A stretch of DNA of 64,000 nucleotides, taken from positions 1-64,000 of the forward strand of contig JABJBP010000027.1 of assembly GCA_018665815.1 (NCBI GenBank). Reading direction: 5' to 3'. Below the pieces are notes generated by a model. It saw only the letters and a program-made list of their open reading frames with translations. It made no database searches and was not told the origin of the DNA. Positions 1 to 64,000 of the stretch are shown piece after piece. The stretch's first letter is position 1, and each line of letters opens with the position of its first letter. The stretch is from Rhodospirillaceae bacterium (GTDB lineage: Bacteria > Pseudomonadota > Alphaproteobacteria > Rhodospirillales > Casp-alpha2). A program made the translations under genes and the position numbers.

Positions 1-609
1 CGCGAAGTTGCCAATCACATCACGTCGGCGGATCGTGCCATCCAACCGGGCGACGGCGAATCGCGCGTTGCTTCCGTTGTGTTCACCGATATCGAGGCTT
101 TCTCGACAGTGTCCGAGAAACTCTCGCCGAAAGAGTTGGCGCAGACCTTGAACGATTACTTCTGCGCCGTCGGCGAAATCATCAGCGCCAATGGCGGGGG
201 CATCACCCAGTACCAGGGTGACCTGATCTTGATTACCTATAACGCCGTTACTAATGATGACGACCATGCGGCGAACGCCATTAAGACGGCGTTGGCCATT
301 CAAGAATTGTGCGAAAACCGGACTTTCGGCCCTCATGAGAATTGGCTGTTGACCCGTTGCGGCGTGAACACTGGCGAGATTGTTGTCGGCGCGATCGGCA
401 CGGAGGAACGCCTCGCATCCACGGTGCACGGCGACGAGGTCAACATCGCGGCGCGGCTTGAGCAACTCAACAAGGAATTCGGCACCTACATCCTGTGTGG
501 TGAGAACACCACGGCGTCGTGCGAAGAGGTCTGTAAGTTTAAACCGATTACCGAGGTGACAGTGCGTGGCCGCAACGCACCGACCCGTGTCTTTCAGCCG
601 ATGACCTAA
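1..609 (+). CDS. Class III adenylate/guanylate cyclase, C-terminal catalytic part (5' end outside window)
   Basis: The reading frame is open from base 1, so the gene begins upstream; about 202 codons are visible. They form a class III cyclase catalytic domain, which makes cAMP or cGMP from the nucleoside triphosphate. The first metal aspartate lies in VFTDIEAFS, the second in QYQGDLI, and the transition-state Asn/Arg pair in VNIAARLE. The position that is usually a purine-selecting Lys before GD reads Gln (ITQYQGD), so substrate choice is uncertain. The usual N-terminal sensor (for example CHASE2 or HAMP) would lie outside the window. The stop overlaps the stop of the convergent HAD gene by two to three bases. 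Family call is firm; nucleotide specificity is not. Confidence 0.9.
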   Translation, partial: REVANHITSADRAIQPGDGESRVASVVFTDIEAFSTVSEKLSPKELAQTLNDYFCAVGEIISANGGGITQYQGDLILITYNAVTNDDDHAANAIKTALAIQELCENRTFGPHENWLLTRCGVNTGEIVVGAIGTEERLASTVHGDEVNIAARLEQLNKEFGTYILCGENTTASCEEVCKFKPITEVTVRGRNAPTRVFQPMT

Positions 610-1397
610 GGGCCCAGCAGAAAATCCACCAATTCGGCGAAGCCGTCGCCGGCGTCATGTTCGGTCACATAGGCGGGCGGCGTGGTCAGTTGATCGGCCA
701 AACCACGCACGTTGGCGACACCGACGGCGTTGGGGAAAAACGCGAAGGCGGGTTGATCGTTCGGTGAGTCACCGCAAAAGACGTAACGCTCTTTATCCGC
801 CTCCAGGTCGATCTCGAACATTTCACTGAATAGGCTTCGGGTCATGGTCAACTTGTCGTAATCACCAAACCAGCCGTTGACGTGGATCGAACTGATCTTT
901 GCCGTCATTCCGGCAGCGTTCATCAATTCGACAATTTGATCTATGGCGCTTTGATCCAGCGACGGGACATCCTCGCGAAAATCTATGGCAAGGTCGGTTT
1001 CCCGGTAAGATTGGTCGGCGGAAACCGAACATCCGGGCACCGTCTCGGTGATCTCCGCGCCCAGATCGATGAGCCGTTGCCAATTGGTGGCGCGATTTTC
1101 CGCGGTGTCATGGTAGCGCCGGTGCATGCGTTTTTCAGCGTGGTCATAGCGAAAATAAAAGGCACCGTTTTCACCAACGACCGCATCAACCGGCCACATG
1201 CGTGCAAAGTGATCACACCAACCGGCGGGCCGTCCGGTGATCGGCACGACCAACAACCCGGCATTTTTAAGACGCTCCATGGCCGCATAGGCGACCGCAG
1301 TAAGCCGGCCCTCGGTGGTCAAGGTATCATCAATGTCGAATAAGACGCCCCGCAATTCACGCCGAGCGGAGACCGGGAATGCCGATAGCGGCTTCAT
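606..1397 (-). CDS. HAD-superfamily (Cof/SPP-like, subclass IIB) phosphatase
   Basis: A 263-residue HAD hydrolase with motif I FDIDDT near the N-terminus, a Thr/Gly motif II (PITGRP), a Lys in DYDKLTM and a motif IV CGDSPND. The cap arrangement and length resemble sucrose-phosphate, mannosyl-3-phosphoglycerate and Cof-type sugar phosphatases; the substrate cannot be read from sequence. I place the start at the ATG at 1397, four bases after the pheT stop. An upstream in-frame start would extend into pheT and add a low-complexity tail. The gene is probably the last of the pheS-pheT transcript. It converges on the cyclase. Confidence 0.85.
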   Translation of the reverse strand: MKPLSAFPVSARRELRGVLFDIDDTLTTEGRLTAVAYAAMERLKNAGLLVVPITGRPAGWCDHFARMWPVDAVVGENGAFYFRYDHAEKRMHRRYHDTAENRATNWQRLIDLGAEITETVPGCSVSADQSYRETDLAIDFREDVPSLDQSAIDQIVELMNAAGMTAKISSIHVNGWFGDYDKLTMTRSLFSEMFEIDLEADKERYVFCGDSPNDQPAFAFFPNAVGVANVRGLADQLTTPPAYVTEHDAGDGFAELVDFLLGP

Positions 1398-1401
1398 CAC
1401 G

Positions 1402-3807
1402 TCAGCCGCGCAGCGTGGCGCCGGTGGCCTTGGCGACATTGGCGATGATCTTGTCGGCAACGGCCTCAATCTCGGCGTCGGTCAGGGTTTTGTCCGTGGG
1501 TTGCAGGGTGACGGAAAGCGCCATTGATTTCTTGCCCTCCCCAAGACTGGCCCCGGTGAACACGTCAAACACATCAGCGCCTGTAATCAGCGCTTTATCG
1601 GCATTGCGCGCCGCGGCGGCTAGGGCCGAGGCCTTGACGCCTTCATCGGCGACAAATGCGAAATCCCTGGAAACCTTTTGATAGGGCGACAGCGTTAAAT
1701 GCGCGCGCGCGGTGCCTTTCTTGGCCTTGGGCGGCGCCAGATTGTCAATGAATATTTCAAACCCGGCGATGGGCCCCGGGCCGTCCATGGTCTTCAGAAC
1801 GCGGGGATGAATTTCACCGAACCAGGCCAAGACATTCCTCGGCCCCTGGCGGAGCGCGCCGGAGCGTCCGGGATGAAAGTAATCCGGCGCATCCGTGGTG
1901 ATTTGCAACCGGTCAACGGCAACACCCAGATCAGCCAAAACGGCCATGGCATCGGCTTTTGCATCGAAGACATCGGTGGGCCTGGGCGCATCAGACCAAT
2001 GGCGCGGCCCGGTGGCGCCGACGCGAATACCGCTACAGGCCACGGCCTGATCTTCCGGCGCGTCGCCAGTGAATTGCGGGCCGACCTCGAAGAGGGCTGA
2101 ATCGCTGATGCCTCGGGCCGCATTGCGGCTTGCCGCGTTAATGAGGTTCGGCAGCATTGAAGGTCGCATCACGTCAAGATCGGCGCTGATGGGATTGCCA
2201 AGGTGGACCGAGGGTGAAATTTCACCGAACAGGGCTGCGTCCTTGGCGGCCAGGAACGAATAGGTCACCGCCTCGGTCATGCCGCGTGACGCCAATGTGC
2301 GCCGCGCCATGGACCGGCGGCGTTGTTCCGCGCTCAGGGCGGCGCTGGGCATTTGGCCGTCCAAATTAACCGAAACCGTCGGGATTTTATCATAACCGAA
2401 AATGCGCACCACTTCCTCGACCAAGCAGGCCTCGCCGACAATATCAGGCCGCCATGATGGCACCTGGGCGACATAATCACCGTCGGTCGAAGTTGTCTCA
2501 AAACCCAGCACATTCAAAATTCGCACGGTCTCATCGGCATCGACATCAACGCCGCCCAATGTCGCGACGCGCTCACCCCTGAGCGTGATTTCACGCTGCC
2601 ATGGCGGCGCGGCGCCGGCGATGACAACTTCGGAGGCTTCCCCGCCGCAAAGTTCAATCACCAACCGTGTTGAGATTTCCATGGCGTCTTCCAGAAACGC
2701 CGGATCGACGCCGCGCTCAAAACGGTAGCGGGCATCGGACATGAGGTTCAGTTTGCGTCCGGTCATGGCGGTACGAATTGGATCGAAATAGGCGCACTCA
2801 ATAAATACGTCGGTGGTTTCTTCCGTGCACCCCGAGGCTTCGCCGCCCATGACGCCGCCCAGGCCTTCGGCCTTGGTGTCGTCGGCGATGACGCACATCT
2901 CGGCGTCCAATTCGTATGTCCTACCATCAAGCGCCGCCAGTTTTTCACCGGGTTTCGCCAAACGTGGGCGGATGTGCCCCTCGACATGGGCGACATCAAA
3001 AACATGTAAGGGCCGGCCAAGATCAAAGGTCACCAGATTGGTGATATCAACCAGCGCCGAGATCGGCCGGAGTCCGATGGCCAACAACTTGTCCTGCAGC
3101 CAAGTGGGGCTGGGCCCGTTCTTCACGCCACGCACCATGCGGCCAACGAAATACGGGCACGCGTCCTTTTTGTCGTCGGGGAAATCCAATTCGACCTTGA
3201 TGGGGCTTTCAAAAGCGCTCGGCACCGGTGTCGAATTCAAAGGTTTGAGGGCGCCGATGCCCGCGGCGGCCAGATCGCGGGCGATACCACGCACGCCCAG
3301 GCAATCACCGCGGTTCGGCGTGATCGCGATCTCAATAATCGTATCGTTCAGCCCCATGACCTCGATAGCGACCGCGCCGACCGGCGTATCCTCCGCTAGA
3401 TCGATAATGCCATCGTGTTCATCGGAAAGGCCCATTTCACGTTCCGACAACAGCATGCCGGAGCTTTCGACCCCTCGAATCTCGGCTTTCTTCAAGGTCA
3501 GGTCGATGCCGGGCACGTAGCTGCCCTCACGCGCGAACACGCCTTTCATGCCGGTCCGTGCGTTCGGTGCGCCACAGACAACTTGAAATTCTTCACCGCC
3601 GACATCAACTCGGCAAACCCGGAGCCGGTCGGCATCGGGGTGTGGGGAGGCCTCGAGGACATGGCCGATGACGAAACTTTCAAGTCCCTCGGCGCGGTCA
3701 GTGACCTTTTCCACCTCAAGGCCGATGATCGTCAGCTTGTCGAGGATATCCTCCAAGGACGCTTCCGTATCCAGATGTTCCTTCAACCAGGATAGAGTGA
3801 ACTTCAT
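1402..3807 (-). CDS. pheT: Phenylalanyl-tRNA synthetase beta subunit
   Basis: An 801-residue beta subunit of the cytoplasmic alpha2-beta2 enzyme that charges tRNA-Phe. In order: an EMAP/OB-type tRNA-binding domain (about residues 40-150, with [18 protein letters not shown] and VVCGAPN), the B3/B4 editing domain, the B5 domain, the catalytic-like core, and a C-terminal FDX-ACB anticodon domain ending GATLRG. Length is normal for the family. The start ATG overlaps the pheS stop (ATGA), so the two subunits are translationally coupled. HAD follows after four bases. Confidence 0.98.
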
Positions 3808-4880
3808 CGGTTCAATCCTCCCACCATGGAGGGCATATCAAGGGCGCTGAAGCCGTAGTGTTTGAGCCAACGCAAATCGGTTTCATAAAACGTTCGCAAA
3901 TCAGGAATACCATATTTCAGCATGGCCAAGCGCTCGACCCCCATGCCAAAGGCGAAGCCTTGATACTTGACCGGGTCGATGCCGCAGTTTTCCAGAACCT
4001 TCGGGTTGACCATGCCGCAACCGAGGATTTCCAGCCAGTCGTCGCCATGGCCGATGCGAAATTGTCCGCCTTCCCGCGTGCAGCCGATATCGACCTCGGC
4101 GGAGGGTTCGGTGAATGGGAAATAGCTGGCACGAAACCGCACCGGCAGATCGTCCATGTCAAAGAATGCCCGGCAGAATTCGATCAGGCAGCCCTTCAGG
4201 TGACCCATATGGATGGCTTCATCAATTAGCAAGCCCTCAACCTGATGGAACATCGGTGAATGGGTTGCGTCATAGTCACAGCGATAGGTGCGGCCCGGCA
4301 CGATGATCCGAAACGGCGGCTCGCCGTTCTGCATGGTCCGGATTTGCACCGGTGAGGTATGGGTACGCAGCACCATGCGCTCGCCGTCCTGTTCGCCCGG
4401 CAAATAAAAAGTGTCGTGCTCCTGGCGAGCCGGATGATCGGGAGGAATATTCAGCGCCGTGAAATTGTGCCAGTCATCTTCGATGTCAGGCCCTTCGGCG
4501 ACCGTGAAGCTCATCTCACCCAGGATTGCGGTGATCTCATCAATAGTTTGGCTGATCGGATGAATGCGGCCTTCCGTCTGGGGGCGGACCGGCAAGGTGA
4601 CGTCAACTGCGTCGGCGTCCAATCCGGCATCCAGTTCGGCGTTCTCAAGGGCGGTCTTCGCCGACTCTATGGCGTCCGCTACTTCGGTCTTCAGGGCGTT
4701 CAGCGCCTGGCCCATGGATTTCCGCTCTTCCGGATCCATGGCGCCAAGGCCTTTCATCATCACGCTGAGCCGGCCTTTCTTGCCGAGTGCGGAGATGCGC
4801 GCTTCTTCCAGGGCAGCCGTATCTGTAGCCCCGTTGACGGCGGCCATTAGCTCTTCGCGCAATGTGTTCAGGTCATCCAT
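3804..4880 (-). CDS. pheS: Phenylalanyl-tRNA synthetase alpha subunit
   Basis: A 358-residue class II synthetase alpha subunit. It has the N-terminal coiled-coil (about residues 1-90), then the catalytic core with motif 2 ([13 protein letters not shown]), the phenylalanine pocket ([12 protein letters not shown]) and motif 3 ([15 protein letters not shown]). It forms the active enzyme with PheT. A stem-loop with a T-run lies only 17 bases before the ATG (feature at 4897-4939), so expression may depend on read-through from rplT or on a very short promoter region. Confidence 0.98.
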
Positions 4881-4896
4881 CGGTCGTTATTACCCC

Positions 4897-4939
4897 AAAA
4901 ACGGCAAACGGGAGCCGCTGCACAAGCGGGCTCCCGTTT
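4897..4939 (-). terminator. Intrinsic terminator or attenuator between rplT and pheS
   Basis: An 11-bp perfect inverted repeat (4906-4916 with 4929-4939, arm AAACGGGAGCC) is followed on the minus strand by GCC and a GTTTTT run (4897-4901). This has the form of a rho-independent terminator for rpmI-rplT. It is directly upstream of pheS with no room for a full promoter after it, so it may act as an attenuator. No Phe-rich leader peptide can be fitted between the rplT stop and the stem. Confidence 0.75.
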
Positions 4940-4969
4940 CCAAAACGCATCAAGTTAATCTGCGGTGCG

Positions 4970-5335
4970 TTAAGCGGCCTTGGCGAGAGCGGCTTGTGCC
5001 TGTTCCACCAAGCTCTTAAACGCTTCGGGCTCATTCGTGGCCAATTCCGACAGCACCTTGCGGTCCAAATCGATCTCGGCACGGCTCAGCCCGTTCATGA
5101 ACTGTGAATAGGTCAGCCCGTGTTCGCGCGCACCGGCGTTGATGCGCTGAATCCAAAGCCGCCGGAACGACCGCTTTTTGACGCGGCGATCGCGATAGGC
5201 GTACTGCAGGCCTTTTTCGACCCGCTCAATGGCCAAACGCAGATTGTTTTTTGACCGGCCGCGGTAACCGCTGGCCAAGCTGAGAATTTTTTTGCGCCGC
5301 GCGTGACGGGCAACGGCTCTTTTAACTCGTGACAT
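4970..5335 (-). CDS. rplT: 50S ribosomal protein L20
   Basis: 121 residues of the L20 family, an early 23S rRNA-binding assembly protein. It opens [16 protein letters not shown] and carries the conserved [24 protein letters not shown]. It follows rpmI after 15 bases, the usual bicistron. In other bacteria L20 represses its own operon by binding the rpmI-rplT leader; a long GC-rich leader exists here upstream of rpmI, but I could not identify a specific L20-binding fold. Confidence 0.98.
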
Positions 5336-5350
5336 GTCTCGTCCCTCCGA

Positions 5351-5551
5351 TCACTTGGCGTTCGGCAGGCAGGCCTTGACCAGCCGTGCATCGGCGCGGC
5401 TCAAGATCATGGTGCCGCGTGTTGAGCGCTTCATTTTCTGGGAACGGCGGCGCAGAAAGTGCTGCTTGCCGGAAGGATTGGCCCGGACTTTGCCCGAGGC
5501 CGTAAGACGAAAGCGCTTTTTGGCGCTCGACTTTGTTTTCATTTTGGGCAT
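5351..5551 (-). CDS. rpmI: 50S ribosomal protein L35
   Basis: 66 residues beginning [14 protein letters not shown], the standard L35 sequence with its basic N-terminal tail and [12 protein letters not shown] segment. A good ribosome-binding site (GGAGGA) precedes the ATG. It heads the rpmI-rplT transcript. Normally infC and thrS lie immediately upstream; here they are about 16 kb away and a separate promoter can be seen at 5638-5666. Confidence 0.97.
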
Positions 5552-5637
5552 TTCGCTGTCCTCCGAATAGGGTTTAGAGGTTCACGTTCGGCGCGGCTCG
5601 GCATGCCCTTACAGCCTGACCACGCGGAAGAGCGCGG

Positions 5638-5666
5638 GTTATAGCCCTGCTTTGCGGGCTTGGCAA
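5638..5666 (-). promoter_or_regulatory. Sigma70-type promoter for rpmI-rplT
   Basis: On the minus strand TTGCCA (5661-5666) is separated by exactly 17 bases from TATAAC (5638-5643). A GC-rich discriminator (CCGCGC) follows, as is common for stringently controlled ribosomal promoters. Transcription from here would give a leader of roughly 80 bases before rpmI. It explains how the L35-L20 genes can be expressed apart from infC. Confidence 0.65.
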
Positions 5667-5737
5667 GCAATCAGAGAAAGTCACGACGGCTAAATTCGGG
5701 ATATTATATCGCTAAACTGGCGCGCCGCGACGGCACC

Positions 5738-7726
5738 CTAATTCAAGCCAAGCCTGCGGACCGGCGTGTTGTCGGCCACCGCCGGTTTCCGCAGGCATTC
5801 AAAGTGGCCTTTTGAACGTTGTTTAGCGATAAGAATATGTTGATCCAACTGGCTTTTGCAGGCCGGTGGCAAATCAAGCCGCCCCAGGACTTTTCTGTGT
5901 GCGTCATTGAGGCGAAACGGCCAAATAATGTCAATTTGATCAATATTGCCGTTCAACATGAGCATCGGCAACTCAGCCAGCGCTCGTTTGTCTCCAAATC
6001 GCCAGGTAAATGGCGGCGTATCCAAGATGAACGTCGGTGGACCGGCGCCGAATTCGGTGTCTATTAAATGGTAAAAGACGAGAGACGAATCATCGGAATG
6101 ACCGTTGTCATTCAAAAAGACAATTCGGTGGCGATGCTCGGGCGCTCGATCGATAATCTTTCGAACAGCCAGCGCGTCCGCCGTTAACTCACGCATCATC
6201 GGCATGAGACGATGCAGCGACCGTGTCCGCAAATCTTCGAAACGATAATGGGAAATGTAAATTTGCCACCCGCATAAGGCGGCCATGAGTGACCCGAGAA
6301 GGATTTTCATTGCGGTATTTCGAAAACCCAATTCGAAGATCGGCAGCTGACGATCAGCCGTAAATTCAATGAAACGGAATGCAAATAAAAGCAATCCGAT
6401 GACATGAATGGCGCGAACCCAAACCCTGTTGAACCTTGGCACCGAATTGATGTAACTGCCCCAGAATTCCACCTGATAGAGCACTTGGGCGCCAACATAA
6501 GCAGCGATAAACAGGATTATTATAATGACAACAGGCAAATAACGCCGCGACCATGAGGCCCAAACAAGGCCCGCGACACTGACAATTGTGAGCGGGCTTT
6601 TATATGTGGATAGCCATGCCCAGAGGGTTTGGAGCCAATCTTTAGTCGTTGTGACCGACGCATCAGAAAACAAATGCATCAATTTTTCCGGTGCAAGCAG
6701 CATGCTTGGATTTGCGTGATGGGCGACAATAGGGAGCGGGCCGAGAACCTTCCATAGAATAAGAATGATGACTGTGCCGGCAAAATACCGCCCGGCCATA
6801 GATGTGGCTAATCTCAGCCCAGGCGAAATTCCAGCGCGGCGGATTTCGGTCCAGGCGAAAAGGGTAATAAAGGCCAGTAACGCCGGCACAAGGCTGAGCG
6901 CGGTCACCTTAATCAGATAAAGCGCCGTCAAAATTATTCCAATGTGGATGGCAATGCGTTGAGCCACGGCGCGGTACATTGATGAAATTAAGCAAAGCAA
7001 GATAACGGCTGTCATGCCGTAAACTTGCGGTGGCTCGCTCATCAGGCTGCGGGTCACAACTTGGCCGGATGCTTCCACCATCAGTAGTGACAAAATAAAA
7101 ACCCACGACAGAACATAGGATCGGGTCTTTGAAAGCCCCGCTTTCTCACGCAAATAAGTGGCCATCATATCGAACAGGATGCCGATCAGGCTGAGATGCA
7201 TGATCATCGGCAACAATGCCGCCTGTCCGGGGTCGAAGGTGCCGCTGAGGATGCTGGGCGCACCTATTATAAGCGGCCAACCTGGCGTGTAGGCAGGGGT
7301 CGTTTGGAAAATTGCCAAAGGTTCAAAAACGCCGAAGGCATGGACCTGTTTCGCAATGCCGGTCCAACGTTTGAAATCATCGCTCAGGTACATGTAATAC
7401 TCGACACCGCCCTGGGCCGCGGCGATAGCAACAATGATCGCCGAGATGCTGACGATTGGATGCGATATCACCCAAAACTTGTCGTGAGACATTCGGAATT
7501 TGTACGCGGCTCTCACAAAGCACGCGGCCCCAATGCCAACGATGGCAAAAACGCTCAATCGAAGCTCAATACCGAATACAAAATGGAAAACGAAAATCAG
7601 GATCGGCAACAGCATGAAGCCGCTCAGCAATTGAATACTCGCGCTGGAAAATTCGGGCATTCTGATTTTTGGGGTCAGTGTTCCCAATCCAAAGGAACAC
7701 ATTAATATCGTCAGAAATCCGAACAC
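5738..7726 (-). CDS. Large polytopic membrane protein of unknown function (glycosyltransferase GT39/83-like layout)
   Basis: 662 residues with roughly a dozen hydrophobic segments up to about residue 505, then a soluble C-terminal region of about 150 residues. A GTG at 7726 or the ATG at 7702 may be the start. The layout (many membrane spans, large loops, a soluble tail) resembles membrane glycosyltransferases of the dolichyl-phosphate-mannose type or O-antigen polymerases, but I see no diagnostic catalytic motif and do not assign an activity. The next genes (methyltransferases, Rieske protein) suggest a role in surface glycan or lipid biosynthesis; that is inference from context. Its base use looks more AT-rich than that of the flanking ribosomal genes. 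Confidence 0.7.
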   Translation of the reverse strand: MFGFLTILMCSFGLGTLTPKIRMPEFSSASIQLLSGFMLLPILIFVFHFVFGIELRLSVFAIVGIGAACFVRAAYKFRMSHDKFWVISHPIVSISAIIVAIAAAQGGVEYYMYLSDDFKRWTGIAKQVHAFGVFEPLAIFQTTPAYTPGWPLIIGAPSILSGTFDPGQAALLPMIMHLSLIGILFDMMATYLREKAGLSKTRSYVLSWVFILSLLMVEASGQVVTRSLMSEPPQVYGMTAVILLCLISSMYRAVAQRIAIHIGIILTALYLIKVTALSLVPALLAFITLFAWTEIRRAGISPGLRLATSMAGRYFAGTVIILILWKVLGPLPIVAHHANPSMLLAPEKLMHLFSDASVTTTKDWLQTLWAWLSTYKSPLTIVSVAGLVWASWSRRYLPVVIIIILFIAAYVGAQVLYQVEFWGSYINSVPRFNRVWVRAIHVIGLLLFAFRFIEFTADRQLPIFELGFRNTAMKILLGSLMAALCGWQIYISHYRFEDLRTRSLHRLMPMMRELTADALAVRKIIDRAPEHRHRIVFLNDNGHSDDSSLVFYHLIDTEFGAGPPTFILDTPPFTWRFGDKRALAELPMLMLNGNIDQIDIIWPFRLNDAHRKVLGRLDLPPACKSQLDQHILIAKQRSKGHFECLRKPAVADNTPVRRLGLN

Positions 7727-7869
7727 GTGCCGATGACCTTGGCTAGAGACATTGCCAATTGCCTCAATTCATAAGCTGGCGAGTGTACATAAACGACGTG
7801 TTTATGACAGTTAATTCTGATAGCGTCTGGCACGATCAGTGACGCATGTGACAAGCGATTCCGAAACGC

Positions 7870-8637
7870 ATGCAGCATGGATATTTCATTGGACACGACT
7901 TGGCCCGTATAGGCATGACGACAACAAACGAGAATGTCGGATTGAACGACGCAATTGATGCGTTGGATTCACTGCACAACTATCGGGATTGGATCCTTGA
8001 TGAATTTGGCGCAGCAATCAAAGGCCATACAGTCGAGATTGGTGCGGGATCTGGCAACATTAGTGAAAAACTGCTGCAGATCGTCAGTTCCATTGATGCT
8101 GTTGAGCCATCGACTGAACTGAGCGACAGGTTGACTGCGCGACTGGGCGACCGTGACAACATCACTATTTACAATGTTTCCGCAGAAGATTGGCTTGATG
8201 CGGTGGAACCGGGGTCTTGCGATACCATCATTATGGTTAGCGTTCTTGAACATATTGAAGACGATGTTGGTGCATTGGGGAAAATGCACAGAGCCTTGCG
8301 GCCCGGCGGCGCCCTGTTGATTTTCGTGCCGGCCCTGATGTATCTGTTCAGCAAGTTGGATCATGAGCACGGTCATTTTTGCCGCTATGAGAAGCGTGAA
8401 TTGGCACTAAAGGTTGAAGGCGCCGGGTTTGAGATCGTCCGCAACAAATACATCGATCTGATTGGCATCGTGCCATGGCTGATTTTTAATAAATGGATGC
8501 AGAAAACCGAATTCGACGAAGGCATGGTTCGCCTCTATGACCGGTTCGGCATACCGCTAACGCGGTTTATTGAAAAGTTTTCCGGCTCCCCATTGGGCAA
8601 GAACGTGTTGTTGATCGGGGAAAAGCCGGCTTCCTAG
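7870..8637 (+). CDS. Class I SAM-dependent methyltransferase
   Basis: Up to 255 residues with a clear class I methyltransferase core: motif I VEIGAGSGN (about residues 55-63), the acidic ribose-binding region DAVEPS, a DTIIMVSVLEHIEDD post-motif and LRPGGALLIF. The pattern matches the Methyltransf_11/UbiE-like small-molecule group; the acceptor is unknown. Start is uncertain: ATG at 7870 or ATG at 7915, neither with a strong ribosome-binding site. It is divergent from the polytopic membrane protein and converges on the Rieske protein, with 5 bases between them. Confidence 0.85.
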   Translation: MQHGYFIGHDLARIGMTTTNENVGLNDAIDALDSLHNYRDWILDEFGAAIKGHTVEIGAGSGNISEKLLQIVSSIDAVEPSTELSDRLTARLGDRDNITIYNVSAEDWLDAVEPGSCDTIIMVSVLEHIEDDVGALGKMHRALRPGGALLIFVPALMYLFSKLDHEHGHFCRYEKRELALKVEGAGFEIVRNKYIDLIGIVPWLIFNKWMQKTEFDEGMVRLYDRFGIPLTRFIEKFSGSPLGKNVLLIGEKPAS

Positions 8638-8642
8638 ATTTC

Positions 8643-9686
8643 TTAATCTATCTGTTGCGCGATGCCGGTAAGTTCATCCGCATCCGTGTCATTTTGTGCT
8701 GCCGGCCGCCAAGGCTCGGTCCAATATCCTGAGTTCGCAGCACTATCCGAAATGGGCGCGGGATCGCTCAAAGTTGTAATATGGATAGCCGCGCCGTCAT
8801 AAACGCATATATGAAGCGGCCCAATAAAGGTTTTGCTTTGGCCGTCGGTCTTGATCGAACAAAGTGCTTTGAACTTTCGTCCATGCCAGGGGCACGGAAT
8901 GGCGTGTCCGTCACAGGAATCTTGATCGAGAGAACTTCCCATATGGGGGCACAGCCGGGGGAAAATCAGGATCTGATTGTCTTTGAAGCAAACCTGAAGG
9001 CCAAAATGATCACTATCACCGATGTGAACTGTCTTGCCGGCAAATTCGGAAATCTTGAAGTGGTTCGAAATTTCTTGTTGCTCACTTTTTGGTGCGATCA
9101 CATGGTTTTTTGAAATATTCAATGTTTCACGGATATTGACCGGACGGGTCTCATCAAACTGGAAACCTTTTGAACGCAGCAAGCCACGCCGCTGGCGAAG
9201 CGGACGATCATCGGCGGTAAATCTGCGCCAGTTTCGTTTCAGGGCGAAACGCAAAATTGGTGACAGCAATCTGATCAAAGGTGTCTTGGAGCCAAGTGAA
9301 TAACGGGTGGTCGTTCTAGTTAATAATTCGCCGACGGATTCGAACCGAACTTCAACAATTACGATGAACAAAAATAACGACGTGTGTGCAATGAGCGCAT
9401 TGTCCTCGGTCGTATAAAACGACGTGGATTGTGGAATGTCGAGGCCCAGGACGCGCTGCAAATCAAGCGTCGTGTAACTGTTTTCGCCAATAAACGTAAA
9501 TTCTCGCGACATGTGCGAATGCACAAAACTGACGTGCACCATGTCCTTGTAATTCCATTCCACATCGATCGGGTCGCAAGGGTCCTCGCACGACAATTCA
9601 AAACTTGAGAATTTGTATCCTGACCGTTGTAGGCGGCTGACCAAATTATTGAGGTCAGGTGTCGTGTTTGGTTGGTCATTACTCAT
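8643..9686 (-). CDS. Rieske [2Fe-2S] protein with N-terminal SRPBCC/START-like region
   Basis: 347 residues. The C-terminal third (about 207-305) is a Rieske domain with C246-P-H248 and C265-P-W-H268, the two Cys and two His cluster ligands, and a typical CPWHGRKF motif. The N-terminal two thirds contain no cluster motif; mixed hydrophobic strands and an Arg-rich segment (residues 150-170) suggest an SRPBCC/START-like or unknown fold. Ring-hydroxylating oxygenases have the opposite order, Rieske first. There is no transmembrane anchor or Tat signal, so it is not a bc1-type Rieske protein. Activity unknown; an oxygenase or electron carrier acting with the neighbouring methyltransferases is a guess. 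Confidence 0.8.
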   Translation of the reverse strand: MSNDQPNTTPDLNNLVSRLQRSGYKFSSFELSCEDPCDPIDVEWNYKDMVHVSFVHSHMSREFTFIGENSYTTLDLQRVLGLDIPQSTSFYTTEDNALIAHTSLFLFIVIVEVRFESVGELLTRTTTRYSLGSKTPLIRLLSPILRFALKRNWRRFTADDRPLRQRRGLLRSKGFQFDETRPVNIRETLNISKNHVIAPKSEQQEISNHFKISEFAGKTVHIGDSDHFGLQVCFKDNQILIFPRLCPHMGSSLDQDSCDGHAIPCPWHGRKFKALCSIKTDGQSKTFIGPLHICVYDGAAIHITTLSDPAPISDSAANSGYWTEPWRPAAQNDTDADELTGIAQQID

Positions 9687-9746
9687 GGGCGTCTCGACCT
9701 TGGTCTTAATTTGGCTTGGTGATAGATGTGCGTAACATTTCGGCAG

Positions 9747-10703
9747 CTATTTCTCTTTCAATGAACGGGTCAAATCGTTCTTGTTTTTTACGACGCGGAC
9801 GAACTCCATAGGTGTGCGATCTTTCAACACTATACGACACGCCGCACCAATCAGCTTGATGAAACTCAAAGGTGATCGGACCAATGCCGAGAATCCAAAA
9901 AAAACCAATCCGGCATAATTCATGCGATCACGCACCTTGCGGAATGGCGCCGGGATGGGCTGGCATCCCATAGTCATTGCAAAGGGCACTGGGTAAAACT
10001 CACTAACGCCGTGTTCATTCAAGGTTTCAAAATCGTGCAGCAAGGTGCCGTCATAGCCGAAGAAAAATCGCAATTGATAGGTTTGGTCGCGAACGTCCTG
10101 CAGGGTTTTGGTTTTGAAGGGCGGCTCGTTGACGGCATCGGCGCGAACGAAAATTAAATTTGTGTCGGTTCCTTCAACAAGTAAGTAGCCGCGGGTGGTG
10201 GCCGATTCAACAATCGACAATGCGCTATTGCCGTACATCTTGCCTTTCGGGTTGACGTATCTGGTATCGAAAGGAATGACCGAATTGTATTCGATGACAA
10301 CGACGGTAGGGCGATAGGCCCCGACCCCTTCCCAAACGCGCAAATCGTCGGAATCAATATCAATGGACAACAGATCGACGGCTTCAATGGCGTGGCGTTG
10401 CAGAATGTTGTCGAGGCTGTTGTCACCGCTTTCCTCGACCAACGAATGGATCTTTACAACTTTCTCATCGGGGATGTTTTCACACAGTTGTCGGTAGCGC
10501 TCGCCATCGGCTTCGATGAAGCACCCGTGCCAGCCTTTTTCATAGAGATGGTATGAATTGCTCCAATGCTTGCCGTCCCAGGCGCCAAACTCAACGAAAT
10601 ACCCTTGGTCAAGTTTCAGCGCCCGCAGCAATTCAGCGAGGATGCCATCCTCGCCGTTCTGGCTGTATACATTCTTTCGATGCTGAAAAAGATCTATCGC
10701 CAT
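9747..10703 (-). CDS. FkbM-family SAM methyltransferase
   Basis: About 318 residues. The N-terminal half is an FkbM-type methyltransferase: YSQNGEDGILAELL, then FVEFGAWDGKHWSNS (SAM-binding glycine region), GCFIEAD and LLSIDIDSDD. Such enzymes O-methylate sugars or polyketides. A C-terminal extension of about 90 residues has a hydrophobic stretch (NYAGLVFFGFSALV) that may associate with membrane. GTG at 10706 directly precedes the ATG chosen. The gene lies on the same strand as the Rieske protein, about 60 bases upstream of it, consistent with a surface-glycan modification group. Confidence 0.8.
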   Translation of the reverse strand: MAIDLFQHRKNVYSQNGEDGILAELLRALKLDQGYFVEFGAWDGKHWSNSYHLYEKGWHGCFIEADGERYRQLCENIPDEKVVKIHSLVEESGDNSLDNILQRHAIEAVDLLSIDIDSDDLRVWEGVGAYRPTVVVIEYNSVIPFDTRYVNPKGKMYGNSALSIVESATTRGYLLVEGTDTNLIFVRADAVNEPPFKTKTLQDVRDQTYQLRFFFGYDGTLLHDFETLNEHGVSEFYPVPFAMTMGCQPIPAPFRKVRDRMNYAGLVFFGFSALVRSPLSFIKLIGAACRIVLKDRTPMEFVRVVKNKNDLTRSLKEK

Positions 10704-10829
10704 CACAATTGATCGATACTGTATTCCGGTTCATCTAGTGCGACGATATATAGCGGTTTGACGGCGCCAGGGCCAAGTCATTCCAGGCCGCCCAGGAACA
10801 ACTTCGGCGCAGACCCGTCGGCAGAAACG

Positions 10830-12143
10830 CTAACCTCCTGGTGCCTTGCGCATGTTCTCGGGCAGGTAGGTGGCCAGCTCGGGCACGAAAATCAGCACGA
10901 ACACCATCACCACCATGATCAGGAACATGGGGATCGCGGCCTTTGAGATATACGCCATGTCATGGCTGGTCATCCCCTGCATGACGAATAAATTAAACCC
11001 GATGGGTGGGGTGATTTGGGCCATTTCAACGACGACGACGATAAAAATACCAAACCAGATGACGTCAATGCCAGCGGTTCGGATCATCGGTTCAACCACC
11101 GCCATGGTCAGGACCACGGACGAAATGCCGTCCAGGAAACACCCGATGACGATGTAGAAGACCAAAAGCACCATCAGCAACTGGAACTTGCTTAACTCCA
11201 AAACGGCGATCCATTCTGCCAGGGCTTTCGGCAGGCCTGTAAAGCCCATGGACAGCGACAGGAACGCTGCGCCAGCCAGGATCAAAGCGATCATCGCTGA
11301 CGTGCGGGTCGCCCCCATCAGGCTTTCAACGAACGTCGACCATCCCAACGAGCCCTGGCCGGCTGCCAAAAGCAGCGAGCCGATAACGCCAAACGCCGCC
11401 GCTTCGGTGGCGGTGGCTACGCCCGCGTACATGGACCCGATAACAACCATAATCAGGCAGATCACCGGAATCAGGAACTTCGAATTGGCAACTTTTTCGG
11501 CGAACGTCATTTTCGGCTCGGGGATCGGATTGAACTTGTCCGACACCTTCGAATAGATCGCGACGTAACCCATGAACATGGAGGCCAGGACCAAACCCGG
11601 CAGGACGCCAGCGATAAACAGCTTGGAAATCGATTCGTTGATTGTCACCCCGTAGACGATCAGCGTCAGCGACGGCGGGATCATCAGGCCGAGCGTCGCC
11701 GCGCCTGTCAGCGTGCCGATAATCATGCTTTCGGGGTATTCACGCTTTCTGAGTTCGGGGATCGACATTTTGCCGACCGTCGTCAATGTCGCGGCGGATG
11801 ACCCCGACACGGCCGCGAACACCGTGCAGCCGACGATGTTGGTATGCACCAATCCGCCCGGCAATCGGGCCAGCCACGGCGACAGGCCTTTGAACATGTC
11901 TTCCGACAATCGCGTGCGGTATAGAATTTCGCCCATCCAGATGAACAGCGGCAGGGCGGTCAGGGTCCACGATGACGAAGCACTCCAGATTGTTGTGATC
12001 ATGGTGTCGCCGACGGGCCTGGATGTGAAAAGTTCCATGCCGACGAAGGCAACGCCTAACAGTGCCAGGCCGACCCAGATGCCGGTACCCAGCATCAAAA
12101 AGAGAACGAAGAGAAAGATGCCGATCAGTTGAAATTCATCCAT
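10830..12143 (-). CDS. TRAP transporter large permease (DctM family)
   Basis: 437 residues, about 12 membrane spans, with the DctM signatures AVSGSSAATLTTVG and MIPPSLTLIVYG. It is the sodium-driven substrate-translocating subunit of a tripartite ATP-independent transporter in the inner membrane. It starts five bases after the small permease stop. Final gene of the operon that also encodes a DadA-like oxidase and an MR/MLE enzyme, so the imported substrate is probably an amino-acid-derived or other carboxylic acid. Confidence 0.95.
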   Translation of the reverse strand: MDEFQLIGIFLFVLFLMLGTGIWVGLALLGVAFVGMELFTSRPVGDTMITTIWSASSSWTLTALPLFIWMGEILYRTRLSEDMFKGLSPWLARLPGGLVHTNIVGCTVFAAVSGSSAATLTTVGKMSIPELRKREYPESMIIGTLTGAATLGLMIPPSLTLIVYGVTINESISKLFIAGVLPGLVLASMFMGYVAIYSKVSDKFNPIPEPKMTFAEKVANSKFLIPVICLIMVVIGSMYAGVATATEAAAFGVIGSLLLAAGQGSLGWSTFVESLMGATRTSAMIALILAGAAFLSLSMGFTGLPKALAEWIAVLELSKFQLLMVLLVFYIVIGCFLDGISSVVLTMAVVEPMIRTAGIDVIWFGIFIVVVVEMAQITPPIGFNLFVMQGMTSHDMAYISKAAIPMFLIMVVMVFVLIFVPELATYLPENMRKAPGG

Positions 12144-12148
12144 CTCGC

Positions 12149-12673
12149 CTACTCCCCATGACTTTCATCAACCACATCGGCCTGGATGCGGTGATCGCCG
12201 GTAACAAAGACATGGACTAGGTGGTCGGTGAGCGCGATGGCGAATATAACGCTGCCGATGACCATGGATAACTGCGGAATCCAGAGCGGACTTGCGTCCT
12301 GGCCCTGGCTGATGTCGTTGAACTTCCACGACCAATAGGTCGCTTTAATGGCGTAATAGGCGAAGTGCCAGGCCAGCGCCGTGGCGATGGTGAAGCACCA
12401 GGCTTCCAGCCAGCGGCGGGACTTTTTACCGACCGCGTTCAATAAAATACTGACGCGGATGTGGGCGCCATGATTGAGCGCGTAAGCGAAGGCGAAAAAT
12501 GAGGCCGCCGCCATGCAATAGCCGGCGTAATCCGGGGCGCCGGGGAAAACCTCACCGGTCCACCGGGCCACCATCTGAATGACAATAAGTGCGAGAATGG
12601 CGATCAGGAATAATGCGGCAACAACACCACTTGCGAAATAAATGCGATCTAAAAATGTTCTAACAGCTGACAT
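12149..12673 (-). CDS. TRAP transporter small permease (DctQ family)
   Basis: 174 residues with four predicted membrane spans and the DctQ features (ALNHGAHIRVSILLNAV; a Trp/Tyr-rich third loop). It pairs with DctM to form the membrane unit. I choose the ATG at 12673 because GAGG lies six bases before it; an upstream TTG at 12715 would put the start inside the intercistronic hairpin. The C-terminal tail is acidic and cytoplasmic. Confidence 0.93.
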   Translation of the reverse strand: MSAVRTFLDRIYFASGVVAALFLIAILALIVIQMVARWTGEVFPGAPDYAGYCMAAASFFAFAYALNHGAHIRVSILLNAVGKKSRRWLEAWCFTIATALAWHFAYYAIKATYWSWKFNDISQGQDASPLWIPQLSMVIGSVIFAIALTDHLVHVFVTGDHRIQADVVDESHGE

Positions 12674-12700
12674 GACGGGCCTCGTATCCGCGGCGTTGAT

Positions 12701-12740
12701 CCGGGAGGTCGCCAAAAATTACAGGCTGGCAACCTCCCGG
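12701..12740 (-). other. Intercistronic stem-loop between the TRAP binding protein and the permease genes
   Basis: Nine perfect base pairs, CCGGGAGGT (12701-12709) with ACCTCCCGG (12732-12740), plus an inner GCCA/TGGC pair (12711-12714 with 12727-12730). No T-run follows, so it is not a classic terminator. Such structures between a binding-protein gene and permease genes typically stabilise the upstream message or limit read-through, giving excess of the binding protein. That role is inference. Confidence 0.65.
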
Positions 12741-12754
12741 GTTCACGTGACTTC

Positions 12755-13750
12755 TTACTTCATGGCCTTGTAGGCATCGACAATCGCTTTGCCTTCGGCG
12801 CCGGCTTTCTTCAGCCAGTCGGCGGCCATGGTTTCACCGATCTTCTTCAGATCACCCTTCAGCTTGTCGCCGGCCGGGCCGACCTTCATGCCGCCGGCCC
12901 GAAGACCGTTCAGCGTGAAACCGGTGTAGTGGATGGACCGGTAAAGTGCCGTGTACTCGGCCAAATTCGCACAGCCGTTGATGACGGCTTTGTTGGCTTT
13001 CGAGGTTTTGCCCCAAACGTCCTTGTTGACCATGACGTAGTTGCGCGGCAACCAGGCATCGACTTCATAGAAATGTGTCAGACTTTCCCAAACCTTGCGG
13101 TCATAGCCGGTGGAGCCCGATGAAATCATTGCTTCGGCAACGCCGGTGGCGAAGGCCTGTGAGATTTCCGCGGCTTCGATGGTCACCGGCAGCATGCCCG
13201 CCAATTCGGCCAAACGGGCCGTCGTCGTGTTGTAGGACCGGAACTTTATGCCCTTCATGTCGGCAACGGAATTGACTTCCTTTTTGAAGTACAAGCCCTG
13301 CGGCGGCCATGGCGCGGAATAGAGAAGTACCAGGTTCTGTTTATCCAAAATCTTTGACAATGTCGGCTTCGCTGCCTTCCAAAGTTTCGCTGCGTCTTCG
13401 AAAGACGTCGCCAGGAACGGCACAGAATCAACACCGAACACGGCATTTTCATTCTGGTGGCCGGACAACAGCCGCTCACCGATCGGCGCTTGGCCGGTCT
13501 GAATGGCGCGCTTGATATCTGCGCCCTTGAACAGCGAGCCGGACGGGTGGGTGACGATCTCAATGGAACCGCCGGTGCCGGTGGTCACGCACTTGGCGAA
13601 TTCCGCACCGACCGCCGAATGGAAGTTGGTCGCCGAATAGGCCATCGGCATGTCCCATTTCTCGGCTTGCGCCGCGCCCGCCATCAGGCCGAATGTGCCG
13701 GCCGCCATGGCCAGGGTCTTGATGGTTTGGTTTTTCATTATTGTCTTCAT
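12755..13750 (-). CDS. TRAP transporter periplasmic solute-binding protein (DctP family)
   Basis: 331 residues with a Sec signal peptide (KTLAMAAGTFGLMAGAAQA, cleavage after about residue 29). The mature protein has the DctP fold with the conserved carboxylate-binding Arg in MKGIKFRSYN, and Trp/Pro-rich YSAPWPPQG in the ligand-proximal region. It captures the substrate in the periplasm and delivers it to the two permeases. A strong GAGGAGG ribosome-binding site precedes the ATG. The ligand cannot be named from sequence; an amino-acid-derived or aromatic carboxylate fits the neighbouring enzymes. Confidence 0.93.
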   Translation of the reverse strand: MKTIMKNQTIKTLAMAAGTFGLMAGAAQAEKWDMPMAYSATNFHSAVGAEFAKCVTTGTGGSIEIVTHPSGSLFKGADIKRAIQTGQAPIGERLLSGHQNENAVFGVDSVPFLATSFEDAAKLWKAAKPTLSKILDKQNLVLLYSAPWPPQGLYFKKEVNSVADMKGIKFRSYNTTTARLAELAGMLPVTIEAAEISQAFATGVAEAMISSGSTGYDRKVWESLTHFYEVDAWLPRNYVMVNKDVWGKTSKANKAVINGCANLAEYTALYRSIHYTGFTLNGLRAGGMKVGPAGDKLKGDLKKIGETMAADWLKKAGAEGKAIVDAYKAMK

Positions 13751-13814
13751 CGTTGCCTCCTCTGGTGTGTTGATAGTCTATAGTCAAATGTGCTTGTCGT
13801 CGTGCTGTCGTCTT

Positions 13815-14963
13815 TTAATTTTGTTGGTCGATGGCAAAGTGCCGAACCTTGTCTTCGTCGATGTTGATTCCCAATCCTGGAGTCACGGGCACTGTGATTT
13901 TGCCGTTCGACACCGGGAACGGTGTTTCCAGCAGATCAGTTTCTAAATAATACGTCGCCTGATAAAATTCGCAGCCCAGCGAAATATTTGGCGCGGTGGC
14001 GACAAGATGCACGCCAGCCAAATGTGCCAGGCCGGTTTCGAACATATCGCCGCCGTAGCCGGCGATGCCTGCGGCGGCGGCTATAGAGGCGATTTCCTGA
14101 CATTTTCGGATGCCGCCGGATTTCATGATCTTGATGCTGAAGGCGTCGGCGATGCCTTCTTTTGCGGCGCGCAACGCATCAGCCGGCGTAAAGATGCTTT
14201 CGTCGGCGACCAAGGGTGCGCGGATGGCGGCGCGGATATTTTTCATCGCCTCCCAGTTCTGGGCGCGCACCGGTTGCTCAATGAATCCCGGCTCGAAGGT
14301 ATCGATATCGGGGACGAATTTCATTGCCTCGATGGGCGTCAGGCCCTGATTGTAATCGATCCGGATTTCGACTTCAGGAAAACGTTTCTTCAAGGTTTCC
14401 AGGCGCATCAGATCAAAGGTGTGGCCGGCGACGCCGGTCTTGATTTTGAACAGCCGCACCCCGTCATCGACGATGCGCTCGGCCAATTCAAGATCGGCAT
14501 CGAAATCAGGATTGGCGATGGAAACGCTGAGCGGCAATTCATCGCGAACCCGGCCGCCCAGCAACTCGCTGACCGATAGATTTGCGGCCTTGCCGATCAA
14601 ATCATAAAGCGCCATCTCTAGCGCCGCCTTGGCTTCGGGATGACCGACGAGGACAGCGTCGGCTTCAACCATGATTTGCGCCGTTTCCGATATCCGTCGG
14701 CCGACAATCAACGGCCGCAGATGCACATCCAGTGCGCCGGCGGCGGCTTCCGCGGTGCCGGTGAAAGCCGCCCACGGCGAAGCCTCGCCCCAGGCCGTCA
14801 GGCCATCGGTTTCCAGTTTCACCAAGACATTGTGAATATCGCCGCCGACCGCACCGATGCCGTGATTTCGTGTCGATGTTACCGGCAGAGCAACGGTGGT
14901 GACCACCATGCCCTCAATAGTGTCGCCGAGGCCGTGCACGACATTTTTCGCGGCGCCGTCCAT
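13815..14963 (-). CDS. Mandelate racemase / muconate lactonizing enzyme family protein (enolase superfamily)
   Basis: 382 residues from the ATG at 14963, one base after the stop of the upstream oxidoreductase. Barrel residues read as MLE-type: KxK (K173, K175 in FKIKTG), metal ligands D203, E229 and D254 (RIDYNQG, FIEQP, VADES) and a base Lys in SIKIMKSGG (about 278). These are the hallmarks of cycloisomerase, dipeptide epimerase and N-acylamino-acid racemase members. Placed beside a DadA-like oxidase and a TRAP transporter, an epimerase that makes the D-form for oxidation is plausible. The C-terminal GCEFYQATYYLETDLL region is closer to muconate-cycloisomerase-like members; substrate unresolved. 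Confidence 0.88.
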   Translation of the reverse strand: MDGAAKNVVHGLGDTIEGMVVTTVALPVTSTRNHGIGAVGGDIHNVLVKLETDGLTAWGEASPWAAFTGTAEAAAGALDVHLRPLIVGRRISETAQIMVEADAVLVGHPEAKAALEMALYDLIGKAANLSVSELLGGRVRDELPLSVSIANPDFDADLELAERIVDDGVRLFKIKTGVAGHTFDLMRLETLKKRFPEVEIRIDYNQGLTPIEAMKFVPDIDTFEPGFIEQPVRAQNWEAMKNIRAAIRAPLVADESIFTPADALRAAKEGIADAFSIKIMKSGGIRKCQEIASIAAAAGIAGYGGDMFETGLAHLAGVHLVATAPNISLGCEFYQATYYLETDLLETPFPVSNGKITVPVTPGLGINIDEDKVRHFAIDQQN

Positions 14964-14964
14964 C

Positions 14965-16239
14965 TCAGTCCCCGGTTCCGGTGAACCGCTCAACGGCGTA
15001 AGGCGTAAGATCAATATTCGGAGTATTTCCGCAAACCAGATCGGCGATCAACCGACCGGCGCGCGGCCCGGCGGTCAGGCCCACATGATGGTGGCCGAAG
15101 GCCAGCACCAGACCCGGATGGTCGGCGATCGGCCCCATCACCGGCAAACTGTCCGAGACCGCCGGGCGGTGGCCCAGCCATTCGGTGTGGTGATCATATT
15201 CAATGCCTGGAAAAACGATCTCGGCGCGCTTCAACAGCGTGTTGATGGGCGCGGCACTTGGACCCGCGTCGAGGCCGCCGAATTCGACCAGGCCGGCCAA
15301 GCGCATGCGATCGTCCATGGGGGTCGCGACGAACTTGCCGTCGGCGACCATCAAGGCGCGGTTCAGGCGAACCGATGATCCCATCAACTGCACGTGGTAC
15401 CCGCGCTCGGTTTCCAGCGGCACATGCATGCCAATGGATTTAAGCAATTGCGCCGACCAGGCACCGGCGGCGACGACAACGGTCCCAGCATGAATATTGC
15501 CGGCCTCTGTGGTGACGCCGGTAATTTTGCGGTCCGTGCGTAGGAACCCGGTGACCGGCGATTTCACGATGTGTCCGCCGCCGGCGACCAAGGCCTTGGC
15601 CAACTCTTTGACGTAATCGCCGGGCAGATCGATGGCGCCGTGCTGTTCGGCCATTTCAACCAGGCATTCATAATTCGGAGACAGGCCGGGCTCGGCATCG
15701 CGGACGTCGTTGCCTTCGATCACTGTCCACGGGATGCCATGTTTTTTGCGCAAGCCCCATCCCAAGGTGTCGGCTTCGAACGTCGCGCGGTTCTTGAACA
15801 CAAAGCCATAAGGAATGCGTTGGATGCGGCGTGCCGCATCCGTGCCTTCGGCCAGCCGGGCATGTTCGTCGAGACTGTTGGCGACCATCGGCGCCATGTT
15901 GTCGGCGATATATCGGACCCGGTCGGCGGAGCAATGCTTCAGGTATTTGAACAGCCAGGGCAGCAGTTTCGGAATGTAGCCCCATTTGAGATAGACCGGC
16001 CCCAAGGGGTCACTCAACATGGCCGGTACATTTTTGATCAGGCCGGGCACGGTGACGGGGATGATCGAGCTGGTCGCCAGGACGCCGGCGTTGCCAAAAG
16101 ACGCGCCTTCGCCGGGTTCTTCGCGATCCACCAGGGTCACGTCGCGGCCCAGTCGTTGCAGGTTCAGCGCGGTCGCGACACCGACAATGCCGGCGCCGAC
16201 CACGCAGACCGTGTCTTGGCTTTCGTCCTCAGCGTTCAT
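14965..16239 (-). CDS. FAD-dependent oxidoreductase, D-amino acid dehydrogenase (DadA)-like
   Basis: 424 residues from the ATG at 16239, chosen for the GAGG seven bases upstream; an in-frame start at 16287 adds only a polar tail. The N-terminal dinucleotide fold VCVVGAGIVGVATALNLQRLG and the second FAD motif VVVAAGAWS belong to the DAO family. SFGNAGVL and the LGHRPAVSDSLPVMGPI segment are typical of DadA. Expected reaction: FAD-linked oxidation of a D-amino acid or N-substituted amino acid to the 2-keto acid with electrons to the membrane. First gene of the operon with the MR/MLE enzyme and TRAP transporter; divergent from the LysR gene. Confidence 0.88.
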   Translation of the reverse strand: MNAEDESQDTVCVVGAGIVGVATALNLQRLGRDVTLVDREEPGEGASFGNAGVLATSSIIPVTVPGLIKNVPAMLSDPLGPVYLKWGYIPKLLPWLFKYLKHCSADRVRYIADNMAPMVANSLDEHARLAEGTDAARRIQRIPYGFVFKNRATFEADTLGWGLRKKHGIPWTVIEGNDVRDAEPGLSPNYECLVEMAEQHGAIDLPGDYVKELAKALVAGGGHIVKSPVTGFLRTDRKITGVTTEAGNIHAGTVVVAAGAWSAQLLKSIGMHVPLETERGYHVQLMGSSVRLNRALMVADGKFVATPMDDRMRLAGLVEFGGLDAGPSAAPINTLLKRAEIVFPGIEYDHHTEWLGHRPAVSDSLPVMGPIADHPGLVLAFGHHHVGLTAGPRAGRLIADLVCGNTPNIDLTPYAVERFTGTGD

Positions 16240-16376
16240 GAGCTTTCCTCGGCTCCCCATCCCCGGTTCTCCATCCTTAGCGCCCATATGCGCCCGATTG
16301 ACCCGCTTTATATTGGTAGTGCGGATCGTGGTCGCGTCAGTCCATTAAGTCAAATTACTCAAGATTCTTTCTATAT

Positions 16377-16387
16377 AAAGTGACTTT
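16377..16387. promoter_or_regulatory. Candidate LysR-type operator in the divergent region
   Basis: AAAGT-G-ACTTT is a perfect 5-bp inverted repeat around one base, in the AT-rich stretch between the oxidoreductase start (16239) and the LysR start (16431). A half-similar sequence (TAAGTCAAATTACTCA) lies at about 16347-16362. LysR proteins usually bind near their own promoter in such divergent gaps. Evidence is only symmetry and location. Confidence 0.35.
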
Positions 16388-16430
16388 ATGATAAAATTGC
16401 CCGCCTCACGTCTCATTGGAGCGTTGCGCC

Positions 16431-17342
16431 ATGAATCTGCGTCAGATTGAAGCTTTCCGCGCGGTGATGACCGAAGGCTCGGTCACGCAGGCGGCAGTCG
16501 CCTTGGGGGTGACCCAGCCGGCGGTGTCGTGCCTGATCGCGAATTTGGAAGAATCCATGGGGTTCTTGCTGTTCAAGCGCCACCGCGGGCGGTTTCAGCC
16601 GACCGGTGAAGCGGAGATATTTCTGGAAGATGCTGAACGTCTTTTGGCTAGCCACAGCCGTGCCACCCGGACGGCTCGAGATATCCGCGACTTGAAGTCG
16701 GGGTCGCTGCGGGTCGCGGCGCTGCCCGCCGTGTCGATGAACTTCATGCCGAAGCTGATCGCCGGCTTCATCCGTGATCGGCCGCAGATCAAGGTATCGT
16801 TGCAGACCCGCTCCAGCGTGCAGATACGCGAATGGATTTCGGCCCAGCTTTTTGATATCGGCTTTGCCGAATTGCCGGCCAATGATCCAGCCATGGATAT
16901 TGATCCGCTGTCTTTCGATTGTGTGTGCGCGTTGCCCGCCGGCCATCCGTTGGCCTCGAAGCTCCGCCTCGACCCTCATGATCTTAAGGGCGAACCGTTG
17001 ATCGTGCTCAATCCCGAACATTCTACCCACTATCATTTGAAGGCGGCGTTTGAGGCCGCCGGCGTGCCGTGGGCGCCGCATGCCGAATGCTATCTTTTTC
17101 AGCCGAGTTGCCGGATGGCCGCCGAAGGCGTCGGGATCGCTGTTGTTGATCCGTTTGCGGCGCATGATTTCGAAGGCCAGGGCGTGGTGTTTCGGCCCTT
17201 CGTGCCGCGAATTCCCTATGAACTGGGGTTGATTTACCCCGCACTCCGTCCGCGCTCGCGCCTGACCGCTGAATTTGCTACGGCGCTTAAAGCCGCGCTC
17301 AAGGAAATGCTGCAGGACAAACATCAACCGGGCGCTCCTTAA
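16431..17342 (+). CDS. LysR-family transcriptional regulator
   Basis: 303 residues. The N-terminal winged helix-turn-helix (MNLRQIEAFRAVMTEGSVTQAAVALGVTQPAVSCLIANLE, described here by its ends: residues 1-40) is standard LysR, followed by a two-lobed effector-binding domain from about residue 90. ATG at 16431 is chosen for GGAG at 16417-16420; a TTG at 16416 would add only five residues. Divergent from the oxidoreductase-MR/MLE-TRAP operon, which it most likely controls in response to the imported substrate or a metabolite. The stop overlaps the stop of the convergent TPP enzyme by four bases. Confidence 0.93.
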   Translation: MNLRQIEAFRAVMTEGSVTQAAVALGVTQPAVSCLIANLEESMGFLLFKRHRGRFQPTGEAEIFLEDAERLLASHSRATRTARDIRDLKSGSLRVAALPAVSMNFMPKLIAGFIRDRPQIKVSLQTRSSVQIREWISAQLFDIGFAELPANDPAMDIDPLSFDCVCALPAGHPLASKLRLDPHDLKGEPLIVLNPEHSTHYHLKAAFEAAGVPWAPHAECYLFQPSCRMAAEGVGIAVVDPFAAHDFEGQGVVFRPFVPRIPYELGLIYPALRPRSRLTAEFATALKAALKEMLQDKHQPGAP

Positions 17343-19042
17343 GCCACCCACTCGCTGACCGGCGCGCGGGCGTCCTGCAGCGGCTGCGTGATGACATCGA
17401 CCAATGTCGGGCCGTCATGTTTGACGGCCTCCGCTAGCACGAATTTCAATTGCCCTGGATCATCAACCGTCCACGATTTAATTCCGAACGCTTCGGCGAC
17501 GGCGGCATGATCCGTGCGGTTGAAGTCGACCGAAAAGTAACGTTCATCGAAGCCCGATTTCTGGCCGGCCTTGATCCAACCGTATACTGAGTTGGAAACC
17601 ACGATGTAGGTGATCGGCAATCCCAGGCGGGTAACGGTCTCAAACTCGCCGACGGCCATGCCGAAACTGCCGTCTCCCATCATCGCGACAATCTTCGCGT
17701 CCGGTCTGCCGATTTGCGCGCCGATGGCCGCCGATAGCGAATAGCCCAGTGCCCCGTGGGCGCGGTTTGAAATGAAATGCCGGCCCGGCCGATCAACGCG
17801 GTAATAGGCGGAAATGTAAGGACACGGCGTTCCCGGATCGGCAATCAGCACGGCGTCGTCCGGCAAAACGTCGTTCAAATCCGCGATCAGGCGTTCCGGG
17901 CGGATCGGCGTCTCGTTGCTTGTCGATAATTCCTCAAAAGCCGCGAATTTGGTTTCACGGGCCTTGGTAATGCGCGTCGCGCCACCAAAATCCACGCCAT
18001 CAACGCCGTCGGCTTCCAAGGCAACGTTGATTGCCGCTAGCGTGAGCCGCGCGTCCCCGATCAGTGGAATGTCCGTGTGGTAGTTCGCCGACACCGCCAT
18101 GGGATCGCTGTCGATGTGGGCGATCTTTGAGCCCATTGCTGGGAACCGCCAGCGTTCAGTGGTCACCGATCCGGCCCGACACCCGACAAAAATAATCAAG
18201 TCGGCTTCTTCGACAACCGCGCGGGTCTCCACCACGCCGCCGTTCGAGCCGACGACGCCAAGGCAATTCGGATGCAAATCCGACAATGACCCTTGGCCGC
18301 TGACCGTCGTTGCCACAGCAATGTTGAGCCCTTCGGCCAGCCGTTGCAGTTCCGCCTCGCCTCCAGCCAGGACCACGCCGCCACCGCAAATGATCAACGG
18401 GTTTTTCGCCGCCGTCAGGGCTTTGACGAAACCGTCAACGGCGTCATCGCTCGGCGCCGCCGGCCATGCGGGGTAGGTTTCAAAATCAGATTGCGCCCAA
18501 ATTTCGGATTCTGTCACCGGCGCGGTTTGTACGTCATAGGGCAGCGCCAGATGCGCTGAACCCGGGCGGCCCGTAGTCATGGCGCGGAACGCCGCGCGGA
18601 CCATCGAGGGCAATTCCCCGGCTAGGTTGATCACGTTGTTGTACTTGGTCAGCGGTCGGAATAAATCCTTCTGGCTCAATTCCGTCAGCGGATAATGCCC
18701 GTTTGACGCGACCGAGACGTCTGATGTGATACCCAGCACCGGCACGGACGATTCACCCGCTTCCACAAGCCCTGGCAGAATGTAGGTGGCGCCGCCACCG
18801 CTCGGTCCTTCACAGATGCCCGGCTTGTGGGTGACCCGCGCATAGGCATCGGCCATATACCCGGCGTGGCGTTCATCGCGGGTCAGGATATGGGTCATGC
18901 CGTGATTGAGGCGTTGCAGGGCGTCGTAGAAGGGCAGCGTGGTGTCGCCGCAAAGCCCAAAGATGTGTTTCGCCCCGTGCGCCTCGAGCATGCGCACCAT
19001 GGCTTCGGCCCCGTTCAGTTGATTGCTTCCGGCATCAGGCAT
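17339..19042 (-). CDS. Thiamine pyrophosphate-dependent enzyme (acetolactate synthase / benzoylformate decarboxylase type)
   Basis: 567 residues with three domains: N-terminal PYR domain with catalytic Glu57 (TRDERHAGYMADAYAR), a central Rossmann-like domain (about 195-345), and the C-terminal PP domain with the GDG...N TPP/Mg motif (G456-D-G to N484). This is the acetohydroxyacid synthase-like group that includes decarboxylases and carboligases of 2-keto acids. It stands alone without a regulatory subunit, and valine/isoleucine genes are absent, so a catabolic role on a 2-keto acid made by the DadA-like oxidase is more likely than branched-chain synthesis. Exact reaction unknown. Divergent from the GntR gene across two TGTATACA sites. 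Confidence 0.88.
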   Translation of the reverse strand: MPDAGSNQLNGAEAMVRMLEAHGAKHIFGLCGDTTLPFYDALQRLNHGMTHILTRDERHAGYMADAYARVTHKPGICEGPSGGGATYILPGLVEAGESSVPVLGITSDVSVASNGHYPLTELSQKDLFRPLTKYNNVINLAGELPSMVRAAFRAMTTGRPGSAHLALPYDVQTAPVTESEIWAQSDFETYPAWPAAPSDDAVDGFVKALTAAKNPLIICGGGVVLAGGEAELQRLAEGLNIAVATTVSGQGSLSDLHPNCLGVVGSNGGVVETRAVVEEADLIIFVGCRAGSVTTERWRFPAMGSKIAHIDSDPMAVSANYHTDIPLIGDARLTLAAINVALEADGVDGVDFGGATRITKARETKFAAFEELSTSNETPIRPERLIADLNDVLPDDAVLIADPGTPCPYISAYYRVDRPGRHFISNRAHGALGYSLSAAIGAQIGRPDAKIVAMMGDGSFGMAVGEFETVTRLGLPITYIVVSNSVYGWIKAGQKSGFDERYFSVDFNRTDHAAVAEAFGIKSWTVDDPGQLKFVLAEAVKHDGPTLVDVITQPLQDARAPVSEWVA

Positions 19043-19074
19043 TGATCATCATTCCAAATTATTGAATATCGAAA

Positions 19075-19082
19075 TGTATACA
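19075..19082. promoter_or_regulatory. GntR/FadR-type operator site 1
   Basis: Perfect 8-bp palindrome TGTATACA, extended ATGTATACAA, in the gap between the divergent TPP-enzyme and GntR genes, 33 bases upstream of the TPP-enzyme start. It contains the GT-N2-AC core recognised by FadR-subfamily GntR proteins. A second copy lies at 19206-19213. Confidence 0.6.
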
Positions 19083-19205
19083 ATATTGTTGCGAGTTGAA
19101 TTCAGAGTCAAGCCAAAGACTCTAGATTAGTGTGCGTTTAAAACAATTTATGATGAATTTGTTGCGATAGCGACGCCGATGAGATACCCCATAAGGACAC
19201 TGCAT

Positions 19206-19213
19206 TGTATACA
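19206..19213. promoter_or_regulatory. GntR/FadR-type operator site 2
   Basis: Second exact TGTATACA (extended TTGTATACAG), 17 bases before the preferred GntR start at 19230, 131 bases from site 1. Its position argues that the true start is 19230, not the earlier ATG at 19179, because a site inside the coding region would be unusual. Suggests autoregulation and control of the flanking genes. Confidence 0.6.
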
Positions 19214-19229
19214 GATTGGAAATTTCAAT

Positions 19230-19919
19230 ATGCCTGACATCGCTGACAAGCGCTTGAGCAGCGTTGACCGGGCCTACGGTGCAATCAAGGATATGGTGAT
19301 CGCCTACCGGTTCAAACCCGGCGAGCGCATCAACGAGGTCGAATTAGCGAAGCGTTTGGAGGTCAGCCGGACCCCGCTCCGTGAAGCCTTGAACAGGTTG
19401 GTCTCGGAGGGGTTCTTGAGCTTCATTGGCGGGCGCGGGTTTTTCTGCCGGGAGTTCAAGCCGCGGGAAATTTATGAACTTTACCAACTGCGCGCCGTCC
19501 TCGAAGTTGCCGCTGCCAGGATGGCCAGCGAGCAGGCGACGGATGAGGAAGTTGATGAGTTGGAGCGCTTTTTGGATGAAACCGGACCCGATGACGGCCA
19601 ACGCACCAGCGAGGAAATGGTCGCCCTGGATGAAGCCTTCCACAACCACATTATGCGGTTCGCCAGAAACGCCGAGATGCGCAATCTGTTGAACAACCTG
19701 AATGACCGCATTCGGTTTTTCCGATGGATCGATATGGACAGCCGGCGCCAACGGACCCAGAATGAACACCGCAATATACTAGACGCCATCCGGTGCCGGG
19801 AACCGGAACGGGCGGCAGCGCTCATGCAGGGACATATTGGGCGCCGCTTGGACGAGATTACCAGCGGTATCAAGGAAGGGTACTCGCGCATTTATCTAAG
19901 TTCAGCCGGCATCGACTAG
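19230..19919 (+). CDS. GntR-family transcriptional regulator (FadR/FCD subfamily)
   Basis: 229 residues. An N-terminal winged helix (residues about 10-75) includes ELAKRLEVSRTPLREALNRL. An all-helical FCD effector domain follows, with the metal/ligand residues D (VALDEAFHNHIMRFA) and H (NEHRNILDAI). FCD regulators bind small carboxylic acids. The start at ATG 19230 is preferred over 19179 because the second TGTATACA palindrome lies between them. The DapA-family aldolase gene begins 30 bases downstream, so it probably shares the transcript. Likely regulates the DapA/racemase operon and the divergent TPP-enzyme gene. Confidence 0.92.
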   Translation: MPDIADKRLSSVDRAYGAIKDMVIAYRFKPGERINEVELAKRLEVSRTPLREALNRLVSEGFLSFIGGRGFFCREFKPREIYELYQLRAVLEVAAARMASEQATDEEVDELERFLDETGPDDGQRTSEEMVALDEAFHNHIMRFARNAEMRNLLNNLNDRIRFFRWIDMDSRRQRTQNEHRNILDAIRCREPERAAALMQGHIGRRLDEITSGIKEGYSRIYLSSAGID

Positions 19920-19949
19920 GCGCGGCTGAGTAGCAGGAGAAAAAAAGCC

Positions 19950-20891
19950 ATGGCACATGAAAAGATCACCGGATCGTTCGTCGCCTTGATCACACCGTTC
20001 AACAACGACGGGTCCATCGACTTCGAAGGGTTCCGCACTCTGTTGAAATTTCACCACGACAACGGCACCCGGGCGGTCCTGATCATGGGGTCGACCGGCG
20101 AGGTTTCCATGTTGTCCGTCGAAGAGCGCAAGAAGATCATTTCAGAGACCGCGAAAATGAAGACGCCGGGCGTGAAATTGTTTTACGGCTGCACCGGCAA
20201 CAATACGCAGACCACCATCGAGTATCTGCAGTATGCGGAAAAAGAAGGCGCCGACGGTGCCATTCTTGCCGCGCCGGCCTACATCTGCGCCGATGAGGAC
20301 GACATCGAAGCATTCTTTTTGAAGGTCGCCGACAGTGTCGATTTGGCGCTTGGCATTTACAACAATCCGCCTCGGGTGAAATCGGATTTGGGTCATGCCG
20401 CGTTGTTGCGTCTGTTCGAACACCCGAACTATGTGGTGCACAAGGAATCCACCGCGCGGGTCGGACAGGTGGCACAAGTCTTGGCTGCCAAACCCGATGC
20501 TTCGGTCATGTGCTGTGATTCCCCGAATTTAGGCCTAGTTGTGCCGACCATGTCCCTGGGCGGACACGGGACCGCCAACATGACGGGCAATATTGCACCT
20601 CGGGAACTAGCGGCCATTTCCGAGCCCTGGCACGAAGGCGGTTCGGCGGAAAAATTCCGTGAGGCGTATCTCACGAACCTGTCGCTGTTGCATTACACCT
20701 ACTCAGCCATCAATCCGGTTGCTGTGAAATCCTTGATGGCGGCTGTCGGCTTGCCCGCCGGCCCCTTGCGCGAACCGTTGCGCGGACTGACCGGCGAAGC
20801 GCTGCAAAACGGTGTCGACATCGTCCGCGAGCTGGGTCTTGATCAGGCCTATGGTTTCTCCATGCAAGGTGAAATACGTTCCGTCGCTTGA
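19950..20891 (+). CDS. DapA-family (dihydrodipicolinate synthase / N-acetylneuraminate lyase) aldolase
   Basis: 313 residues of the class I aldolase family. The Schiff-base Lys is K165 (YVVHKEST), the catalytic Tyr is Y137 (GIYNNPPRV) and the pyruvate-binding loop is GSTGEVS (residues 47-53). AGGAG precedes the ATG. Members outside lysine synthesis cleave or dehydrate 2-keto acids, for example keto-deoxy sugars or hydroxyproline-derived pyrroline carboxylates. The setting (regulator upstream, racemase downstream, TPP enzyme divergent) indicates catabolism, not lysine synthesis. Substrate unknown. Confidence 0.92.
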   Translation: MAHEKITGSFVALITPFNNDGSIDFEGFRTLLKFHHDNGTRAVLIMGSTGEVSMLSVEERKKIISETAKMKTPGVKLFYGCTGNNTQTTIEYLQYAEKEGADGAILAAPAYICADEDDIEAFFLKVADSVDLALGIYNNPPRVKSDLGHAALLRLFEHPNYVVHKESTARVGQVAQVLAAKPDASVMCCDSPNLGLVVPTMSLGGHGTANMTGNIAPRELAAISEPWHEGGSAEKFREAYLTNLSLLHYTYSAINPVAVKSLMAAVGLPAGPLREPLRGLTGEALQNGVDIVRELGLDQAYGFSMQGEIRSVA

Positions 20892-20914
20892 ACGCGCCGG
20901 AGTGGAGAAAAATT

Positions 20915-21631
20915 ATGGTGAAGGCAAAAGGCGGTAAGAACGTTTACGGCGCCGCCGTCGGCATTTTGATGCTGGAATCGCAATTTCCACGCATCCCGGG
21001 CGATGTCGGCCATGCCGGGACTTGGCCTTTTCCGGTGCTCTACAAAGTCGTCAATGGCGCCAGTCCGGACCGCGTTGTTAATCGCAACGCCGAAGGGCTA
21101 TTGGATGAATTTGTTCGGGCGGCCCGCGAATTGGTCGCGACAGGCGCCGATGGCATCACCACGAATTGCGGGTTCCTGTCGTTGTTTCAAGCCGAGCTTT
21201 CCGAAGCCATCGGCGTTCCCGTCGCCGCGTCGGGTCTCATGCAGGTGCCCTGGGTCCAAGCGTTGTTAGGCCCTGGGAAACGGGTCGGCGTGCTGTCGGT
21301 GTCGAAATCGACGTTAACGGCGGATCATTTAGCGGCGGCAGGCGTTGGCATCGATACGCCCGTCGGCGGTACCGACGGCGGACGCGAGTTCAGCCGCGCC
21401 ATTTTGGGCAATGAGCTGGAACTGGACGTTGATTTGGCACGCGCAGATCTTGTGGAGGCAGGGGAACGGTTGTTGGCGGATCATCCCGATATCGGTGCGT
21501 TGGTCTTGGAATGCACCAACATGGTGCCCTATTCGGCGGATTTGGCCGAGGCCCTGGGCATTCCGGTATATGACTTTTACAGTTTCGTCACCTGGTTCCA
21601 GGCAGGGCTGTGCCCCAGACGGTTTGTTTAG
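20915..21631 (+). CDS. Aspartate/glutamate racemase-like protein (maleate isomerase / hydantoin racemase superfamily)
   Basis: 238 residues with the two active-site Cys of the pseudo-symmetric Asp/Glu racemase fold: ITTNCGFL and VLECTNM. Such enzymes racemise amino acids or isomerise or decarboxylate small diacids. ATG at 20915 is chosen for GGAG eight bases upstream; a TTG at 20888 that overlaps the aldolase stop adds nine residues. Co-transcribed with the aldolase. It converges on infC with a 99-base gap that contains only a weak GCGGGC/GCCCGC repeat. Confidence 0.85.
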   Translation: MVKAKGGKNVYGAAVGILMLESQFPRIPGDVGHAGTWPFPVLYKVVNGASPDRVVNRNAEGLLDEFVRAARELVATGADGITTNCGFLSLFQAELSEAIGVPVAASGLMQVPWVQALLGPGKRVGVLSVSKSTLTADHLAAAGVGIDTPVGGTDGGREFSRAILGNELELDVDLARADLVEAGERLLADHPDIGALVLECTNMVPYSADLAEALGIPVYDFYSFVTWFQAGLCPRRFV

Positions 21632-21730
21632 ACGGTTTGATTGGGCATTCGCGGGCCGAACGCTGAGCTGGCGGGCAGCCGCATCCGCCCGCTGAAACCC
21701 GGTAACATAGGCACCTTGCACGGCGTTAGA

Positions 21731-22267
21731 TTATTTAGGCGCGACCACCATCGTCATCAGGCGGCCTTCGGTCCTCGGGAATTGTTCGACCTTCACTTCC
21801 TCGTCCAAATCCTCGCGGACACGGTCAAGCACCCGAAGCCCAAGCTCCTGATGGGCCATTTCACGGCCACGGAAACGAATGGTCATTTTGACCTTGTCGC
21901 CATTGCCGATGAATTTCCGAACACTGCGCATTTTCACCTGGTAATCGTGCTCTTCGATTCCGGGCCGCATCTTGATCTCTTTGACCTCGATGATTTTTTG
22001 CTTTTTGCGCGCCTCGTTGGCCTTTTTTTGCGCCTCGTACTTGTACTTCCCGTAGTCCAGGACCTTGCATACAGGAGGGTCCGCGTGTGGTGAAATCTCG
22101 ACCAGGTCGAGTCCCGCCTCATCGGCCATCTCTTGTGCTTCTGCTATGGAAACCACGCCGACTTGTGATCCATCGGCATCTATCAAGCGGACATTGTCCA
22201 CATCGATATCTTCGTTCACCCGCGGCCCTTCCTTGGCTGGCGGCTGATTAAACGGACGTCTAGCTAT
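21731..22267 (-). CDS. infC: Translation initiation factor IF-3 (ATA start codon)
   Basis: 178 residues. The conserved core ([14 protein letters not shown]... to MTMVVAPK) holds the N-domain, Lys-rich linker (about 75-95) and C-domain that binds the 30S platform. No ATG or GTG explains the family's conserved N-terminal [10 protein letters not shown] stretch; the frame is open back to an ATA codon at 22265-22267, preceded by a stop and by AGGAG (22276-22280) at 8-base spacing. ATA is therefore the likely start, matching the AUU/AUA starts through which IF3 represses its own translation in other bacteria. A shorter call would begin at GTG 22219. It lies 86 bases downstream of thrS. Confidence 0.95.
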
Positions 22268-22280
22268 CTAACTCGCTCCT
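22265..22280 (-). promoter_or_regulatory. infC ribosome-binding site with ATA initiation codon
   Basis: On the minus strand AGGAG, then eight bases ending in an in-frame TAG, then ATA followed by Ala-Arg-Arg-Pro codons. The combination of a strong Shine-Dalgarno and a poor start codon is the known signature of IF3 autoregulation, where IF3 discriminates against non-AUG starts. Confidence 0.7.
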
Positions 22281-22353
22281 CGTCGATTGTTACAAAACGT
22301 ATCGATTTCTTACGGTGTAAATCAATACCCCGGAAGCCAAACTGTTCAACTTT

Positions 22354-24273
22354 TTATGATTTTCCAGCCGGGCTCTGCGCTTCTTCTTTTAGTCTAGCGA
22401 GCGCATCTTGCAGTGCAAGAACTTCCTGTTGCTTGCCGCCGAGGCGCCGCATGGCGACGCTTTCGTCTTCGGCTTCGCGTGCGCCGACCACCAAAATGAC
22501 CGGCACCTTGGCGTGGCTATGTTCGCGGACCTTGTAGTTGATCTTCTCGTTGCGCAGATCAAGCTCGGCGCGGAGCCCGGCGGCATTGGCCTGAGCTTGG
22601 ACTTGGCGGGCGTAGTCATCGGAATCATTGGTGATCGTGGCGACGACAATCTGCACCGGCGCCAACCACAAGGGAAAGCGCCCGGCATAGTTTTCAATCA
22701 ATATTCCGATGAACCGCTCGAACGAACCCAAGATAGCCCGGTGCAGCATGACCGGGCGGTGTTTGTCGCCGTCTTCGCCCACATAGGACGCGTCCAAACG
22801 CTCGGGCAAAACGAAATCAACCTGATGAGTGCCACATTGCCAATCGCGGCCGATGGCGTCGCGCAACACGAACTCCAGTTTCGGGCCGTAGAACGCACCT
22901 TCGCCGGGGTTCATGACTAATTCCACGCCGGCGGCGCGGCTGGCATCCAAAAGCGCCTTTTCGGCCCGGTCCCAAGTTTCATCGGAACCTGCGCGAACTT
23001 CCGGCCGATCAGCAAATTTGATCACAAAGTCTTCGAAACCGAAATCCTTGTAGATTGAGGCAAGCAAGTCGATGAAGCGTTTGGTCTCTTCCTCGATTTG
23101 ATCTTCGGTACAGAAAATGTGGGCGTCGTCTTGCACAAAGGCGCGAACCCGCATCAACCCGTGCAGGGCGCCCGACGGCTCATTGCGCGCGCAAGCGCCG
23201 AACTCCGCCATGCGCAAAGGTAAATCGCGGTAGCTGGTCTGACCCTGCTTGAAGATTTGCACATGACACGGGCAGTTCATGGGTTTGATCGCCAGCATCC
23301 GGTCTTCGGACTCGGCAATGAACATGTGCTCGCGAAACTTCTCCCAATGGCCGGAGTCTTCCCACAAGGACCGGTCAACCATCTGCGGCGTGTTGACCTC
23401 GACATAACCACCGGCTTCCAGGCGCAGGCGCATGTAATTCTGGATCGCCCGGTAAAAGGTCCAGCCTTTCGGATGCCAGAAGACCGATCCCGTCGCCTGC
23501 TCTTGCTGATGGAACAAACCCATTTCGCGGCCCAGGCGGCGGTGATCGCGTTTTTCGGCTTCCTCTAACATGTGTAGATAGGCGCGGAGCTCTCTCGGTG
23601 TACGCCAGGCGGTGCCGTAAATTCGTTGCAGCATTTCATTGTCGGAGTCGCCGCGCCAATAGGCGCCGGCGACCTTCATCAGCTTGAACGCCTTGCCGAC
23701 ACGGCCCGTCGACGGCAGATGCGGGCCACGGCAGAGATCGAACCAGTCGCCCTGGCGATAAATTCGGACATCCTCGCCGGCCGGGATGGCCTCAATAAGT
23801 TCCGCCTTGTAGGCTTCGCCCATGTCACGGAAGGTCTGCACCGCTTTGTCGCGGTCCCAAACCTCCTTGGTGAAAGTGTCGTTGCGCTCGATCACGTCGA
23901 GCATCTTCTTTTCTATGGTTTCAAGGTCTTCCGGCGTGAACGGTTCTTCGCGCGCGAAATCATAATAGAAACCGTTCTCAATATTGGGGCCAATGGTCAC
24001 CTGGGTGCCTGGCCACAGTTCCTGTACCGCTTCCGCTAGCACGTGGGCGGCGTCATGGCGGATCAGATCAAGGGCTTCTTCGTCCTTGTCGGTGATGACC
24101 GCAACGTCACTGTCCGCGTCGATGACCGTGGAGAGATCATCGAGCGCACCGTTCAGCCGAATAGCCAACGCCGCCTTGGCGAGGCCGGGGCCAATATCGG
24201 CGGCGAGTTCCGCGCCACTGACCGGGTTGTCGAAACTTCTGACGCTGCCGTCAGGGAGCGTGATGGCGACCAT
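22354..24273 (-). CDS. thrS: Threonyl-tRNA synthetase
   Basis: 639 residues, the full bacterial form: TGS domain (about 1-62), the N2 editing domain with its HxxxH-type zinc-like site ([10 protein letters not shown]), the class II core with the zinc Cys in [10 protein letters not shown], motif 2 around [13 protein letters not shown], motif 3 [21 protein letters not shown], and a C-terminal anticodon domain. A promoter is visible upstream (24311-24338). infC follows on the same strand; rpmI, its usual third partner, does not. Confidence 0.98.
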
Positions 24274-24310
24274 GTTTTGGGCTCTATCTGCTAATCCGCT
24301 AAACGCCTGG

Positions 24311-24338
24311 AATGTAGAGCCAAAGTACCCTCTGTCAA
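24311..24338 (-). promoter_or_regulatory. Sigma70-type promoter for thrS
   Basis: On the minus strand TTGACA (24333-24338) and TACATT (24311-24316) are separated by 16 bases. The -10 box is about 38 bases from the thrS ATG. No T-box or tRNA-like operator could be recognised in the short leader. Confidence 0.55.
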
Positions 24339-24343
24339 GGTTG

Positions 24344-25282
24344 TCAGGCCGCGCCGGCCAGCAAGCCCTTCGCCGCCGTGATGACGGTCTCGGGCGTCAA
24401 CGCGCCAAGATCAGCGACACGGATAATTTCGACGCGAGCACCGCGCTGTGCACAAAGCGCCGGATCGGAATCGTCGGAATAAAGAACCAGGCAAGGGCAA
24501 CCGGCGACAGCAAGCAAGTGCATCGGCCCCGTGTCATTGCCGACAGCGAGGGTGGCGGTGCGTCCCATGGCGGCCAATTCAAGCAGCGACGTCTGCCCCG
24601 CCAGATTTCGAGCATCTGGAACTCCAGCGGCAATCTCGCCCAAAAGTCCCGCTTCATCGCCCCCGCCAATGAACACAGGCTGGATAGAATCCGCGGAAAG
24701 CTGGGTGGCGAGTTTAATGAATGCGTCGGCCGGCCAGCGCTTACGCGGGCGGTGGCGGGCACCGCCCGGCGCCAACAGCGCGAACTGCGGGGCCAGATTT
24801 AGTTCTTGCAACCCGGCGTCGACCCAACCCAGATCAGGGGCGGGCGAACCATCAATGCCGGCCATTTGCAGCTGCTCGCGCTGGCGATCAATCGTGTGCA
24901 TGAAGTCACGCTCGGGATTGGCGTGTGGATGAGTGCAGCCGGGCGCGATGCCTGACCATTCGGGCTTTTGACGGGGCCAGAAAAGCCGGTGGTAGAATGA
25001 ACTGCGATCCGAAGTTTGTAGATCATAAACCCGGCTGAACCCGCCGCCCAAGAGCTGGCGACGCAAAGCAAGCCAGGTACCGATCTGAAGCCCGTGAGGC
25101 CTGCTATCAATCCAAATGTCATCGAACAAATTGGATGCGCGAGCGAAATTCGCATAGGGCTCGGTAGTCAGTAACACCAACGGCGCATCGGCATGGGCGT
25201 CGCGAATCGCCCGCATGGGGCCGAGGGCTTGGACGAAATCGCCAAGTGCGCCGAGTTTGATGACAAGCACGCTTGGGGTCAT
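24344..25282 (-). CDS. Glycosyltransferase family 9 (heptosyltransferase-like)
   Basis: 312 residues with the GT9 pattern: [17 protein letters not shown] near the N-terminus, [12 protein letters not shown] in the middle and [17 protein letters not shown] near the C-terminus, the nucleotide-heptose binding loop. The family transfers ADP-heptose to lipopolysaccharide core; whether this one acts on core or another glycan is unknown. ATG at 25282 is preferred (AAGGGG upstream); GTG at 25291 is possible. It follows the GT4 gene with about 12 bases between, so both belong to one operon for envelope glycan assembly. Confidence 0.9.
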
Positions 25283-25294
25283 CAGCGGCACCCC

Positions 25295-26527
25295 TTACGC
25301 ATCAGCCGCCGATTGCAGCACCTCGTTGTAGACGTCCAGGGTTTTCATGCACATCGACTGCTTGGAGAAATGTTCGGTGACGTTGGCAATGGCGGCGTCC
25401 GATAATTCCGTGCGGGCTTTTTCATCCATCGCTATAACTTTCGCCAGGGCGGCGGACAAGGCTTCCGCATCGCCGGGCTCGACTAGCCAGCCAGTCTTAT
25501 CGACAAGCACGGTTTCGCGCGCGCCGCCGTGATCAGTGGCGACCACCGGGCGGCCCAAGGCCTGCGCCTCAACGACGACGCGACCGAAGGCTTCCGGGTC
25601 CGTTGACGCAGAGATGACAACGTCAGAAAGCATGTAGGCGGCTGGCATATCCGCGCAATGATCGACAATCCGGACGACCTCGCCCAGGTCATGGCGTGCA
25701 ACCATTGTCTCCAGCTCCCGCCGGTAATCCTGCCGGCCTTGATCACCGCCGACGATCAGGCATCGGATGTCGCGGCGTTGCAGTCTGGCGACCGCATCAA
25801 TAAATATCGTCTGGCCCTTCCAGCGGGTCAGTCGGCCCGGCAACATGATGACCGGGCAGCCATCCGTCAGCCGCCAATCGTTGGCTAATTGCACGACGCG
25901 CTCGGCAGATACTTTCTTCGGGTCAAACCGGTATAGATCAACGCCACGGTGGATGATCCGAAGCCGGCTTGCCGGCACGCCATAGACACGCCGTACGTGT
26001 TCGGCAATAAATTGCGAAATTGAAATGACCCTGGCGCCTTTTGTCATCACCGAGTTGTAATAGCGTTTCAAAAAGTTGCCGATATTGTAAGTCCCGTGAA
26101 AGGTCGTCACGAACGGTGTCTTGGTTCTCCTCGCCGCGAAGTAGGCACTCCAACCAGGCGCGCGCGAACGGGCGTGGATCAAATCGACATTTTGTTCACG
26201 GATGATCTCAGCCAAGCGGGTAATGTTGGCGTACATGGTCAACGGATTTTTTGAATCGACCGGAAGCGTGATGTGTTCGGCGCCGGCGCGAGTCAGATCA
26301 TGGACTTGTGGCCCGCCGGCGGAAACCACGAGCGCACGGCCGCCGGCTTCGGTGATCGCTTCGGCAATCTCAACCGTGCCGCGCTCAACCCCGCCGCCCG
26401 ACCCCAGTGCCGGGATAACTTGTAAGATCGTGGCCAACCGCCCGTTACCGGCCTGCCCAGCCAATCCGTCCGACACGGGCGCCTCTACTGCTGCAGGAGT
26501 TTTGGACATGTCCGCCTGTTCGTTCAT
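25295..26527 (-). CDS. Glycosyltransferase family 4 (GT-B)
   Basis: 410 residues, a two-Rossmann GT-B enzyme. It begins ATILQVIPALGSGGGVERGTVEIAEAI, has the domain linker, and the C-terminal donor-binding motif EAFGRVVVEAQALGRPVVATDHGGARE with the E-x7-E pair. It retains anomeric configuration and likely adds a sugar to the lipopolysaccharide core or another surface glycan. Start at 26527 or at ATG 26509. Paired with the GT9 gene. Divergent from the alpha/beta hydrolase, with a 38-base gap. Confidence 0.9.
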   Translation of the reverse strand: MNEQADMSKTPAAVEAPVSDGLAGQAGNGRLATILQVIPALGSGGGVERGTVEIAEAITEAGGRALVVSAGGPQVHDLTRAGAEHITLPVDSKNPLTMYANITRLAEIIREQNVDLIHARSRAPGWSAYFAARRTKTPFVTTFHGTYNIGNFLKRYYNSVMTKGARVISISQFIAEHVRRVYGVPASRLRIIHRGVDLYRFDPKKVSAERVVQLANDWRLTDGCPVIMLPGRLTRWKGQTIFIDAVARLQRRDIRCLIVGGDQGRQDYRRELETMVARHDLGEVVRIVDHCADMPAAYMLSDVVISASTDPEAFGRVVVEAQALGRPVVATDHGGARETVLVDKTGWLVEPGDAEALSAALAKVIAMDEKARTELSDAAIANVTEHFSKQSMCMKTLDVYNEVLQSAADA

Positions 26528-26565
26528 AATCGTGATGGGTCCCGGCAGACAAGGTAACAGAAAAA

Positions 26566-27336
26566 ATGGATGAAGCGTACCCAGAGGCAGGTATTCTAAC
26601 GCGCGATAGTGGCGCGACTATCGCCTACCACCAAAGCCCTGGCAAGCATCCCGGGGTTTGTTTCCTGACCGGTTTCAAATCTGACATGAACGGCGGCAAG
26701 GCCATGGAAATGGAAGCCCTGTGCCGCGAACGGGGCCACGCCTTTTTGCGGTTTGACTACCAGGGTCACGGGCAATCGTCCGGCGCGTTCGATGATGGGA
26801 CCATCGGCTTGTGGGCTGAAGATGCCATCGCCACCCTCGACGCGCTCACCGAAGGCCCGCAGATTTTGGTCGGCTCCTCCATGGGAGGCTGGATTATGCT
26901 GCTGGTCGCATTGGCGCGGCCCGACCGCATCGCCGGTCTTGTCGGATTGGCCGCGGCGCCCGATTTTACCGAAGACCTAATTCCCGACGTATTGGATGAC
27001 GATCAAAAAGCCACCCTGCAACGCGATGGGTTTGTCGATATTCCCCATTGCTATGACGATGAAGAACCCTACCGGATCAACAAGAAGCTCTTGGATGAAG
27101 GCAGAAACCAGTTGTTGCTGCGGGCCGAGATCGGCATCGATTGTCCGGTGCGGTTGATTCACGGCATCAAGGATGCGGACGTACCTTGGCAGACAGCCCA
27201 TAAGATCATGGAGCAGGTGCGTGCCACGGATGTCGAGGTGCAATTTGTCAAGAAAGGCGAGCACCGGCTATCGGAACCGAGCGATCTGTTGCGGCTCAGG
27301 CGCACAGTTAGCGCACTCCTTGATCAATTGAGTTGA
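26566..27336 (+). CDS. Alpha/beta hydrolase (ABHD10-like)
   Basis: 256 residues. The nucleophile elbow is GSSMGGW (about residue 105), the acid is probably D205 (HGIKDADVPW) and the His lies in KKGEHRLS near the C-terminus. An early FLTGFKSDMNGGKA segment forms the oxyanion loop. The pattern matches prokaryotic relatives of ABHD10/acyl-protein thioesterases, which hydrolyse acyl thioesters or acyl glucuronides. No signal peptide, so cytoplasmic. Substrate unknown. Confidence 0.85.
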   Translation: MDEAYPEAGILTRDSGATIAYHQSPGKHPGVCFLTGFKSDMNGGKAMEMEALCRERGHAFLRFDYQGHGQSSGAFDDGTIGLWAEDAIATLDALTEGPQILVGSSMGGWIMLLVALARPDRIAGLVGLAAAPDFTEDLIPDVLDDDQKATLQRDGFVDIPHCYDDEEPYRINKKLLDEGRNQLLLRAEIGIDCPVRLIHGIKDADVPWQTAHKIMEQVRATDVEVQFVKKGEHRLSEPSDLLRLRRTVSALLDQLS

Positions 27337-27345
27337 TTGGCGACG

Positions 27346-28245
27346 TTAGGACATATCCTTCGCTAAGGCGGCGAGGCCTTCGCGGTAGGTTGGATATTCC
27401 AGCGTCACGCCAAGTTGGTTCTTGATCAGGCCGTTGTCGACCTGCCGGTTGTCCCGCCAAAACGATAGCCCCATCGGGGACATGCCCTGCGAGGCCTCTT
27501 CGAAGGATTTGACGGCCGGCGGTTCCATGCCCAGCAATTCGCAGGCGTATTCAACGACGCGCGCTGGTTCCGCCGGCTCATCATCACAAACATTATAGAT
27601 GGCGCCGGGACATGGTCGATTGATGGATGCCAGCAGCACGCCGGCGATATCATCAACGTGGATGCGGCTGAATTTATGGCCCGGTTTGTCAATCCGTCGC
27701 GCCTTGCCGGCCTTGACTGTTTCCAACTGATTGCGGCCCGGCCCATAAATGCCCGCGAGGCGGAATATGTGCAGCGGTAGATTATGGATCTCGGCGAGTT
27801 CTTGCCACCCGGCCTCAGCGTTAACCCGGTCCCGGCTGCGCGGAACATCGGCGTTCAATGGTGCGGTTTCATCAACGCGCGCGCCATTCGTGTTGCCGTA
27901 GACGCCGGTAGTTGAAAGATAACCGAGCCATTTCAGCGTGGCGCAGTTCGCCAACGCATCACCGAGGTGAGCCAACACGGGGTCGGCGCCGTCTTTCGGC
28001 GGCACCGACAACAAGACATGTGTCGCGCCGTCAAGCCAGGCGTCGGTATCTTCGGAAGGCGCTGAGCCGTTAAACAAATGCGCTGTAATGCCAGCAGCTT
28101 GATGGCGCGTTTGCGTATCAGCATCGCGGCAAGTGCCGGCAATGCTGTATCCCGCTGTCGCCAGGCGTCCAGCCAGCTGTTTTGCACTGAAGCCTAATCC
28201 AAAGCAAAACAGCCGCGCCGGATTATCACTCTCAACATCATTCAT
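27346..28245 (-). CDS. NAD(P)-binding SDR-family protein (YeeZ/epimerase-like)
   Basis: 299 residues with a variant Rossmann motif CFGLGFSAKQLAGRL, a LSTTGVYG segment in the place of the catalytic Tyr region, and IHVDDIAGVL typical of extended, atypical SDRs annotated as NAD(P)-dependent epimerases. It may bind a nucleotide-sugar or act as a quinone/NADPH sensor. Convergent with the alpha/beta hydrolase and divergent from the TPR protein. Function not assigned. Confidence 0.82.
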   Translation of the reverse strand: MNDVESDNPARLFCFGLGFSAKQLAGRLATAGYSIAGTCRDADTQTRHQAAGITAHLFNGSAPSEDTDAWLDGATHVLLSVPPKDGADPVLAHLGDALANCATLKWLGYLSTTGVYGNTNGARVDETAPLNADVPRSRDRVNAEAGWQELAEIHNLPLHIFRLAGIYGPGRNQLETVKAGKARRIDKPGHKFSRIHVDDIAGVLLASINRPCPGAIYNVCDDEPAEPARVVEYACELLGMEPPAVKSFEEASQGMSPMGLSFWRDNRQVDNGLIKNQLGVTLEYPTYREGLAALAKDMS

Positions 28246-28293
28246 TAATCATCACCTTGCCAATTGCCTTACAGGCCCGCAGATTATTGTGCA

Positions 28294-29058
28294 ATGCCTG
28301 GACACTTCACCTCATCGACGTTGAGCTTTTGTTTGTTGCTTGCAGCCACTGGCACTGCGGTCGCCGGGAATGCAGATCTGCCGCCATCGGCGCGCTATAC
28401 GGCGTGTATTGAACAGGCGCGGATAGATCCTAAGAACGCCTTCGAAGATGCTATTGCGTGGCAAGACATGGGAGGCGGCGCGCCGGCTGAGCACTGTGCG
28501 GCGTCGGCCTTGATTACGCTGGGGCTTTTCAAAGACGCCGCAGCACGTCTTGAAGATATAGCGCAACGCGTGAACAAGTCACCCGCTTTCAAAGCGCAAC
28601 TTCTTGGTCAGGCGGCGCAAGGCTGGCTGCTTGGCGATTTGCCGGCGCGCGCCGAAGCGGTGGCATCGGCGGCATTAAAATTGACGCCAGGCGACGTCGA
28701 GCTACTTATAGACCGGGCTCAGGCGCGGGCGGCGATGGCGGACTATAAGGGCGCACTTCAGGATCTTAACGGCGCGTTGATTGGCAACCCCAGGCGCGCT
28801 GACGCGCTGACTTTCCGGGCTGCGGCGAAGCGGTTCTTGGATGATCCTGATGGGGCACTGATAGATGTGAAGGCGGCCTTAGAGATCGATCTCAACCATT
28901 CTGACGCCTTGTTGGAGCGCGGTATCCTACGGCGCCTCAAGGGCGATGACGCCGGCGCTCGCGCCGATTGGCTGATGGTCCTGTCGCTGGCGCCGGATGG
29001 GCCGGCCAGCGATGCCGCCAGAACCAATCTGGAAAAAATGGATGTGAAAGTGCGTTAA
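28294..29058 (+). CDS. Secreted tetratricopeptide-repeat protein
   Basis: 254 residues. Starting at ATG 28294 it has a good Sec signal peptide (LSFCLLLAATGTAVAGNA). The mature part contains several TPR-like helical pairs from about residue 75: for example AEAVASAALKLTPGDVELL, ALQDLNGALIGNPRRADAL and ALIDVKAALEIDLNHSDAL. These resemble BamD/YfiO-type or cell-division scaffold repeats. Periplasmic protein-protein scaffold is the likely role; partner unknown. An earlier in-frame ATG at 28264 would hide the signal peptide. Confidence 0.82.
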   Translation: MPGHFTSSTLSFCLLLAATGTAVAGNADLPPSARYTACIEQARIDPKNAFEDAIAWQDMGGGAPAEHCAASALITLGLFKDAAARLEDIAQRVNKSPAFKAQLLGQAAQGWLLGDLPARAEAVASAALKLTPGDVELLIDRAQARAAMADYKGALQDLNGALIGNPRRADALTFRAAAKRFLDDPDGALIDVKAALEIDLNHSDALLERGILRRLKGDDAGARADWLMVLSLAPDGPASDAARTNLEKMDVKVR

Positions 29059-29133
29059 AGGCGCCCGCTCGGGAATTGCTTTTAGCGCTGAAAATGCGTC
29101 GTCGCGGATGTGGCCATCCGCTTGGGATCGGCA

Positions 29134-29802
29134 TTAGAAATCCAAATTCGCGTAATGTGCGGCGGGGGCGGCGCCTGGAATGTGGTCTTCTAGCAAGGTC
29201 CTGAAGCAAGGCCGGGATTTGACCCGCACGTACCAATCCTTGGCCGCGGTGTGCTCGGTCCAGGGGACATCACCCAGATAATCGACGCATGAGAGGTGCG
29301 CCGCGGCAGTAAAGTCGGCTAGTGACATATCGTCCCCGGCCAACCATTTCCGCCGGTCTGTCAGAAAACTGATGTATTCCAGATGTTGATGCATATTGGC
29401 GTGCCCCGCCCGGATGACGTTGGAATCTGGTTCACCCAGGCCCAAGAACCGCTTCATGATTTTTTCGGAAACCAGGTTTTGCGTGACCTCGATATTGAAC
29501 TTTCGATCGAACCAATAGATTAAGCGGCGAACCTCGGCGCGCTGCAGTGAATGGCGGCCATAGAGGCCGGGTTCCGGATGGACCTCATCAAGGAATTCGC
29601 AAATCGCATCACTGCCGGAAAGCGCCGTGCCATCGGCCTCGACAAGGACGGGCACCTCGCCGGTGGGGTTCAATGTGAGGAAATCCTGGCGCCGTTCCCA
29701 GACGGCTTCGGTTTTCATTTGATGCTCCAGTTTTTTCTCCTGGAGCACCAATCTGACCTTGCGGCAAAACGGTGAAAGCCACAGATGATAAAGTGTGCGC
29801 AT
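29134..29802 (-). CDS. Glutathione S-transferase family protein
   Basis: 222 residues from ATG 29802. The N-terminal thioredoxin-like domain begins MRTLYHLWLSPFCRKVRLVL with the SPFC active-site region, then GEVPVLVEADGTALSGSDAIC (cis-Pro and gamma-glutamyl binding). An all-alpha C-terminal domain includes GDDMSLADFTAAAHL. Soluble, cytoplasmic, probably a detoxification or stringent starvation-type GST. It is divergent from msrPQ, sharing a palindrome-bearing gap (29911-29932), which hints at redox regulation. Confidence 0.92.
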   Translation of the reverse strand: MRTLYHLWLSPFCRKVRLVLQEKKLEHQMKTEAVWERRQDFLTLNPTGEVPVLVEADGTALSGSDAICEFLDEVHPEPGLYGRHSLQRAEVRRLIYWFDRKFNIEVTQNLVSEKIMKRFLGLGEPDSNVIRAGHANMHQHLEYISFLTDRRKWLAGDDMSLADFTAAAHLSCVDYLGDVPWTEHTAAKDWYVRVKSRPCFRTLLEDHIPGAAPAAHYANLDF

Positions 29803-29910
29803 GCGCGATTTATAGCCCGGTCCATCGGTGGCGACAATCAATGTCGCGCCAGGCGGGGCGATAAAGTCTCAGCGCGAGGGCAACTGTCCTGACACCCTAG
29901 AAATCACTCA

Positions 29911-29932
29911 TATATCGCAAAATTGTGATATA
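29911..29932. promoter_or_regulatory. Palindromic operator candidate between GST and msrPQ
   Basis: TATATCGCAA and TTGTGATATA flank a central AA: ten-base arms with a single mismatch, 22 bases in all, centred 84 bases upstream of msrP and 120 upstream of the GST start. No other gene uses this gap, so it is probably the binding site of a dimeric regulator controlling one or both genes. The regulator is not in the neighbourhood that I can see. Confidence 0.5.
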
Positions 29933-30015
29933 AGCGTGGGCAGTTAGGGCCTTACCTTTCGGGCTGATGCCGCCTATTTTCGAAGCGTTCCCATCGTCAC
30001 GCACCAGGAGCAACC

Positions 30016-31005
30016 ATGCTTATCCAGGCCCGTAAGAAATCCGACGTTCTGTCCTCCGAGATCACGCTGCATTCCGTTTTCATGCGCCGACGCGAATTTT
30101 TGCGTGCCGCTGCCGCGACCAGCGCCGCCGCTGCCATCGGGCCGTTCATGCTTTCTGACCCGGCGATGGCCGGCATGAAACTGCCGAATGTCCAGAAAAC
30201 CAAATGGACGCGCGAAAGCCTGGGTAAGGACGATGATCTGACGCCGCTCAAAGACGTGACGACTTATAACAATTTCTATGAGTTCGGCACCGGCAAGGGT
30301 GACCCGGCGCGCAAATCGAAAGATTTCAAAACCAAGCCTTGGACCGTGGTCGTCGATGGCGAATGCGATAAACCCGGTCGCTATTCTTTCGAAGACCTTA
30401 TCAAGCCGCATGAATTACAGGAACGCGTCTATCGCTTCCGCTGCGTCGAAGCCTGGTCAATGGTCATTCCGTGGGTCGGCGTTCCTCTGGCCGATATCAT
30501 CAAGCGTTTGGGGCCGACGGGAAATGCCAAGTATGTGGCGTTTGAGACGCTGGTTGATCCGGCGCAAATGCCCGGCCAAAAATATGCCATTTTGAAATGG
30601 CCTTACCGCGAAGGCCTGCGCATGGATGAAGCCATGAACCCGCTGACCTTGATGGCCGTCGGGCTCTATGGCGAGGAACTGCCGAACCAGAACGGCGCGC
30701 CGATCCGACTTGTGACACCGTGGAAGTATGGTTTCAAATCAATCAAATCCATCGTCCGCATCAGTTTCACCGAAAAGCAGCCACCTACGTCATGGAACAT
30801 GTCGGCATCGCGCGAATACGGCTTTTATTCGAACGTTAATCCCTTGGTCAATCATCCACGCTGGAGCCAGGCCAAGGAACGCCGCCTGGGCGGGCCGACC
30901 AATGTCTTCGGTTTCGTGCCGAAACGTCCGACCTTAATGTTTAATGGTTATGAAGAAGAAGTCGCGGCCATGTACAAGGGCATGAACCTGGCGCGTAACT
31001 ATTAG
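30016..31005 (+). CDS. msrP: Protein-methionine-sulfoxide reductase catalytic subunit MsrP (YedY)
   Basis: 329 residues. A Tat signal ([20 protein letters not shown]) follows an N-terminal [16 protein letters not shown] stretch that MsrP orthologues share, so the 30016 start with AGGAG upstream is right. The molybdopterin-ligand Cys is near residue 143 ([15 protein letters not shown]). MsrP repairs oxidised methionines in periplasmic proteins, drawing electrons from the quinone pool through MsrQ, whose gene follows after 21 bases. Confidence 0.97.
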
Positions 31006-31026
31006 AAAACGCTAAACTATCCTGCC

Positions 31027-31644
31027 ATGACGCCGAACAACCGCATTCGCTGGATCGCCAAACCTGCCGTTTGGGTGCTTTGCCTGGCTCCGCTGGGGGT
31101 ACTGGTGTGGCGGATCGTCAACCAGGACCTGACCGCTAATCCAGCGGAATTCATGAACCGGTACCTGGGCGAATGGGCGCTGCGGATCTTATGGCTGGCG
31201 CTGGCGGTGACGCCACTGCGGATCATTACGAGTTGGAATCAGGCAATCAGATTTCGCCGCCTGCTGGGTCTCTTCGCCTTTTTTTATGTCACCTTGCACG
31301 TCTCCAGCTATGTCGTCGCTGATCAGTGCTTCGATTGGTTGGCGATTTGGAACGATATCATCAAGCGCACCTACATCACGCTCGGCATGGGGGCTTTGGT
31401 GATTTTGGTCGCGCTGGCGCTCACATCATGGGGCGCCATGGTCAAGAGGCTCGGCGGAAAAAATTGGATACGGCTGCACCGCGGCGTTTACATCGCCGGC
31501 GTCTGCGCGGCCATTCATTTCATCATGATGCGCAAGGGGTTTCAGATCGAGCCGCTGATTTACGCCGGTATCCTGGCAGCCTTGTTGGCAACCCGCCTGG
31601 GGCCGATATTAAAGAAGCGCCAAGCTCAGAAGTTGCGCACCTAG
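31027..31644 (+). CDS. msrQ: Heme-binding membrane subunit MsrQ (YedZ)
   Basis: 205 residues, about six membrane spans, of the ferric-reductase-like YedZ family, with heme-ligand His residues in FYVTLHVSSYVV and LHRGVYIAGVCAAIHFIMM. It passes electrons from the quinone pool to periplasmic MsrP. Operon partner of msrP. Stop overlaps the convergent 111-residue gene by four bases. Confidence 0.95.
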   Translation: MTPNNRIRWIAKPAVWVLCLAPLGVLVWRIVNQDLTANPAEFMNRYLGEWALRILWLALAVTPLRIITSWNQAIRFRRLLGLFAFFYVTLHVSSYVVADQCFDWLAIWNDIIKRTYITLGMGALVILVALALTSWGAMVKRLGGKNWIRLHRGVYIAGVCAAIHFIMMRKGFQIEPLIYAGILAALLATRLGPILKKRQAQKLRT

Positions 31645-31976
31645 CCGACGCGGCGCCCTGTTCCTGGCTCAATCACCATGGCGATCTGCTCGCCTTCGGC
31701 GCGCACCGATTTGGCGCCGCCGCGCGGTATAGGGATTCCGGTTGAGCGGCAATAACCGATCAACGCATCGTTGACCTGGCGGCGGTCGAAGCTGAGTTCA
31801 TCGGCACCAATACCGGTGCCGAACCGCAAGCGGACGGCGGCGGCGGGATCCGTGCCGACGGTCACCGCACCGGCGGCGCCTTCCGGCACCGTGATGCCAT
31901 GGCGGTGGCAATGATCAAGGGCGGCGGTCTGCAGTTCACCGGCACTGAATAAAAGTTTACGGGTTTCGTGGGGCAT
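31641..31976 (-). CDS. Small conserved hypothetical protein
   Basis: 111 residues, no membrane span or signal. It has a helix-rich start (HETRKLLFSAGELQTAALDHC) followed by strands and ends VIEPGTGRRVG. Well-formed codons, good coding character and a tight convergent overlap with msrQ support a real gene. I do not recognise the family and assign no function. Confidence 0.6.
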   Translation of the reverse strand: MPHETRKLLFSAGELQTAALDHCHRHGITVPEGAAGAVTVGTDPAAAVRLRFGTGIGADELSFDRRQVNDALIGYCRSTGIPIPRGGAKSVRAEGEQIAMVIEPGTGRRVG

Positions 31977-32090
31977 GATGGTCGGTCCTCCATTCTGGAC
32001 GACGGTTATGATCCGTATTGAAGGCGAAAGTATGGCGCCAGGAGGGTTAATTTTGGGTTACGTGGGGCGCATCAAGAATGGCGGGCCACA

Positions 32091-32731
32091 CTAGGGTCTA
32101 TGTGAGCTTTCCAACAGATTGTCCGAGGCTGCCAATACTGCGCCCGCGGCGATATAGAAGGTGCCGATTGATCGATTGAACGTCAGGCGTCGACGGACTG
32201 TCCCGAGGAGCCGACCGACACCGGTGCCTACCGCGCAGAATCCAATAAATACGACCGCCGTAATCGCCAGTGCGGTCGGAACAAGCACCATTAATTGGCC
32301 GGCTAAGGGAATATCCTGGCTAATAAACTGTGATAAAATGGCGAGATACGAAAAATCGCTTTCGGATTGCTCATGGAAATAACAATGGCCCGGCGGGCTA
32401 TTTGAAAGCGTGATGCCGGGGCTCGTTCTGAGGACTGAGGTAATTCGCCGCCCTCGCGCCACAAAGAAATCCCCATCCAAATGAGATAGGCCGCGCCGCA
32501 GAACTTGAGCACATAAAACAGTTCGGCGTTAGCCAAAAGTATTGTCGCCGCGCCAAATATAACGGCCGTCTTGTGGCACAGAGCCGCACCCAGGATGCCG
32601 GCGACGGACCATAGTGACCGGGTAAACCCGATGCGTGCGGACACCGCGATGCAATTGAGTGCGTTTGGCCCTAGCGGCAAACCTGCCAATGTCCAGATCG
32701 CCACAAAGATAAGCCACTGATCGAACGCCAT
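32091..32731 (-). pseudogene. LysE-family amino acid exporter, interrupted by a single-base frameshift
   Basis: Two overlapping frames together spell one LysE/RhtB transporter of about 212 residues. The first part (from ATG 32731) starts MAFDQWLIFVAIWTLAGLPLGPNALNC and runs through SMSNPKAIF. The second resumes with SYLAILSQFIS and ends LLESSHRP at 32091. The break sits in a five-base T run (32351-32355 as A on the plus strand); adding one T restores a continuous reading through the expected NPKAIF-YLAIL junction. Six membrane spans would result. It is either a recent pseudogene or a homopolymer sequencing error; I cannot tell which. Confidence 0.75.
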
Positions 32732-32890
32732 CGTATTTCCGCCTAAATCCTTGGAGAACCAGTCACGCTGTCGTGTATCACCGACCTTCGCTTGCTACCA
32801 CAAAATGACCGCATTGTAACCGCAATGCCGCCACGCAGAGCTGCCATGCTCCGGATCGTAAACGCCATAATCTATCGGAGGAAACGACCC

Positions 32891-33133
32891 ATGTTTGCCA
32901 TGCTTCTAGCCCCTTTTGCGGCCTTTTGGGCTGCTGACAATCAAAGCTTTTTCGACAAGATGACCGATGCGGAATGGGAATACGTCGGTTATCAGGCTCG
33001 GCCGGCCGAAGCGGCCGATGGTGCAAAAGCCATGACTTTGGAGGTCGATGGTCAAGCCTACATTCTGTTCAAACAAAAGCCCTTGGGCCAGCAACCCATT
33101 GCCGATCTGGCCGACAACACCAATCTTCGCTAA
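32891..33133 (+). CDS. Small secreted or membrane-anchored hypothetical protein
   Basis: 80 residues from ATG 32891, which is preceded by GGAGGAA nine bases upstream, so this start is favoured over an upstream in-frame one at 32792. The N-terminus MFAMLLAPFAAFWAADNQ looks like a short signal or membrane anchor. The rest is polar with FFDKMTDAEWEYVGY and a short strand pair. Convergent with the aminotransferase gene, four bases overlapping. Not recognised. Confidence 0.6.
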   Translation: MFAMLLAPFAAFWAADNQSFFDKMTDAEWEYVGYQARPAEAADGAKAMTLEVDGQAYILFKQKPLGQQPIADLADNTNLR

Positions 33134-34095
33134 TCATCTCTTCGCCAATCATCGAGTGTCGGCAGCTCATCAACGCCCACCGACCATACCGGGTCCGTGT
33201 GCTTGGCCCAATAACGTTCGGTCAACCTTTGGGTCAACGGGCCCGGTGCGTCGGCGCTGGGTGCGACGCCGTCAATGCGCCCGACGGGCATGACGCCGCC
33301 GGCGGTCGATGTGATGAACACTTCATCGGCGGCCTTCAGTGCAGCGATCGACAATGGCGCTGTTTTCGCCTTCACCTGCAGCTCAGCCAAAAGCTCCAGC
33401 GCGGTGCGCCGGGTCACACCCTCCAGGACCCCACGATCAGGTGTCGTGACCTGATCGTCGTTTACGGCAAAGACATTGAATCCCGGGCCCTCGGCCAAAT
33501 TGCCGTCGCCGTCCACCAGCAGAACGTTCTCGGCGCCCGCGTCATAGGCTTCATAAAGGCCGGCGACCAAATCGAGCCAGTGATAATTTTTTACGGTGGG
33601 ATCGACCGAGTCCGGGCCAATGCGGGGAATGGATGAGACATGCAGATTGACTCCGCGGGTCATTTGATCGGCGTTGGCGACCGAGCCGAAGGGAATGGCG
33701 AAGGCGATGAAGGTGTTGATCGCGTCACGCGGGTCGCGGCTGAATGTGGGTGAGGTGCCGCGCGTCAAAATCATTTCGACGTAAGCGTCGTTGAGCTCCG
33801 CGCGCCGCACGCACTCCGCCAAAATCGCCTGCAACCGTTCAGGCCCAAACGGCAGTTCCATGCGGAGTTTGGCGATCCCGTTCAGGAATCTCTCAATATG
33901 GACATCGAGGCGAAAGAACCGACCTTTCCAAACATGAACCACATCGTAGGTCGCATCCGAGCGCAGGAACCCCCAATCGAGGACGGAAATTTTGGCCTCT
34001 GACATGGGTACGAATTGACTGCCGATATAGGCGCAACCCGGCGGAAAAGTGAGGCCGGCCTCAGGTCTTAATTGCGGGCCTGGGCCGTCCGCCAT
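33130..34095 (-). CDS. Class IV PLP aminotransferase (branched-chain / aminodeoxychorismate lyase-like)
   Basis: 321 residues from ATG 34095. The fold-type IV pattern is complete: SVLDWGFLRSDATYDVV near the N-terminus, the PLP Lys in DPTVKNYHW, the Glu in LAEGPGFNVFAV and the phosphate-binding Thr region ITSTAGGVMPV. Such enzymes transaminate branched-chain or D-amino acids or cleave aminodeoxychorismate; sequence alone does not settle which. Its ATG overlaps the polA stop by one base (TGATG), implying translational coupling. Confidence 0.9.
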   Translation of the reverse strand: MADGPGPQLRPEAGLTFPPGCAYIGSQFVPMSEAKISVLDWGFLRSDATYDVVHVWKGRFFRLDVHIERFLNGIAKLRMELPFGPERLQAILAECVRRAELNDAYVEMILTRGTSPTFSRDPRDAINTFIAFAIPFGSVANADQMTRGVNLHVSSIPRIGPDSVDPTVKNYHWLDLVAGLYEAYDAGAENVLLVDGDGNLAEGPGFNVFAVNDDQVTTPDRGVLEGVTRRTALELLAELQVKAKTAPLSIAALKAADEVFITSTAGGVMPVGRIDGVAPSADAPGPLTQRLTERYWAKHTDPVWSVGVDELPTLDDWRRDD

Positions 34096-36860
34096 CAATG
34101 CGCCTCGTCCCAATTCATCCCCGTGCCCGCATCGACCACCAAAGGCACGTCCAAATGCGCGGCACCTTCCATGGTGGCGCGGACCACGCCGATGAGATCA
34201 TCGACCTCGGCCTCGGGCACTTCGAAAATTAATTCATCGTGGACCTGCAACAGCATCTTTGACGCCAGCTTTGCGTCGGCCAAGGCATCCGGCAGGCGCA
34301 CCATGGCGCGCTTGATGATGTCGGCGGCGCCACCCTGGATCGGCGCGTTGATGGCGGCGCGCTCGGCGAAGCCCCGCATATTTGGATTGCGGTCATTGAT
34401 GCCACGGGTGTGGCATTTGCGCCCGAACATGGTGGTCACGAACCCCTCTTCACGGGCCTGGGTCTTGGTGCGTTCCATGTAATCCTTGATGCCGGGGTAT
34501 TTGTCGAAATAGGCGTCGATGTAATCCTTCGCCTCGCCGTTTCCAATGCCCAATTGCCGCGCCAGCCCGAAGGCCGAGATGCCATAGATGATTCCGAAGT
34601 TGATGGCCTTGGCATTGCGTCGGGTCATCGGGTCCATGCCCTCGATGGGCTCCCCGAAAACCTGATTGGCGGTGATCGCGTGAATATCCTGGCCGTCATG
34701 GAACGCCTGTTTCAAGACATCGATACCGGCGACATGGGCGAGAATGCGAAGCTCGATCTGCGAATAGTCGGCGCTGACCAAGATATGGCCTTTTTCGGGG
34801 ATAAAGGCCTTGCGAATTTTTCGCCCTTCTTCCGTCCGCACCGGAATGTTTTGCAAGTTCGGATCCGAGGATGCCAGCCGGCCCGTGGACGCCGCGCCTT
34901 GGCTGTACGAGGTGTGGACACGCCCCGTGCCCGGGTTAATGGCCGCCGTCAGCGCATCCGTGTAGGTGCTTTTCAGTTTCGAAAGCTGGCGCCAGTCCAG
35001 CACCCGCGCCGGCAGGTCATGGCCTTCCGCGGCCAGGCCTTCCAAGACATCGGCGCCGGTGGCATAGGCGCCGGTCTTGCCTTTTTTGCCGCCCTGCAGG
35101 CCCATTTCATCGAACAGAATTTCGCCCAACTGTTTTGGCGAGCCGACGTTAAATTCGCGCCCCGCCAGTTTGTGAACCTCGGCCTCCAAATCAACCATCC
35201 GCTTGGCGAAATCAGTCGACAGGCGTTTCAGTTCCGTCGCATCGACCTTAATGCCATTGCGCTCCATCATCTCTAGCACCGGGATCAACGGCCGTTCCAA
35301 CGTCTCATAAACCGTGACCATGTGTTCTTCGGCGAGGCGCCTTTTAAACGCGCGATGCAGGCGCAATGTGATGTCGGCGTCCTCGGCGGCGTAATCCAGG
35401 GCCTTATCCAATCCGACCAGATCAAATGTGATCTGCGACTTACCAGTGCCGACGACCTCTTTGAACTTGATCGTCTCCATGCCCAATTGATCGCGTGCCA
35501 ACTCATCCATGCCATGACCATGCAGCCCGCCTTCCAAGACGTAGCTGAGCAGCATGGTATCGTCGATGGGGCTAATGCCGATGCCGTAGCGGGTCAGCAC
35601 TTTCATGTCGTATTTGATGTTCTGGCCGATTTTCAGAACGCCGGGGTCACTCAGCATTGGCTTCAGAATTTCCAATGCCCGGTCCATGGGAATTTGCTCG
35701 GGCGGCGCCGCGGCTGGTGCCGCGTCCAGCAGATCACCCGTGGTGCCGGCGCCCGGCGCCTTGTGGCCCAGCGGGATGTAACACGCCCGGCCCGGCGTCA
35801 CCGCAAGCGACACGCCGACCAATTCCGCCTGCATGGAATCAAGGCCGGTGGTTTCCGTATCCACGGCGACCGCGCCCGCGCGAGTCGCTTCATCGACCCA
35901 GGCCCTCAGCGCGTCCTCGGTCTGTACCAGTTCATAGCTCGCTTCGCCGGGCTCGGGCGCCTCGGCGCCGCCCGATTCCGCCGCGCCCTCAACGCCTAGG
36001 CGCGCACGCATGGTGACAACCAATGATTTGAAGCTTTGCTCTTCCAGGAACGGGATCAGCACATCGGCGTCCAATTCCCTGACCGCGAAGTCGTCCAGCG
36101 GCACGGTGATCGGCACATCGTCCTTCAGCGTCACCAGCTCACGGCTGACCCGCGCCATCTCGGCCTGCTCGATCAAGCGCTCGCGGCGTTTCGGCTGTTT
36201 GATTTCTTCCGCCCGGCTGAGCAGCGTATCCAGATCACCGTATTCGTTAATCAGCAGTGCCGCCGTCTTCACGCCGATGCCCTCGATGCCCGGCACATTG
36301 TCGGCGCTGTCGCCGGCCAGAGCCTGGACATCGATGACTTTCTCCGGCGGCACGCCGAATTTTTCCACCACCTGATCAAAGCCGATGACCTTGTTCTTCA
36401 TGGCGTCCAGCATGGTGATCTTGTCATCGACCAGCTGCATCAAATCCTTGTCCGACGACACAATCGTGACCTCCGCGCCCTGGGCGGCGGCTTGGCGGGC
36501 ATAGGTGGCGATCAGATCGTCGGCCTCATAGCCCTCCATATCGACGGATGAGACGTTCATGGCCACGGTGGCGTCACGGACCAACTGGAACTGCGGGATC
36601 ATTTCATCGGGTGGCGGTGGCCGGTGCGCCTTGTAGTCGGCATAAATATCGGAGCGGAAGGTTTTCCGCGCCCGGTCGAAAATCACCGCGATGTGGTCGG
36701 CGTCGGTGTCCTCGATCAGCTTCATGATCATTTTCGTGAACCCGAAGACGGCGTTCACCGGCGTGCCGTCGCCGCGTGTCATTGGCGGCAGGGCGTGGAA
36801 CGCCCGGAACAGAAAGCCCGAACCGTCGATCAGAAATACATGTTTGGGGGTTTCGGCCAT
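34095..36860 (-). CDS. polA: DNA polymerase I
   Basis: 921 residues with all three modules: 5'-3' exonuclease (about 1-290), 3'-5' proofreading exonuclease (about 320-510, with VDTETTGLDS and YAAEDADITLRL acid residues intact) and family A polymerase (about 540-921). Polymerase motifs: A VSADYSQIELRILAH, B RRNAKAINFGIIYG, C LLQVHDELIF. It fills gaps and removes RNA primers. The proofreading site appears active. Confidence 0.98.
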   Translation of the reverse strand: MAETPKHVFLIDGSGFLFRAFHALPPMTRGDGTPVNAVFGFTKMIMKLIEDTDADHIAVIFDRARKTFRSDIYADYKAHRPPPPDEMIPQFQLVRDATVAMNVSSVDMEGYEADDLIATYARQAAAQGAEVTIVSSDKDLMQLVDDKITMLDAMKNKVIGFDQVVEKFGVPPEKVIDVQALAGDSADNVPGIEGIGVKTAALLINEYGDLDTLLSRAEEIKQPKRRERLIEQAEMARVSRELVTLKDDVPITVPLDDFAVRELDADVLIPFLEEQSFKSLVVTMRARLGVEGAAESGGAEAPEPGEASYELVQTEDALRAWVDEATRAGAVAVDTETTGLDSMQAELVGVSLAVTPGRACYIPLGHKAPGAGTTGDLLDAAPAAAPPEQIPMDRALEILKPMLSDPGVLKIGQNIKYDMKVLTRYGIGISPIDDTMLLSYVLEGGLHGHGMDELARDQLGMETIKFKEVVGTGKSQITFDLVGLDKALDYAAEDADITLRLHRAFKRRLAEEHMVTVYETLERPLIPVLEMMERNGIKVDATELKRLSTDFAKRMVDLEAEVHKLAGREFNVGSPKQLGEILFDEMGLQGGKKGKTGAYATGADVLEGLAAEGHDLPARVLDWRQLSKLKSTYTDALTAAINPGTGRVHTSYSQGAASTGRLASSDPNLQNIPVRTEEGRKIRKAFIPEKGHILVSADYSQIELRILAHVAGIDVLKQAFHDGQDIHAITANQVFGEPIEGMDPMTRRNAKAINFGIIYGISAFGLARQLGIGNGEAKDYIDAYFDKYPGIKDYMERTKTQAREEGFVTTMFGRKCHTRGINDRNPNMRGFAERAAINAPIQGGAADIIKRAMVRLPDALADAKLASKMLLQVHDELIFEVPEAEVDDLIGVVRATMEGAAHLDVPLVVDAGTGMNWDEAH

Positions 36861-36960
36861 GGGTGCTCCGTCGGTTGTCGATTTTTAGTGATCGGCATGG
36901 GGTGATTTAAGGTGCTCAATTTAACCCGGTCGTGGCCCTGAGTCGAAGCCCCATTGGACG

Positions 36961-37764
36961 TCAAAATATCTTTTTGGCGCCTTTGAGCATCAGCACCACG
37001 GCAGCCATGGCCAACAACAGTTGAAGGGCGGCGTAAAAGCGCTCCGGCGTCGCGGTCCGGAAAAATCGGGTGCCGGCCCAGATGCCGAGTGCGACGGCGG
37101 GCAACAAAAGCAGGGTTTCGATGAACAAGTTCGGCGTTAGCAACCCCAGCAATGCGATAAAGACAATGCGGCCCATCATGAACAACCCCGAGAGCACCAG
37201 ATTGGTGCCGCGCAGCGCCGTCGGTGTCGGGCAGACGAGTTTCAGATACGGCGCCATGAAATAAATCCCGCCGCCGCCACTGACCGAGCCCAAAACCCCG
37301 GACGTCAGTGCCAGCGACGCTGTTACCGGCCGGGCCCGCAGATTGATCCGCTCCGATAGGCGCTCCAACAAATGATAACGGTCGATGATGACGATCATCG
37401 TAATCAGCCCGCCCATCGTCAGCGTCAGCCATTCCGCATCCAGGCGCGACAACATCCAGGTGCCGCATGCGGTGCCGATCAACATGCCGATGAACATCGG
37501 CCGCGCAATCCCCCAATCGGCGGTCTTCACGCCGGCTGGAAACAGGTGAACCTGGGCGACGGCAGCCGTCACCGCGACCAGAAAAATCGCGTGATGCGGC
37601 CCCAGAACCCATGTGGTGAGGAGCACGATGGGCATGTTGGATCCAAACCCGAAGGCGCCGCGAATGAAAAATCCCGCCGCGTAAATCAGAAACACAAAGC
37701 CGGTCTCCCACGGCCCGATGGCGGTGTAGGGCAACCAGGCGGCGGGCAGCGTGAAGGCGTCCAT
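36961..37764 (-). CDS. TauE/SafE-family sulfite/sulfonate exporter-like membrane protein
   Basis: 267 residues with about eight membrane spans and the family's duplicated glycine-rich motif, FFIRGAFGFGSNMPIV and SGVLGSVSGGGGIYFMAPY. Members export sulfite, sulfoacetate or other organic anions; substrate not inferable. A longer open frame on the same strand (through 36830) also crosses this DNA but encodes an Arg/Pro/His-rich shadow; the hydrophobic reading given here is the real gene. A 14-bp palindrome lies 43 bases upstream. Confidence 0.88.
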   Translation of the reverse strand: MDAFTLPAAWLPYTAIGPWETGFVFLIYAAGFFIRGAFGFGSNMPIVLLTTWVLGPHHAIFLVAVTAAVAQVHLFPAGVKTADWGIARPMFIGMLIGTACGTWMLSRLDAEWLTLTMGGLITMIVIIDRYHLLERLSERINLRARPVTASLALTSGVLGSVSGGGGIYFMAPYLKLVCPTPTALRGTNLVLSGLFMMGRIVFIALLGLLTPNLFIETLLLLPAVALGIWAGTRFFRTATPERFYAALQLLLAMAAVVLMLKGAKKIF

Positions 37765-38389
37765 GATTGAGGCTCCGTCGCGGCGTCACGATGAAGCGCA
37801 CGAGAGTGATATCGATATCATGATCCCACGCGGGGTGCGGCCTGTCCATCAGCCGGCCCGTGAACTGATCCACAGGCCGCCCCTTGACCTGATCTGTGAA
37901 CCGCGATCGGCGCGGCGGGTTCGCGGCGCCGGATGATCGGTGGCTCACTGTGGTCCCGGCGCCCAGCGTTCCGGCCAACTGCGCCTGCAGGGCGACGGCG
38001 CGCACACAGGCGTGCATTTGATAATGCTCGAAGGCCCGCAGATAGACCGCTTCCAGCTTACCGATGAGGACATCCGCATCAATGGCATGGCGCCTCGCCA
38101 GTTCGACCCGGAGGTCGTGGATGCGGTTCTGAATGTCAACATTTGTCAACAGGCGGCTGCCTTGCGAGCGCGCCGACGGTGCCGCGTACCCGGCCGTCCC
38201 GGCGGCTCGGGTGGCGTTCGGGTCGAGCACATAGGCGCGGCAAAAGGCTTCGCGGCGGAGGCTTAGGCCGGCGACGTTCTCTGGTTCTTCGCATGTCGCC
38301 GGCAGAATTTCGATGCTTGGCGATGCGCGGCCCGGCTCATCGCTGTGGTCGTTACTGTGGTTGGGCGGGGTCGGTTTTGAAAGGGGCAT
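37765..38389 (-). pseudogene. Terminase small subunit-like remnant (Terminase_2 type), C-terminus not intact
   Basis: From ATG 38389, residues about 42-145 match a phage terminase small subunit: LSLRREAFCRAYVLDPNATRAAGTAGY, then SRLLTNVDIQNRIHDL and a helical VLIGKLEAVYLRAFEH region. After about residue 145 the frame becomes low-complexity and runs without a stop to 36830 through the TauE gene in another frame, so this downstream part is not believable protein. In another frame near 37970 an Arg/Pro-rich tail ends at a TGA at 37818-37820, which would fit a one-base shift. No terminase large subunit or other phage genes are near. Either a decayed prophage gene or a domesticated DNA-binding protein with damaged end. 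Confidence 0.6.
37807..37820. promoter_or_regulatory. 14-bp perfect palindrome upstream of the TauE-type gene
   Basis: TGATATCGATATCA is a perfect inverted repeat 43 bases before the TauE start. Position and symmetry suit an operator, but it also overlaps the possible end of the terminase remnant in an alternative frame. No regulator gene lies close by. Confidence 0.35.
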
Positions 38390-38482
38390 GGCGGCTCTCC
38401 GGTATCCAGTCTATGCGGCTGCGCTGGGCGCGATGCCGATTCGCATAATCACGACGGTATCGGCGCGCATTGGGCGCAATAC

Positions 38483-38557
38483 TAGGTAAATATAAACGGA
38501 ATAAGGAAAATAATTAAGTTAATTATTATTATTCTTATTTATGTCTCTATTAACCTA
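38483..38557. repeat. AT-rich nested inverted repeat
   Basis: In a GC-rich surrounding, about 75 bases are strongly AT-rich and carry two nested palindromes. The inner is AATAATTAA-G-TTAATTATT (38509-38527, perfect 9-base arms). The outer pairs TAGGTAAATA (38483-38492) with TATTAACCTA (38548-38557), one mismatch. It separates the terminase-like remnant from an 84-residue plus-strand gene. The element may be a promoter/UP region, a silencer (H-NS-type) target or a mobile-element end; the remainder of the 220-base gap shows nothing else. Confidence 0.5.
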
Positions 38558-38610
38558 TTTCCCATGTGAGCGATTGTTGAATAGGGATTTCCACGGGCTT
38601 CCACGCCGCG

Positions 38611-38865
38611 ATGGCACAAACGCCAACGATCCCCTGTGGCGCCCACGCCTCCATCCTCGGCCAACTCGCCGAACGCTATCACGAGGCCCCCGCCAACATG
38701 AGGCTCGCGCATTCCGGCGGTATCGTCGAAATCCTGACATCCGAAACCGGGTCCTGGACCATCGTCCTCACCCACCCCAACGGCATCTCATGCCTGCTCC
38801 GCGCCGGCGAACACTGGGAACCGGTGAAGCAAAAGAAAAAGAAGGCGAGGTATATGCCGTCTTAG
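38611..38865 (+). CDS. Small hypothetical protein
   Basis: 84 residues, MAQTPTIPCG at the start. A compact beta-rich centre is suggested by GSWTIVLTHPNGISCLLRAGEHWEPV, ending in a Lys-rich tail (KQKKKKARYMPS). No ribosome-binding site is obvious. Next to the terminase-like remnant and the AT-rich palindrome, it might belong to an old phage-like insertion. Not recognised with confidence. Confidence 0.55.
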   Translation: MAQTPTIPCGAHASILGQLAERYHEAPANMRLAHSGGIVEILTSETGSWTIVLTHPNGISCLLRAGEHWEPVKQKKKKARYMPS

Positions 38866-39019
38866 TGTGGCGGCTACCCATTTCAAATCAAACGCAACGG
38901 CAAACCACAATTCACCACCCATGATTGCTGCCCACAATTCCCCATGCCAGCCTTTGTTTAACGAGTATTCGAAGAACGAATACCAGCAATGAGAAACGGG
39001 GACATGGCAAGGGCGGATC

Positions 39020-39547
39020 ATGCGAATTTTCAAACTGGCGACTGTTCTTACGATGATGCTCGGTGCGAGCGGCTGTCAGACGACGTATTATGACACGGGG
39101 AACGGGCCAATCACGCTCTCACCTTCTGCGGCACGGGCATTCGCGCGATACCTTGAATATCAATATCCCTTGGATTTCGCGATTTCCGAGGATGGCCGCA
39201 CTTATCACATTTATCACTGTACGGGGTTCAATTGTAATCCTGGCGACGCGATGGCTGTCAGCCGGTGCAATGAACGGGCAAGCAAACGCGGTCAGGTTTG
39301 CAAAACATTTGCTATCGAACGCGACATCGTGCGGAAGGGCAAGGTTAGCGGCCTAGATTCAGACGCGCCAAAAAAATTACCGGAAAGCACTGCGCCGGCA
39401 TCATTCAGCGCCGTAAAATTATGCGGCCAAGCGCTCGACAAGGATGATTCTTCCCGATGGGATTCGAATTACACCATCCGCGCGGTCGTCGATGAAGCCA
39501 AACGGCGGGGGTTTGATCCGAAGAAATGTCGGGAGTTTTTGAATTAG
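39020..39547 (+). CDS. Predicted lipoprotein, Cys-rich, function unknown
   Basis: 175 residues. A short signal with lipobox LGASGC places the lipidated Cys at residue 19. The mature part carries several further Cys (HCTGFNCNPGDAM, SRCNERASKRGQVC, KLCGQAL, KKCREFLN), which could form disulfides in the periplasm. A central segment is polar with a Lys/Pro linker. No family recognised. The gene stands alone, convergent with the zinc-finger gene. Confidence 0.65.
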   Translation: MRIFKLATVLTMMLGASGCQTTYYDTGNGPITLSPSAARAFARYLEYQYPLDFAISEDGRTYHIYHCTGFNCNPGDAMAVSRCNERASKRGQVCKTFAIERDIVRKGKVSGLDSDAPKKLPESTAPASFSAVKLCGQALDKDDSSRWDSNYTIRAVVDEAKRRGFDPKKCREFLN

Positions 39548-39566
39548 GCAGACGAAGTGCGAGAAT

Positions 39567-39746
39567 CTAATGCCCCGCTGCGGCCACCGCGCCCTCTTTC
39601 AGCACGTAGTGCCGTGAGCAGTACGGACACGTAATTTCGGATTTTTCGCCCATTTCCAGATAGACCTTGGGGTGGCCAAGCGCGCCGCCGCCGCCGCCGC
39701 AGGCGACCTGTTTGCTGTCTGTTTCGATGACCTCGTAATGGTCCAT
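39567..39746 (-). CDS. CHCC zinc-finger protein (NDUFS6-like domain)
   Basis: 59 residues from ATG 39746. Zinc ligands follow C-x8-H-x14-C-x2-C: VACGGGGGALGHPKVYLEM then ITCPYCSRHYVL. This is the zf-CHCC domain shared with mitochondrial complex I subunit NDUFS6 and kept as a free small protein in alphaproteobacteria, where it associates with respiratory complex I. An earlier in-frame start at 39812 would add an unrelated basic leader. Divergent from the ABC ATPase gene. Confidence 0.88.
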   Translation of the reverse strand: MDHYEVIETDSKQVACGGGGGALGHPKVYLEMGEKSEITCPYCSRHYVLKEGAVAAAGH

Positions 39747-39904
39747 GGCGATCCCCGTCGTGAAAAGTCGAACTTCACAGAAAAAAATGCGCTTTGGCCG
39801 ATGATAGCGCACCGGGGCTGAGGATCAAGGCGGTGTTGCGGGCGCGCCATCTTGACAAGCCTTGCCGCCTCGGGCCTCCTCAGCCTTGAGGACATGTCAC
39901 GCCC

Positions 39905-40876
39905 ATGAGCTATTTTACCCAGACCCGCACGCCCGACGCCGCCATTGAGACAACCGGCCTTGAGAAAACCTACGCGGCGTCCAAGCGCACGGCACCCATG
40001 CATGCCTTGAAGGGGGTTGATCTTAAAGTGCCGCGGGGGTCGTTCTTTGCGCTTTTGGGTCCGAACGGTGCCGGGAAATCGACGCTGATTAATATCCTGG
40101 CCGGCCTTGTGGTGAAGTCGGCGGGTTCGGCCACGGTCTGGGGCTATGACATTGAGGCTGAGATGCGCGGTGCGCGGCGGTCCATTGGCGTCGTGCCGCA
40201 AGAACTCAACATCGATCCATTTTTCACACCGCGCGAAATGCTCGATACCCAAGCCGGGCTTTATGGGATTCCGACGTCACACCGAAAAACCCAGGAGGTA
40301 TTGGAAGCCGTTGGGCTGGAAGACAAGGCGAATGCCTATGCCCGGTCTTTGTCCGGCGGCATGCGCAGGCGGCTGTTGGTCGGCAAGGCGATGGTTCACA
40401 GCCCGCCGGTGTTGATCTTGGATGAGCCGTCGGCGGGCGTTGATGTCGATCTGCGCCGCCAACTTTGGACCCATGTGAAATCCATGAACGCGGCCGGGAC
40501 CACGGTCTTGTTGACGACGCATTATTTGGAAGAGGCGGAGGCGCTGTGTGACACCATCGCCATCATCAACCATGGCCGGTTGATTGCCTGTGAGCCGACG
40601 GCGCAATTGCTTGGCCAATTGGATTCAAAACAAATGCTGATCACCGTTGACCGGGACTTGGCAGATGTGCCGTCTGAAATGGCGGCCTTTGCGACCGAGC
40701 TTGAGGGCACGCGGCGGTTGTGTATCTCGTTCCCGCCCAGCCGGGTGCACGCCGGCCAAGTGCTGACGGCGGTGGGTGATGCGGGGCTTGGGATTACCGA
40801 CGTGATCACCCGCGAGGCGGATCTGGAAGATATCTTCCTGAAACTGACGGGCGGGGCGAAAGAGGCGGCGGAATGA
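39905..40876 (+). CDS. ABC transporter ATP-binding protein (ABC-2 / drug or polysaccharide-export type)
   Basis: 323 residues. Walker A GPNGAGKST (about residues 54-62), Q-loop VVPQELN, signature LSGGMRRRLLVGKAM, Walker B VLILDEPSAGVD and H-loop LTTHY are all intact, followed by the C-terminal extension of the NodI/CcmA-like subclass (residues 240-323). Such ATPases power ABC-2 permeases. The gene overlaps the next ORF by ATGA, and the product there is a hydrolase, not a permease, so its membrane partner must be elsewhere or lost. Confidence 0.9.
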   Translation: MSYFTQTRTPDAAIETTGLEKTYAASKRTAPMHALKGVDLKVPRGSFFALLGPNGAGKSTLINILAGLVVKSAGSATVWGYDIEAEMRGARRSIGVVPQELNIDPFFTPREMLDTQAGLYGIPTSHRKTQEVLEAVGLEDKANAYARSLSGGMRRRLLVGKAMVHSPPVLILDEPSAGVDVDLRRQLWTHVKSMNAAGTTVLLTTHYLEEAEALCDTIAIINHGRLIACEPTAQLLGQLDSKQMLITVDRDLADVPSEMAAFATELEGTRRLCISFPPSRVHAGQVLTAVGDAGLGITDVITREADLEDIFLKLTGGAKEAAE

Positions 40877-41994
40877 GTTTTCGCCGCGTTTTTTTAAACG
40901 CCCCTGAAGCGTCGGCCGTTCGCGTTGCTCTCTTGGCTCACGGGCCGCTAGGCCCGGCGCGCGGTCGCGCTTGCCAAGGCTCGTCGGGCAGTGCCCGCCG
41001 TGCCTTGGTTTGTGTTTTCATGGCTGCATTGTTTCTCGCCGCGTGTGCGCCGGCGGTGCGGGGGCCGGGGCCGGCGATGGGAACACCGGAGCTGACGGGT
41101 GAGGCGTTCATTGCCGCCGACGGGGCAGTGTTGCCGCTTAGGGTTTGGAAGCCGGAGGGGACGCCCAGGGCCGTGCTGTTGGCGTTGCATGGGTTTAATG
41201 ATTACGCCAATTTTTTTGATGATCCGGGGGATTTTTTAGCGCTCAGGGGCGTTCAGTCCTACGCTTTCGACCAGCGCGGTTTCGGCGCCGCACCGGCGCC
41301 GGGCACCTGGGCTGGGGTTGATGCCTACGTCGCCGATGCGCGAAGCGTGTTGGCTGAAATCAAGGCGCACCATCCGGGTGTGCCGCTCTATTTGCAGGGC
41401 TCGTCCATGGGCGGCGCGGTGGCGATGCTGGCGGCCAGTGGCGCCGGTGCGCCGGCGGTCGATGGCGTGATCCTGGCCGCACCAGCGGTCTGGGGCCGCG
41501 TCATCATGCCCTGGTATCAGCGGCTGGCGCTATGGGTCGGTGCGCATACGGTGCCCTGGATGACATTGACCGGGCGCGGACTTGGGATCGTGCCTTCGGA
41601 TAATTATGAGATGCTGGTGGCTTTGGCTGCGGACCCGTTGATTATCAAAGAGACCCGCGTCGGCGCCATTTACGGCTTGGTCAATTTGATGGATGCGGCG
41701 CTGGACGCGGCACCGGACTTTCGCGCCACCGCTCTTATCCTCTATGGTGAAAAGGATGAGATTATCCCAAAGGGGCCGACCCGGATGATGCTTGAAGCCC
41801 TGCCCGAAGCGGCGCGTGCCCGCCAGCGCATCGCACTATATGAAGGCGGCTTTCATATGCTGTTGCGGGATTTGCAAGCCGCCACGGTCTGGAAAGACAT
41901 GGCGGCGTGGATGGTGGATCCGGTCGGCCCGCTGCCGTCGAAGGCCGACCGGCGCGGCCTTGAGCCCTTAGGCATTTCGGAAGCCAGAAAGTGA
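40873..41994 (+). CDS. Alpha/beta hydrolase (monoacylglycerol lipase-like), probable lipoprotein
   Basis: Up to 373 residues. The enzyme part is a serine hydrolase like monoacylglycerol lipase: LALHGFNDYANFF, DQRGFGAAPAP, nucleophile elbow GSSMGGA, acid in YGEKDEIIP and His in YEGGFHMLL. A lipobox MAALFLAAC starts at the internal ATG 41020; from that start it is a 324-residue outer-membrane-type lipoprotein. The longer start at 40873 overlaps the ABC gene (ATGA), but residues 1-49 are encoded by a GC-rich palindromic element (40932-41008) and look like insertion-derived sequence. Neither start has a strong ribosome-binding site. Released fatty acids or lysophospholipid turnover is the likely activity. 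Confidence 0.85.
   Translation: MSFRRVFLNAPEASAVRVALLAHGPLGPARGRACQGSSGSARRALVCVFMAALFLAACAPAVRGPGPAMGTPELTGEAFIAADGAVLPLRVWKPEGTPRAVLLALHGFNDYANFFDDPGDFLALRGVQSYAFDQRGFGAAPAPGTWAGVDAYVADARSVLAEIKAHHPGVPLYLQGSSMGGAVAMLAASGAGAPAVDGVILAAPAVWGRVIMPWYQRLALWVGAHTVPWMTLTGRGLGIVPSDNYEMLVALAADPLIIKETRVGAIYGLVNLMDAALDAAPDFRATALILYGEKDEIIPKGPTRMMLEALPEAARARQRIALYEGGFHMLLRDLQAATVWKDMAAWMVDPVGPLPSKADRRGLEPLGISEARK
40932..41008 (+). repeat. GC-rich palindromic element with alternative pairings
   Basis: Several exact stems are packed together: CGGGCC-GCTA-GGCCCG (40941-40956), GCGCG-CGGT-CGCGC (40957-40970), an outer CTTGGC (40932-40937) with GCCAAG (40973-40978), and CCAAGGC (40974-40980) with GCCTTGG (41002-41008), inside which CGGGC-AGT-GCCCG (40985-40997) nests. 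The two outer stems share the same GCCAAGG, so they cannot form together. This looks like a dispersed palindromic repeat inserted near the start of the hydrolase gene while keeping the frame open. Confidence 0.55.
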
Positions 41995-42001
41995 GCAGAC
42001 A

Positions 42002-43294
42002 ATGACAAACCCTACGGATTTCAAGGAAACACCTTATTGGTGGGAAGCGGCACCTCGGCCTGAATTGCCCGAGACGCCGGTGGCCGCTACCTGCGACGTC
42101 GCCGTCATTGGCGCGGGTTTCGCGGGGCTGACCGCCGCCTTGGTGATGGCCCGGGCCGGGCGTGACGTCATGGTCTTCGATAAAGACCGGCCCGGCGAAG
42201 GCGCGTCGTCGCGAAACGGCGGCATCGCCAGCGGCAACATCAAGATGAAGTTCGCGGACATGATGGACCAACTGGGCGAAGACCGAGCGCGGAGCATTTA
42301 TGCCGAAGGCGTGGCGGCGCGTGAGGATGTTGGGCGATTTGTCGAAGCCGAGAACATCGATTGCCATTTCAGGCTCACTGGCCGGTTCACCGGCGCCTAC
42401 CGGGCGAAACACTATGAAAGCCAAGCCCGCGAAGCCGAGTTCTTGAACAAGCATCTGGACTTGGGCGCCGAGATCGTGCCGAAGGCCGAGCAGCACCGCG
42501 AGATCGGCAGCGATCTTTATCACGGCGGTTTGGTCCGCCCTGATATCGGTGGCTTGCACCCTGGCTTATTCCACCAAGGCATTTTGGACCGCGCCTTGGA
42601 AGCCGGCGTCACCGTGCATGCAAAGACCAGCGTCGACGGTATCCAGCGCGAGACGGACGGTTTCGACGTGACGACGTCCCGTGGCCGAGTGAAGGCCCGT
42701 GACGTGCTGGTCTGCACCAATGGCTATACCGGTTCGGTGACGCCTTTCTTGCGCAAACGCATCGTGCCGATCCCCAGCCAAATCATTGCCACCGAAAAAC
42801 TGCCGCCGGAAACCATGGCGCGCCTGATGCCGAAGGGCCGGATGCTGGGCGAGACCCGCAACACGTATCACTATTTTCGCCCCTCGCCGGACGGCACGGG
42901 CATCGTCTTCGGCGGTCGCGCCGGCGCGGGCACCGACGACCCAAATGTCAAGTTTCGGCACCTCAAACAGGGCCTGGTCGAGGTTTTTCCGGAACTCCGC
43001 GATGTTGGCATCACCCATTCGTGGTGGGGCTATACAGCCTATACCTTCGACTTCCTACCGAAATCCGTGGTCAACGATGGTATCCATTATGCTTCCGGGT
43101 TCTGCGGTTCCGGCGTCGTCTGGGCGCGCTGGTTCGCGATGAAGTCGGCACATCGTATTTTGGGTAATGAGGCGGAAGCCAAATCCGCCTTCGACGGCTT
43201 CGATTTCCAAACCCGCCCTCTATATACCGGCAACCCCTGGTTCCTCCCCATGGTGATTTCTTGGTACGGTTGGAAAGACCGGTTGGGGCTCTAG
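42002..43294 (+). CDS. FAD-dependent amino/imino oxidase (OrdL / PuuB-like)
   Basis: 430 residues. FAD-binding VIGAGFAGLTAALVMARAG, the family's SSRNGG signature, and VVVCTNGY-type second motif (LVCTNGYTG). C-terminal WWGYTAYTFDFLPKS and GFCGSGVVWARW belong to the DAO/OrdL group that oxidises polyamine or amino-acid derivatives such as gamma-glutamylputrescine. Substrate not determinable. It follows the hydrolase after seven bases. It is only distantly like the DadA-type gene at 14965-16239. Confidence 0.87.
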   Translation: MTNPTDFKETPYWWEAAPRPELPETPVAATCDVAVIGAGFAGLTAALVMARAGRDVMVFDKDRPGEGASSRNGGIASGNIKMKFADMMDQLGEDRARSIYAEGVAAREDVGRFVEAENIDCHFRLTGRFTGAYRAKHYESQAREAEFLNKHLDLGAEIVPKAEQHREIGSDLYHGGLVRPDIGGLHPGLFHQGILDRALEAGVTVHAKTSVDGIQRETDGFDVTTSRGRVKARDVLVCTNGYTGSVTPFLRKRIVPIPSQIIATEKLPPETMARLMPKGRMLGETRNTYHYFRPSPDGTGIVFGGRAGAGTDDPNVKFRHLKQGLVEVFPELRDVGITHSWWGYTAYTFDFLPKSVVNDGIHYASGFCGSGVVWARWFAMKSAHRILGNEAEAKSAFDGFDFQTRPLYTGNPWFLPMVISWYGWKDRLGL

Positions 43295-43298
43295 CGCT

Positions 43299-44015
43299 TC
43301 AACCCGCCGCCGGAATAAGTTTTTCCATCAGCGCGAAGGAATGCGTGCAGACGATTTCCAGGTTGGATTTCAAATCATCCGAGGCGTTTTCATCCGCCGT
43401 GTCTGACAACCCCCGAATGATCACGCAGGGCAGGTCGGAGAGTTGGCAGGTGTAGCCGACGGCGGCGCCTTCCATTTCGGTGGCGAGTGCGGCGAATTCC
43501 CGCTGCAGCCATTTTAATGTATCTGAATCCTTGACAAATTTATCGCCGGAAACAACAGTGCCGATCATCAAATTAGGTTTGGTCTCGCCTTCCCAGGTGC
43601 CGCCGTCAAAATCCTCGTCGAAGGCCGCCGTGGCTTTTTGTACTAAATCCGGGTCCGATTGGATCATCCGGTCGCGATCTGGCAGTTCGCCATGGCGGCG
43701 CCCAAACGCTGTCAGGTCGACATCGAACTGGATCAGGTGCGAGGCGACGATCAAATCGCCGACCTGCATATTTGCCATTAATCCCCCAGCGACCCCGCTG
43801 AAAATCAACTTGGTCGGGAAGTAGAGGTCAATGAGCATCTGCGTGCAGATAGCGGCATTCACTTTGCCGATGCCGCACTGTGCCAGCACGATATCAGCGG
43901 CGTCAAAGTCCCCTCGGTATACGGTGATCCCCGCATGCACCGCCTCGCTCGAAATCGCCATGCGATCGCGAATCAAAGTTACTTCTTCTTCCATGGCACC
44001 GACAACGGCCAGCAT
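43299..44015 (-). CDS. mtnN: 5'-methylthioadenosine/S-adenosylhomocysteine nucleosidase
   Basis: 238 residues with the MTAN pattern: VVGAMEEEVTLIRD (catalytic Glu), FSGVAGGL, the substrate-binding ATEMEGAAVGY and the catalytic Asp in IIRGLSDTADE. It recycles by-products of SAM metabolism. Convergent with the oxidase gene, with four bases between, and 14 bases downstream of tadA on the same strand. Confidence 0.92.
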   Translation of the reverse strand: MLAVVGAMEEEVTLIRDRMAISSEAVHAGITVYRGDFDAADIVLAQCGIGKVNAAICTQMLIDLYFPTKLIFSGVAGGLMANMQVGDLIVASHLIQFDVDLTAFGRRHGELPDRDRMIQSDPDLVQKATAAFDEDFDGGTWEGETKPNLMIGTVVSGDKFVKDSDTLKWLQREFAALATEMEGAAVGYTCQLSDLPCVIIRGLSDTADENASDDLKSNLEIVCTHSFALMEKLIPAAG

Positions 44016-44029
44016 GGCATTTCCCCTTT

Positions 44030-44482
44030 TCAGCGGCGTTCTGCGAAAAACGCCTTCAATAAATCACCGGATTCGATCTCCATAACCCCACCGACAACTT
44101 CCGGTGCGTGGTGACAGGTCGGTTGATTAAAGAACCGCCCCCCGTGCTCGACACCGCCACCTTTTGCATCGTAAGCGCCAAAGCTCAGCCTGCGCAACCG
44201 CACCATGGAAATCGCCCCGGCACACATGGCACACGGCTCGAGCGTCACGTAAAGATCACAATCTGGAAGGCGCGGCTCGTCACGTATTTCCGCTGCGGCG
44301 CGGATGGCCAGAATTTCCGCGTGCGCCGTTGGATCACCAAGTTCTTCGACCCGGTTGCCCGCACGGCTCAGCACATCGCCTGAGCCGGAATCGACAATGA
44401 TGGCGCCGACGGGCACTTCGCCACGGTCGGCAGCGGCGCGGGCCTCATCAATGGCCAATGTCATGTAGTCACCGGGCGTCAT
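44030..44482 (-). CDS. tadA: tRNA-specific adenosine deaminase
   Basis: 150 residues of the cytidine/deoxycytidylate deaminase fold. The zinc site is HAEILAIRAAA (His and proton-shuttle Glu) with PCAMCAGAI (two Cys), and the family-specific FGAYDAKGGG follows. It converts A34 to inosine in tRNA-Arg. Divergent from the pseudouridine synthase gene. Confidence 0.94.
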   Translation of the reverse strand: MTPGDYMTLAIDEARAAADRGEVPVGAIIVDSGSGDVLSRAGNRVEELGDPTAHAEILAIRAAAEIRDEPRLPDCDLYVTLEPCAMCAGAISMVRLRRLSFGAYDAKGGGVEHGGRFFNQPTCHHAPEVVGGVMEIESGDLLKAFFAERR

Positions 44483-44570
44483 GGCGCCAACCTGAGACGC
44501 GAGCCGCCCGGCGTCAAGCGTGGGTCGAAGCGCGGCTTGTTATGGCCCGATGCGCTGTTAGAGTGCGCGC

Positions 44571-45335
44571 ATGTCAGAAAAGACCTCCCAAATGAAGGGC
44601 GAGCGCATCGCCAAGGTGGTGGCGCGTGCCGGGCTGTGTTCGAGGCGCGAGGCCGAGCGCTGGATTGCTGATGGACGGATTGCCGTCAACGGCAAGGTAT
44701 TGGAAACGCCGGCGGTGACAGTTACCGATGTCGATATGGTCATGGTTGATGGCAACCCGTTGCCGGGCGCGGAAAAGATCCGGCTCTGGCGTTACCACAA
44801 ACCGCCCGGTCTGATGACCACCAACAGTGACCCGGAAGGCCGCCCGACGATATTTGAGAGACTGCCCCGCGAATTGCCCCGTGTGATCACCGTCGGGCGC
44901 TTGGATATGATGTCCGAAGGGTTGCTGTTGCTGACCAACGACGGCGGCCTGGCCCGGCGTTTGGAATTGCCGGAGACCGGTTGGACCCGGCGCTACCGGG
45001 CCCGCGTTCACGGCCATGTGGACGAAGCCCGCCTGGCCAATCTGGCGAAAGGTGTCACCGTCGAAGGCGTGCGTTATGGGCCGATCACGGCGGAATTGGA
45101 ATCCCAACAGCGCTCCAACGCTTGGCTGGGGATTCGGCTGAACGAAGGCAAGAACCGGGAAATCCGCCGTGTGCTGGCGCATCTCGGCCTCGACGTCACA
45201 CGCTTGATCCGCACCGCCTACGGGCCGTTTCAGATGGGCAATATGCGGCGCGGCGATGTCGATGAGATCAAGGGCAAGGTCTTGAAGGAACAACTCGCCA
45301 TCGACACCGGGGGCATCAAGGGCCAGCGGAAATGA
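44571..45335 (+). CDS. 23S/16S rRNA pseudouridine synthase (RluB/RsuA family)
   Basis: 254 residues. An N-terminal S4 domain (RIAKVVARAGLCSRREAERWI) precedes the catalytic domain with the TruB-like Asp in TVGRLDMMSEGLLLLTND and the GKNREIRRV RNA-binding motif. RluB (23S U2605) is the most common identity in alphaproteobacteria but RsuA-like function is possible. rsmD follows after ten bases, an rRNA-modification pair. Confidence 0.93.
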   Translation: MSEKTSQMKGERIAKVVARAGLCSRREAERWIADGRIAVNGKVLETPAVTVTDVDMVMVDGNPLPGAEKIRLWRYHKPPGLMTTNSDPEGRPTIFERLPRELPRVITVGRLDMMSEGLLLLTNDGGLARRLELPETGWTRRYRARVHGHVDEARLANLAKGVTVEGVRYGPITAELESQQRSNAWLGIRLNEGKNREIRRVLAHLGLDVTRLIRTAYGPFQMGNMRRGDVDEIKGKVLKEQLAIDTGGIKGQRK

Positions 45336-45345
45336 GGCTGTTGTC

Positions 45346-45912
45346 TTGAGAATTGTTTCGGGCATCTATAAGGGCCGTAAGTTGCAGGCGCCCAGCGGGC
45401 CTGACGTGCGTCCGACGTCTGACCGGGCGCGCGAATCCATCTTTAACGTGATTGCGCATGGCCTGGCGAATTGGTCGGGGGAATTGGACGGCGCGTCGGT
45501 GGTCGATGTGTTTTGCGGCACCGGCGCCATGGGGCTGGAGGCGTTGTCGCGGGGCGCCGCACACGCGACATTGATCGATAGTTCCCGACCTGCGTTGGCG
45601 GTGGCGAAAAAGAATATCGCACCGGCCTGGCGCGATACGATGCTCCTGAAAATGGACGCCACCCATTTGGCACCGCCGCCGCTGGCCGCCCAGGCGCCAT
45701 GCGGCGTGGCTTTTGTTGACGCCCCTTACGCCAAGGGATTGACCCTGCCGTCGTTAATTGGGTTAAAAAACAAGGGATGGTTGGCGCCCGGCGGGCTGGC
45801 CGTCGTGGAAATTGGCGCTGAGGAGGAATTGGCGTTGCCACTGAGTTTCGAGTTGCTGGATGAACGCGCCTATGGCGCCGCCAAGGTGGTGTTTCTGCAA
45901 ATTCGCGATTGA
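45346..45912 (+). CDS. rsmD: 16S rRNA (guanine966-N2)-methyltransferase
   Basis: 188 residues, TTG start giving the family-standard MRIVSGIYKGRKLQAP. SAM motif I VDVFCGTGAMGLEALSRGA and a DAPY catalytic box (DPPY variant) in FVDAPYAKG. TGAGG, which overlaps the previous stop, serves as ribosome-binding site. It forms an operon with the pseudouridine synthase. The last 43 bases overlap the 3' end of the convergent gene. Confidence 0.94.
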   Translation: MRIVSGIYKGRKLQAPSGPDVRPTSDRARESIFNVIAHGLANWSGELDGASVVDVFCGTGAMGLEALSRGAAHATLIDSSRPALAVAKKNIAPAWRDTMLLKMDATHLAPPPLAAQAPCGVAFVDAPYAKGLTLPSLIGLKNKGWLAPGGLAVVEIGAEEELALPLSFELLDERAYGAAKVVFLQIRD

Positions 45913-46823
45913 GGCGCGCGCGCCAAATCCGGAATGCCGAGGATCCGAAGTTTGACGTCGACATCGTTGTCGATTTCCGGCCGCGGCGCGATGTCCCACC
46001 ACCATTCGTGGCCCTCGTTCAGAATTTGCGCACCAAACAACGCGTCGATCTTGCGGACCGGCGTGCCGGCGTCGTGAACAAGGCGCAGGACCTCGGCGAT
46101 AAGCGCGACCCGGCTTTCGGGATTGTCCGTCGCGAAATTCTGTAACAACGCTAGATGATGATCGACAACGGACCGTGCAAATGCGTCTTTCGCGTCGTCC
46201 TCGGCCCAAGGGCAATGGGCCTCAATCCAGCCCATTAAAAGCAACGGCAGTTGGCTCACAAGATTGGCCGAGACGACCAGATTAGCACCGTCCAGCAACG
46301 CCGGATCGGGCGCGGGAACCGGCAGATCAATGAGCGCCGACGGGTTCGCCAAAGTATCTTCGACGGTGGCCGCGATATAGGCGTGTGACGTGGCTTTCAT
46401 GCCGATGGGCGGCGCCGGGCGGTCGCCATCGGGTTCCGCCGTCATCGACAGGCTATAAACCGAACGTGCCGCGCCGCTGATGTCGGCTTCGATGATGTTG
46501 ACGTTGCCGAACGCCTTGGCCTGGCGGCGGACGTGGCGGGTGTGGACCAGATCAATCAAATCAATCCGTTCAAAACGCGCCGCCAGCTCACCCAGTGGGA
46601 TATCGAGAAGAAGTCCGGAACCCAAAATCACCGCATGATCTGTTTTCACGCAGCTCTCGGCGGCCTCTGTAATCAGCGCCCGCGCGGCTTCCAGATGCGG
46701 CGCCCAGGCCTCGCGGCAGCGTTCATGGCGGGCCTGCATGGATACGACCTCGCGGCCGAACCCCATAGCTTTAACCCACCGGGGCACCGGCAAGCTCAGG
46801 TGCTGAATGTATTCGACGATCAT
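45870..46823 (-). CDS. Conserved hypothetical protein, SAM-methyltransferase-like fold
   Basis: 317 residues, no signal peptide. A Rossmann-like segment AVILGSGLLLDIPLGELAARFERIDLIDLVH (residues about 65-95) and IIEADISG resemble the beginning of a class I methyltransferase core, but the ordinary catalytic motifs are not obvious. The N-terminus (MIVEYIQHLSLPVPRW) and a C-terminal EWWWDIAPRPEI are distinctive. The 3' end overlaps rsmD by 43 bases. Function not assigned. Confidence 0.75.
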   Translation of the reverse strand: MIVEYIQHLSLPVPRWVKAMGFGREVVSMQARHERCREAWAPHLEAARALITEAAESCVKTDHAVILGSGLLLDIPLGELAARFERIDLIDLVHTRHVRRQAKAFGNVNIIEADISGAARSVYSLSMTAEPDGDRPAPPIGMKATSHAYIAATVEDTLANPSALIDLPVPAPDPALLDGANLVVSANLVSQLPLLLMGWIEAHCPWAEDDAKDAFARSVVDHHLALLQNFATDNPESRVALIAEVLRLVHDAGTPVRKIDALFGAQILNEGHEWWWDIAPRPEIDNDVDVKLRILGIPDLARAPQSRICRNTTLAAP

Positions 46824-46920
46824 GAGGATGCCCGTTTCCCGGTCCGTGCGATTGATTGTCTCCTATCGTGGGCCATGCCATCATTAATGGGAAGTATCGA
46901 TCTGTAACAGGTTCGGATTT

Positions 46921-47934
46921 ATGGGTTTTTTGCGCAATTGGCTTGGCCGAGCGGTTCTAGGCATTTTCCTCGGCGCGTTTGCAACGGCGCCGGCGCTCGC
47001 CGCCGGGAAAAACTCGGAAGTGCTGTTCGTGTATCCGCCCGAGGGCTGGCGGCTGGGGTTTCACACGGAAATCGGCGATATCCGTTTTTTTGAATACGTA
47101 CCCGCCGGCCAGACCGTCGATGAATGGTCCGATATGATTTCCGTGCAGATCATCAAGAATAAGCAGGATCTCAGTCCGGGCGATGTGGCGCGCGGCTTGC
47201 GCACGCGTTTTATCGCGGCCTGCGGCAGCGTTCAGCACCGGGGCCCCGAACGGCTCAAAATCGGTGGTTATCTGGGCGCCCGGCTGTACCTGGAATGCGC
47301 CAACCCGGTGATCACCAAGCGCCCCGGCGGCGCCCGGTTCCGCCGCTTCGAGGTCGCAGCTTTTCAGATCATCCAGGGCCAAAACGACATTTATGTCATT
47401 GAACGTGCCTGGCACGGAGATCGCCGCGGCGATCCCGGCGCGCCCTACGGCCGCGACGATCTTTGGGGATGGGATGCGTTTCTATACAACATTGAAGTCT
47501 GTGATGCCGAGCGCCGTCATCAGGCCTGTTTGGGCCTAGGGTTATTGACGCCTGAGAAAGCCGACATTTTCGCCAGCAAAATCGACCCGGTGCTGCCATA
47601 TGGCTGCGATTACTTTCGCATGATGACTTTGCTACCCGATTTATCACGCCCGGCGAAACCAACTTTGGTGGTGCCGGTGAAGCTGGCGCGCACACCGTTC
47701 GGCAAAACCAAACAGGAGCTTGCCTTCGTTGAGGACCTGCTTACGGCCTACAACGAAAACCGTCCGGCGACGGTCATCCTGACCGTCGGCAAAAAGGCTT
47801 TGGCCGGTCAGTACCGCACTGATTATGCGAAAGCCACCCGTGACGCCTACACGCTTCGCGCCCTACTGACCGCATCTGGTGTCGCCGGCGAACGCATCCA
47901 TGAAGTCGTCAACCCAAGTTGCTCGCAGTCTTAG
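46921..47934 (+). CDS. Secreted hypothetical protein
   Basis: 337 residues with a clear Sec signal peptide ([22 protein letters not shown], cleaved near residue 28). The mature part opens [22 protein letters not shown], with a strand-rich domain to about residue 180. The end (about residues 250-330) shows a weak OmpA-C-like alternation ([20 protein letters not shown]). Periplasmic; I do not recognise the family. The stop overlaps the convergent mutL stop by four bases. Confidence 0.7.
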
Positions 47935-49769
47935 CGCCGGCCGAACAATTTCTCGATGTCATGAAGTTTTAATTCCACGTAAGTCGGGCGCCCGTGGCTG
48001 CATTGGCCGGAATGCGGGGTGGCTTCCATTTCGCGCAACAGGGCGTTCATTTCTTCGCCGTTGAGCCGCCTTCCGGCGCGGACACTGCCGTGGCACGCCA
48101 TGGTCGCGCAAACATCACCGATGCGGTCGCGCAAGGCGATGGCGTCGTCAAGCTCGGCCAAGTCATCGGCCATGTCCTGGACCAAACCCTGGATATCGAT
48201 TTCACCCAACAGGGCCGGTGTTTCGCGGACAACGACGGCGCCGTTGCCGAAGGCTTCGACGACGAGACCCATTTCCGCTAGTTCCGGTGCGCGGGCCAAA
48301 AGCCGTTCCGCCCCTGCGTCTTCAAGTTCCACGACCTCGGGAATGAGCATGCCTTGGCGGGCGACACCATCGGCGGCCAGCCCGCGCTTGATCCGTTCCT
48401 CGACCAGCCGTTCGTGGGCCGCGTGTTGATCGACGATGACAATGCCATCGGCGGTTTGGGCGACGATATAGGTGGCATGTAATTGGCCGCGTGCGACACC
48501 CAAGGGGTATTCGCCTGGATCATCAATGCTTTCGGCCTCGTCCACCGGCGCCCAATCATTCGTCGCCATGGGTGCCGCGGGCGCGGCGGCGAGGCCGGGC
48601 AACGGGGCACCGAACTGAGCGGCGGCATCCGACAGACCGGGCGATATTGACGGATTGGAGGATGGAAAACGGCCATATCGGCCGGCGCCGCGCGACATAG
48701 GCAGCGCCTGACCCCCGGTTCGGACCGCGCCCAACGCCGCGTCGGCCACTGTCGTCGCTGCTCGGTGGCCGGCTTCGGCCAGGGCGTGTTTGACGGTGCC
48801 GACAATCAGGCCCCGGACCAAAGCCGCATCGCGGAACCGAACCTCGGTCTTTGCCGGATGGACATTGACGTCAACCAATTCCGACGGCGCGGTGACGAAC
48901 AGCGCGACCACCGGGTATCGGTCGGACGCCAGGAAATCGCGGTAGGCGCCCCTGAGCGCGCCGTAAAGCATTCGATCATTGACCGGGCGGCCATTGACGA
49001 ACAGGAACTGCAAGGCCGCGTTGCCCCGATTGAAGGTTGGTAGGCCGGCATAGCCGGTGAGCCGGATGCTTTCGCGCTCGGCGTCGATCAACAACGCGTT
49101 GTCGGCGAAATCACGGCCCATGATGGTGCCCAAGCGGCCCAATCGGGCCTCGAACAACTCGCCCTGTTCCGGCGCCAGGTCAAGACGGCGACGGGTGCCG
49201 TCGGACAAGGTAAACCCGATAGCGGGGTGTGCCATGGCCAGGCGTTTCATGGTTTCGGTGACGTGGTTCATTTCCGTGCGCGGTGTCTTCAGAAACTTAA
49301 GGCGCGCCGGTGTCGCAAAGAACAAATCTCTGATCTCAACCCGTGTGCCCTTGGGGTGTGCCGCCGGTTGAGGGTCGCTCACACGGCCTCCTTCAACATT
49401 TAGACACCACGCCTCATTGGCGCCTTCGGTCCGGCTGGTGATCGACAGCCGGCTGACCGCGCCGATGGAGGGTAGCGCTTCGCCGCGAAAGCCCAGGTGG
49501 CGGATATCGATCAAATCATCATCAGGAAGTTTCGACGTGGCGTGACGTTCGATACAAAGAGACAAATCCTCAGGCGCCATGCCGATGCCGTCGTCACTGA
49601 CGGTGATCGAAGTTTGGCCGCCGTCGATGACGGTGACGTCGATGCGCGTGGCATCGGCATCGATGGCGTTTTCAACCAGTTCCTTGACGGCGGACGCCGG
49701 GCGTTCGACGACTTCACCGGCGGCAATCTGGTTGACCAGGGTTTCCGGTAGTCGTCTGAGCTGCATCAC
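47931..49769 (-). CDS. mutL: DNA mismatch repair protein MutL
   Basis: 612 residues. The N-terminal GHKL ATPase has [30 protein letters not shown] and [10 protein letters not shown]; a Pro/Ala linker spans about 345-420. The C-terminal dimerisation domain carries [12 protein letters not shown] (DQHA-x2-E-x4-E), [12 protein letters not shown] and CSHGRPTY, then FGRR at the end, together the motifs of MutL proteins with endonuclease activity. Its ATG overlaps the pgi stop. Confidence 0.96.
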
Positions 49770-51343
49770 TCTTTATCCCGCCATGCGCGGTAACGGCGCA
49801 ACAACCCGACGGTTGATGCGTCATAGTTTTGGGAAATTTCCGCGGCGGTCATGTCTCCGGTCAGCCGTGCCGCCAGGCGCTTGCCAAGCTCGACACCGAA
49901 TTGGTCGAAACTGTTGATGCCCCACACGACACCTTGGACGAACACTTTGTGTTCATACAGCGAAACCAGCTTGCCAAGCCGATCAGGCGTCAAGCCATCC
50001 ATAAGGATTGTCGTGCTCGGCCTATTGCCGGGACAGGCGCGGTGCGGGTCGCCATTCCCATCGGCGCCGAAAGCCAGGGCTTCCGCCTGAGCCAGCATGT
50101 TGGCGATCAAAGCGTCTTGGCGGTCGGGTAGGTCGTGGCCGGTCCGGGCGATGCCGATAAATTCGGCTGGCACCGGTTGTGGGCCCTGGTGCAGCATTTG
50201 GTGGAAGGAATGTTGGGTAATCGTACCAGGTCCGCCGAAGACGACCGGCGATGAAGCCGGAACCGGCCGGCCGTCGAGGTCCACACCCTTTCCGTTGCTT
50301 TCCATTTCCAGCTGCTGAAGATAGGCCGGTAAATCCGTTAGACGATGATCATAGGGCAGGACGGCACGAGCGTCATACCCTAGAAAACTGACGTTCCAGA
50401 GATCGGCAAGACCCAGGAGCACCGGCAAATTCCTCGATGACGGTTGCTGCGTGAAGTGCTGATCCATGGCATGGGCGCCGTTGTTCATTTCGTCGAACGC
50501 CGTCCAGCCCAAAGGCAATGCCGCCGACAGGCCGACAGCCGACCACAAGGAGTATCGTCCGCCAACCCAATCCCAAATAGGAAAGGTCCGCGCGGCGGGG
50601 ATGCCGAACCGCTCGACCGCACCGATGTCCGCGGAAACGCCGACGAAATGCGAGGCCACGCCATCAGCGCCTAAATTTTTCGTAATCCAGTCGCGGGCGG
50701 TCTCTGCATTCTTCACCGTTTCCGCCGTGGTGAAGGTTTTGGAGATCACCACGACCATGGTTGTCGCCGGATCGAGTTTGCCGAGCGTTTCCGAAATATC
50801 GATGCCATCCATGTTGGCGACGAAATGAACGGCGGGGTCGGCTTGATCGCCATGGCGCAAGGCGCGGGCCACCATCATCGGGCCCAAGTGTGAACCACCG
50901 ATCCCGATGCTGAGGACGTCGGTGAATTTCTGGCTGGTGGCGCCGGATTCCTGACCGTCGCGAACCGCATCGACAAAGGCCTTTTGGCGGGCGGCTTCCT
51001 GGGCGGCGTTCGCCGATACCCCGCCTCCAGTCAACTCCGATCGGTCACGAAGTGCCGGATGCAGGGCCTGGCGGGCCTCGGTTTCGTTGATGTTATCGCC
51101 GGCGAACAACGAGTCCCGCCGCGCTTCTAGCCCGGCGGCATCGGCCAGCGCGACAAGCAATTCGACGGTCTTCGCGTTCAGGCGATTCTTTGAAAGGTCC
51201 AGCACCAAGCCGTCGACTTCAAAGGACAGGGTTTCAAACCGGCCTGCGTCCGCGTTGAAATGATCGCTTAACGTGAGCGGCTCGATCTCATCGCGGTGCG
51301 CGAGGAGCATTTTCCATTCTGGAGTTTCGGTAATTGGCGCCAT
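49766..51343 (-). CDS. pgi: Glucose-6-phosphate isomerase
   Basis: 525 residues from ATG 51343 (AGGA five bases before; earlier in-frame starts add a non-conserved leader). Signatures: the substrate-binding loop [13 protein letters not shown], the phosphate loop [29 protein letters not shown] and [14 protein letters not shown]. Interconverts glucose-6-P and fructose-6-P. Overlaps mutL by ATGA at its 3' end. Confidence 0.97.
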
Positions 51344-51431
51344 CTGATCCTGCGATCCGGGAGAATGCCCGGAGATTACCAGAGCCCGCCGCCGACAACC
51401 AGTGGTCAACTTGTCCTGCCGATCGCGTCTC

Positions 51432-52775
51432 TTAGGGCGTCGATTTGACGCCGGCCGGTTTACCGACGACGACCATGGTCAAGCGCTTCGGATCGAGAAG
51501 ATTTTTTGCCACCCGGGCCACATCGGCTTGGGTGACCGCGTCAATCAGGCTGTTGCGGCGGTCCAGATAATCGATGCCGAGCCGGGCGATCTGCATGCCG
51601 ACCAGAATTCCAGCAATCCGGCTGGAGGCGGAAAACCTCAGCGGAAAGGCACCGGTTAGGTATGTCTTGGCATCGTTGAGCTCTTTCTCGGTGGCGCCGC
51701 CTGAGGCCATGCGGGTCCATTCGGCGCGAAGAATATCGAGGGTTTCCTTGACCCGGGCGTTAGCCGTCCCCGCGCCGCCGGCGAGATAGGCGCTGGCATC
51801 CATGGGGCTCAGCCCGGTGGAGACGGAGTACGCCAAGCCGCGCTTTTCGCGAATTTCACTATACAGCCTGGATGTGAACCCACCGCCGCCCAGGATGTAA
51901 TTCATCACGTAGGCGGCGTAAAAATCCGGGTGCTCGCGCTTCAAGCCCTTATCGGCGAACATGATGGCGCTTTGCGGATAATTTTTCTCGACGACCATGG
52001 TGCGGCCATCGGTCGCGGGCGAAAGCTCATCAAGCTTCCATGGCCCGGCTTTCGCCGGCAGTTTACCAAATGTTTCGTCAAGCAGCGGGCCGAGCGCCTC
52101 GGCGGAAATATCGCCGACAATGCCGATCACCAAGTTGTCGCGGGCAATGCGCGCCCAAACAAATTCGGCCAAATCATCACGGGAAATCGCTTGCACGCTG
52201 GCTTGAGTGCCATCGACGGGCCGGCCATAGGGATGAGCGCCGAACAGCGCACGGCGCAGCGTGCGGCCGGCAATGGTGTGCGGGCTTTCCTCGTCGCGCC
52301 GGAGGCCGACTAAAATCTGCATGCGAATGCGTTCAACCGGCTCTTCGTCGAAGCGCGGCTCGGTCAGAGCCAGGCGGAGCAATCGAAAGGCCAGCGCCTT
52401 GTGTTTGACCAATGTCTGCAATCGCCCGCCGAACGTATCCAACCCGGCATCAAACCGAAGCCGGATTGATTTGTCTTCAAGGGTCCGCTGAAAGGTTTGG
52501 CTGTCAAGATTTCCGGCCCCCTCATCCATTGTTGAAGATACCAGATTGGCCAAGCCCTCCTTGCCATTGGGCTCCAGCCCGGCGCCGCCCCGAAAGGCAA
52601 ACCGCATTGAAATTATCGGATTGGTGTGATCCTCGACCAGCCAGGCTTCGATGCCGCCTGGGCTGGTGACCTTTTCGACTTCAATGGCGTGGGCCGAGCG
52701 TTCAATCGCCACCAATGCGGCAACGGCGACGGCGACCAAAAGCGCCGGGTGACTAATCCATCGCAACGTCATCAT
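51432..52775 (-). CDS. M16-family peptidase-like protein, catalytically inactive partner
   Basis: 447 residues with a signal peptide-like start (HPALLVAVAVAALVAIERSAHA). The fold is M16, but the zinc-binding HxxEH is replaced at the expected position (GLANLVSSTMDEGAG), so it lacks catalysis. The Arg/Tyr-like substrate region GGGGFTSRLYSEIREKRGLAYSV is conserved, as expected for the inactive half of an M16 heterodimer. Stop of the upstream active M16 gene lies four bases before its ATG. Confidence 0.88.
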   Translation of the reverse strand: MMTLRWISHPALLVAVAVAALVAIERSAHAIEVEKVTSPGGIEAWLVEDHTNPIISMRFAFRGGAGLEPNGKEGLANLVSSTMDEGAGNLDSQTFQRTLEDKSIRLRFDAGLDTFGGRLQTLVKHKALAFRLLRLALTEPRFDEEPVERIRMQILVGLRRDEESPHTIAGRTLRRALFGAHPYGRPVDGTQASVQAISRDDLAEFVWARIARDNLVIGIVGDISAEALGPLLDETFGKLPAKAGPWKLDELSPATDGRTMVVEKNYPQSAIMFADKGLKREHPDFYAAYVMNYILGGGGFTSRLYSEIREKRGLAYSVSTGLSPMDASAYLAGGAGTANARVKETLDILRAEWTRMASGGATEKELNDAKTYLTGAFPLRFSASSRIAGILVGMQIARLGIDYLDRRNSLIDAVTQADVARVAKNLLDPKRLTMVVVGKPAGVKSTP

Positions 52776-52779
52776 GGCG

Positions 52780-54117
52780 TCAGCTTCCTTTTTTCGGCAA
52801 CAGCATGCCGGTCACCGAACGGTTGGTGTCGAATACGGCCTTCGCGGCGGCCTGGATTTGATCGGGGGTGACGGCGGCGATGCGTTCCGGCCAGCTTTCG
52901 ACATCATCAATACCAAGCCCCGCCGCCAGGGCGCCGCCGAGCGAGCGGGCGCCACCGGACAACGAATCGCGGGCGAACACGGCCTCTGCCTGCATGCGCT
53001 CGATGGCTCGGCTGACCTCATCGATGGTGACACCGGCGGTGATAATCTCGGCGATTTCCGTTTCCATGGCTTTTTCCAATGCCTCCATGGAGACGCCGGT
53101 GCGGGGGCTGGCGCTGAAGACAAACCGGCCGGGGCCCCGGTCATCACCGGAATAAAAAGCGCCGGCAGAAACGGCGAGTTTCTTTTCGATGACCAGGTGC
53201 CGGTACAGGCGTCCGGACGCGCCGCCGCCGATAATATCGGACAGCACCTCCAAGGGATAAGCGTGCTGCTTGGCCCCCCATTGTAGGCCCGGTGCCAGGA
53301 ATGAACGCTGCCATGATGCCTGACGGACCCGTTTGTCGCGGAGAACGACACGCCTCTCGGCTTTCTGCGGCGGCTCCTTGGCACGGTTGCGTGTTACGGG
53401 GGGCTGCGCCGGAATGGCGCCGTAGTATTTTTCCGCCAGAGGTTTGAGTTTTTCCATAGTGATATCGCCGGCGACCACCAGAATGGCGTTGTTGGGTGCA
53501 TACCAGCGCTTGTAAAAGGCGAGGATGCGTTTGATGTCGAGCGCCCGGATATCGTGTTCCCAACCGATCACCGGGTTGCGATAGGGGTGGTTGAGGAACA
53601 ACGCACCACTGACGTGTTCCGACAGGATCGAGCCCGGATTGTTGTCGACGCGTGAACGGCGCTCTTCCAAAACGACTTGCCGTTCCGGCTCAACTTCTTT
53701 GTCGGTGATCACCAGATTGGTCATCCGGTCGGCTTCCATCTCCATGACCAGTTCCAGCCGGTCAACGGCGAGGGTTTGGTAGTACGCGGTGTGGTCGGTG
53801 GATGTGAAGGCGTTTTCCTGGCCGCCGTTGCGGGCAACGATGGCGGAAAACTCGCCGGGCTTGCGCTTTTTCGTGCCCTTGAACATGAGGTGTTCAAGGA
53901 AATGCGCGATCCCCGTCTCACCCGGCCCCTCGTCGGCCGAGCCGACCCGGTACCAGACCATGTGGGTGACCACGGGGACGCGGTGATTTTCGACGACGAC
54001 GACCTGCATGCCGTTCTTCAAGGTAATGGTCTGCGGGTTAAAGACCCCGGCGGCAACGGACGTGGCGCTGAGAATGCTGACGATCACCCCGGCAACAATG
54101 GATTTTAATGGAAACAT
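52780..54117 (-). CDS. M16-family zinc metallopeptidase, active subunit
   Basis: 445 residues from ATG 54117, preceded by AGAGG; upstream in-frame starts give a non-conserved leader. Signal peptide KSIVAGVIVSILSATSVAAG. The inverted zinc motif is present: GIAHFLEHLMFKGT (HxxEH), with the distal Glu in a conserved helix (TDKEVEPERQVVLEE). Periplasmic insulinase-type peptidase that probably dimerises with the inactive partner encoded next. Typical alphaproteobacterial pair. Confidence 0.92.
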   Translation of the reverse strand: MFPLKSIVAGVIVSILSATSVAAGVFNPQTITLKNGMQVVVVENHRVPVVTHMVWYRVGSADEGPGETGIAHFLEHLMFKGTKKRKPGEFSAIVARNGGQENAFTSTDHTAYYQTLAVDRLELVMEMEADRMTNLVITDKEVEPERQVVLEERRSRVDNNPGSILSEHVSGALFLNHPYRNPVIGWEHDIRALDIKRILAFYKRWYAPNNAILVVAGDITMEKLKPLAEKYYGAIPAQPPVTRNRAKEPPQKAERRVVLRDKRVRQASWQRSFLAPGLQWGAKQHAYPLEVLSDIIGGGASGRLYRHLVIEKKLAVSAGAFYSGDDRGPGRFVFSASPRTGVSMEALEKAMETEIAEIITAGVTIDEVSRAIERMQAEAVFARDSLSGGARSLGGALAAGLGIDDVESWPERIAAVTPDQIQAAAKAVFDTNRSVTGMLLPKKGS

Positions 54118-54237
54118 GCGACCTCTGAGGAAACGGGTTTTAAGGGCGTCAAACGTAGTCGGGCGAAACGTCGCCTTACAATATGGCACGAGGATGGCAA
54201 CATTCATTTGAAATAGGCGTGAAGTTGTCGCGAGCGC

Positions 54238-54867
54238 CTAGAAATCAAGCAAGCCCTTGCGCTCTTTCTTGCGCACGATCTGCGGCGTTTCGCCTTCGTT
54301 GATGGGCTTGCCCAAGGCTTCGTTCTGCATGATCCGCTGGCGTTCCTTTTTCGGATCAACAACGGTGCCCTTCGCCGATTTGTCATCGACCCAGAAGATC
54401 AGTTTGTTGACGAACAATTGATCTTCTTCCGCCAGCACGGAGGATTCCTGGTTGATCGTCTTGCGAATGCCCGGCTCGGCGGTATTGGCACCGGTGTTTT
54501 TCAGCAATGTTTGCAGGCCCGGGCTCGACGGTGCCGGCGGGGTGCGGTTAAGTGCGCTTGCCGGTTGGCGGCCCAGCATCGCGGATTTTGCGACGTTGGT
54601 TGTATTGGTCAATGCCGGCGGTTGGGCGTTGGCATCGGGCGGGCGTAGACCGAAGCTTGGCGGCAAACTCAATGGCGGGCGCTTGTAGACAACAAATTCA
54701 TCAGGCGCGCGCTTGCCGCCGCCGAAGGCTTTTTTGGCAGATTCGCATCCCGCGACCGCCGCCGAAAAGGCTGCGATGCAAAGACACAATCCAACTTGTT
54801 TTATCAATTTTCTACTCACAGAAAAGAATCTACGCCTGGGATCGCAAAATTTCAACCGTTCACGCAT
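54238..54867 (-). CDS. DUF3035 (BamF-type) lipoprotein
   Basis: 209 residues from ATG 54867, overlapping the lspA stop. A signal peptide with lipobox AVAGC yields a lipidated Cys near residue 41. The mature N-terminus contains APDEFVVYKRPPLSLPPSFGLRPP, the hallmark of the DUF3035 family, which has been linked to the alphaproteobacterial BAM outer-membrane assembly complex as BamF. The Pro-rich middle and charged C-terminus (KKERKGLLDF) are family-like. A start at 54885 is also possible. Confidence 0.88.
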   Translation of the reverse strand: MRERLKFCDPRRRFFSVSRKLIKQVGLCLCIAAFSAAVAGCESAKKAFGGGKRAPDEFVVYKRPPLSLPPSFGLRPPDANAQPPALTNTTNVAKSAMLGRQPASALNRTPPAPSSPGLQTLLKNTGANTAEPGIRKTINQESSVLAEEDQLFVNKLIFWVDDKSAKGTVVDPKKERQRIMQNEALGKPINEGETPQIVRKKERKGLLDF

Positions 54868-55342
54868 CATCGGCACTGGTGACAAATGAATCCCAGATCA
54901 ATATGGCGGCGCCGCAGAAGATCGCGGAGTCGGCGATATTGAATGCCGGCCAATGGTATCCGGCAGCATGAAAGTCGAGAAAATCAACGACCGCGCCGAC
55001 AAACACCCGATCCCAAAGGTTGCCCACGGCGCCGCCGATGATCAACCCCAAGGCGCCGGCGATCCAGGGTTTTTCGGCCCGCCACATCCAGACAATCAGC
55101 GCGATGGTAATCGTCGCGGCAAGTCCCGCCAAAAGCCAGCGCCCCGTATCACCATGCATGTTGAACATGCCGAAGCTGACGCCGCGGTTGTAGCCAAGAA
55201 CCAGATTGAAAAACGGCGTCACTTCAATCACTTGGGGCGGGCGCATGACCTCGGTGACGATCCACCACTTGGTCAATTGATCAAGGGCCGCCGCCAACAG
55301 AGCCAGGCCAAGGCCAATGCGTAGGTTCACGGATCTACTCAC
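54860..55342 (-). CDS. lspA: Lipoprotein signal peptidase
   Basis: 160 residues from GTG 55342 (a GTG at 55330 is an alternative). Four membrane spans and the aspartyl-peptidase signature: [18 protein letters not shown] and [13 protein letters not shown], with the catalytic Asp pair. It removes signal peptides from prolipoproteins, including probably the DUF3035 lipoprotein encoded next. Overlaps ileS by eight bases. Confidence 0.94.
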
Positions 55343-58160
55343 CAAGCGGTTTGAAATGATCCGCCGCGTCGGCACAACGCCCACACGCGCTTGGATGCGC
55401 ATCAATGCTGCCGACATCATCAAGCACTTGATAACAGCGCTCACATTTTTCACCGGACGCCATCAACGGCACGACGGCAACGTCGGCAATGTCGTCCACG
55501 GTGAAGGCGTCGGCGGGGGCAGTGTCGGCGGAGAATTGTGCGTCTGATGTGATGAACAGTTCGGCAGCATCAATGCCGTCGAACAATGTGGCGGTATCAG
55601 GCGTGGTGTGAACCACCGCCGCGGCCTGTAGGCTCGATCCAATACGCTTCTCGGCGCGTTCTTTTTCCAAGGCGCCGGTAACGACCCTGCGCACTGCGCG
55701 GATGCCTTGCCATTTCTCCATCAATGCATCGTCACGCCAGGCGTCCGGAATATCGGGGAAGGTCAGCAGGTGGATGCTGTTTTCCGGCGACATATCGCCG
55801 CTGCGGGCCAGCCAGGCCTCTTCCGCGGTGAAACAGATGAACGGCGCCAGCCATTTCGTCAGGCAGTTAAACAGTTCGTCCAGCACAGTCCGCGCGGCGC
55901 GGCGTTTGGCGTTGTCCAGCCGGTCGCAATACAGGCTGTCCTTGCGGATATCCAAATAGAACGCCGACAGATCGACGGTGCAGAAATTGTGCAGCTCACT
56001 GAAGAAGGTATGGAATTGAAAATCGTTGCAGGCCTCACGCAACCGCTTGCCCATGCGCCACAATCGGTCGAGAACCCAGCGCTCGAGCTCCGGCATGTCA
56101 GATTGTGCAACGCGTTCGTCATCGGAAAACCCATGCAGGTTGCCCAACAGGAACCGCAGTGTATTGCGAAGCCGGCGGTAAACATCGGAATTCTGTTTGA
56201 CGATATCCTGTCCGACGCGGAGGTCTTCCGCATAATCCGAGCTGATCACCCAAAGCCTGAGGATATCCGCACCCTGTTGATTGTAGATGTCTTGTGGCGA
56301 GACAATGTTGCCCAGCGATTTCGACATCTTCTGGCCGTCCTCGGCCATGACGAACCCATGCGTCAGCACGGCATCATAAGGGGCCCGGCCCCGGGTGCCG
56401 CAGGATTCCAAAAGGCTGGAATGGAACCAGCCGCGATGCTGGTCGGTGCCTTCCAGATAGAGCGACGCGGGCCAGCTAAGCTCCGGGCGGTCCTCCAGAA
56501 CGAACGTGTGGGTGGAGCCGGAATCAAACCAGACGTCCAAAATGTCAGTGACCTGCTCGTAATCGTCGGCGTCATAGTCCTCACCTAGGAACCGTGACGG
56601 TGGAGACGCGAACCAAGCGTCGGCGCCTTCGTCATTGAAGGCTTGGATGACGCGTTCCATGACGGCGGGATCGCGGAGCGGCTCATCGGTTTCCTTGTTG
56701 ACGAAAACCGTGATCGGCACGCCCCAGGCGCGTTGTCTGGAAATCACCCAGTCGGGTCGGTCAGCGATCATGCCGCGCAGCCGGCGTTGACCGGATTCCG
56801 GAACGAACCGTGTTTCATCAATCGCCTTCAAGGCAATTTCGCGAAGCCCGTTGGTCTCCATGGAAATGAACCATTGCGGGGTGTTGCGGAAGATTAACGG
56901 CTGCTTCGAGCGCCAGCTGTGCGGATAGCGATGTACGAGTTTGCCTTTACCCAGCAGGCCACCGGCCGCATTGATGGTTTCGGCGACGTCGTCATTGCAC
57001 TTATAGACGTGCTGGCCTGCGAACAGCGGGACGTGGTCGAAATACTTACCGTCTTCGCCGACCGTCTGTGGCACTTCGATGTCGTTCGACATGCCCAGCA
57101 CCCAGTCATCGGCGCCGTGTCCCGGCGCGATGTGCACGACACCTGTGCCTTCTTCGGTCGTCGCGAAATCGGCGGCCAGGGCGGGTACGTCATAATCGTA
57201 GCCTTGACCGCGGAGCGGATGCGCACAGATCGTCCCGGCGAGCGCGTTGCCTTTTAACGTGGCTTGAACCGTATGTCCGGTGATCCCGCATTCGGTTGTC
57301 ATGGAATCCAGCAACGCCTCGGCGACGACCAGCCTATCACCGACTTGGGCACGGCTGTCGTCCGAGACCGCAGTGATTTCAAATACCACATAGTCAAAGT
57401 TGGCACCGTAGGCCACGGCGCGGTTGCCGGGCATGGTCCACGGCGTTGTTGTCCAGATCACAATGGCCGCGCCGTCGAGCGCCGGGTCAGAGGGCGTGAT
57501 GATGGGGAAGCGGACGAAAATCGTCGTCGAAGTGTGGTCGTGGTATTCGACCTCAGCCTCCGCCAGAGCGGTTTTTTCCACCGGCGACCACATCACCGGT
57601 TTTGATCCCCGGTACAAGGATCCATCCATCAGAAACTTGCCCAGCTCGCCGGCGATCCGCGCCTCGGCGGCGAAGCTCATGGTCGTGTAGGGATTGTCCC
57701 AATCACCAATGACGCCCATGCGCTTGAATTCTTCGCGCTGCACGTCGATCCATTCTTCCGCGAACTCTCGGCATTCTTGGCGAAACTCGACAACGGGTAC
57801 AGCGTCCTTGTCTTTTTTCTTTTTGCGGTACTTTTCTTCGATCTTCCATTCGATGGGCAAACCGTGGCAATCCCAGCCGGGAACGTAATTGGAATCCTTG
57901 CCCAACATCTGATGGGTGCGGACGACGACGTCCTTGAGAATCTTGTTCAGTGCATGGCCGATGTGCAGATGCCCGTTGGCGTAGGGCGGGCCGTCATGAA
58001 GGATGAATTTCTCGCGGCCTGCTGAGGCTTCGCGCTGGCGCTGGTAAAGGTTCGTGTCTGCCCAACGCTTCAGCATCTCGGGCTCGCGCCTCGGCAGGCC
58101 GGCTTTCATGGGAAAATCGGTCTTCGGCAGATAGACGGTTGATTTGTAGTCCTGGGTCAT
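55335..58160 (-). CDS. ileS: Isoleucyl-tRNA synthetase
   Basis: 941 residues, class I. HIGH motif [16 protein letters not shown] (about residues 57-72), CP1 editing domain, KMSKS in [11 protein letters not shown], anticodon-binding helices, and a C-terminal zinc finger with [10 protein letters not shown] and ACGRC. Full bacterial type 1 length. It lies between ribF and lspA as in many alphaproteobacteria. Confidence 0.98.
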
Positions 58161-58193
58161 GGCGGATCTTTGCGGTCTCGGCTGAAAGTAGGT

Positions 58194-59153
58194 TTAAGCG
58201 GGCTCGGCGGCCAGAATAGTGCGGGCTTCCTCAGTGTCGGCGGCGATTTGTGCCCTCAATGCATCCAATCCGTCAAACTTCTTTTCGGCACGGATGTGTT
58301 CGATCAAATTGACGACGATCAGTTGCCCGTAAAGATCATCATCAAAATCCATCAAATGGGCCTCTAAAATAACGTCTTCACCACCGAAGGTCGGACGCTT
58401 GCCGACATTGGCCACGCCATCGCGCCACACGAGTTCCGGGTTTTTGCACTCGCCGTCAGCAAGGCCGACCCTTACGGCATAAACGCCGCGCTTCGGGCGA
58501 ACGACGCTGCCCAAGTGCAGGTTGAGCGTGGGAAAACCGATGGTTCGTCCACGCTGGTCGCCGGTCGCGACGCGACCCTCAATGGCGAAGGGGCGGCCGA
58601 GGATTGCGGCCGCGCCACGCACGTTACCTTCGGCAAGGCAGGCGCGAATACCTGTCGACGAATAAATCTCGCCGCCCTCGCTCTCAACGGCGCTGACGGC
58701 GGTGAAGCCAAAACCCAATTTTTGACCCATACCCAGCAGCATTTCACAGTTGCCGCCACGGTTGTGGCCGAAGACAAAATCGTAGCCGGCAACGACATGG
58801 CGCGCGCCGAAGCCGTCCACCAGGACTTCGGCGACAAAATCTTCCGCCGGACGTTGGGAAAACTCGCGGTTGAAACGCTGGACGATCATCGTATCGACGC
58901 CCATGGCTTCCAGGGCCCGGGCCTTGGCTCGGAAAGGGGTCAGGCGAAATGGCGGCTGATCGGGCTGGAAGACCCGCCTGGGGTGCGGCTCGAAGGTTAG
59001 CACGGCCCATGGAATGCCGGCCCCTTCGGCAATCCGACCGGCTTCGCCGATCACTGCTTGATGGCCCAGGTGCACACCGTCGAAGTTTCCCACCGCGATG
59101 GCGGCGCCGCGGGCCTCTTCAGGCAAGGTTTTGTAATGTCTGTAGATACGCAT
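58194..59153 (-). CDS. ribF: Bifunctional riboflavin kinase / FMN adenylyltransferase
   Basis: 319 residues from ATG 59153. The N-terminal nucleotidyltransferase domain has IAVGNFDGVHLGHQAVIG, and the C-terminal riboflavin kinase domain has GRTIGFPTLNL and the kinase Glu region (VILEAHLMDFDDDLYGQ). It makes FMN and FAD. A longer in-frame start (59300) crosses the terminator of the upstream MaoC gene and is rejected. Starts the ribF-ileS-lspA run. Confidence 0.96.
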   Translation of the reverse strand: MRIYRHYKTLPEEARGAAIAVGNFDGVHLGHQAVIGEAGRIAEGAGIPWAVLTFEPHPRRVFQPDQPPFRLTPFRAKARALEAMGVDTMIVQRFNREFSQRPAEDFVAEVLVDGFGARHVVAGYDFVFGHNRGGNCEMLLGMGQKLGFGFTAVSAVESEGGEIYSSTGIRACLAEGNVRGAAAILGRPFAIEGRVATGDQRGRTIGFPTLNLHLGSVVRPKRGVYAVRVGLADGECKNPELVWRDGVANVGKRPTFGGEDVILEAHLMDFDDDLYGQLIVVNLIEHIRAEKKFDGLDALRAQIAADTEEARTILAAEPA

Positions 59154-59181
59154 GGCGGCACAAGGTGCCCGCCAAATGCCC

Positions 59182-59213
59182 AAAAAACAAGGGCGCCCGC
59201 GTGACGGGCGCCC
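59182..59213 (-). terminator. Rho-independent terminator downstream of the MaoC-family gene
   Basis: A perfect 9-bp stem GGGCGCCCG (59191-59199) / CGGGCGCCC (59205-59213) with a five-base loop. On the minus strand it is followed by TTG and a six-base T run (59182-59187). It separates the MaoC gene from ribF, so ribF needs its own promoter in the remaining 30 bases or relies on read-through. Confidence 0.88.
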
Positions 59214-59238
59214 CTGCGAATTGGGAGGGTCTTTAAAT

Positions 59239-59691
59239 TCAGGGGAGGCGCGTCGGCACCATGATCGTGGCCTCGCCATCGACCACCGGTTTACCGGCAA
59301 CGGTGCAAACGGTTTTCAGTTCAATAAAACGTTTTTCCGGGATCAACTTGGTGACCGTGCAGGTCGCGGTCACCGTGTCGCCGGAGCGTACCGGCGCTTT
59401 GAAACGCAAATTCTGGCTGACATAAATGCAGCCCGGTCCAGGCATTTTGGTGCCGATGACCGTGGAAATGAAGCTGGCGGTCAGCATGCCGTGAGCGATC
59501 CGGCCCTCGAAAATGGTTTCGGCAGCGAACTCATGGTTCAAATGGACCGGATTGGTGTCACCGGAAATACCAGCGAAGGTGATGATGTCCGCGTCGGTAA
59601 TGGTTTTCGCGAAGACATCAACCATGCCTTCTTCCAAATCTTCAAAATAATAGCCGTGCAGCATATCATTTGAGTTCACGACCTGATCCAT
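59239..59691 (-). CDS. MaoC-family (R)-hydratase-like protein (PhaJ-like)
   Basis: 150 residues from ATG 59691, with AGGA seven bases upstream. Hot-dog fold with the hydratase motif: D-x4-H in GDTNPVHLNHEFA (catalytic Asp/His) and GRIAHGMLTASF. This matches short (R)-specific enoyl-CoA hydratases that supply (R)-3-hydroxyacyl-CoA for polyhydroxyalkanoate or act in acyl-CoA metabolism. A solitary gene with a strong terminator and two TTGC-N3-GCAA boxes upstream, a layout that fits PhaR-type control. Confidence 0.9.
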   Translation of the reverse strand: MDQVVNSNDMLHGYYFEDLEEGMVDVFAKTITDADIITFAGISGDTNPVHLNHEFAAETIFEGRIAHGMLTASFISTVIGTKMPGPGCIYVSQNLRFKAPVRSGDTVTATCTVTKLIPEKRFIELKTVCTVAGKPVVDGEATIMVPTRLP

Positions 59692-59728
59692 GTCGGTGTC
59701 CTTTATAATAATTATTCGTGCGTCAGTA

Positions 59729-59739
59729 TTGCGGCGCAA
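59729..59739. promoter_or_regulatory. TTGC-N3-GCAA box 1 (PhaR-like site)
   Basis: TTGCGGCGCAA, 38 bases upstream of the MaoC-family start. With the second box 19 bases away (centre to centre) it forms a pair of TGC-N3-GCA sites. PhaR regulators of polyhydroxyalkanoate metabolism bind TGC-N3-GCA-type motifs; the match here is by core pattern only. Confidence 0.5.
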
Positions 59740-59747
59740 CAAGATTA

Positions 59748-59758
59748 TTGCAATGCAA
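59748..59758. promoter_or_regulatory. TTGC-N3-GCAA box 2 (PhaR-like site)
   Basis: TTGCAATGCAA inside the longer palindrome TATTGC-AAT-GCAATA (59746-59760 region). Lies in the gap shared with the divergent M23 peptidase gene, so it could affect either promoter. See box 1. Confidence 0.5.
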
Positions 59759-59795
59759 TATATAAAAGGAAGCCAAGGGGGCAGCAATAGAGCTG

Positions 59796-60932
59796 ATGAA
59801 AACTTTATTGCACTGCCAGAAACCCCCGACAGATTTCGTGAAGACGCCGCCTCGTGAAATTGCTATGTCATCTAATATGGTTCGATTTTCTAGCTACCCA
59901 TGCCGCTTCAATAGGTTTTTGAAGAAAACCAGTGGAGCCCTTGTGTCCGCGGTATTTTTGTTTGCCGCCACGAGCGAAGGAAGCGAGCCGGCACCATTGA
60001 GGCTTGGGCTTCCCATAGATTGCCGTTTGGGCACGGATTGCTGGTTGGTCAACCTGGTTGATTTGGATCCGTCAAAAGGCGTCAAGGATTACCTTTGTCA
60101 GCGACATAGTTATAATGGCCACAAGGGAATTGATATCGCGATTCGCGACCTCCGGGCGATGGAAGACGGCATGCCCGTGATCGCGGCGGCATCCGGCACC
60201 GTGAAAGCCTTTCGCGACGGCATGGCCGACCAACCACCGACGCCTGAGTTTCGCAAGACCGGCCGTAAGCGTTATTGCGGCAATGGCGTGGTTGTTGATC
60301 ATCCGGGGGGCTGGCAAACGCAATATTGCCATTTGCGAAAAGGTTCCATCGCCTTGACCAAAGGACAGGCCGTCAGGGCTGGCGATCGGTTGGGGTATGT
60401 CGGCCATTCGGGCATGGCTGAGTTTCCACATGTCCATTTATCTGTGCGCCATCAAGGTAAGGTGGTTGACCCGTTTCTGGGTTTGGAAAAGACATCTGCC
60501 TGTGGCTTAGGCGCCGCTGCACTTTGGACGGCACCGGTCCTTCAGCAACTGACAGCGCCTCTGAGCGCCATCTACAATGCCGGCTTCGCGCCGACCAAGC
60601 CGAAAGTTTCCGCGGTCCGCAAAGGTCTTTATAAGGCGCCGGCATTGTCACGGCGGTCACCGGCATTGGTTTTTTGGGCGGATATTTTTTGGGTCCGTGC
60701 CGGCGATCGTTTGACCATGACAATCACCGGGCCGGACGCCGCAAAGATCACCGAACGCGCCAATGTCTTGCCGAAAAGCCAAGCGCGTCGCATCATCTTC
60801 GCGGGTCGAAAGAAGAAGGGATTATTCTGGCCCGCCGGGACGTATACAGGCCACGTGGTCTTGGAGCGGCATGATCCAAACCGGCCCACCAGCCGTTTCG
60901 AATTGACCCGCAAAGTCGTGTTGAAGGATTAA
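59796..60932 (+). CDS. M23-family peptidase (LytM-type murein endopeptidase-like)
   Basis: Up to 378 residues. The peptidase domain (about residues 100-240) carries the LytM zinc motif H-x3-D in GHKGIDIAI and the second HxH in FPHVHLSVRH, so the site is complete. The C-terminal region (about 270-378) is a beta-rich domain of unknown role. The N-terminus has a hydrophobic segment (GALVSAVFLFAATSEG), consistent with export. Starts at 59865 or 59877 are alternatives to 59796. It probably trims peptidoglycan during cell growth or acts as an activator. Confidence 0.85.
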   Translation: MKTLLHCQKPPTDFVKTPPREIAMSSNMVRFSSYPCRFNRFLKKTSGALVSAVFLFAATSEGSEPAPLRLGLPIDCRLGTDCWLVNLVDLDPSKGVKDYLCQRHSYNGHKGIDIAIRDLRAMEDGMPVIAAASGTVKAFRDGMADQPPTPEFRKTGRKRYCGNGVVVDHPGGWQTQYCHLRKGSIALTKGQAVRAGDRLGYVGHSGMAEFPHVHLSVRHQGKVVDPFLGLEKTSACGLGAAALWTAPVLQQLTAPLSAIYNAGFAPTKPKVSAVRKGLYKAPALSRRSPALVFWADIFWVRAGDRLTMTITGPDAAKITERANVLPKSQARRIIFAGRKKKGLFWPAGTYTGHVVLERHDPNRPTSRFELTRKVVLKD

Positions 60933-60943
60933 TTGAGGCGCGC

Positions 60944-61324
60944 ATGAACGATAAGACCAATAGCAACGATGCCGGCTTCGACGCCAAGCTCGATCAGCTC
61001 CGCCAGGCCTTCGCAGACGAGTTGGTCAAGCGCCTCGGCGCGCTGGCCGAAGGAATGGCTGAATTTGATGCCGCAGATGCTGAATTTGATGCCGCAGATA
61101 TCGACGCTGATCGGGCGGCTGCTTTGAGCACGCTGGAAGAACGTGCCCATGTCCTAGCGGGTTCCCGTGCTTTGTTTGGTTATCCGGAAATTGGCGCTGC
61201 GGCGGGGGCGTTGGAAGAAGCCAGTGGCAATGGTGTCGGCGCGCCGAGTGCGCCGAATACGGAATCGTCCGTGCGCGGATCTTGGGCACGCCTCAGAGCG
61301 GCGGCCGACGACATCAAAAATTAA
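60944..61324 (+). CDS. Hpt-domain-like small protein
   Basis: 126 residues. The C-terminal half has the Hpt four-helix pattern EERAHVLAGSRALFGYPEIGAAAGALEEA, with His in the AHxLAG position that accepts phosphate. The N-terminal half is acidic, with a duplicated AEFDAAD. It would be a phosphorelay intermediate, but no histidine kinase or response regulator is adjacent. It follows the M23 gene after 11 bases, so it may share its transcript. Confidence 0.72.
   Translation: MNDKTNSNDAGFDAKLDQLRQAFADELVKRLGALAEGMAEFDAADAEFDAADIDADRAAALSTLEERAHVLAGSRALFGYPEIGAAAGALEEASGNGVGAPSAPNTESSVRGSWARLRAAADDIKN
61058..61099 (+). repeat. Exact 21-bp tandem duplication inside the Hpt-like gene
   Basis: The 21-base unit at 61058-61078 is repeated without any change at 61079-61099, encoding AEFDAAD twice. 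Being exact and in-frame it is probably recent, generated by replication slippage, and would lengthen an acidic linker before the Hpt region. Confidence 0.85.
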
Positions 61325-61361
61325 TTACGCATGAAAAATCAATGGCCACGCCGCAAATGTC

Positions 61362-61856
61362 TCAACGTTTCAATTTACGGCGCGAGACCAGTCGAGGTTG
61401 AGCGCTAAGGCCCCCTGGACCTGACGCTTTGCGCTTCGTTGCGAGTGTTTTCTGGACCTTCGGTTTGGCGGCCTTTCGGTTTGCCTTTGGTTTTTCGTCG
61501 TCCAGAAAATCATCATCCTCAAACAGTTTGGAACTGCTTTTAGCGGCCTCGGCCTTGGCATCGATCATCGCCAGTGTGCGCTCAACCAAGGGATGGCGTT
61601 CAAGGCGTTTGCGAGTTTTCCCTTCATGAATCTGGGCGATACCGGCAACCAACTTCCGGATTGCCGCCGGTCGATGGGTGCTTTCACTCCAGCGCGCGAA
61701 TGCCGCGACCGTCCACGGGTTTGCCGGCACCGGGTTCAGGCCTCTCGACTGGCACCACTCGACGAACTGTTCCCAGGCCTTGTTGGTCACGGCGCGCGGA
61801 CGATGTTTCGCTGGCCGCCGGCGTTTGGGTGGTCGGTCTTGAAATTGTCGGTTCAT
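61362..61856 (-). CDS. Orphan recombinase core-binding (SAM-like) domain protein with basic tail
   Basis: 164 residues from ATG 61856. Residues about 18-80 (AWEQFVEWCQSRGLNPVPANPWTVAAFARW to VAGIAQIHEGK) resemble the N-terminal core-binding domain of tyrosine recombinases/phage integrases. No catalytic domain (no RHRY) follows. The rest is a Lys/Arg/Ala-rich tail (SSSKLFEDDDFLDD then KAAKPKVQK), like a nucleoid-associated protein. A DNA-binding role is likely; recombination is not possible with this protein alone. Opposes the neighbouring plus-strand genes. Confidence 0.68.
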   Translation of the reverse strand: MNRQFQDRPPKRRRPAKHRPRAVTNKAWEQFVEWCQSRGLNPVPANPWTVAAFARWSESTHRPAAIRKLVAGIAQIHEGKTRKRLERHPLVERTLAMIDAKAEAAKSSSKLFEDDDFLDDEKPKANRKAAKPKVQKTLATKRKASGPGGLSAQPRLVSRRKLKR

Positions 61857-61970
61857 GAAATTACGCAAAACCGGTTGATGATCAGCCGATAAGCCTAACA
61901 ATCACAGCTCAACCATGAAACCCCCCATGCGCACGCCAAGTCTTGTCAGCCGGCTTGATCCGGGTCACAT

Positions 61971-63116
61971 ATGACGGCTCTTGATATCGGTAGGGAAAGT
62001 TTGATGACCCAAGACGGTGCATGGGAAGGCTATCGGGCCTTCGTCGTCGATCGAAAAGAACCGGAAAGCGATACGGTCACGTCGTTTTATCTGGTGCCTC
62101 AGGACGGCGGCGCCATTGCGCCGCACCACGCCGGGCAGTATCTCGGGTTTTCGCTGCAGGTGCCTGGCCGGATGACGCCGGTTATTCGGACCTACACGAT
62201 CTCCGAAGCCGCCGCCGACCAAGATCATTATCGGCTATCGATCAGACGCGAATTGGCACCGCCCGATGCGCCCGACGCGCTGCCGGGCGTGTCATCGAAT
62301 TTTTTCCATGACCATGTTGAGGTCGGCACTGAATTGCAGGTGCGCGCGCCCGCCGGAGATTTCGTTGTCCGCCCGGAAGGCAAGGGTTCGGTGGTGCTGT
62401 TGTCCGGGGGCATCGGCTGCACGCCGATGTTTTCCATGCTGCAAGCCATCGCCGCCGCCGACACAACCCGCGACGTTTGGTATGTGCACGGCGTGCGCAG
62501 CGGCGCTGAACATGCATTCGGGCCGGAAATTCGGGTTATTGCCGCCGCCCACGACAATATCCGCGCCCATGTCTGCTACAGCCAACCCGGCGCCGGCGAT
62601 GTGGCGGGTACGGACTACGACACGGAAGGTCATGTCACATCTGATCTGTTGAAAGAATTGCTGCCCGATACCCGGCCGATGTTTTATTTGTGCGGCTCAA
62701 CGCCGTTCATGAAATCCATGTACAACGGCCTGATCGAATGGGGCGTCGACGAGCTGCAAATTTTCTACGAGTTCTTCGGTACCGCATGTGAGTTGAAAGA
62801 AAAGCCACCGGTGACCGCGGAAAGCGCCGCTGCCGACATGGGCCTCGCTGCCGATACCAGTTTTCAGGTCGAATTTCGCCAATCAGGTGTGAGCGCCACC
62901 TGGACACCGGCGTCGGGCACCATTTTGGATTTGGCCGAGGCCAATGGCGTTGATCAGGATTTCATCTGCCGGGCTGGCATGTGCCACACCTGCTTGTCGA
63001 CGGTCTTGGAAGGCGAGACCGCTTATCTGCACGATGACGTGGTGCCGCCGCCAGGCGACGACGAGGTGTTGATCTGCTCGGCACGGCCGAAGACTGATGT
63101 TGTCATTGATGTTTGA
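61971..63116 (+). CDS. Flavin reductase / 2Fe-2S oxidoreductase (ferredoxin-NADP reductase-like with C-terminal plant-type ferredoxin)
   Basis: 381 residues: an FAD-binding beta-barrel (RTYTISEA, residues about 68-75), an NAD(P)-binding domain (VVLLSGGIGCTPMFSML) and a C-terminal ferredoxin domain with 2Fe-2S ligands in CRAGMCHTCL plus a later Cys (LICSARP). The architecture is that of the reductase part of flavohemoglobins or HCP reductase (Hcr)-like enzymes, without a globin. Its electron acceptor could be a hybrid-cluster protein, an oxygenase or a Rieske protein such as the one at 8.6 kb, but none is adjacent. Start at 61971 or 62004. Confidence 0.88.
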   Translation: MTALDIGRESLMTQDGAWEGYRAFVVDRKEPESDTVTSFYLVPQDGGAIAPHHAGQYLGFSLQVPGRMTPVIRTYTISEAAADQDHYRLSIRRELAPPDAPDALPGVSSNFFHDHVEVGTELQVRAPAGDFVVRPEGKGSVVLLSGGIGCTPMFSMLQAIAAADTTRDVWYVHGVRSGAEHAFGPEIRVIAAAHDNIRAHVCYSQPGAGDVAGTDYDTEGHVTSDLLKELLPDTRPMFYLCGSTPFMKSMYNGLIEWGVDELQIFYEFFGTACELKEKPPVTAESAAADMGLAADTSFQVEFRQSGVSATWTPASGTILDLAEANGVDQDFICRAGMCHTCLSTVLEGETAYLHDDVVPPPGDDEVLICSARPKTDVVIDV

Positions 63117-63135
63117 TCGAAGCTGTCGGCGGATG

Positions 63136-63161
63136 AATTTTCGGAGCGATCTCGGAAAATT
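63136..63161 (+). other. Stem-loop after the flavin reductase gene
   Basis: Arms AATTTTCGGAG (63136-63146) and CTCGGAAAATT (63151-63161), 11 bases with one mismatch around a CGAT loop. No T run follows on the plus strand, so it is at best a weak terminator or processing site. Confidence 0.35.
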
Positions 63162-63241
63162 GACGGCGATTTGATTTCGCTTTTATTAATAACTTCTGTA
63201 GAGCCTATGCGGATACATTAAGCCCGTAGGAGTCTCCCGAA

Positions 63242-63919
63242 TTGAAATTCAAGTTTACGCTCGTTCTGCCACTCATCGCGCTCGGTCTGCTTTGTGCCGC
63301 GCCCTTAGTGGCAACCGCCCGTGCCGGCGCGACCTGGATGGCGTTTGATGTGCCCGGCACGGCGCCGACGCGTTTCGAAGTCAAAGGCAATGAGATTTCC
63401 GTCGATAGCGATATGGGTGCATCGTTCCTGTTTCGCGAACTCTCGGGCCCCGAAAGCCGGGCCAGGACGCTGACTTGGCGTTGGCGGGTCGATATGGGGA
63501 TTCCGGCGACCGATCTCAGAACCCGTGGCGCCGATGACCGCGATCTTGCCTTGCATATTTGGTTTCCAAGCTCCGAAGGTCCAGTGAATTTGTTGAAGAA
63601 TTTGAAAAACGCCGTGATTTCGGCGCTGGGGTTCCCGGCGACCGGGCGGACGTTGACCTACGTCTGGGGCGGTCTCGGCAAACGGTTTGAGACCTTTGCT
63701 AATCCGCACAATGACCCTGATGGACACATGATCATCCTGCGCCCCGGAGGATCGGATACTGGGCGCTGGTTTTCTGAACACATCGACATCGCCGGCGACT
63801 ACCAGCGTCTGTTCGGCGATCCCCCGCCGCCGGCCCGCTATATCGCGGTCTCGTCTGATACCGATGACACAGGGACAGCGTGCCAGGGGCGGCTCGCTGA
63901 TTTACGGTTCGGTGCATGA
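63242..63919 (+). CDS. DUF3047 domain-containing secreted protein
   Basis: 225 residues with a TTG start, preceded by AGGAG nine bases upstream, and a signal peptide (LVLPLIALGLLCAAPLVATARA). The DUF3047 signatures are seen: LTWRWRVDMGIP, DRDLALHIWFPS and DIAGDYQRLFGDPPPPARYIAVSSDTDDTG. Soluble periplasmic protein; biochemical role not known. Its stop overlaps the ATG of the next gene (ATGA). Confidence 0.85.
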   Translation: MKFKFTLVLPLIALGLLCAAPLVATARAGATWMAFDVPGTAPTRFEVKGNEISVDSDMGASFLFRELSGPESRARTLTWRWRVDMGIPATDLRTRGADDRDLALHIWFPSSEGPVNLLKNLKNAVISALGFPATGRTLTYVWGGLGKRFETFANPHNDPDGHMIILRPGGSDTGRWFSEHIDIAGDYQRLFGDPPPPARYIAVSSDTDDTGTACQGRLADLRFGA

Positions 63920-64000
63920 CCGGGCCCGTTAATCACATGAGCAAGTCCAGCCTCCAGCCTGATACTCGCGACCGCTTCAACGATTTGGCGGTGAAGGGCG
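63916..64000 (+). CDS. Start of a further gene, cut by the window edge
   Basis: An ATG overlaps the DUF3047 stop (ATGA) and the frame is open to the end, with a second possible ATG at 63937. The visible residues after it read MSKSSLQPDTRDRFNDLAVKG. Too short to identify. Coupled translation with the DUF3047 gene is likely. Confidence 0.5.
   Translation, partial: MTGPVNHMSKSSLQPDTRDRFNDLAVKG

What the first reader, a model, noticed from the sequence alone, without database searches (positions are those of the whole stretch)
61362..61856. Integrase core-binding domain without a catalytic domain, plus basic tail
The first 80 residues look like a tyrosine-recombinase core-binding domain, but the rest is a Lys/Arg/Ala-rich tail instead of the catalytic domain. 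This could be a directionality or architectural factor, or a domesticated DNA-binding protein.
Basis: partly seen in the sequence, partly recalled or inferred. Interest (0 to 1): 0.5.

Follow-up and report, generated by a model that had tools for sequence, protein, structure and literature searches.

The report
Half-recombinase kept as DNA-binding protein
Bacteria of one order keep, usually at one fixed place in the chromosome, a small basic protein made of only the DNA-gripping half of a DNA-cutting recombinase, most likely reused as a DNA-binding protein whose exact job is still unknown.

Summary
The ORF is on the minus strand (61362-61856, 164 aa). Residues ~15-117 are a tyrosine-recombinase core-binding (CB) domain: single-sequence hits to full-length recombinases, a profile hit to Cre (E 1.7e-5) and predicted fold (Cre CB, Z up to 15.2). 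Homology ends where the catalytic domain would begin. It is not a one-strain truncation: 45 of 47 other genomes of its genus and family and 82 of 259 in its order (Rhodospirillales by contig titles) have it. Seventy orthologues form one branch apart from 26 recombinases (99/100), show purifying selection and mostly sit beside ribF-ileS (35 of 42 testable loci). The tail is not plain low complexity: LF..DDF and a C-terminal P-x-L-V motif are conserved (P and L in 70 of 70). Best explanation: a vertically inherited, exapted CB-only DNA-binding protein, more likely architectural or regulatory than a directionality factor. DNA binding and partner are inferred, not shown. Precedents: plant ALOG solo CB domains and the dead-recombinase repressor MrpR/YopR. 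My literature searches found no bacterial CB-only family. New variant of a known kind.

The parts
61362..61856 (-). CDS of the CB-only protein, 164 aa plus stop (P0001)
   Evidence: orthologues. Start codon uncertain: most orthologues begin near residue 19-21
61803..61856 (-). N-terminal extension, residues 1-18, basic, mostly absent from orthologues (may be a start-codon error)
   Evidence: (roughly 60-90% gaps in these columns)
61533..61802 (-). core-binding (CB) domain, residues 19-108, four helices H21-37, H47-59, H63-80, H89-108; invariant W28 W34 C35 P44 W48
61506..61526 (-). LFEDDDF motif, residues 111-117 (LF in 65 of 70); the last residues that align with recombinases, against the start of their catalytic domain
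61419..61505 (-). Lys/Ala/Pro-rich low-confidence linker, residues 118-146 (net positive in 57 of 70 orthologues)
61365..61409 (-). conserved C-terminal peptide, residues 150-164; P154 and L156 in 70 of 70
61971..63116 (+). divergent neighbour: FAD/NAD/2Fe-2S oxidoreductase (not part of the protein; directly adjacent in 18 of 75 loci)
59796..60932 (+). M23 peptidase, tail-to-tail neighbour, conserved locus marker
55335..59787 (-). maoC-ribF-ileS block (lspA beyond, 54860-55453), locus marker on the same strand as the CB-only gene
   Evidence: maoC scanned; the names ribF, ileS and lspA are recognised by recall from the translations

Best explanation
It is a chromosomal, vertically inherited, exapted fragment of a Cre-type tyrosine recombinase. 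An ancestor kept the CB domain and a few residues of the catalytic domain; the rest was replaced by a basic tail, predicted disordered, that ends in a conserved peptide. SHOWN by computation: CB homology and predicted fold, no catalytic domain, one branch, a mostly fixed place, purifying selection, two conserved tail motifs, pI above 9. INFERRED: the CB domain still binds double-stranded DNA, without cutting; the cationic linker adds sequence-independent backbone contacts; the C-terminal P-(K/R)-L-V-x-R-R peptide docks on a partner or on a second copy. Most likely net effect: a nucleoid-type architectural or broadly acting regulatory protein of the host chromosome, not a mobile-element directionality factor.
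For: CB homology; fold. Homology ends at the catalytic start. Orthologues: 76 of 100 sampled relatives (79 match at E<=0.01; G065, G086, G088 are weak or recombinase matches; 75 of the 76 were read, G079 was not fetched). In 259 genomes of the order (>=85% complete) 82 have an orthologue, at 112-182 bits over most of the model; matches in long recombinase ORFs (>=318 aa) score at most 53 bits, on the CB part. One branch, 99/100, 70 rows against 26 recombinases. Locus: with >=7 kb held downstream, ribF and ileS each on the same strand in 35 of 42, M23 opposite in 34 of 42. dN/dS 0.02-0.57 in the 45 computable of 46 pairs at 75-99.5% identity (pairs overlap). pI 9.2-12.0 in 73 of 73. W48 in 70 of 70 orthologues and 0 of 26 recombinases. 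Residues 38, 55, 75, 80, 82-84, 93, 101 are Lys/Arg in 61-89% of orthologues and 0-23% of the recombinases. Tail motifs.
Against: No DNA-binding experiment. Basic residues that the recombinases favour at 69, 78, 92, 96, 99 and 100 are lost or reduced here, and the model's first helix starts only at residue 21, so DNA binding may be changed or lost. No conserved binding site was found; an inverted-repeat test upstream was weak. The gene is missing from 177 of 259 genomes of the order and from one same-family genome whose M23-maoC-ribF-ileS block is intact (G013), so it is not essential everywhere. Two of 75 loci carry an in-frame stop (G002, G053). Seven of 42 testable loci lack the ribF-ileS context. 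The linker is not net positive in 13 of 70.
Confidence: 0.65

Rival explanations
1. Local, sequence-specific repressor: the CB domain, perhaps as a dimer, binds an operator in the intergenic region and controls its own gene and the divergent neighbour, as MrpR/YopR does in prophage SPbeta.
For: Divergent arrangement with the oxidoreductase next door in 18 of 75 loci. In one genus an inverted repeat (12-10-12 bp in L016 and L020) lies 54-87 bp upstream. MrpR is a dead recombinase fold acting as repressor (PMC10516654, abstract and passages).
Against: Upstream repeats exceed all 12 shuffles in 12 of 73 loci against 5.6 expected, with related loci counted apart, and their sequences differ between lineages. 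The repeat pattern occurs once in each of two genomes scanned, but the reversed control also occurs in one of them. The divergent neighbour is not conserved across the order, and in genomes with the repeat it is another gene.
Confidence: 0.22
2. Modulator of a resident full-length tyrosine recombinase such as XerC/XerD: the CB domain and C-terminal peptide form a mixed complex or occupy half-sites, raising or lowering recombination.
For: CB-CB contacts are part of recombinase assemblies (recalled). W48, invariant here and in 0 of 26 recombinases, sits at the start of the second model helix and could be a new interface.
Against: No full recombinase gene near any of 75 orthologues. No co-occurrence test was run.
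Confidence: 0.1
3. RNA-binding or protein scaffold: the helical domain lost DNA binding and the basic tail binds RNA or ribosomes.
For: Basic tail; altered basic residue set in the CB domain. Weak profile matches to ribosomal eL24/TRASH-domain chains (E 0.11-0.97) are probably composition.
Against: The CB fold is well conserved, the linker is not.
Confidence: 0.1
4. Decaying integrase remnant or pseudogene.
For: Two of 75 loci have an in-frame stop; absent from 177 of 259 genomes of the order.
Against: Many families of the order carry it, dN/dS below 0.6, invariant residues beyond the breakpoint, mostly fixed locus.
Confidence: 0.02

Closest known systems
Cre-type simple tyrosine recombinases (Cre, and the recombinases of the same class in A2)
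   Same: CB domain by sequence profile and predicted fold
   Different: No catalytic domain; first CB helix short or lacking in the model; own tail motifs; W48
ALOG/LSH proteins of plants (PMC3537659; abstract and passages read)
   Same: Mostly solo CB-type domain flanked by low-complexity extensions, derived from a recombinase
   Different: Plants; ALOG has an inserted zinc ribbon, the window protein has one cysteine; different tail
MrpR (YopR), master repressor of prophage SPbeta (PMC10516654; abstract and passages read)
   Same: Recombinase fold turned into a DNA-binding regulator; YopR is among the fold matches (Z 6.6, a weak score)
   Different: MrpR keeps CB and a degenerate catalytic domain and is prophage-encoded; this one is CB-only and chromosomal
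Ndc10 DNA-binding domain (yeast kinetochore)
   Same: Among the fold matches (Z 7.1); a recombinase-like fold used at chromosomes (recalled)
   Different: Much larger eukaryotic protein; Z is within the range of common helical arrangements

Membership tests
Tyrosine recombinase / phage integrase family | CB domain | tested here: met
Tyrosine recombinase / phage integrase family | Catalytic domain with Arg-Lys-His-Arg-His/Trp and Tyr nucleophile | tested here: not met
   ORF ends 56 residues after residue 108; alignment stops at the catalytic start; no PF00589 hit
ALOG domain proteins | Zinc ribbon inserted in a solo CB-type domain | tested here: not met
   one cysteine (C35) in the window protein. 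ALOG versions without the ribbon exist in some plant defence proteins, so this alone is not absolute
MrpR-type dead recombinase repressors | CB plus degenerate catalytic domain | tested here: not met
   no catalytic domain
Recombination directionality factors (excisionases) | Gene linked to an integrase gene or mobile element | tested here: not met
   no full recombinase in 0.94 Mb around 75 orthologues, one weak fragment near G096; mobile elements of other kinds were not searched
Nucleoid-associated proteins | Small, strongly basic chromosomal protein | tested here: met
   126-180 aa with the start codons I chose, pI 9.2-12.0, 73 of 73
Nucleoid-associated proteins | Abundant, chromosome-wide DNA binding | not testable with these tools
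   needs proteomics and ChIP-seq

The most novel reading that the evidence does not exclude
Much of a bacterial order carries a resident chromosome-binding protein made from the DNA-gripping half of a Cre-type recombinase with a new C-terminal docking peptide: a bacterial counterpart of the plant ALOG story, acting as a nucleoid protein or broad regulator with a DNA-binding fold that I did not find described among bacterial host regulators.
Probability: 0.5. Interest if true: 0.65.

Novelty: new variant of a known kind. Interest (0 to 1): 0.5.

Why it matters
If it binds DNA, it shows that bacteria too have turned the CB half of a recombinase into a stand-alone host protein, with full-length relatives in the same class for a before/after comparison. 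It also marks a blind spot: a large tyrosine-recombinase survey works from an alignment of CB plus catalytic regions (PMC8138268, passages), and no Pfam or NCBIfam model matched the window protein, nor gave more than scattered weak matches among 70 orthologues.

Tried and rejected
Family libraries: no convincing hit in Pfam, NCBIfam, PHROGs or PADLOC for the window protein or the 70 members (PADLOC and PHROGs members at E<=0.01). Weak matches such as Bestrophin_2 in 16 of 70 (best E 0.0012) and PHROG 3127 (0.027) were judged chance or composition.

Beta-clamp-type Q-x-x-L-F reading of the LF motif (motif recalled): Q at that place in only 5 of 70, rejected. Shared C-terminal motif elsewhere in the genome: 20 pattern matches against 32 for the reversed control; only the protein itself has over 100 open codons before the motif and a stop within 40 after it. 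Operator search: inconclusive. In-situ ancestor: in 14 loci from genomes without the gene, ribF and ileS are there in 14, maoC in 11, M23 in 6, and nothing matches the profile better than E 0.29; some of these loci are short (G032 3 kb). The donor recombinase stays unknown. The tree lacks Cre, XerC/XerD and the other short ORFs of L155-L157, so it does not prove a single origin.

Papers: searches found no description of a bacterial CB-only family; only open-licence PMC papers are held, so this is weak. PMC8987985 was read by passages only.

Full report
What is there. The coordinates hold an intact minus-strand gene of 164 codons plus stop; the plus strand in that frame has a stop. Most orthologues start near residue 19-21, so the first 18 residues may be a local extension or a start-codon error.

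It is a CB domain. The single sequence finds full-length recombinase ORFs in relatives and 44 plasmid records, in the 20 listed on the CB part only; 19 of these 20 are annotated integrases or recombinases there, one is unannotated. The 70-member profile finds Cre (E 1.7e-5) and its derivative Tre, and no other chain below 0.1. Against 26 full-length recombinases of the same class: 98.7%, E 1.8e-16, residues 15-117, ending where the recombinases enter their catalytic domain; the LFEDDDF motif aligns with that first catalytic element, weakly. These 26 were chosen as matches to the profile, so the score is not independent. In reverse, the profile of the 26 finds the gene in 75 of 75 orthologue loci (E 1e-19 to 3.5e-8), with its main match in each within positions 25-149 of 321. 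Three of the recombinases were scanned and are PF00589. The predicted structure has four confident helices (21-37, 47-59, 63-80, 89-108), a short fifth (114-117) and a low-confidence tail (mean pLDDT 77). Foldseek's first 32 matches are all Cre/Tre, E from 0.0055, none below 0.001. VIA-align gives Z up to 15.2 and 1.8 A over 89 residues to 1pvq_B (Z 14.9); the first row outside the Cre/Tre group has 8.7 (integron integrase). The tool warns that helical models can reach about 13-14 without kinship.

It is a family, not a truncation. 79 of 100 genomes match at E<=0.01; 76 of them hold an orthologue, 75 were read. In the genus and family it is 45 of 47 other genomes. In 259 genomes of the order at least 85% complete, 97 match the profile at E<=0.001, of which 82 have an orthologue and 15 only long recombinase ORFs; the two classes are well apart (112-182 bits against at most 53). 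A few orthologues lie in long stop-to-stop frames (up to 466 aa), and only those read were checked for short architecture. In 386 genomes drawn across the class, at most 10 candidates scored in each, 26 match, and only the window's own genome reaches an orthologue-level score. Of 64 named contigs found by one peptide pattern, 4 name another group (a Chlamydiae, a Rhodobacterales, two Methylocystaceae MAGs); the rest are Rhodospirillales-type or unspecific. Two contigs titled Magnetovibrio equal in length the contigs of two genomes in the window's genus. The tree puts the 70 on one side of one branch, 99/100, with a warning about few columns.

It is kept by selection, mostly at one place. Of 42 loci with at least 7 kb downstream, 35 have ribF, 35 ileS on the same strand and 34 the M23 gene opposite. 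The 45 computable of 46 pairs have dN/dS 0.02-0.57. Against this: 2 of 75 loci have an in-frame stop; 177 of 259 genomes of the order have no orthologue; G013 of the same family lacks it although M23-maoC-ribF-ileS is intact.

Anatomy specific to the family. W28, W34, C35, P44, W48, P154 and L156 are invariant in 70. W34, C35 and P44 are common in the recombinases too; W48 is in none of the 26. Basic residues have moved: among others 38, 55, 75, 80, 82-84, 93 and 101 gained; 69, 78, 92, 96, 99 and 100 lost or reduced. The tail has LF in 65 of 70, a linker of 9-37 residues (K 19%, A 16%, P 12%; net positive in 57 of 70) and a P-x-[L/I]-[V/T/A/I]-x-[R/H/K]-[R/K] end in 63 of 70, 4 residues from the C-terminus in 34 of those 63. 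All 73 readable proteins have pI above 9.

How it probably works. Inference: fold and charge favour non-cutting DNA binding; the tail adds electrostatic contact; the conserved end peptide implies a partner or self-association. No linked recombinase and vertical inheritance favour a role at the host chromosome. Whether this is architecture or regulation is open; an inverted repeat upstream in one genus is a lead for regulation but fails as a family-wide signal.

Known counterparts. [quoted passage not shown] MrpR/YopR is a recombinase fold turned repressor (PMC10516654, abstract and passages). The survey PMC8138268 calls CB and CAT ubiquitous in tyrosine recombinases and builds its alignment on both (passages). 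I found no bacterial CB-only family in the searches. Verdict: a new family and a new variant of the known theme of exapted recombinases; interest moderate because function is unproved.

Noticed in passing
L156:1783-2382 (minus), L157:1640-2206 (plus), L155:55-513 (minus): Other short CB-only ORFs (stop-to-stop 153-200 aa; likely products about 110 aa in L156 and L157) in two genomes of one genus of another family (G111, G230); L156 hits Phage_int_SAM_1 (1.6e-5). They look like independent CB-only genes.
   Followed up: partly
L016 and L020, 54-87 bp upstream of the CB-only gene: 12-10-12 bp inverted repeat in the intergenic region of one genus; its 7-bp-arm pattern occurs once in each of two genomes (G009, G020), reversed control once in G009.
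   Followed up: partly
window 60944-61324 (+): 126-aa Hpt-domain protein between the M23 gene and the CB-only gene, with a short repeat near 61060-61100; its cluster shows in no other row.
   Followed up: no
L007, upstream of the orthologue: Several tandem copies of TTTACGATCTAGGGGTTT upstream of the gene in G042, fewer in its relatives.
   Followed up: no
L005 and L076: Orthologues with an in-frame stop in two genomes (G002, same genus as the window, and G053): assembly error or recent loss.
   Followed up: no
L175:1120-2517 (-): 466-aa ORF with two successive CB-type matches, like the RitA recombinases described in PMC8138268.
   Followed up: no
L105: An orthologue on a 4.3-kb contig filed as an uncultured Chlamydiae MAG, probably a binning error.
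   Followed up: no
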